Shown: positions 1 through 34,167 of the stretch, in pieces
How the letters are laid out: each line of letters begins with the position of its first letter
Numbering within the stretch: position 1 is the first letter of the stretch
Source: Actinomycetota bacterium
GTDB taxonomy: Bacteria > Actinomycetota > Actinomycetes > Nanopelagicales > Nanopelagicaceae
DNA: 34,167 bases
NCBI GenBank assembly: GCA_009700025.1
Contig: WLMW01000007.1
Span: 1-34,167 of the forward strand
Reading direction: 5' to 3'
Notes under the pieces: model-generated
Told to the model about the DNA's origin: nothing
Databases searched by the model: none
Seen by the model: only the letters and a program-made list of their open reading frames with translations
Translations under genes and position numbers: made by a program

Positions 1-162
1 CAAAGCCTGCGTACATATGCGGGTCTTGCAAAAGATTGTGTAGTAATCGGTGCAAACACTCGCGTTGAAATCTGGGATGCAACTTCTTGGAATGAATATT
101 TAGCAGATCGCGAAAAGAGTTTTGCTGATGTTTCAGAGGAGGTTTTTCCAGGATTGTTTTAA
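1..162 (+). CDS. mraZ: Transcriptional regulator MraZ, C-terminal part (5' truncated by window)
   Basis: Frame 1 reads [53 protein letters not shown], with the MraZ C-terminal pattern (YAGL..., R-EIWD...W..Y). It lies directly upstream of rsmH, as expected in the dcw cluster. Confidence 0.9.
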
Positions 163-165
163 CTC

Positions 166-269
166 ACTCTCATTTGTGGCCACCGCCGACCCTTCGAAAG
201 TAACGGCGCCCCTTCCCCGGCGCCGCTATTAATCAGATCCGTCGGCCGGCGGTGACCAGAGATGAGAGT
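166..269 (+). ncRNA. mraW-type structured RNA / 5' UTR element upstream of rsmH
   Basis: Nested inverted repeats: actctcat (166-173)/atgagagt (262-269); caccgccgac (181-190)/gtcgg(ccgg)cggtg (241-254, small bulge); terminal cggcgcc (204-210)/ggcgccg (219-225) with loop CCTTCCCC (211-218). The position between mraZ and mraW/rsmH in an actinobacterium and the CUUCCCC loop match what I recall of the mraW RNA motif. Confidence 0.8.
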
Positions 270-313
270 TAGAAAAATTGAAGTGTTGTTCTATCTAATA
301 GTTAGGGGGAGAG

Positions 314-1267
314 ATGATTGCAAATAGTGCACATGTATCAGTAATGCTTGATCGTTGTATTGAACTGTTAACCCCTGCAATTAACTCTTCACAAAAGCCA
401 GTGATTGTCGATGCAACTCTGGGTTTGGGCGGGCACACAGAATCTCTTCTCGCTAAGTTTCCAAATTTAACTGTCATTGGAATTGACCGTGATGCTGATG
501 CACTCAAGCGCGCATCAGAGAGGTTAGCGCCATATACAGATCGCTTATTTACTGCCCACACAACATTTGACGCAATTACTTCTGTTGTTAATTCATTTGG
601 CTTCTCACACATTACTGGTGTGCTCTTCGACTTAGGCGTTTCGTCAATGCAGTTGGATGAAACCAATAGGGGATTCTCGTATTCTCATGATGCTCCGCTT
701 GATATGCGAATGGATCGCTCACAAAGATTAACTGCGGCTGAAATTGTGAATACTTACGAACCAGGCCAATTGGTTCGAATCTTGCGCACCTATGGTGAAG
801 AAAAATTTGCAACAAGGGTTGTTGAATCTATTGTTAAAGCTCGAGAAATTGCTCCATTGAACTCTACGTCTGAACTAGCAGCTCTCATTAAAAATGCGAT
901 ACCCGCAGCTACTCGTCGGACCGGTGGTAACCCTGCTAAAAGAAGTTTTCAAGCTCTTCGAATTGAAACAAACGATGAACTCGGTGCGATTACGCGAGCA
1001 CTTCCAGCTGCTCTCCAATTACTGAGTGTGGGTGGCCGCCTAGTGGTCATGTCTTTTCAATCCCTTGAAGATCGGATTGTTAAAGATCTATTCGTTGCAT
1101 CTACAACCTCAGGTACGCCAAGAGATCTCCCATTTGAACTTCCCGAATTTGCCGCAAAGTTTTCACTTGTGATTCGTGGAAGTGAAACACCAAGTGCACA
1201 AGAGCTTGAAAAGAACTCACGCTCGACATCTGTGCGGCTTCGTGCAATCGAGAGAGTGGCTGCTTAA
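314..1267 (+). CDS. rsmH: 16S rRNA (cytosine(1402)-N4)-methyltransferase RsmH (MraW)
   Basis: HVSVMLDRCIELL, DATLGLGGHT, GVLFDLGVSSMQLD and RGFSYSHDAPLDMRMD motifs; SD aggggga upstream of the ATG. Confidence 0.97.
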   Translation: MIANSAHVSVMLDRCIELLTPAINSSQKPVIVDATLGLGGHTESLLAKFPNLTVIGIDRDADALKRASERLAPYTDRLFTAHTTFDAITSVVNSFGFSHITGVLFDLGVSSMQLDETNRGFSYSHDAPLDMRMDRSQRLTAAEIVNTYEPGQLVRILRTYGEEKFATRVVESIVKAREIAPLNSTSELAALIKNAIPAATRRTGGNPAKRSFQALRIETNDELGAITRALPAALQLLSVGGRLVVMSFQSLEDRIVKDLFVASTTSGTPRDLPFELPEFAAKFSLVIRGSETPSAQELEKNSRSTSVRLRAIERVAA

Positions 1268-1674
1268 TGGCCATGACAGCGTTCACTCCTGCGATAACGC
1301 GTTCAAAGGAAATCTTTGCAGAAAAATCTACGCAAGTAGTGTTGAAATTAGTACCAGATATTTCAGAAGGCAAACAGGCCAACCGCAAGTTTTTTGCAAC
1401 TTTTGTCTCAAGCGTAGGAATTCTTGGCCTCATCATGCTCTTGTTTATTAATACGTTATTAGCTCAAGACGCTTTCGAATTATCACACCTTAAACTCGAA
1501 GCAAAGATGGTCAGTGATCAAAAGGAAGCGATAGCTCGAGAGATAGATAGAAAATCCTCTCCAGAAGCTCTCGCTCATGCTGCAACAGTTTTAGGGATGA
1601 AACAATCTGATACTCCAATATTTCTTAATTTAAACCAAGTTACTCCAGTTCTGAGAAGGTCAAAGAATGGGTAA
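1267..1674 (+). CDS. ftsL: FtsL-like division protein (single TM plus short coiled coil)
   Basis: Small single-TM protein (FFATFVSSVGILGLIMLLFINTLLAQ) followed by a helical segment, located between rsmH and ftsI. The call rests mainly on synteny and topology. Confidence 0.75.
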   Translation: MAMTAFTPAITRSKEIFAEKSTQVVLKLVPDISEGKQANRKFFATFVSSVGILGLIMLLFINTLLAQDAFELSHLKLEAKMVSDQKEAIAREIDRKSSPEALAHAATVLGMKQSDTPIFLNLNQVTPVLRRSKNG

Positions 1675-3478
1675 TTTTGCTTTAGCGCATAACCGCATCC
1701 GTATCTTGGTTCTACTTATAGCTGTCGCAATGTTGCTATTTGGAGTTCGATTAGTTCAAGTACAAGCCATTCAAGCTGGTGATTATCGAATGCGCGCAGT
1801 CAATGAAATGGAAAATACACGTTCATTACCTGCTCCGCGGGGGGAAATCACGGATATTAATGGTGTTGCATTTGCGCGCAGCGTAGTTGCCACAAGCATT
1901 GTTGTTGATCAAACTCAGATTACCAATCCATCACGTGTGGCAAATTTTGTTGCTCCAATTCTTGGACTTTCGGTTTCAGAAGTTATCACAAGTATTTCTG
2001 GAAAGCGCAAATGGAACATGGTTTATCAGAATGCGAAACCGGCGCTTTGGCAAAAACTCACTGCCGCACTATCAACTTATAATGCACAGTTTCCCGGTAT
2101 GAGCCCGGAGCGCATCATCGGTTTTTATCCAGAGCGGGGATATGTCCGTGAATATCCATCAGGATCCCTCATCGCATCTTTGGTTGGCTTCGTTAATCAC
2201 GATGGCAAAGGTGCAACGGGACTTGAATCGAGTATGAACTCAGTTATATCTGGCGTTGATGGACGATATTCGTACGCCAATGGCTATGGTGCCGAAATTC
2301 CCGGATCCCAATCTGAAATCTCTCCAGCTCAAACTGGAACTTCGATTCGCTTAACTATTGATCGAGATATTCAGTGGGTGGCCTCAAAAGCGATTTCTGA
2401 TGCAGTAAAAGCATCAGGGGCAATAAGTGGCACGGTGATTGTTATGGATCCAAAAACTGGAGAAATCTTAGCTCACGCAACTGCTCCAACTTTTGATCCA
2501 AACAATACGTCAAAAGTTTCTTTGATAGCAATGCGTAATCCATCTGTTCAGGATGTTTATGAACCAGGATCAACCGGTAAAGTGATGACAGTAGCTGCGG
2601 CAATTGAAGAAAAAAAGATTACGCTTAATTCGGTATTTACCATTCCTTATGCGTTGAAGCGATCAAATAAGGTTTTCCATGATCATGAAAAACATGCAAC
2701 GGAACGCTTAACAACATCTGGAGTATTGGCAGTTTCAAGTAATACTGGGGCGATCCAAATCGGAGAGTTACTCTCACATGAAAAGCTCTATAACTATCTT
2801 TCAAAGTTTGGTGTGGGTAGCAAAACTGGTTCAGGCCTGCCCGGTGAATCACGCGGAAAACTCCTAAAAGTTGCTGATTGGTCCGGGACAACTGCCCCCA
2901 CAGTGGCATTTGGTCAGGGTTATTCATTAACTGCAATGCAGGCGACAAGTATTTTCGCAACTATTGCAAATAATGGAGTTCGAGTTTCCCCAACTGTTAT
3001 TGCAGGTACCAGTGATTCGAGCGGAAACTTTACTCCTGCAGTTGGTCGTACAAGTCAGCGTGTTGTAAGTGCGGAAACAGCTCAAACAATGCGACTTATG
3101 ATGGAAAGTGTTGTTTCTGCATCTGGCACTGCGCCGAGTGCTGCAATTGCCGGATATCGAGTCGCTGGCAAAACAGGTACTGCTATGCGCATCGATGACA
3201 CATGTGGTTGCTACCGGGGATACACCGCATCATTTATTGGCTTTGCTCCAGCTGACAAACCGGCTTATGTAATTAGCGTAACTATTCAAGATCCAAAAGG
3301 AATGCACTGGGGCGGTGCGCTTGGCGGACCCGTATTTAAAGAAGTCATGTCATTTGTATTACAAAGTCGTCATATCGCACCAACAGGTTCTAAAATTGTT
3401 CCAGTTGCATTAAATGAAAGAGAATTGCAAAAACAGTTAGTCGTAAAGAAGGTGATATATGCAAAGACCAATGACTAA
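1667..3478 (+). CDS. ftsI: Peptidoglycan D,D-transpeptidase FtsI / PBP3 family
   Basis: Transpeptidase motifs STGK (SxxK), SSN (SxN) and KTGTA; N-terminal TM; dcw context. Confidence 0.95.
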   Translation: MGNFALAHNRIRILVLLIAVAMLLFGVRLVQVQAIQAGDYRMRAVNEMENTRSLPAPRGEITDINGVAFARSVVATSIVVDQTQITNPSRVANFVAPILGLSVSEVITSISGKRKWNMVYQNAKPALWQKLTAALSTYNAQFPGMSPERIIGFYPERGYVREYPSGSLIASLVGFVNHDGKGATGLESSMNSVISGVDGRYSYANGYGAEIPGSQSEISPAQTGTSIRLTIDRDIQWVASKAISDAVKASGAISGTVIVMDPKTGEILAHATAPTFDPNNTSKVSLIAMRNPSVQDVYEPGSTGKVMTVAAAIEEKKITLNSVFTIPYALKRSNKVFHDHEKHATERLTTSGVLAVSSNTGAIQIGELLSHEKLYNYLSKFGVGSKTGSGLPGESRGKLLKVADWSGTTAPTVAFGQGYSLTAMQATSIFATIANNGVRVSPTVIAGTSDSSGNFTPAVGRTSQRVVSAETAQTMRLMMESVVSASGTAPSAAIAGYRVAGKTGTAMRIDDTCGCYRGYTASFIGFAPADKPAYVISVTIQDPKGMHWGGALGGPVFKEVMSFVLQSRHIAPTGSKIVPVALNERELQKQLVVKKVIYAKTND

Positions 3479-4946
3479 TTCTTGCAAGAGTCTGACAGCG
3501 GTTTCTGCCATAGTTGATGCTCAATGTGCACAAAATATCGAAGGTATTGAAGTTACTGGAATTTCACAGTCAAGTCGTAGCGTTCTAAAAGGTGATTTGT
3601 TTATTGCACTACCAGGTGAAAAATTCCATGGTGCAGAATTTGCAAATGAGGCTGTAGAAAATGGTGCGGTAGCAATTCTTACAGATGCTTATGGCGCGAC
3701 ATTGATTTCAGGAGTTCCGGTGATTATCTCGGATAACCCGCGTCGGGCTGCTGGTGTGATTAGTGCTTGGTTCTATTCCGAGCCTATGCGTGATCTTTAT
3801 AGCGTAGGAGTAACTGGCACTAACGGGAAAACTACAGTGACCACTTTGCTGCATCAGATTATGCAGGCGGCAGGGCGCGAAAGTGGGCTCATTGGGACCG
3901 TTGAAGTTCGCATAGGTAGTGAAGTTTTTCCAAGCAAGAGAACGACTCCAGAGAGCAGTGATTTACAGACACTTTCTGCAGTGATGCGTGAACGACACAT
4001 GCGAAACCTAGTGATGGAAGTTTCAAGTCACGCGATTACTTTAGAGCGAATCAGAGGAAGTCACTTCGCTGTTGTTGGATTTACAAACCTTTCCCAAGAC
4101 CACTTGGATTTCCACAAAACAATGGAAGACTATTTTCAAGCTAAATCAGAGTTATTCACTTTTGAGTATGCCGATTTAGCCGTTATTAATATCGATGATT
4201 CTTACGGTGAACGGTTGGCAAAAATGACAGATTTGCCCGTTATGACTCTCTCTCGCAAAAACACGAAGGCCGATTGGCATTATGTTTCTATCACTCGGGA
4301 CTATTTGGGTGCCTCGGTTGCAATTCGAGGCAGTGGTGGAATATTGATAGAAGGAAAAACTGTTCTCTATGGTGGATTTAATTATGACAATCTGCTGATG
4401 GCTGTAGCTATAGCTTCGGAAAGTGGCATTGATCCTATTGACATTGCCGCGATACTTCCGCAATTAACTGGTGCGGTGGGACGTTTAGAGTCTGTAAGGC
4501 TTGGCCAAAACTTCACAGCTCTCGTTGACTATGCACATTCACCAGATGCAGTAGCTCGTGTTTTAGAAACTGCACATGAAATATCGCAGGGAAGTGTTAT
4601 TGCTGTTTTGGGATGCGGTGGTGACAGGGATTCAACTAAACGCTCTCTCATGGGTAAAGCCCTGCACGATGGTGCAGACATTGCAATCTATACGAGCGAT
4701 AATCCAAGAAGTGAGAAACCCGAAGAAATTCTGGTGCAGATGGTTTTAGACATCGACCTTGAATCCCCAAGTGAAGTTATAGTCGATAGAGCGATGGCAA
4801 TCAGAACTGCAGTTAACCACGCTAATCAAGGAGATATTGTAATAATTCTGGGTAAAGGTCATGAAAAAGGTCAGGAAGCAAACGGAATAGTCCATCCATT
4901 TGATGACCGAATTGAACTCGCGCGTGCGATTGAAGATAAAAAGTGA
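3459..4946 (+). CDS. murE: UDP-MurNAc-tripeptide synthetase (meso-DAP type)
   Basis: TGTNGKTTV P-loop; DNPRSEKPEEI carries the DNPR motif typical of mDAP-adding MurE. Confidence 0.95.
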   Translation: MQRPMTNSCKSLTAVSAIVDAQCAQNIEGIEVTGISQSSRSVLKGDLFIALPGEKFHGAEFANEAVENGAVAILTDAYGATLISGVPVIISDNPRRAAGVISAWFYSEPMRDLYSVGVTGTNGKTTVTTLLHQIMQAAGRESGLIGTVEVRIGSEVFPSKRTTPESSDLQTLSAVMRERHMRNLVMEVSSHAITLERIRGSHFAVVGFTNLSQDHLDFHKTMEDYFQAKSELFTFEYADLAVINIDDSYGERLAKMTDLPVMTLSRKNTKADWHYVSITRDYLGASVAIRGSGGILIEGKTVLYGGFNYDNLLMAVAIASESGIDPIDIAAILPQLTGAVGRLESVRLGQNFTALVDYAHSPDAVARVLETAHEISQGSVIAVLGCGGDRDSTKRSLMGKALHDGADIAIYTSDNPRSEKPEEILVQMVLDIDLESPSEVIVDRAMAIRTAVNHANQGDIVIILGKGHEKGQEANGIVHPFDDRIELARAIEDKK

Positions 4947-6319
4947 TCACATTAACAGCCGGTGAAATCGCTCTACTAGTTGGGGGAGACCTCCGATGTG
5001 ATTCTGATTTACTTATTTCGAAAGCTCCAGTATTTGATTCGCGTTTAGCAACTCCCGGATGTTTCTTTCTTGCGCTGGAAGGTGAAAATAATGATGGCCA
5101 TGATTTTGTAGCAGATGCGTATCGATTGGGTTCGGTCCTCTCGCTCACAACAAGAGTTATTGACGGACCTTGCATTATTGTAAAAGATGTTCTCCAAGCT
5201 TTAACAACCATTGCCGGATTCGTAAGAAGTAAATTAAGCAACTTGACGGTTATCGGAATAACCGGTTCGCAGGGCAAGACAAGCACTAAGGATCTCATGT
5301 CGCATATGTTGGCAACAGTTGGACCAACTGTTGCACCTTTGGGTTCATTCAATAATGAATTAGGCCTCCCATTAACTTTGCTGCAATGTGATGAACGAAC
5401 AAGATTCTGTATTCTTGAAATGGGGGCTCGCCACAAAGGTGACATCGCGCATTTGTGTGAAATAGCACGACCAAATATTGGAGTTGTACTAGCAGTAGGT
5501 ACAGCACACTTTGGCGAATTTGGGTCTCAGCTAGCCATCGCACAAACAAAGAGCGAACTAATCCAGTCTCTTGGCGAAAAAGGTATTGCAATTTTGGGTA
5601 CTTATGATGAGTTCACTCCAGCAATGGCCACACTGCATTCAGGCCCTGTTCTTACTTTTGGAGAAAAGAATGGTGTTGATGTTCGTGCAGCTGATATAGA
5701 AATACGTGAAGGCCGTCCACACTTTGACCTAGTAACAAGTGCTGGCCGTGATGCAGTTGGAATGCGATTAATAGGCGCGCATCAAATTTCTAATGCACTA
5801 GCAGTTGCAGCAGTTGGAACTGCTCTCTCACTTCCGATTGAGTTAATTGCAAGTTCCCTTTCCACAGCGGAGATTTCCAGTAAATGGCGGATGGAACTCA
5901 CAGAGATTGAAGACTTACTTATAATTAATGATTCATACAATGCAAATCCAGCCTCTATGGCAGCGGCGCTTCGATCCCTTATCTTGTTTGCACAGGAGCG
6001 TGGCGGTCAATCCTGGGCATTTCTAGGAAAAATGCATGAACTCGGCGAGTCAGGAGCATCAGCAAGCGCAGATATTGGCACCCTTGCTTCTGAGATTGGC
6101 ATTGATCACCTAGTGATTATCGCTGCACCCGAGTATGGATCTGGAGTTGGCCCCATGCAGTTCCATCATGTAGCAAGCATCAAGGATGCGGCCCAATTTG
6201 TCACTTATTTAGAACCAGGCGATGTTGTTCTAGTTAAAGCATCACGTGCTGAAAGGTTTGAATTGCTTGCCTCAGATATTGTAGAACACTGGCTTAATCG
6301 CGATGGAAAAATCGAATGA
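4943..6319 (+). CDS. murF: UDP-MurNAc-tripeptide--D-alanyl-D-alanine ligase
   Basis: GTG start overlapping the murE stop; [23 protein letters not shown] and LGKMHELG motifs. Confidence 0.95.
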
Positions 6320-7374
6320 GGCAGATTCTGATTGCTGGAGCAGTAGCGCTCTTATTTTCACTTTTCGGAACACGTGGCCTCATCAAAATTCTTGCTACAC
6401 GAGGTTATGGACAGATTATTCGTGATGATGGACCGAGTAGTCACCATACAAAACGTGGAACACCAACAATGGGAGGAATTATCCTCATTGCAGCAGCGGT
6501 GGTTGGGTATTTAACCGCCCACGCAATAACACATAACTCTGTGACAATTTCAGCAGTACTAGTAATTGGTTTGGTAGTTGCGTTGGGGCTAGTGGGTTTT
6601 ATTGATGACTATTTGAAAGTTTCTCGACAGAAATCCTTAGGGCTGACTGGAAAACAGAAACTATTTGGCCAAGCTTCGGTTGCTGCCGTCTTCGGTATCT
6701 TGGGCATCAGATTTGCTGATTCTTTTTCGCTCACGCCAATTTCTTATTATTTATCTGGTGTTCGTGAGACTTCACTGTATCTCGGACCAATACTTGCAGT
6801 TGTATGGGTAGTACTCATGGTGATGTCTGCAAGCAATGGTGTCAATCTAACTGATGGTTTAGATGGACTTGCAACAGGTGCATCTGTAATGACATTTCTT
6901 TCATTCATTTTGATTGGCGTATGGGAGTTTGGGCAGGGATGTACGGTGAATGCGGGCATTGGATGTTATCAAGTCAGAGATCCGCTAGATCTAGCCGTCC
7001 TAGCTGCTGCATTTGCTGGTTCTTGTACCGGATTTTTATGGTGGAATGCTTCTCCTGCAAAAATTTTTATGGGAGATACAGGTTCCCTGGCTCTTGGCGG
7101 TGCCTTAGCAGGTTTAGCAGCGACACTTCGAGTGGAACTTTTATTAATTCCACTTGGTGGATTATTCGTGATTATTACTATGTCAGTTGTGATTCAGACT
7201 CTGTACTTCAAAATAAGTGGTGGAAAGCGTGTATTTAAAATGGCCCCACTTCAACATCATTTTGAGCTCTTAGGTTGGGGCGAAGTGACAATTGTGATTC
7301 GCTTTTGGATCATTGCGGGCTTATCAGTTGCATTTGGTTTAGGTCTCTTCTATGCCCAATGGGTAGTTAAGTAA
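6316..7374 (+). CDS. mraY: Phospho-MurNAc-pentapeptide transferase
   Basis: [32 protein letters not shown] and APLQHHFEL motifs; polytopic. Confidence 0.97.
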
Positions 7375-7379
7375 ACTTC

Positions 7380-8768
7380 ATGGCTTTTATATTTGATGGC
7401 AAAAAAGTATTGGTAGCAGGTGGAGGAGTTACCGGTAGTGCCGTTGCTAAAACCCTTGCATCTCGAGGTGCTTCCATAGTTATTGTTGATGAAAATCAAG
7501 ATTTAGATCTCGAATTTACAGTTCTTGCTCCCAGTTTGATTAAAATTAAGGATTACTTCGCAGTCGTAGTTTCCCCTGGCTGGAAACCAACGCATCCAAT
7601 AGTTATTGCAGCAGTTGAATCTGGGATTCAAATTTGGAATGAGATTGATTTAGCTTGGGCAATTTCGAGAGAGATTTCACCACAGCAAAAATGGATGGCA
7701 ATCACGGGCACAAATGGCAAGACAACCACAGTTGAAATGGCAGTTGCAATGCTACAAAGTGCGGGTCTGAGTGCAGCAGCTTGTGGCAATGTTGGTGACA
7801 CAGTTATCGATGCTGTAATCCACAACGAACCTTTTGACTATTTGATACTCGAGCTTTCATCCTTTCAACTTCATTGGATGCAACATGCAAGCTTTACGAG
7901 CATAGCAATTCTGAATCTCGCTGATGATCATCTGGATTGGCATGGCAGTTTTGACAATTACTGCAGAGCAAAATTCTCTCTACTTAATCACTCAGATATT
8001 GCAGTTTTAAATGCAGACGACAGTGAAGTAATGCAACGTGCTCGTTCATGGGCTGGTAAAAAAATATTTTTCACACTTGAAACACCAGCAGCGGGCGAAC
8101 TAGGTGTTGTTGAGGATTTATTAGTTGATCGTGCGTTCATCCGGGATCCCCATGAGGCTTCAATGATTGCCCAAATCAATGATATTCAACCGACTTTGCC
8201 TCATAGTGTTTCAAATGCGCTTGCGGCAGCTGGGCTAGCTCTTTCAGTGGGGGTTTCATATGCAGATATCCAGAAAGCTCTAATTGGTTTTCATCCAGGC
8301 CGACATCGAATAGAAGTAGTTCTAAGAGAAGATGAAATTTCATGGATTGATGATTCAAAGGCAACTAATCCGCATGCTGCAGCGGCATCAATCATGTCTC
8401 ACTTATCTGTCATTTGGATCGCTGGAGGCTTGGCTAAAGGTGCAGATATGAACTCACTTATTGATCGAGTTAAATCCCGCGTGAAAGCTGCCATTTTAAT
8501 TGGTGATGACCGTGCATTAATTGAGGCGGCTCTCCATAAATTAGCCCCCAAGATTCCTATTGTAAAGGTAGACACAGATTTTCCTAAAGGTGATCCTTCA
8601 AATGATTTAATGGAGAAAGTGGTTGGCGTTGCAAAGACTTTCGCTGAACCGGGAGACACAGTTTTAATGGCGCCGGCTTGTGCTTCGATGGATCAATTTA
8701 TTTCCTATGCAGATCGTGGAGATAGATTCGCTTCCGCTGTAAAGAAACTAGTGAAAAATGAAAACTGA
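7380..8768 (+). CDS. murD: UDP-MurNAc-L-alanine--D-glutamate ligase
   Basis: TGTNGKTTTVEM, LELSSFQL, DDSKATNPHAA and GGLAKGADM motifs. Confidence 0.96.
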   Translation: MAFIFDGKKVLVAGGGVTGSAVAKTLASRGASIVIVDENQDLDLEFTVLAPSLIKIKDYFAVVVSPGWKPTHPIVIAAVESGIQIWNEIDLAWAISREISPQQKWMAITGTNGKTTTVEMAVAMLQSAGLSAAACGNVGDTVIDAVIHNEPFDYLILELSSFQLHWMQHASFTSIAILNLADDHLDWHGSFDNYCRAKFSLLNHSDIAVLNADDSEVMQRARSWAGKKIFFTLETPAAGELGVVEDLLVDRAFIRDPHEASMIAQINDIQPTLPHSVSNALAAAGLALSVGVSYADIQKALIGFHPGRHRIEVVLREDEISWIDDSKATNPHAAAASIMSHLSVIWIAGGLAKGADMNSLIDRVKSRVKAAILIGDDRALIEAALHKLAPKIPIVKVDTDFPKGDPSNDLMEKVVGVAKTFAEPGDTVLMAPACASMDQFISYADRGDRFASAVKKLVKNEN

Positions 8769-9924
8769 AGTTAGACCTAATTTATTCACTAAGCCCGTAA
8801 ATCTTTATTACATGCTTCTTGGGAGTACGCTGAGTTTGAGCATACTCGGAGTCGTTATGGTTTTCTCGGCTTCATCTATTTACTCCCTTGAAAATAATGG
8901 ATCAACATATGCGGTCGTTCTCCGTCAAATAATTTTTCTAGTCATTTCCATTCCAATGGCTTGGGTACTTTCTCGTCTTACACTTACACGCTGGAAATTG
9001 ATAGCTCGTTTCGGGGCAGTAGCATCGATAGCGCTTTTAGCATTAGTCCAAGTTTCAGGTAAGAGAGTTAGTGGAAATAACAACTGGATAAATATTGGTT
9101 TTATTGATGTACAGCCAAGTGAGGTTGTTAAATTCCTCATGATTCTCTGGGCTGGTTTCATGCTGGCAAAGCGAGAACATAATGGTGTTATTGAAACAAA
9201 TGTAATTCTTCTGATTGCGCCGCTTTTTGTATTTTGTATGCTCTTGGTGTTAATAGGCAAGGACTTAGGAACGGCATCAGTATTCGCTTTGATTTTAGCG
9301 GGATTGCTGTGGGTTTCTGGAGTGCGACTGGGAGTTTTCACTGGAATTTTGGCAGTTGGCTTTGCCGGTCTAGCAGCCCTTATTTACACAGCGCCATATC
9401 GTTTAGATCGTCTTTCAGTTCTCATCAATCCATTCGCGGATGGTCAATACAAAAGTACAGGTTGGCAACCCGCGCATAGTCTTTTAGGTCTTGCTAGTGG
9501 TGGCTTTTTCGGAGTTGGTCTTGGGGCTAGCCGACAAAAATGGGGTAATTTGCCGGCTGCTCACACTGACTTCATCTTCTCAGTTATAGGGGAAGAGCTG
9601 GGTTTATTTGGGACGCTTTCAACGTTAGCTCTGCTCTCACTATTACTTTTCTCAATATTTAGAATCGCTCTTCGCTCACATGAGCCAATGGTTCGATTTG
9701 TTTGTTGTGGAATCGGATGTTGGATTGCCATTCAAACTATTCTCAACATTGGCTCTGCTGTGAGTGTTTTGCCGGTCGTTGGTGTTACTTTGCCACTTGT
9801 TTCATATGGTGGTTCAGCGCTCATTGCTACATATATGGGAATTGGATTTGTTATTGGCGCAGCTAGGAGAGATCCTAAGATTTTTGAGGATCTAAAGAAA
9901 AGTGACTACAAATGGCTACGGTAG
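8758..9924 (+). CDS. ftsW: SEDS peptidoglycan polymerase FtsW
   Basis: Polytopic; NNWINIGFIDVQPSEVVKF, AHTDFIFSVIGEELG, and PLVSYGGSALI near the C-terminus. Confidence 0.95.
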   Translation: MKTEVRPNLFTKPVNLYYMLLGSTLSLSILGVVMVFSASSIYSLENNGSTYAVVLRQIIFLVISIPMAWVLSRLTLTRWKLIARFGAVASIALLALVQVSGKRVSGNNNWINIGFIDVQPSEVVKFLMILWAGFMLAKREHNGVIETNVILLIAPLFVFCMLLVLIGKDLGTASVFALILAGLLWVSGVRLGVFTGILAVGFAGLAALIYTAPYRLDRLSVLINPFADGQYKSTGWQPAHSLLGLASGGFFGVGLGASRQKWGNLPAAHTDFIFSVIGEELGLFGTLSTLALLSLLLFSIFRIALRSHEPMVRFVCCGIGCWIAIQTILNIGSAVSVLPVVGVTLPLVSYGGSALIATYMGIGFVIGAARRDPKIFEDLKKSDYKWLR

Positions 9925-10991
9925 TTTTGGCTGGCGGTGGAACCGCTGGGCACATCGAACCTGCACTTGCTGTCGCTCGAGAGTGGAAGGCTTCCCATCC
10001 CAGCGATCGCATCGTGTTTATCGGCACCAAAAGTGGACTTGAAAATGCACTTGTTCCTCAAGCTGGTTTTGAGTTAGTACATATTCCAAAAGTCGCAATC
10101 TCACGAAGAGCTTCCACATCTTGGCTGCAGATTCCAATTATGTTAATGGCTGCAGTTCGCGCTTCACAATCAATTCTTTCTGAAGCAGATCTTCTCATTG
10201 GTTTTGGGGGGTATGTAAGCGGCCCTGCTTATATTGCTGCACGCTTTAGTCGAGTTCCTCTAGTTATTCACGAAGCAAACGTAAAGCCTGGCTGGGCAAA
10301 CCGCCTTGGGGCTTTGTTAACTCCCTACTTAGCCGTCGCACACCATGTTGAATCTCGCGAGTTCACTAATGCACTTATAACTGGCTTACCTTTGCGCAGT
10401 GATGTTGCACAGGCATACCATGATTCGAATGCAAACTTTAGTGATTCCCGTAAAGCAGCGAAGAAAAGGCTGGGATTTGAAGAAAACTCCCCATTAATAT
10501 TTATTATGGGTGGCTCGCAAGGTTCCATTGCTATCAACGCAGCAGTGTCTGGAAGTGTTGATGCATTCTTAGCTAAGGGATTTTCAATTTTACACTCAGT
10601 TGGTAAGGCCAATGAATTGCCTCATTCGCACGGCGCGTATCGATCAGTTCCTTATTTAGAGGCTATGGGTGATGCCTATCTTGCAAGTGACCTGATTATC
10701 GCTCGCAGTGGTGCAGTAACATGCAGTGAATTTCGAACTTTGGGTCGTTACGCCCTTTTCGTGCCCCTACCTATTGGTAATGGCGAACAATTTATAAATG
10801 CTCGCTCACTCGTCTCTGATGGCAGGGCGGCAATTTTGGAACAATCTCAACTGAGCTCTAAGTATTTAATTGAAAACATTGACGCGCTTCTTACCAAATC
10901 ACAGAACGCACCTCTGAATGGATCAGGTGTCGAGCTAGACGCAGCTGCGAAAATAGTCGCTTTAGGTGAGCATGCGATGGGGAATAAATGA
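9912..10991 (+). CDS. murG: UDP-GlcNAc:undecaprenyl-PP-MurNAc-pentapeptide GlcNAc transferase
   Basis: LAGGGTAGHIEPALA, GFGGYVSGPA, GGSQGS and ARSGAVTCSE motifs. Confidence 0.96.
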   Translation: MATVVLAGGGTAGHIEPALAVAREWKASHPSDRIVFIGTKSGLENALVPQAGFELVHIPKVAISRRASTSWLQIPIMLMAAVRASQSILSEADLLIGFGGYVSGPAYIAARFSRVPLVIHEANVKPGWANRLGALLTPYLAVAHHVESREFTNALITGLPLRSDVAQAYHDSNANFSDSRKAAKKRLGFEENSPLIFIMGGSQGSIAINAAVSGSVDAFLAKGFSILHSVGKANELPHSHGAYRSVPYLEAMGDAYLASDLIIARSGAVTCSEFRTLGRYALFVPLPIGNGEQFINARSLVSDGRAAILEQSQLSSKYLIENIDALLTKSQNAPLNGSGVELDAAAKIVALGEHAMGNK

Positions 10992-12373
10992 AACCTACAC
11001 TGTCATCATTAGTTGGAAAGCGTGTTCACTTTATAGGTATCGGTGGAGCCGGCATGAGTGGCCTGGCACGCATAGCTTTGTCTCACTCAATTATCGTGAG
11101 TGGCTCTGATGCAAAAGACTCTTCAGTTGTTAAAGCACTCATTGCGCTAGGTGCGACAATTTCTACTTCACATGCGGCTATAAACGTTGATGGTGCTGAT
11201 TGCGTTGTTTATTCAAATGCAATTGCACCAAATAATCCTGAACTTGAGATGGCGCATAAACTTGATATCCCCGTCTTGACACGCGCAGCAGCACTTTCAA
11301 TTCTTATGTCAGAATCGACAAGTATTGCGGTTGCCGGCACTCATGGCAAAACTACAACTTCCTCAATGCTGGCTGTTGCGCTTCAGAGCTGTGCGGCGGA
11401 TCCTTCTTTTGCCATCGGAGGAACAATTACAGCCTCTGGTTCTAACGCTCATCGAGGCACAGGCAAAATTTTTGTTGCAGAAGCTGATGAATCAGATGGC
11501 TCATTTCTTGAGTACCACCCATTCGCTGCAATAGTGACAAATATTGAACATGATCATGTTGATTTTTTCGCTACTCCTGCCGAGGTATCGGAAGCCTTTA
11601 ATCAATTTGCTCAAACAATTAACCAAAGCGGGTTTTTAACTTATTGCGCTGATGACGACGGTGCTGCTGCACTCGTTGAAAAAGTTCAACAACTAACTTG
11701 TGTGTCTTACGGAGTTCGTGAGGGAAGCGATTTAACTATCGATTCAATTGAACTCTTCGCTATGGGCTCTCGGGCTCGTGCGATTTGGCATGGTAAAACC
11801 ATCGGATACATCGAACTTCAAGTACCGGGTCATCACAACTTGCTCAATTCTGCAGCAGTTCTTGCGACTGGATTGCAACTTGGTTTTGGTGCATCCGATC
11901 TGATTCAAGGGTTATCGATTTTTCGTGGAACCGGCCGCCGATTTGAGATCAAAGGAACGGTGCATGGCGTGAGGGTTATTGATGATTATGGTCATCACCC
12001 AACAGAAATTGACGTGACTCTTCAAGCAGCGCGCAGGTTTGCCGGCGATGGACGTCTCATTGTTATTTTTCAACCGCACAGATATTCGCGAACTGCAGCT
12101 TTTGCAGCGGGATTTGCAGAGTCACTTTCACTCGCAGATCGAACAATAGTTCTAGAAGTTTATGCTGCTAGTGAAAAACCTATTGCAGGTGTTACCTCGC
12201 GATTAATCACGGAGGCTATGAAAAATGGCGAGTACATTCCAAACTTTATCGAAGTGACTGACAGTGTTGTTGACTCAGCGCAACCAGGTGATGTCATCAT
12301 TACCTTGGGGGCAGGAGACGTGAGTTCATTGGCACCTGTCATTGTTGATGGATTGATTCGACGTTTTGGTTAA
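10988..12373 (+). CDS. murC: UDP-MurNAc--L-alanine ligase
   Basis: FIGIGGAGMSGLA, AGTHGKTTTSSM, EADESDGSF and DDYGHHPTEI motifs. Confidence 0.97.
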   Translation: MKPTLSSLVGKRVHFIGIGGAGMSGLARIALSHSIIVSGSDAKDSSVVKALIALGATISTSHAAINVDGADCVVYSNAIAPNNPELEMAHKLDIPVLTRAAALSILMSESTSIAVAGTHGKTTTSSMLAVALQSCAADPSFAIGGTITASGSNAHRGTGKIFVAEADESDGSFLEYHPFAAIVTNIEHDHVDFFATPAEVSEAFNQFAQTINQSGFLTYCADDDGAAALVEKVQQLTCVSYGVREGSDLTIDSIELFAMGSRARAIWHGKTIGYIELQVPGHHNLLNSAAVLATGLQLGFGASDLIQGLSIFRGTGRRFEIKGTVHGVRVIDDYGHHPTEIDVTLQAARRFAGDGRLIVIFQPHRYSRTAAFAAGFAESLSLADRTIVLEVYAASEKPIAGVTSRLITEAMKNGEYIPNFIEVTDSVVDSAQPGDVIITLGAGDVSSLAPVIVDGLIRRFG

Positions 12374-13015
12374 ATGAAAAAACGTTCCCTATATTTGACT
12401 GCAGGGTGTTTACTGCTTGCAGCATTGGCATATATTTTGGGTTGGTCTTCGTTATTCACGGTCAGCTCGATAGAGGTAAAAGGCACTAGCAAAACTATTT
12501 CTTCTAGGATTGAGTTAGGTGAAAAATTAGCGCGAGTAGAACCTCGTGTGATAATCGCCGAGTATGAAAAATTAGATTGGGTTAGGAATGTAGAAATATC
12601 TAGAAATTGGCTCAGCGGTAAAGTATCGATTGACATCAGTGAAAGAACTCCGATTGTAATTTTCAATAATCTTGCAGTTGACGAAGAGGGAGTTAGCTTT
12701 GAATTCCAGGGAAATGACGTACCGGACTTGCCACGGATTCAAGGGCCATCAATAGAAGCAGCCATCAAGGCTTCGATGTTTTTCAAATCTCTGCCCATCG
12801 AAATCACCAAAGAGGTGAGACTAGTGAAAGTTAAACATACGGATTCGTATGTACTTGAGATCGAGAGTGGGAAAAGGAAACTGGAAGTATTGTGGGGTCA
12901 GGATAAAGAAAATGCACTAAAAGCGCAGGTTTACATGGCTTTACTTGTTCGACCAGAGAATCGAAAAATTCATCGGATTGATTTAACGGCGCCACATGCA
13001 CCGATAGTTAAGTAG
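12374..13015 (+). CDS. ftsQ: Cell division protein FtsQ (POTRA domain)
   Basis: N-terminal TM followed by a POTRA-like FTVSSIEVKGTSK and VRNVEISRNWLSGKVSIDISERTPI; located between murC and ftsZ. Confidence 0.88.
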   Translation: MKKRSLYLTAGCLLLAALAYILGWSSLFTVSSIEVKGTSKTISSRIELGEKLARVEPRVIIAEYEKLDWVRNVEISRNWLSGKVSIDISERTPIVIFNNLAVDEEGVSFEFQGNDVPDLPRIQGPSIEAAIKASMFFKSLPIEITKEVRLVKVKHTDSYVLEIESGKRKLEVLWGQDKENALKAQVYMALLVRPENRKIHRIDLTAPHAPIVK

Positions 13016-13152
13016 TAGGAACTTTCGACACGACATAAAATAAATCGAGTCGGTGTTTGCTTAAGATGGCTGCGCACTTTACGTTCGCCTTATAGAAAAA
13101 TATTTGAAAATAAGGCTCAAGTAGAGGTTTATGGTTTACAAGGGGGAAAAAA

Positions 13153-14292
13153 GTGGCTTCACCGCAAAATTATTTGGCAGTCATCAAAGTTGTTGGTATT
13201 GGTGGCGGTGGAGTAAATGCAATTAATCGAATGATTGATGTCGGTCTCAAAGGTGTGGAATTCATTGCAATAAATACAGACGCGCAACATTTATTAATGA
13301 GTGATGCAGATGTTAAGTTAGATATTGGTCGCAAAACGACTCGTGGCCTTGGCGCAGGAATGGATCCTGAAAAAGGAAAATCTGCAGCACTCGATCATGC
13401 CGAAGACATTGAAGAAATTTTGCGTGGAGCGGATATGGTTTTTGTAACAGCTGGAGAAGGTGGTGGTACTGGTACTGGCGCTGCACCGATTGTCGCAAAA
13501 ATTGCCCGCGAACTAGGTGCATTGACAATCGGTGTTGTTACACGTCCCTTTTCATTTGAAGCAAAGTTGCGCTCTGCGCAAGCAGAGATTGGAATTGAAG
13601 CGCTACGTAGTGAAGTAGATACATTAATTGTTATTCCAAATGATCGTTTGCTTGCAATTTCAGATAGAACTATTACTTTGGCCGATGCATTTAAAAGTGC
13701 GGATCAAGTTTTACTTTCAGGAGTTCAAGGAATCACTGAGATCATCACACAACCAGGTTTAATCAACCTTGATTTTGCAGATGTCCAAGCGGTTATGTCT
13801 GGAGCTGGTTCGGCCTTAATGGGAATCGGTTCAGCGCGCGGTGAAAACCGTGCACTTCGTGCAGCAGAGCTTGCGATTTCCTCACCGCTGCTTGAGGCTT
13901 CTATCGATGGAGCAATGGGAGTGTTACTTTCAATTTCGGGTGGGTCAGATCTGGGACTCTTTGAAGTTAATGAGGCGTGCGAACTTGTACAGGCCGCAGT
14001 TCATCCCAATGCAAAATTCATTTTCGGTACGACTATCGACGATGCATTAGGGGACGAGGTGCGAATAACTGTCGTAGCTGCTGGATTTGAAGGCGGAGAA
14101 CCAAAGCGAGTGTCTACGCCAGTCATCGATGCTTCTACGCTCAATGGGCAGGCCGATCCTATCGCTGCCAATGATCCACTTTCAGTCGCTCTCGAACTCG
14201 ATGGTGATTCAACACCGCGGCGACGTGTCACATTTGAGGAACTTGTCTCTGAAGATGAGCAAGATATCGATGTGCCTGACTTTATGAAGTAA
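13153..14292 (+). CDS. ftsZ: Cell division GTPase FtsZ
   Basis: [25 protein letters not shown] and NPNDRLL-like IPNDRLLAI motifs; C-terminal peptide [11 protein letters not shown] agggggg-like 6 nt upstream of the GTG start. Confidence 0.98.
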
Positions 14293-14298
14293 TTTGAC

Positions 14299-14961
14299 TT
14301 GCCGACAATCTTCACCGATCGGCGTGGAGGTTTTAGCCTTGCGCCTTTTGATTCTTTAAATCTTGCATTGCATGTGGGGGATGAACCCACGCGCGTCTTG
14401 AAAAACCGTGAGTCCCTCACAAATGCGATTGGACCGATTCAGTTCATGAACCAAGTTCATGGAGATGCATTTGTAGTCACTCAATCAATAAGTGACATCG
14501 ATCCAACATGTGACGCACTCATTACAGATATTCCTGGTTTGGCGTTAGCAGTATTAGTTGCCGACTGCATCCCATTACTTCTTTCATCTACAACTGTAGT
14601 GGCAGCCGTACATGTTGGCAGAAAAGGCTTAACGAATTCAATAGCCCGAAAAGTCATTAAGGAAATGCGAGGGTTAGGAGCCGATAAAATTCACGCACAT
14701 ATGGGACCGTCAATTTGCGGAGCCTGCTATGAAGTCTCTCCAGAAATATTCGACGAAGTTTTGCGCTCTCATCCACTGGCAGCTGCTCAAACCAAGAATT
14801 CAACTCCTGCTCTGGATCTCCCCAAAGCACTCATTGGGGATTTGGTTTCTGAGGGCATTACATATGAAGCGGTGCCGGAGTGCACACTTGAAAATAATCA
14901 TTTATTTTCATACCGCCGTCAAAAAAATACTGGTCGTAATGCCGGAGTAGTATGGCTCTAA
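14299..14961 (+). CDS. pgeF: Polyphenol oxidase/purine nucleoside phosphorylase-like YfiH (PgeF) family protein
   Basis: NQVHGD, ADCIPLLL, AAVHVGRKG, GPSICGACYEV and NNHLFSYRR motifs; TTG start. Confidence 0.9.
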   Translation: MPTIFTDRRGGFSLAPFDSLNLALHVGDEPTRVLKNRESLTNAIGPIQFMNQVHGDAFVVTQSISDIDPTCDALITDIPGLALAVLVADCIPLLLSSTTVVAAVHVGRKGLTNSIARKVIKEMRGLGADKIHAHMGPSICGACYEVSPEIFDEVLRSHPLAAAQTKNSTPALDLPKALIGDLVSEGITYEAVPECTLENNHLFSYRRQKNTGRNAGVVWL

Positions 14962-15620
14962 CACGCGAAGAAGAGTTAGCCGCGAATTTAGAGGATATAA
15001 AATCTCGGATTACTGAAGCCTCCCAATCTTCTGCCCGAAATCCACATGAGATATCACTTATAGTGGTAACTAAAACCTTTCCAGTATCTGATGTCCAGAT
15101 TCTAAAAGGCCTTGGAGTCAATGATTTCGGGGAAAATCGAGATGGTGATGCGCGGCCCAAGGCAAACGAAGTACAGGGGCGATGGCACTTTCAAGGTCAG
15201 ATTCAAAGTAATAAATTAAAGTCCATATGCTCTTGGGCCAACGTCATTCACTCGCTCGATGATGCGCGCCACTTCGAAATAATTCAAAAAGTTGCGATTC
15301 ACTCATTAGATATATTTCTTCAAGTCAACCTAGATGGCAGTCTCCATCGCGGGGGATCAACGATTCAATCTCTCTATACCCTTGCCGAACAGGTTAATGC
15401 AGACCCAAACCATCATTTGGCTGGCTTGATGGCTGTAGCACCACTTGGGATCGAACCGGAAGCGGCATTTTCTCAACTTCATGAAATTCAGCTGGCGTTT
15501 TGTGCAGATTTTCCAGATGCTGCAATGCTTTCTGCCGGAATGAGCGGGGACTTTGAAACCGCTATTGCCCATGGCGCGACACATTTACGCATCGGTAGCC
15601 AAATAATGGGTTCTCGTTAG
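14952..15620 (+). CDS. yggS: YggS family PLP-binding protein (PLP homeostasis)
   Basis: LIVVTKTFP, FGENRDGDARPK, WHFQGQIQSNK, LAGLMAVAP and LRIGSQIMGSR motifs. Confidence 0.92.
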   Translation: MALTREEELAANLEDIKSRITEASQSSARNPHEISLIVVTKTFPVSDVQILKGLGVNDFGENRDGDARPKANEVQGRWHFQGQIQSNKLKSICSWANVIHSLDDARHFEIIQKVAIHSLDIFLQVNLDGSLHRGGSTIQSLYTLAEQVNADPNHHLAGLMAVAPLGIEPEAAFSQLHEIQLAFCADFPDAAMLSAGMSGDFETAIAHGATHLRIGSQIMGSR

Positions 15621-15641
15621 ACAGACAGGTAACGTATACGC

Positions 15642-16109
15642 ATGGCTAATGCAGTGAAACGAATCGCAAGTTATTTGGGCTTGATGGATGAACCGGAGTT
15701 TGATGCTCCATTGAATTCACAAGTTCCGGCTGTACCTATTTCTAATGAAGTGCGAATTAAGCCAAGGGGTTCAGTCTCTACCGTAGCCTCTTCGACTGTT
15801 GAAGCAGCTCCTCAGTTAGATTTGCCGGTATTAGATCGGATTATCACTCTGCATCCGCGTTTCTATAATGAAGCTCGCACTATCGGCGAACATTTTCGCC
15901 AAGGAAATCCTGTCATCATTAATTTGACCGAGATGGATGAATCTGAACACAAACGCTTAGTCGACTTTGCAAGCGGACTTGCTTTTGGTTTGCACGGCAC
16001 TATTGAGAGAGTTACTAAGAAGGTGTTTTTAATATCTCCAGCCAATATTCATGTCAGCACCGAGGATAAATCGGCTGCAGCTCAAGCAAGTTTTTTCAAC
16101 CAGAGTTAA
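15642..16109 (+). CDS. sepF: Cell division protein SepF
   Basis: C-terminal PRFYNEARTIGEHFRQGNPVIINLTEMDESEHKRLVDFASGLAFGLHGTIERVTKKVFLISPANI is diagnostic of SepF. Confidence 0.95.
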   Translation: MANAVKRIASYLGLMDEPEFDAPLNSQVPAVPISNEVRIKPRGSVSTVASSTVEAAPQLDLPVLDRIITLHPRFYNEARTIGEHFRQGNPVIINLTEMDESEHKRLVDFASGLAFGLHGTIERVTKKVFLISPANIHVSTEDKSAAAQASFFNQS

Positions 16110-16115
16110 TTTCTC

Positions 16116-16397
16116 ATGAGGTTAGGTTCAATACTTTCCACAATTCTTGAAATCTTTTTAATTGCGCTGCTGGGTCGTCTCATTCTTGATTACATCCGAA
16201 TGTTTGCTCGCAACTGGAAACCCAGCGGAATTTCGCTTTACTTAGTTGAAGCAATTTACTCCATCACCGATCAACCTATGCGCTTCGTTGGTCGATTTAT
16301 TCCACCTCTTCGCTTAGGTGCAGTCAGCTTAGATATGAGCTTTATAGTCCTTTTTTTTGGAGTCCAACTTCTTATTGGTTTCGTCAGCGGGCTTTAG
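16116..16397 (+). CDS. yggT: YggT family membrane protein
   Basis: Two TM segments; LLGRLILDYIRMF and EAIYSITDQPMRFVGRFIPPLRLGAVSLDMSFIVLFF motifs; follows sepF. Confidence 0.9.
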   Translation: MRLGSILSTILEIFLIALLGRLILDYIRMFARNWKPSGISLYLVEAIYSITDQPMRFVGRFIPPLRLGAVSLDMSFIVLFFGVQLLIGFVSGL

Positions 16398-19300
16398 TAA
16401 GAACCACCGTTAGGCCGAATTCACTTTCACTCTGATCTAGGGATTCATCACGCTTCATTGAGACTGCCAGAACCTCTTCTTGGATATGAGATGAGTGAAT
16501 TTCAATAGCAGAGACAATCTCGGCAGATGCATTCCACGCTATTGAGATTCGATCTGAAATCTCAAAGCCGTCACTTTTTCGTCGTTCCTGAATAAAACGG
16601 ATAACTTCACGGGCATTGCCAGCCAAAATCAGTGTGGGAGTTAGCTCTAAATCTAAAGCAACACTTTCGCCATCATGAGAAGTCACTGTCCAACCACTCT
16701 TCGGAACCTCTGTAATGACTAAGTCTTCAAGCTCGACTTGCCACTGCCCAACCATGGTGGAGCCCGTTGATCGTAGAGTTTTTACAAGGATTGTGGCGTC
16801 ACTAGTCGCAATTGCTTTTGCAATTTCCTGAACTGTACCGCCAAATTTTGCACCTAAGCTTTTGAAGTTAGCTTTGATAGAGATATCAACTAAGTCACCA
16901 TCAGCGCTAGCAATGTCTTCTAACGCCACGACATTGAGTTCATCGGCAATCTGTTCACGCATTTGTGTGGGCAGAGATGCCCAACCGCTGGCTGCAATAA
17001 GCGCCCTACCCAAAGGTTGTCTTACCTTAATACCGGATTCAGCGCGAGATGCCCGACCAAGTTCGACTATGCGTCGGGTTAGCGCAACTTGCTGATTTAA
17101 CTCTTCATCAATTGCAGAAGACTTAACTAGCGGAAAGTCAGACAGGTGTACAGATGAAACTGCGTTGGCATCTGTTGGTCGAACAAGCTCTTGCCAAACT
17201 TGTTCAGTAATAAATGGGACCATGGGAGCAAGCAACTGAGTGAGCGTGACTAAGCACTCATGCAGTGTTGCCATTGCAGCAACATCACCATCCCAAAAAC
17301 GTCGACGTGAGCGTCTCACATACCAATTGGATAAATCATCAATAAAGCGAGCAAGAGCTCGCCCTGCATTTTGGGAATCAAATCCTGATAATGCAAAATC
17401 AACTTCGCTGACTAATTTGTTCAGTTCAGAGACAATCCATTTATCCATTAAAGAACGATTCTCAAGGGCTGGAGCTTGTGTTAGTTCAAACTCTGAAGCT
17501 TTCGCATAGAGAGCATGAAATGAAACCGTGTTCCAGTATGTTAAAAGAGTTTTGCGGACGACTTCATTAATAGCATCATGGCCAACGCGACGAGCCGCCC
17601 ATGGTGATCCTGCAGCCAACATGTACCAGCGGACCGCATCGGCACCATGCTGGTCCATGAGTGCCATTGGTTCTAAGACATTTCCAACGTGCTTGCTCAT
17701 CTTGCGACCATCTTTATCCAAAATGTGTCCAAGGCATAAGACGGTTTTATAAGAAGATTTATCAAAGACAAGTGTTCCAATTGTCATCAATGTATAGAAC
17801 CAACCCCGAGTCTGGTCAATTGCTTCACAGATGAAATCTGCAGGGTAGGACGCTTTAAATCTTTCGACTGAACCCTCTTTATGTGGGTAACCCCACTGAG
17901 CAAATGGCATTGCACCTGAGTCATACCAACAGTCAATTACTTCGGGAACTCGAGTCATAATCTCCGAACATTCGGCACATGGAAACTTGATATCATCAAC
18001 AAATGGTCGATGTGGATCAAGGTTTGAAAGAGACTGTCCAGATAGCTCACCCAATTCTTTGAGCGAGTCAACGCAAATTTCATGTTTATTTTCACAGCGC
18101 CAAATTGGAAGGGGGGTTCCCCAATATCGATTACGGGAAAGGGCCCAATCGATATTGTTGTTGAGCCAATCACCGTAACGTCCGTCTTTAATCGTTTCAG
18201 GATGCCAATCTGTCAAAGCATTTTCTCGCAGTAGCTCGTCTTTGATAGAAGTTGTGCGGATATACCAAGATGGTTGTGCGTAATACATGAGTGCTGTGTG
18301 GCATCGCCAACAATGTGGATATGAGTGCTCGTAAGGTTGGTGTTTGTAGAGCGCGCCATTGGTCTTTAGCTCTTTGACAAGAATTTTGTCGGCATCTTTA
18401 AAGAATATTCCACCAATAATTGGAATCTCTTTGAGAAAAGTTCCATCTGGCGCAATTGGATTTATTACTGGCAAGCCGTAGGCGCGACAAACTGCTAAGT
18501 CGTCTGCACCAAAAGCAGGGGACTGATGTACTAATCCAGTTCCATCCTCCGTCGTCACATAGTTTGCAAGCACTACGTAATGTGCTTGCGGGATTTCGAC
18601 ATAATTAAACGGTCTTCTATAGGTAGTGCGCTCTAGTTCTTGTCCCAAGAGCTTTTTAATAATCCTTTTCTCACCTTTAACACTTTCAATAAGTGCATCG
18701 GCAACAATTAAAACCTCAGTCTTTTCATCAACGGTTACTTCAACTACTACATAATCGACAGCGGGATTTACTGCAATCGCCGTATTTGAAACTAATGTCC
18801 AGGGAGTCGTAGTCCAGACTAAAAATGATGCATTGAGTTGGGCAAACTCACCCGAAGTAACTGGAAATCTGACATATACAGATGGATCAATTACTGTTTC
18901 ATAGCCCTGTGCAAGTTCATGATCTGATAATCCTGTTCCGCACCGAGGACAGTAAGGAGCAACTCGGTGATCTTGTACTAGTAAACCCTTTTTCCAAATT
19001 TCCTTGAGGGACCACCAAACGCTCTCCACATATTCAGGTGACATAGTCCAATACGCTTGATCAAAATCCACCCAGAAACCCATTCGATCCGTCATGTCAC
19101 TAAATGCGCTTACATGGCGTTGCACTGATTCACGACATTTATCATTAAATGCTGCGACACCGAATGCTTCGATATCTCCTTTGCCATTAAAACCCAACTC
19201 TTTTTCTACTGCAATCTCAACTGGCAATCCATGGCAATCCCAACCTGCTTTTCGAGTTACGTGTCTTCCTTTCATAGTTTGAAAACGAGGAAAGACATCT

Positions 19301-19497
19301 TTGAAAACTCGAGCTTCAATATGGTGTGTGCCAGGCATTCCGTTTGCCGTTGGAGGACCTTCGTAAAAAGTCCACGGCATTGCTCCTGAGCGTGCTTGCA
19401 CAGTTTTATTAAAGATATCGTTCTCTTGCCAGAACTTTAAAATTTCATGTTCGACTGCAGGCAGATCTACGGCTGCGGAGATTGCTCGAAACACCAT
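16384..19497 (-). CDS. ileS: Isoleucyl-tRNA synthetase, IleRS2 (eukaryote-like) type
   Basis: WTFYEGPPTANGMPGTHHIEARVFKDVFPRF, RKAGWDCHGLPVEIAVEKELGF and DGRKMSKHVGN. Start set at the ATG at 19497-19495 (MVFRAISAAVDLP), preceded by SD GGAGG. The longer ORF start at 19569 runs into the T-box. Confidence 0.96.
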   Translation of the reverse strand: MVFRAISAAVDLPAVEHEILKFWQENDIFNKTVQARSGAMPWTFYEGPPTANGMPGTHHIEARVFKDVFPRFQTMKGRHVTRKAGWDCHGLPVEIAVEKELGFNGKGDIEAFGVAAFNDKCRESVQRHVSAFSDMTDRMGFWVDFDQAYWTMSPEYVESVWWSLKEIWKKGLLVQDHRVAPYCPRCGTGLSDHELAQGYETVIDPSVYVRFPVTSGEFAQLNASFLVWTTTPWTLVSNTAIAVNPAVDYVVVEVTVDEKTEVLIVADALIESVKGEKRIIKKLLGQELERTTYRRPFNYVEIPQAHYVVLANYVTTEDGTGLVHQSPAFGADDLAVCRAYGLPVINPIAPDGTFLKEIPIIGGIFFKDADKILVKELKTNGALYKHQPYEHSYPHCWRCHTALMYYAQPSWYIRTTSIKDELLRENALTDWHPETIKDGRYGDWLNNNIDWALSRNRYWGTPLPIWRCENKHEICVDSLKELGELSGQSLSNLDPHRPFVDDIKFPCAECSEIMTRVPEVIDCWYDSGAMPFAQWGYPHKEGSVERFKASYPADFICEAIDQTRGWFYTLMTIGTLVFDKSSYKTVLCLGHILDKDGRKMSKHVGNVLEPMALMDQHGADAVRWYMLAAGSPWAARRVGHDAINEVVRKTLLTYWNTVSFHALYAKASEFELTQAPALENRSLMDKWIVSELNKLVSEVDFALSGFDSQNAGRALARFIDDLSNWYVRRSRRRFWDGDVAAMATLHECLVTLTQLLAPMVPFITEQVWQELVRPTDANAVSSVHLSDFPLVKSSAIDEELNQQVALTRRIVELGRASRAESGIKVRQPLGRALIAASGWASLPTQMREQIADELNVVALEDIASADGDLVDISIKANFKSLGAKFGGTVQEIAKAIATSDATILVKTLRSTGSTMVGQWQVELEDLVITEVPKSGWTVTSHDGESVALDLELTPTLILAGNAREVIRFIQERRKSDGFEISDRISIAWNASAEIVSAIEIHSSHIQEEVLAVSMKRDESLDQSESEFGLTVVLTKAR

Positions 19498-19504
19498 AAT
19501 AAAT

Positions 19505-19690
19505 CCTCCAAGAAATAAATCTTCTGGAGGGACGCTCTCTACAATCGCAGAGATCGCGGTACCACCCACCTTGCGCCATATCGCGCCGCTTAAAATACTA
19601 ACGATGCCGGTTCTAGGTGAGTTTTAACTCATTTCTTCCGGCGAGCTCGTGAGGTGATGGCCCCGTCAACGCTCATATTCAGTTAGTAGC
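19505..19690 (-). promoter_or_regulatory. T-box riboswitch leader of ileS (Ile specifier, probably translational)
   Basis: On the - strand: GACGGGGCCATCACC with ATC specifier (complement of 19656-19658), then AAGGTGGGTGGTACCGCG (complement of 19555-19570ff, the T-box core), then CCTCCA (complement of 19525-19530) able to pair with TGGAGG containing the ileS SD (complement of 19505-19510). Confidence 0.88.
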
Positions 19691-19733
19691 CGCAGTCTAG
19701 GCCATCTCGTGCCCAAAAACTCCCGTGGCGCAG

Positions 19734-19763
19734 TTGGTATACATGGTGCAATCGGAATAAGGT
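19734..19763 (+). promoter_or_regulatory. Candidate promoter for a leaderless traR/dksA-like mRNA
   Basis: TTGGTA (19734-19739), 18-nt spacer, TAAGGT (19758-19763), then 7 nt to the ATG at 19771; no evident SD. Confidence 0.45.
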
Positions 19764-19770
19764 TCGCGTC

Positions 19771-20559
19771 ATGCCGAAGAAGACAGTTAAGAAAGCCGCA
19801 GCCAAGAAGGCTCCAGCCAAGAGCGCAGTGAAGAAGGTTGCCAAAAAGGCTCCGGCTAAAAAGGTTCCTGCCAAAAAAGCTGTTGTAAAGAAGCCGGTAG
19901 CAAAGAAAGCAGCGGTAAAAAAAGCTGTGGCTAAAAAGAGTGCAGTGAAATCAATTCCAGTTAAAAAAGCCCCTGCAGCTAAGGCGTCCACAACAAAGAC
20001 AACGCTGACTGTGGATGAGAGTTCTCAAACCGTTTCCGTTTCAACCGTCAGCGCGCCGATCGCGGCACCTGTAGTTGAAGAGCGCCGCCTAGTTATGCCA
20101 CCACCTCCACGTCCAGTTAAGAGTGGGAAAAAAACTGCGCCACTAAAACCAATTAAAAGTGCTCCGACTCCAATTGTTGTCAGCGATACAGAGGCACCTT
20201 GGACTCCGGCAGAGTTGAAAGCAGTTCGCACTGAGATTTCTAAAGAGTTAGAGCGTCTTCGTCGTGAGTTAGCGATAGTTGAACTTGAGATGGATTCACT
20301 CATTCAAGAATCAGGTGAAGGTGCTGGAGATGATCAGGCTGATGCTGGAACAAAAACTTTTGAACGTGAGCACGAAATGTCACTTGTAATCAATGCGCGC
20401 GACATGGTTTTACAAACTGAACGCGCACTAGATCGCATTGATTCGAAGCGGTATGGATCTTGTGAAGAATGTGGAAATCCAATTGGCAAAGCTCGACTTC
20501 AGGTCTTTCCACGCGCAACTCTCTGCATGCTGTGCAAGCAGAAGGAAGAACGGCGCTAA
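19771..20559 (+). CDS. TraR/DksA-family C4 zinc-finger protein with histone-H1-like Lys/Ala/Pro-rich N-terminal tail
   Basis: N-terminus MPKKTVKKAAAKKAPAKSAVKKVAKKAPAKKVPAKKAVVKK...; C-terminus ALDRIDSKRYGSCEECGNPIGKARLQVFPRATLCMLCKQKEERR (CxxC...CxxC TraR/DksA zinc finger). Confidence 0.9.
   Translation: MPKKTVKKAAAKKAPAKSAVKKVAKKAPAKKVPAKKAVVKKPVAKKAAVKKAVAKKSAVKSIPVKKAPAAKASTTKTTLTVDESSQTVSVSTVSAPIAAPVVEERRLVMPPPPRPVKSGKKTAPLKPIKSAPTPIVVSDTEAPWTPAELKAVRTEISKELERLRRELAIVELEMDSLIQESGEGAGDDQADAGTKTFEREHEMSLVINARDMVLQTERALDRIDSKRYGSCEECGNPIGKARLQVFPRATLCMLCKQKEERR
19777..19990 (+). repeat. Degenerate AAG/GCx codon repeats encoding (K/A/P/V)KK motifs
   Basis: Repeated gccaagaaggct/gctaaaaaggtt/gtaaagaag units within the 5' part of the CDS. 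Confidence 0.75.
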
Positions 20560-20561
20560 GA

Positions 20562-21047
20562 GTGCAAAGGTGGCGAACACTATTAAGTGTTGCCTGGTTT
20601 ATCTGGATCTTCGATTTAGCTACTAAGGCCTGGGCGGTAAGTCAGCTTTCACATCGCGGTTCAATAAAGATTGTGGGAAATTTCTTTCAGTTGAACTATG
20701 TCAGAAACCCTGGCGCGGCATTTTCATTTGCGACCGACGCAACATTTCTACTCTCGATATTCGGTGTAATTGTGCTGACTACAATTATTTATTTTGCACC
20801 ACAGATTACCTCCCGAGGCTGGGCGATAGTTCTGGGGTTAGTACTGGGTGGAGTTCTTGGCAATTTGAGCGATCGTATTTTCCGTGACCCAGGCTTTTTA
20901 CGTGGACATGTAATCGATTGGATGCAACTTCCTCACTGGCCAATATTTAATATTGCTGATTCCGCTATTGTCTGTGCTGCTGGACTCTCCATGTATTTAA
21001 CTGTGCGAAATGTTTCTCCGATTACAAAGAAGGATTTAAAGTTATGA
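20562..21047 (+). CDS. lspA: Signal peptidase II (prolipoprotein signal peptidase)
   Basis: FQLNYVRNPGAAFSF, GGVLGNLSDRIFR, VIDWMQL and FNIADSAIV motifs. GTG start at 20562 (VQRWRTLLS) is preferred to the long in-frame extension inside the upstream gene. Confidence 0.93.
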   Translation: MQRWRTLLSVAWFIWIFDLATKAWAVSQLSHRGSIKIVGNFFQLNYVRNPGAAFSFATDATFLLSIFGVIVLTTIIYFAPQITSRGWAIVLGLVLGGVLGNLSDRIFRDPGFLRGHVIDWMQLPHWPIFNIADSAIVCAAGLSMYLTVRNVSPITKKDLKL

Positions 21048-21985
21048 GTAATCGAGAGTTAAGAACTTTAGCTGTACCCGAGGGTGTGACTGGAGAGCGA
21101 ATTGATAGTGCATTAACCCGGGTATTGGGACTTTCCCGCACCGCAGTGGTAAAACTTCTAGAAGATGGAGACATCACAACTTCGAACCGGGCCATGCTCA
21201 AATCCGAAAGAGTAAGTGCTGGACAAATTATTGAAGTGCTCCTACCCGCACTTGTAAATTCAGTGCCGATTCCATTAACCCCTATAGAAGGTCTCGAAAT
21301 AGTTTATGAAGACGGAGATATTGTTGTTATCAATAAGCCAGTTGGCTGTGCGGCGCACCCAAGTCCTGGCTGGACTGGACCAACAGTAGTTGGAGCTTTG
21401 AGTGCAACAGGTTTTGTGATTTCAACAAGTGGGGCAGCAGAGCGTCAAGGAATTGTTCATCGATTAGATGTTGGAACAAGTGGATTAATGATTGTCGCAA
21501 AGAGTGACCGAGCATTCACAGTCCTAAAAGATGCATTCCGAACTCGAAGTGTTGAAAAGATTTATCATGCGCTGATCCAAGGCCATATGGATCCAACGAC
21601 AGGAACTATCGATGCCCCCATTGATCGTCATCCAAAGGAAGATCATCGATTTGCAGTAGTAGGTACAGGAAAAGAATCGATTACCCACTATGAGGTTATC
21701 GAGTTCTACCGTGCTGTCTCTCTTGTCAAAGTTGAACTTGAAACAGGTCGTACACACCAGATTCGCGTCCATTTCTCGGCTCTTAATCATCCTTTGGTAG
21801 GGGACATGACATATGGCGCGGACCCTGTGCTAGCAAAGAGCCTGGCAATGTCGCGTCCATGGCTTCATGCCAAGGAGCTTCGCTTCGAACACCCCATTAC
21901 AAGCGCCAAACTCAATTTCACCGCTCCTTATCCCGCCGATCTCACAGCTTCGCTGGCGTTGCTTTCAGATGCAGTGCTGCCGTAA
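21044..21985 (+). CDS. rluD: RluA/RluD-family 23S rRNA pseudouridine synthase
   Basis: S4-like N-terminus; GIVHRLDVGTSGLMIVAKSD active site; ETGRTHQIRVH; HPLVGDMTYG. Confidence 0.93.
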   Translation: MSNRELRTLAVPEGVTGERIDSALTRVLGLSRTAVVKLLEDGDITTSNRAMLKSERVSAGQIIEVLLPALVNSVPIPLTPIEGLEIVYEDGDIVVINKPVGCAAHPSPGWTGPTVVGALSATGFVISTSGAAERQGIVHRLDVGTSGLMIVAKSDRAFTVLKDAFRTRSVEKIYHALIQGHMDPTTGTIDAPIDRHPKEDHRFAVVGTGKESITHYEVIEFYRAVSLVKVELETGRTHQIRVHFSALNHPLVGDMTYGADPVLAKSLAMSRPWLHAKELRFEHPITSAKLNFTAPYPADLTASLALLSDAVLP

Positions 21986-22005
21986 GCAATAGCCTTATAT
22001 CAACC

Positions 22006-25000
22006 ATGTCTAAAGATAACTTCGTTCACCTACACGTTCATACTGAATACTCCATGCTCGATGGTGCTGCTCGCGTGGGTGACTTGATGACTGAGGTTGC
22101 TAGGCAGGAAATGCCAGCTATTGCAATGACAGATCATGGAAATGTTTTTGGGGCTTTTGATTTTTATAAAGGTGCGAAAAAAGCTGGCATTAAACCGATA
22201 ATTGGAATTGAAGCCTATGTTGCGCCTGAGTCTCGTTTTGAAAAAAAGCGAGTTAAGTGGGCTGACGGTGGCGAAGATGATGTATCGGGTGGTGGTGCGT
22301 ATACGCACATGACAATTCTGGCAGAAAATAATGTTGGTCTCGCAAATCTATTTCGTTTATCTTCCTTGGCATCTCTTGAAGGTTATTACTATAAACCTCG
22401 CATGGATCGTGAATTATTGGCGGCGCACTCAACTGGTTTAATTGCAACTACGGGTTGTCCCGGTGGTGAAATACAAACGCGATTGCGGATGGGTGCTTAC
22501 AAGGAAGCAATTAAAGCTGCAAGTGATTATCGAGATATTTTTGGTGTAGATAATTTTTACCTAGAAGTGATGGATCACGGAATCGATATTGAGAGCAGGG
22601 TCAAGGCAGATCTTTTGAAACTAGGCAAAGAATTAGGTCTACCACTGCTAGCAACTAATGACCTTCACTACACGCTGCAGAGTGATGCACCAGCTCACGA
22701 AGCGTTATTGTGCGTTCAGTCTGGATCAACTTTGGCAGATCCCAAGCGATTCAAATTTGATAATGATAGTTTTTATGTAAAGACGGCTGCACAGATGCGC
22801 GAACTCTTCAAGGAAATTCCAGAAAGTTGTGATAACACGCTACTTATTGCGCAGCGTTGCAACGTTACTTTACGTGAAGGTGAAAATCTTCTGCCGCAGT
22901 TCACCGTTCCAGTCGGTGAGACTGAAGACTCTTGGCTAAAGAAAGAAGCTGAACGAGGATTGCTCTCACGCATGGGTACACGCATAACTCCTGCGCATCA
23001 GGAACGTCTTGCCTACGAACTTGGTGTTATGCAGACGATGGGATTTCCGGGCTACTTCTTAGTTGTTGCAGATTTAGTTGCGCATGCAAAAACTGTTGGC
23101 ATACGTGTTGGCCCAGGTCGTGGCTCTGCGGCGGGATCCTTAGTTGCTTATGCCCTTGGCATCACAGGCCTTGATCCGTTAGAACATGGACTCTTGTTCG
23201 AACGATTCTTAAATCCTGAGCGAATCTCAATGCCCGATATCGATTTGGACTTTGATGAGCGTCGACGAAGCGAAATGATTCGCTATGCAACCACAAAATA
23301 TGGCGAAGATCGTGTCGCTCAAATCATTACTTACGGAACAATTAAGTCGAAGCAGGCAATTAAAGACTCAACACGTGTCCTTGGATACCCATATGTAATT
23401 GGTGAGAAACTTACTAAAGCTCTTCCGCCATCTGTTATGGGTAAAGATATTTCACTCGGTGGAGTTTTTAATCCAAGCGATGATAGATATGGTGAAGCAG
23501 GAGAATTTCGCACACTCTACGAATCAGATCCTGACTCAAAACGTGTAGTTGATACCGCGCGGGGCTTAGAGGGTTTGAAGCGACAGTGGGGAGTGCACGC
23601 CGCTGGTGTCATTCTTTCGCGCGAGCCACTTCTTGATGTTATTCCAATCCATCGTCGTGAGGCAGATGGCGCGATAATTACGCAGTTTGATATGGGTGCT
23701 TGTGAAGCTATTGGGCTACTTAAGATGGACTTTCTTGGGCTTCGCAACCTTTCAGTTCTAGATGATGCCCTATTGAATATAAAATCCAATCAAGGTATCG
23801 ACGTTATCTTGGAGGACTTACCTCTGGATGATAAGAAAACGTATGAACTTTTATCACGTGGCGACACATTAGGTGTTTTTCAGTTAGACGGTGGCCCAAT
23901 GCGTGCGTTGCTACGTGCCATGTCACCGGATTCTTTCCAAGATATTTCTGCAGTGATCGCACTTTATCGACCTGGACCTATGGGTGAGAATGCACACAAT
24001 AACTACGCAGACCGCAAAAATGGTCGGAAGCCAGTAGAGGCAATTCATCCTGAACTAGTCGATGCACTAAAAGAGATTCTCGGAGATACATATGGGTTAA
24101 TCGTGTATCAAGAGCAAGTAATGGCAATCGCACAAAAAGTCGCTGGATTTTCACTCGGGCGCGCAGATTTACTTCGTAAGGCGATGGGTAAGAAGGACAA
24201 AAACATTCTAGATAAAGAGTACGTACCATTTGAAGCAGGGATGAAGGCAAATGGTTATTCAACTGCAGCGATAAAAAGACTGTGGGACGTATTGATTCCC
24301 TTTTCAGATTATGCATTTAATCGCGCGCACTCTGCGGGCTATGGCGTTGTTTCTTACTGGACTGGTTATTTAAAAGCGAATTATCCAACTGAATACATGG
24401 CAGCCCTTCTCACAAGTGTGCGCGATGATAAAGACAAATCTGCACTCTATTTGAGTGAATGTCGCCGAATGGGCATTAAAGTTCTTGAGCCTGATGTCAA
24501 TGAATCCGATGCTGAGTACACGCCTCGAACAAATGATATTCGCTTTGGATTAGCGGCAATTCGAAACGTTGGTGAAGGCGTAGTTGCATCGATAAAAGCA
24601 TCACGCGAATCCAAGGGGCGCTTCACTTCTTTTGGAGATTTTCTAGCAAAAGTCGATGCACAAGTTTGCAATAAGAAGACTATTGAATCACTTATTAAAG
24701 CTGGAGCTTTTGGATCTATGAATGTTTCACGTAAAGGTTTAATGGCTGTTTATCTTGAGGCAATTGATTCAGTTATTGAGTCTAAACGCGCCGAAGCCAT
24801 TGGCCAGTTTGATTTATTTGGTGGTGAATCAATCAGCCATGTCGCATCTCTTGATTTGGAGATTCCTAAAGGTGAATGGGATAAGCCGATGCTTCTGAGC
24901 TATGAAAGGGAAATGCTCGGACTTTATGTCTCAGATCATCCTTTGCTGGGAGTCGAACATGTTTTGCGTGCTAATACGGATATGAGTATCAGCGAATTAG

Positions 25001-25503
25001 TTGATGAAGGTGCGCAAAGTGAATCGATTGTCACAATCGGAGGATTGATAACAAGCGTGGTCCGAAAAGTTTCACGCCAAGGGGCATCGTGGGCAGTAGT
25101 TACAGTTGAAGATCTTGAAGGTGCGCTTGAAGTCTTATTTTTCTCTAACACTTACAATCAGTACTCGATGTCTCTGACTGAAGATCGAATTGTTACCATT
25201 AGAGGCAGAGTCGATCGCCGTGAAGAAACGCTTCGCTTTACTGCACTTGAAATGTCGATTCCAGATGTCTCAACTGGTCCAGCAGGACCTCTTGTAATTT
25301 CTCTTCCTATGTCACAGTGCACCCCGCCAGTAGTGGATCGGATCAAGGAGATTTTGCGTTCACATCCCGGAAAGCGTGAAGTCCATCTTCAACTCAACGA
25401 CAATGGTCAAAGCACATTTATGAAAATTGAGGCCTTGGTGACATCATCTCCAAGTTTGAGCGCTGACTTAAAATCCATTTTGGGTCCTAACTGCCTGGTT
25501 TGA
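22006..25503 (+). CDS. dnaE: DNA polymerase III subunit alpha
   Basis: [24 protein letters not shown] (PHP domain), [38 protein letters not shown] and YRPGPM motifs. Start set at the ATG at 22006 rather than at 21859 inside rluD. Confidence 0.97.
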
Positions 25504-25540
25504 TCTCATAATTGCGCATCGCCCATTACTCGGTGAGCAT

Positions 25541-25546
25541 TACAAT
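25541..25546 (+). promoter_or_regulatory. Candidate -10 box (TACAAT) for leaderless hisD transcription
   Basis: TACAAT followed by 6 nt and then the ATG at 25553; no SD in the 49-bp intergenic gap. Confidence 0.55.
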
Positions 25547-25552
25547 TGGTCC

Positions 25553-26863
25553 ATGATGAGGACTGTAGATCTTCGCGGGTGTGCCCTAACAAAGATGGCA
25601 TACCAAAGCGAACTGCCCCGAGCGGTCCTGGATGTCAATGAAGCCATGAAGTTAATCGAACCGATTTTGTTGAGAGTCAAATACGGCACTGAAACAGATT
25701 TAATTGAATTAGCCCAGGAGTTTGATGGAGTAAGGCCATCCAGCATTCGTGTGCCTGCAGCCGCTTTAAAATCTGCATTGTCTAATCTTGATCCCGAAAT
25801 CAAAACGGCACTTGAACTTTCAATAGAACGGATAAGAAAAGTACATTCGGCGCAAGTGCGTCGAGAGAGCACCACTGAAGTAGTTGATGGCGGGATTGTT
25901 ACAGAGAAGTGGATTCCAGTTGACCGCGTAGGTTTATATGTTCCAGGTGGGCGGGCCGTATATCCCAGCAGTGTGATGATGAATGTAATTCCAGCACAGA
26001 TTGCCAAAGTCGCATCGATTGCTATTGCATCTCCACCACAGAAAGAGTTTGGTGGACTTCCGCACCCAACTATTTTGGCTACATGCGCACTACTTGGTAT
26101 CACTGAGGTGTATGCAGTTGGAGGCGCGCAAGCCATTGCACTCTTTGCTTATGGCATGGATGGGTTAATTGAAAAATGCGATTTAGTTACGGGGCCAGGC
26201 AATATTTATGTCGCGGCAGCAAAGCGAGCATTGCGTGGTGTTATCGGTATTGATTCAGAGGCAGGTCCAACCGAGATTGCTATTTTGGCTGACAGCACAG
26301 CAATTGCAGCCGATGTCGCTACTGATTTAATGAGCCAGGCCGAGCACGACGTAATTGCAGCAGCAATCTTGGTAACCGACAGTACGGATCTTGCACACGC
26401 AGTACTAACCGAGTTAAAACTGCGTGTGCCAATGACAAAACACTCGCAGCGCATTATTGAGGCCCTTTCTGGAATTCAGTCGGCGCTTGTTATTGTTGAT
26501 TCAATTGAACAAGGAATCGATGTAGTGAATGCATATGCTGCAGAACATTTAGAGATTCATACTGCACAAGCCAGAGATGATGCGAATAAAATAAGAAACG
26601 CAGGGGCGGTATTTATCGGTCGTTTTTCACCAGTTTCATTAGGAGATTATTCAGCTGGGTCAAACCATGTTCTTCCTACAGGTGGTTGCGCCTGTCATTC
26701 AAGTGGCCTGTCAGTGCAGAGTTTTTTAAAGGGTCTGCACTTCATTGAGTATGCAGAGCAGGCATTTAAGGACATTCTTCCAACAGTTGTGACTTTGGCA
26801 AATGCTGAAGATCTTCCAGCACATGGCGAGGCAATGACTGTGCGATTGGAGAACCAGCAATGA
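25553..26863 (+). CDS. hisD: Histidinol dehydrogenase
   Basis: [27 protein letters not shown]-like [36 protein letters not shown] and [12 protein letters not shown] motifs. Confidence 0.97.
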
Positions 26864-27945
26864 GTTGGCCAGATTGGATTCCTTTAAGGACGTCGCTCCA
26901 ATCCATGTCTGCATACGGTGCGCCGCAAGTACCGGCAGAAGCGGTACTTAATACTAATGAGAACCCATATCCTCCTTCTCCGGAACTTCAAGCCCAAATC
27001 ACTCAAGCGATTTCTCAAATTGTCGGAACGCTTAATCGTTATCCAGATCGCGATGCGGTTATATTGCGTTCAGCGCTTGCTAGTTACATAAACGAGAGAA
27101 GTCAAACTAATTTCGGATCAGAGAATATTTGGGCAGCTAATGGCAGTAATGAAATCATCCAATCATTGTTCTTGGCTTGTGGAAGTGGAGTAGCACTCGG
27201 TTTCACGCCTTCCTATTCAATGCACGCCCTTATTTCAAATGTAGCTGGGACGACTTGGATTAATGGTGAGCGTAATTCTAATTTTACATTTAATAGTGAA
27301 ATTGCAGTAGAACAAGTTGAAAAGCTAAAACCAACACTTACATTTATTACCACTCCCAATAACCCAACTGGCGATGCAGTTCCACTAGCCGAAATAGAAA
27401 CTTTGGCACGTGCAGTGGCTATGCACGGTGGTCTGCTCATCGTTGATGAGGCATATGCTGAGTTTTCACCAGAGGAGTCGGCAGTCTCACTTATTCAGGC
27501 GTTTCCCCACATCGTGGTTATTCGAACTATGAGTAAAGCTTTTGCTTTTGCCGGAGCCCGCGTGGGCTATCTGGTTGCTGATTTACATATTGTGAACGCC
27601 ATGATGCTGGTTCGTTTGCCGTATCACCTCAGTGCGATCACACAGGCTGCGGCCAAAGTTGCCTTAGATTTTCGTACAGAGTTATTAGGCAACGTTTCTC
27701 AACTTGTCGCCGCCCGCCAGGAATTAGTTAAGGCTTTGAATGACCTTGGCCTAACAACTGTCCCAAGTGCTGCTAATTTCATTCTGTTTACGGGATTTAA
27801 AGCAACCTCGCCACAGCTGTGGGCAGCACTCTTAGAAAAAGGCGTTCTCATAAGAGATGTGGGATTATCGTCCTATCTTCGCGTGACTGTCGGCAATGAA
27901 GCCGAGAACAAAGTGTTCCTTGAGGCGTTAACCGAACTTCTGTAG
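26860..27945 (+). CDS. hisC: Histidinol-phosphate aminotransferase
   Basis: [48 protein letters not shown] and [16 protein letters not shown] motifs. Confidence 0.96.
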
Positions 27946-27959
27946 AAAGTGAGACTGTT

Positions 27960-28544
27960 ATGAGAACTGCTCGAATAGAACGCACCACGAAAGAGTCGAA
28001 TGTCCTTGTAGAGCTGAACTTGGATGGCCAAGGCATAATCGATGTCTCAACGGGTGTTCCATTTTTTGATCACATGATGTCTCAACTTGGAAAGCATTCA
28101 GGTTTTAATTTAACTGTTAAAACTACGGGAGATATAGACGTCGATTCACATCACAGCGTGGAAGATACGTCTCTTGCATTTGGAGAAGCACTGCGAACTG
28201 CTTTAGGCGATAAATCGGGCATCCGCCGTTTTGGTGATTCAATGGTTCCACTAGATGAAGTTCTTGTTCAAGCAGCTGTTGATTTATCTGGACGTCCATA
28301 CCTTGTCCATCGCCAACCTGAAATTGTTGAACTTATTGGAACTTTCGATACAACTCTTGGCAAACATATCTGGGAATCAATTGTTGCAGAGGCTCACATT
28401 GCTTTGCACATAAGAGTTCTTGAGGGACGAAATGCCCACCACGTCTTTGAAGCGCAGTTCAAAGCTGTTGCTCGAGCCTTACGAGATGCTGTATCACTTG
28501 ATGGCCGAGTAGCTGGGATTCCATCTACTAAGGGCTCTCTTTGA
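27960..28544 (+). CDS. hisB: Imidazoleglycerol-phosphate dehydratase
   Basis: RTARIERTTKES, FFDHMMSQLGKHS, DSHHSVEDTSLAFGEAL and EGRNAHHVFEAQFKA motifs. Confidence 0.97.
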   Translation: MRTARIERTTKESNVLVELNLDGQGIIDVSTGVPFFDHMMSQLGKHSGFNLTVKTTGDIDVDSHHSVEDTSLAFGEALRTALGDKSGIRRFGDSMVPLDEVLVQAAVDLSGRPYLVHRQPEIVELIGTFDTTLGKHIWESIVAEAHIALHIRVLEGRNAHHVFEAQFKAVARALRDAVSLDGRVAGIPSTKGSL

Positions 28545-29143
28545 TCGCAATTCTCGACTATGGATCAGGCAATTTACGTTCAGCCGAACGCGCGTTTTCA
28601 ACGAGTGGAATTGAAGTTGTCGTCACATCAGATGAGCACATTGCCATTGAAGCCCAAGGGTTAGTTGTACCTGGAGTTGGTGCATTTGCCGCATGCATGC
28701 AGGGCCTGAATGCAATTAATGGCGCTGAAATAATTAGAAAACGTGTTGCAGCAGAGCGTCCGACACTTGGTATTTGTATAGGGATGCAAATACTTTTCGC
28801 TCTAGGAGATGAGCATTCAGAGGGTCAGCCTCACCGAGGAGTTGGAATTTGGCCTGGAACCGTCAGTAAAATCTCCGCCGAAATATTGCCGCATATGGGA
28901 TGGAACACTGTGGATGCTCCAGATGCTTCATTGCTCTTCTCGGGCATAAGCCAGGAGTCATTTTATTTTGTGCATTCCTATGCTGCAAAGACTCCACAAG
29001 GACAGATGCAAACGTGGACGAACTATGGAGAGAGATTTTTATCTGCAGTCGAGGATGGGTATGTAAGTGCAACGCAGTTTCATCCGGAGAAATCAGGAAA
29101 TGCCGGTTTAGCCTTAATTAAGAATTGGACCAGTACACTATGA
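28541..29143 (+). CDS. hisH: Imidazole glycerol phosphate synthase subunit HisH
   Basis: [38 protein letters not shown] and TQFHPEKSG glutaminase motifs; TTG start overlapping the hisB stop. Confidence 0.95.
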
Positions 29144-29865
29144 AAAAACTTGAATTATTACCTGCAGTGGATGTCAAAGATGGACGTGCTGTTCGTTTAG
29201 TGCAAGGGGAACTTGCACGTGAAAGTATTTATGGGCAGCCTCTGGAAGTTGCACTCGAGTTTCAAAACGCTGGTGCCGAATGGATTCACTTAGTTGATTT
29301 AGATGCCGCATTTGGACGGGGTAGTAATTCAGTTTTGCTTGCACAGGTTGTTGGAGCACTTGATATAGCTGTCGAACTTTCTGGCGGTATTAGGGACGAT
29401 GAGTCCCTTGCTCGAGCGATGGCTACTGGATGTAAGAGAATTAATTTAGGAACGGCCGCGTTAGAAAATCCTGACTGGACGGCTCGGGTAATCGCGGAAT
29501 ACGGGGATCTGATTGCAGTTGGATTGGATGTAAGAGGCCACACATTGGCTGCTCGTGGATGGACCAGCGAGGGTGGCAATCTTTTTGAAACAATTGAGCG
29601 TCTTGATCGTGATGGATGTGCTCGCTATGTAGTTACTGATGTAACTAAAGATGGCACATTGGCTGGACCAAATATTGAATTGTTAAAATCGGTCTGCGCG
29701 GCAACAAATAAACCAGTAGTTGCAAGTGGAGGCATTTCAAGTCTTGCTGACATTGCGCAGTTAGGCGCACTTACTTCATTGGGGGTAGAGGGTGCAATTG
29801 TTGGTAAGGCTTTATATGCCGGCGCATTCACACTAGAAGATGCAATAAAAGTTGCCAACCAATGA
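29140..29865 (+). CDS. priA: Phosphoribosyl isomerase A (HisA/PriA; probably also TrpF)
   Basis: [60 protein letters not shown] and [10 protein letters not shown] motifs. ATG at 29140 overlaps the hisH stop. Confidence 0.92.
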
Positions 29866-30635
29866 CGTTATCAGTGCGAATAATTCCTTGTCTTGATGTT
29901 ACTGATGGACGTGTTGTAAAGGGCGTTAACTTCACAAACTTAGTAGATGCTGGCGACCCAGTAGAAATGGCTGCTCTCTATGGAATAGAAGGTGCTGATG
30001 AGCTTACTTTCTTAGACATATCGGCGAGCAGTTCAGGGCGCGAAACAACACTTGACATTGTTCGGCGAACTGCTGAGCAAGTTTTTATCCCATTAACAGT
30101 TGGCGGAGGCATTCGATCCGTAGATGACGTTGATCGACTGCTTCGAGCCGGTGCCGATAAAATCTCCATCAATACTTCTGCAATTGCCCGACCACAATTG
30201 ATTGCTGAAATTGCTGATCGCTTTGGATCTCAGGTTCTGGTGCTTTCAGTTGATTCGCGTAGAGCAAGAACCGATTCTGGCTTTGAAGTGACAACTCATG
30301 GTGGTCGAGAAGGTACGGGCATCGATGCACTTGCATGGGTTGAAAAGGCTTGCGCATTGGGAGTCGGTGAGATTCTTCTGAACTCAATGGATGCTGATGG
30401 AACTCGTGCAGGTTATGACATTGGGATGATTACGGCAATCCGTGGTGTCTCGAAAGTGCCGCTAATCGCAAGTGGTGGTGCGGGCAGCCTCGAGGACTTT
30501 GCGGCCGCTCTCGATGCCGGCGCAGATGCCTTGCTCGCCGCAAGTGTCTTTCACTTTGGGATTCACCGTATTCACGATGTGAAGTCTTATTTAGCTTCGC
30601 ATGATTATCCGGTGCGCACCGTGGCGGCTTTGTAA
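29862..30635 (+). CDS. hisF: Imidazole glycerol phosphate synthase subunit HisF
   Basis: [42 protein letters not shown] and [13 protein letters not shown] motifs. Confidence 0.97.
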
Positions 30636-30649
30636 GGCAGAATTAGCCC

Positions 30650-30988
30650 ATGACCAATCCAGAGCTGATTTCTCTTCTGAAAGATCCAGAGCTGTTGATC
30701 CCAGCGATAGTTCAGGATGTAAATACTCGAGAAGTTTTAATGCTGGCTTATATGAATACCCAATCCTTGGCCATGACGCTCTCAAGCGGTAGGGCAACTT
30801 ATTGGAGCCGGAGCAGAAATGAGTTGTGGGTAAAAGGTGCAACGTCTGGGCACTTTCAACAAGTTCATTCGATTTCTCTCGACTGTGATGGTGATGCTCT
30901 CTTAGTCACTGTGACACAGACCGGCGTTGCGTGTCATACCGGAGAAGTAACTTGTTTTCATAAACCTCTACCAATGAGTGCGTTATGA
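30650..30988 (+). CDS. hisI: Phosphoribosyl-AMP cyclohydrolase
   Basis: [68 protein letters not shown] motifs. Confidence 0.96.
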
Positions 30989-32472
30989 ATTTAGAAGAAT
31001 TTCGCACCTATGCAAAAATTTCAAATGTTATTCCAGTTTCGCGTCGCCTTTTAGCTGATGGTGAAACACCGATTGGTATTTATCGAAAATTAGCCAAGAA
31101 TGGACCCAACACTTTTTTACTTGAGTCCGCAGAGCATGGGGGAGCTTGGTCCCGATATTCATTTATCGGTGTGCGTAGTGAAGCGGTTTTGAGTGAATCG
31201 CAAGGGCTTGCTTATTGGCAGGGGACGCCTCCCGTAGGTGCACCAACAGGAATTGATCCTCTTGAAGCATTGCGCTTAACCTCGGCCCACTTGATATCTC
31301 CAAAGATTGATGGTCTACCACCACTAACTGGTGGGCTCGTAGGATTTATGGGCTATGACGTTGTACGTAGACTAGAAAAGCTACCCAATCTTGCAGTTGC
31401 TGATTCGCCATTACCAGAATTAAGTTTTATGTTAACAAGTGATCTAGCCGTACTTGATCACAGCGACGGCACGATTACTCTGATTGCTAATGCAATCAAC
31501 TGGGATGGCAGTGATGAACGTATCGACGAGGCCTTTCTTGGTTGTAATCAGCGTCTTGATCGTATGCAGAGTGACTTAACTTCAGCATTACACGGAGATG
31601 TAGCACTCATTGATTTACACACTACACCGGAGTTCGAATCGAATATTTCTCCCAATGATTTCAAAGCTAAAGTCTTGTTAGCTAAAGAGGAAATTGTGGC
31701 AGGAGAGGCATTTCAAATCGTTCTCTCCCAACGTTTCTCGATGCCATGTAGCGCAGATGCACTAGATGTATATCGAATGTTGAGATTAAATAATCCCAGT
31801 CCTTATATGTACTTATTCCGTTTCAATAATGGAATTGATGTAGTTGGATCTAGTCCAGAGGCTTTAGTAAAAGTGAATAATCGAGATGTCATGATTCACC
31901 CCATAGCCGGAACTCGTAAAAGATCTGCTTCTCCCGAAGAAGACCATCGTCTAGGAGAAGAACTACTTGCTGATCCCAAAGAAAGAGCAGAGCATTTAAT
32001 GCTTGTTGATTTAGGCCGAAACGATCTAGGTCGAGTTTGCATACCAGGTAGCGTTGAAGTCATAGATTTTATGCACATCGAGCGCTATTCACACGTGATG
32101 CATATCGTTTCAACAGTAACTGGAACACTGAACGAAAGTTCAACGGCTATTGATGCACTCTTTTCAGTATTCCCCGCAGGAACTTTGTCGGGTGCTCCAA
32201 AGCCGCGTGCTATGGAGATTATTGAGAGTCTGGAACCAACACGTCGCGGATTGTACGGAGGAATCGTCGGTTACATAGACTTCACCGGAAATATAGACAC
32301 ATGCATCGCAATCCGCACTTCGCTCTTACACGAAGGAATGGCATACGTTCAGGCAGGTGCTGGCGTCGTTGCCGACTCTGATCCTGAATCTGAAAATCAA
32401 GAGTGTTACAACAAAGCTGCAGCGGTACTGAAAGCAATTGATGCAGCAAATAGATTGCGAAAAAGTGGATGA
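30985..32472 (+). CDS. trpE: Anthranilate synthase component I
   Basis: LLES feedback-binding motif ([11 protein letters not shown]), [37 protein letters not shown] and [15 protein letters not shown] motifs. Confidence 0.96.
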
Positions 32473-32639
32473 ATCAAACTTTGGCGATATTGATGAGTTT
32501 GGTGGTCGTTTATGGGCTTGTCATACTTATTGGAAAGCGATTTAAAAAACCATCTAAGTATGAGCGTACTCCCAGAACTTTGAATTCTTGGAACGCACTT
32601 GATAAAGGAATCGACCCCAGCGACGAGAAGTTGCCATGA
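32469..32639 (+). CDS. 56-aa predicted single-TM protein between trpE and trpC (below the ORF-track cutoff)
   Basis: Translation [56 protein letters not shown]. Its start overlaps the trpE stop (ATGA) and its stop overlaps the trpC start (ATGA), giving a continuous coupled operon. Confidence 0.85.
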   Translation: MNQTLAILMSLVVVYGLVILIGKRFKKPSKYERTPRTLNSWNALDKGIDPSDEKLP

Positions 32640-33421
32640 GTGTTCTTGACTCAATCATTGAAGGTGTCCGAGAGGATCTTGCGCAGCGTCGGATTCCTTT
32701 GGGGCGAATTCTTGAAGCTATAGATCAAGCTGCTCCAGTGCGCGACCCACTTGCTGATTTGCTCGCTCAACAAATGTCAATCATCGCAGAAGTGAAGCGT
32801 TCGTCTCCCAGCAAAGGTGAGCTCGCAAAAATTGCTGATCCAGCAGCATTGGCTGAACAGTATGCATTGGCAGGTGCAAGCGTGATTAGCGTTCTCACTG
32901 AGCGCCGACGTTTTGGGGGATCGCTTTCGGATCTTGATGAAGTACGTGCGCGCGTTGATTGCGCAATTTTACGAAAAGATTTTATGGTTGATGAGTATCA
33001 ATTTTTTGAAGCTAGAGCCCATGGGGCTGATGTTGTTCTATTAATCGTGGCAGCTCTTGGACAGAATCAACTCAATGATTATCACCAGCTAGCCCTTGGC
33101 TTAGGAATGCGTGCAATCGTTGAAGTCCACACTCATGATGAACTCGAAAGAGCGCTTGAGATTTCGCCAGAGATGGTTGGCGTTAATTCACGGAATTTGA
33201 AAACCCTTGAGGTCGATGCATCCGCTTTTGCCGAGTTAATTCCGCTACTTCCACTTTCTTTGGTGCGCATCGCAGAATCAGGAATCACCTCGCGCACCGA
33301 TGTTGAGTTTGCACAGACCCATGGAGCAACAGCGGTGCTTGTTGGAGAGACCTTGGTCAAAGCAGGCAACCCAACTATTGCGATGCGAGAATTGCTGGGT
33401 CTAGGTAGGCTTGAGTCATGA
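32636..33421 (+). CDS. trpC: Indole-3-glycerol phosphate synthase
   Basis: [59 protein letters not shown] and AESGI motifs. Confidence 0.97.
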
Positions 33422-34167
33422 CTATAGAGATGGCCGATGTCGCCGGCCACTTTGGCCAATACGGTGGACGCTTTGTCCCAGAAGCGCTCATTGGTGCACT
33501 CAATGAGTTAGAAGCTGCACACAACTCTGCGCAACAAGATCCACTTTTTTTGATTGAACTGACAGAACTGCACAGAAGTTATACCGGCCGCCCTAGCATC
33601 ATTACTGAGGTACCCCGATTTGCAGAACACGCTGGCGGTGCTCGAATTATTCTCAAACGCGAAGACCTCAACCATACGGGTAGTCATAAAATCAATAATG
33701 TTTTAGGTCAAGCATTACTGACAAAGCGAATGGGTAAAAAGCGGATTATCGCCGAAACTGGAGCAGGTCAACATGGTGTAGCTGCCGCAACTGCCGCAGC
33801 ACTTATGGGTCTTGAGTGCGTGGTTTATATGGGCGAGGAAGATACACGTAGACAGTCCTTAAACGTTGCACGAATGAAACTATTAGGTGCGGAAGTCTCT
33901 CCAGTCACCTCTGGATCAAAAACTCTTAAAGATGCGATCAACGAAGCGATGCGTGATTGGGTCGCATCGGTGGATACAACACATTACGTTCTTGGCACTG
34001 TTACGGGTCCGGCTCCATTCCCAGAGATGGTGCGTTACTTCCATTCCGTGATTGGCATCGAAGCCCGTGAGCAGATTCTTGGCATTGAAGGCCGACTTCC
34101 CGATGCAGTAGTTGCGTGCGTCGGCGGCGGATCAAATGCTATGGGCCTTTTCAGCGGTTTCATGGAC
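33418..34167 (+). CDS. trpB: Tryptophan synthase beta subunit (3' truncated by window)
   Basis: Starts [28 protein letters not shown]; contains [27 protein letters not shown] and [15 protein letters not shown] overlaps the trpC stop. Confidence 0.97.

Follow-up and report, generated by a model that had tools for sequence, protein, structure and literature searches.

A divergent mraW RNA of Nanopelagicales with a loop that may compete for the Shine-Dalgarno sequences of mraZ and rsmH

We have found that the long hairpin located between mraZ and rsmH in an actinobacterial contig is, with good support, a divergent mraW RNA missed by the Rfam cut-off, and that its terminal loop is complementary to the Shine-Dalgarno sequences (SDs) of both flanking genes. 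We propose that this one loop would compete for the two SDs and set the translation of mraZ against that of rsmH, with mraZ as the favoured target, a proposal on which we are nearly evenly divided. A survey published in 2010 listed mraW among the likely cis-regulatory RNAs of Actinomycetales (PMC2864571), and no proven function or mechanism was found for it in the literature that we searched. The window (the whole stretch of 34,167 nucleotides that was analysed) has as its closest named relatives Candidatus Planktophila and other acI actinobacteria, and belongs to the order Candidatus Nanopelagicales. Table 1 collects the features of the region.

The assembly breaks inside mraZ. The 5' part of this gene is found in contig C44 of the same assembly (locus L273), the end of which overlaps positions 1-19 of the window by 19 bases. 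Upstream of mraZ there are MraZ-box-like repeats of the AAAGTGGGGAA type, and repeats of the AAAGTGG or GTGGGGAA type, also resembling MraZ boxes, are seen at positions 1000-1075 of L273 and upstream of mraZ in loci of the genus. Among the records retrieved, MAGs titled Bifidobacterium breve (L342, L349, L370 and L375) carry a Planktophila-like rsmH with 72-81% identity to that of the window and are probably mislabelled.

Table 1. Features of the mraZ-rsmH region, in coordinates of the window.
Feature	Position	Strand	Evidence or remark
mraZ, 3' coding end	1..162	+	stop TAA 160-162
mraW RNA hairpin, RF01746 homologue, whole element	163..272	+	full-model Rfam alignment; fold z = -7.0; family model R1 121.5 bits
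Outer stem, 5' arm	166..175	+	pairs with 260-269; also 163-164 with 271-272; fold, covariation
Middle stem, 5' arm, conserved GGCCACCGCCGACC	177..191	+	177-179/256-258, 181-188/247-254, 190-191/244-245; fold, alignment, covariation
Terminal stem, 5' arm CGGCGCC	204..210	+	fold, covariation
Terminal loop CCUUCCCC, 8 nt	211..218	+	complementary to mraZ leader GGGGAAGG (outside the window) and to rsmH SD
Terminal stem, 3' arm GGCGCCG	219..225	+	fold, covariation
Large internal loop, conserved 3' side, and start of middle stem, AGATCCGTCGGCC type	234..247	+	alignment
Middle and outer stems, 3' arms GGCGGUGACC, AGAUGAGAGU	244..269	+	fold, covariation
rsmH SD AGGGGGAG	304..311	+	GGGGGAG 305-311 complementary to loop 212-218, 7 bp, one G-U
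rsmH (mraW), 16S rRNA methyltransferase gene, 317 aa	314..1267	+	start ATG 314

An earlier note on this DNA, made from the letters alone, had described three nested arms (166-173/262-269, 181-190/241-254 and 204-210/219-225) in an element richer in GC than its surroundings. The minimum free energy (MFE) fold of positions 160-275 recovers these arms, extending the first one to 175/260 and placing the middle one at 181-191/244-254 with one bulge. The energy of the hairpin was -55.9 kcal/mol compared with -30.5 +/- 3.6 kcal/mol for dinucleotide shuffles, none of which (0 of 200) reached that value. The GC content also agrees with the description, being 59% in positions 151-250 versus 38-51% in the adjacent windows of 100 bases. 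The motif CTTCCCC, corresponding to the core of the loop, appears only once on the + strand over the 34 kb of the window.

The Rfam cmscan at the gathering threshold gave no match in the window. The alignment of RF01746 to the element covers the full length of the model (1-107) with 32.9 bits (E 2.7e-5), below the gathering score of 50 bits, a cut-off set by curation that does not represent a biological feature. This profile search was one of the checks suggested in the earlier note, and the full-length alignment speaks in favour of its identification even at that score. Relatives of the same order behave alike, with 12 of the 20 listed at 31.3-40.6 bits for RF01746 and none reaching 50. In the opposite direction, a model (R1) derived from an alignment (A1) of 61 sequences of Nanopelagicales detects the element in Mycobacteriales and many other orders (e.g., 34.7 bits and E 3.7e-7 at locus L031, 65.2 bits at L211). 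Within its own genome R1 matches this locus only, with a match on each strand owing to the near self-complementarity of the hairpin. Since RF01746 aligns over its full length and R1 finds the mycobacterial elements and those of other orders, the classification of the window hairpin as a divergent mraW RNA lying under the Rfam cut-off appears well supported.

The loop points in the same direction. CUUCCCC is present in 61 of the 61 sequences of A1, and CTTCCCC was found between mraZ and rsmH in every one of the 206 fetched loci in which mraZ is followed by rsmH, 138 of them from Nanopelagicales (with some redundancy) and 68 from other members of the class. The identity given in the earlier note, an mraW RNA with a CUUCCCC loop, is thus borne out by profile homology in both directions, by location and by the conserved loop. 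The stems covary as that note had suggested should be checked: 95.2% of the cells were paired, 201 cells were changed on both sides, and 23 of the 30 pairs had at least one such double change, a number reached by 0 of 500 shuffles (slid controls were 31-53% paired). The elements of this order share with RF01746 the position between mraZ and rsmH, the full-length alignment, the CUUCCCC loop and the long hairpin in three parts, and differ from it in their sub-threshold scores (about 31-41 bits), in the sequences of the stems and in having a loop that is matched by both flanking SDs. Weak RF01746 matches in other classes of the phylum were not counted, none of them being beside a recognisable rsmH, and the matches to CcsR1 and RsaOG given by a permissive Rfam scan were at chance level and discarded. 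One locus (L045, about 1500-1660, - strand) has a tandem pair of mraW-like hairpin cores with ACUUCCCC loops, 39 nt apart.

The upstream partner of the loop is in the mraZ leader. In relatives of the genus this leader is nearly invariant just before the start, typically AGCGAACCUGGGGAAGGGGGCGCU followed by AUG, and on C44 it reads GAACCUGGGGAAGGGGGCGCUAAAAAUG. Here GGGGAAGG complements all eight bases of CCUUCCCC exactly, the pairing reaching 10 bp with the flanks; this leader site lies 492 nt away from the loop, at window coordinates of about -288 to -281. The AAGGGGG located 8 nt before the mraZ AUG is a good SD and is overlapped by GGGGAAGG, therefore pairing with the loop would cover part of it. 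The leader folds locally into a small hairpin that in several species leaves GGGGAA unpaired. An extension of the pairing past the 8-10 core bases, involving GCGC of the leader and of the stem, was considered and rejected, as it showed no covariation (L003, L015, L030).

For 108 loci of the order, non-identical and spread over 17 genera, we have looked for partners of the loop along the whole mraZ-rsmH region, with no site preset. As partner, the mraZ leader ranked first in 89 of these loci and second in 16, and the rsmH start first in 17 and second in 86, counts that do not amount to independent trials since the loci are related. The loci with rsmH as the best partner were mainly from genera 205, 206, 209, 214 and 215. 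The motif GGGG[AG][AG]G was present at both genes in 84 loci and absent from both in 3, the totals being 97 for mraZ and 92 for rsmH; among 346 control genes of G083, a closed genome from the genus, only 2 have it upstream. In this genome the mraZ leader surpasses all 346 control starts in pairing with the loop, and three controls equal the rsmH start. The controls were 400-kb stretches of two genomes with starts predicted by a simple caller that favours SD-like ones, so that the comparison should be conservative. Besides, GGGGAAGGGG has just 2-4 sites per genome in the ten genomes searched, which in most of them include the mraZ leader and, on the opposite strand, the loop, separated by some 500 nt (G000 has this pair split between adjoining contigs).

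Nearest-neighbour estimates, in which loop-loop geometry is not included, gave a net pairing energy after opening of local structure of -10.0 kcal/mol for the mraZ leader and -5.1 kcal/mol for the rsmH SD, the loop itself requiring no opening. The loop resembles the anti-SD and should therefore show some complementarity to SDs in general; when loop pairing was taken relative to anti-SD pairing in the 68 strong-SD genes of G083, 4 equalled mraZ and 19 equalled rsmH. The earlier note had assigned the pairing to the rsmH SD. That pairing is available, with 7 bp in the window and an excess of the complement over the controls in the related loci, but as the principal interaction it gives way to that of the mraZ leader, which is usually the stronger partner.

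The CUUCCCC core is invariant, which limits the testing of the loop by covariation, and the base that precedes it varies. In some lineages the changes at this base are accompanied by changes in the leader. Loops CCCCUUCCCC go with leaders of the GGGGAAGGGG type in genera 1, 201, 202, 208 and 211; in genus 204 the leader is GGGAAGUGG and the loop CCACUUCCC or CCACUUCCCC; one species of genus 205 (L130) combines leader GGGGAAGUGG with loop CCACUUCCCC, a loop that in several others is found with leader GGGGAGGU. Loops paired to their own leaders had a mean of -14.7 kcal/mol, versus -13.5 kcal/mol for loops of other genera (p = 0.0012, by a permutation of genera that ignores their tree). There are exceptions, and the eighth pair is broken, for example, in two species of the genus (2 of 42), where loop ACUUCCCC faces leader GGGGAAGG.

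The sequences show a covarying hairpin and two complementary sites conserved over the order, and from this we infer a mechanism in which the pairings would form, would block ribosomes and would follow an order of preference in vivo that amounts to a switch. The hairpin of the mraZ-rsmH transcript would offer the eight bases of CCUUCCCC as an antisense probe for SDs of its own mRNA, the preferred target being GGGGAAGG with the overlapping AAGGGGG about 490 nt upstream, and the second one the GGGGGAG of rsmH about 90 nt downstream. After the hairpin has been transcribed, the loop would capture the mraZ SD and stop further synthesis of MraZ from that transcript and, held there, could not block the rsmH SD. 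If the mraZ SD were occupied by ribosomes, the loop would be free to act on rsmH. The net outcome would be that a single loop sets the ratio of translation between the MraZ repressor and RsmH.

Masking of an SD by a distant complement is known from the maturation gene of phage MS2 and from hok mRNA, which resemble the case described here in having a distant complement of the start site, in unrelated sequences and genes. The nearest mechanistic precedent is icaR of Staphylococcus aureus, a repressor mRNA in which the C-rich motif UCCCCUG of the 3' UTR pairs with its own SD (PMC3868564), a likeness of function that implies no homology. In both, a C-rich motif located 3' of a repressor gene complements the SD of the mRNA that carries it. 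They differ in that the icaR motif is in a 3' UTR, whereas here a covarying hairpin contains it, the next gene also has a matching SD, and the pairing is predicted from the sequence.

Outside Nanopelagicales the case for SD pairing is weaker. The full complement was found in 16 of 65 mraZ leaders and in 9 of 65 rsmH regions, although its absence near rsmH is weaker evidence in GC-rich relatives, where the choice of the rsmH start is uncertain. In genome G582 the mraZ SD outranks all 203 control genes in pairing with ACUUCCCC and is ordinary relative to its anti-SD strength. Streptomyces has no detectable MraZ, and 16 of its 17 loci have a degenerate terminal loop, the mraW-like outer stem being kept in most. 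L331 is the only one of these 17 (drawn from L189, L190, L210, L214, L231 and the range L308-L332) that retains CUUCCCC. Six other genera of Streptomycetaceae also lack a detectable MraZ and keep CUUCCCC in 15 of 15 readable loci, with no consistent complement of the loop near rsmH. A direct dependence of the loop on MraZ, first backed by five Streptomyces loci without mraZ and loop and with the stem kept, was weakened by these six genera and abandoned. Because they keep the loop, pairing with mraZ cannot be the sole reason for its conservation and, as no consistent partner is found near rsmH either, a class-wide ligand other than the two SDs is likely. Pairing with the SDs may then be an added use in Nanopelagicales. 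The same data, with the rsmH complement in so few loci outside the order, speak against loop-rsmH pairing as the general mechanism of mraW RNAs. In many Streptomycetaceae (L275-L297, L305-L333), with or without mraZ, the 3' side of the hairpin carries a second CUUCCCC, about 22 nt past the first.

A protein ligand is thus a serious rival to SD pairing. The hairpin would serve chiefly to bind a conserved protein that recognises CUUCCCC and controls rsmH and the dcw genes (such as an RNA-binding protein of the KH, S1 or cold-shock type, or else a ribosomal regulator or one of cell division), with the SD complementarity being secondary or acquired later in this order. Conservation of the loop over the class, far broader than that of the SD complements, and its persistence in the mraZ-less Streptomycetaceae argue for such a ligand. 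Still, this explanation does not account for the match of both SDs to the loop in 84 of the 108 loci nor for the coordinated changes of loop and leader, and the analysis brought no candidate protein; on balance we consider it rather unlikely as the main role in the order.

We find the model of the earlier note improbable, in which the rsmH SD would be the sole or main partner of the loop and this pairing would set the translation of rsmH. The 7-bp complement, its frequency in the related loci and the 17 loci in which the rsmH start is the best partner are in its favour, but the mraZ leader is stronger in 89 loci and the net energy at rsmH is half as large. Moreover, in Corynebacterium glutamicum and Corynebacterium diphtheriae the mraW motif is transcribed and the mapped mraW/rsmH 5' ends lie inside or after it (PMC3890552, PMC5784534), so that part of the rsmH mRNA in these two species would lack the loop.

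Equally low is the probability that we give to an element for processing or stability, in which the stem would be a site for RNase III or RNase E separating the mraZ and rsmH mRNAs and the loop would be incidental or would help through a duplex with the mraZ leader. The long covarying stem and the 5' end within the motif in C. glutamicum would fit, as would the fact that the pairing of 3' UTR and SD in icaR creates an RNase III substrate (PMC3868564). RNase III is also reported to cleave the mraZ mRNA of C. glutamicum (Maeda 2016, doi 10.1111/mmi.13295), but this cleavage is described as inside the coding region, and a stem alone would need no invariant loop.

Two other explanations have little left in their favour. 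GGGGAA might be operator DNA for MraZ or another factor and the hairpin a by-product, as the MraZ-box-like repeats upstream of mraZ and the occurrence of GGGGAAGG both in the leader and, in inverted form, within the element could suggest, but stem covariation indicates a folded strand, the site falls exactly in the loop and it persists without MraZ, making a DNA site very improbable. An intrinsic terminator or attenuator is hardly credible for this stable GC-rich intergenic hairpin, given that the scan of positions 1-400 for terminators and promoters found nothing, neither a U-tract nor a terminator-like site.

Returning to the competition of one loop for two SDs, the main role of the element may be to regulate mraZ, or it may be a switch with two targets. 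A more doubtful extension of this proposal is that the shared antisense loop would be a built-in translational selector between MraZ, the repressor of the dcw genes, and rsmH, the favoured target differing between genera. The complementarity to two SDs is a specific hypothesis that can be tested by compensatory mutations. This mraW RNA stands at the head of the operon for division and cell wall, in a bacterial group that is among the most abundant in fresh water, and the pattern described here would shift the focus from the downstream gene that gave the RNA its name to the upstream repressor gene, mraZ.
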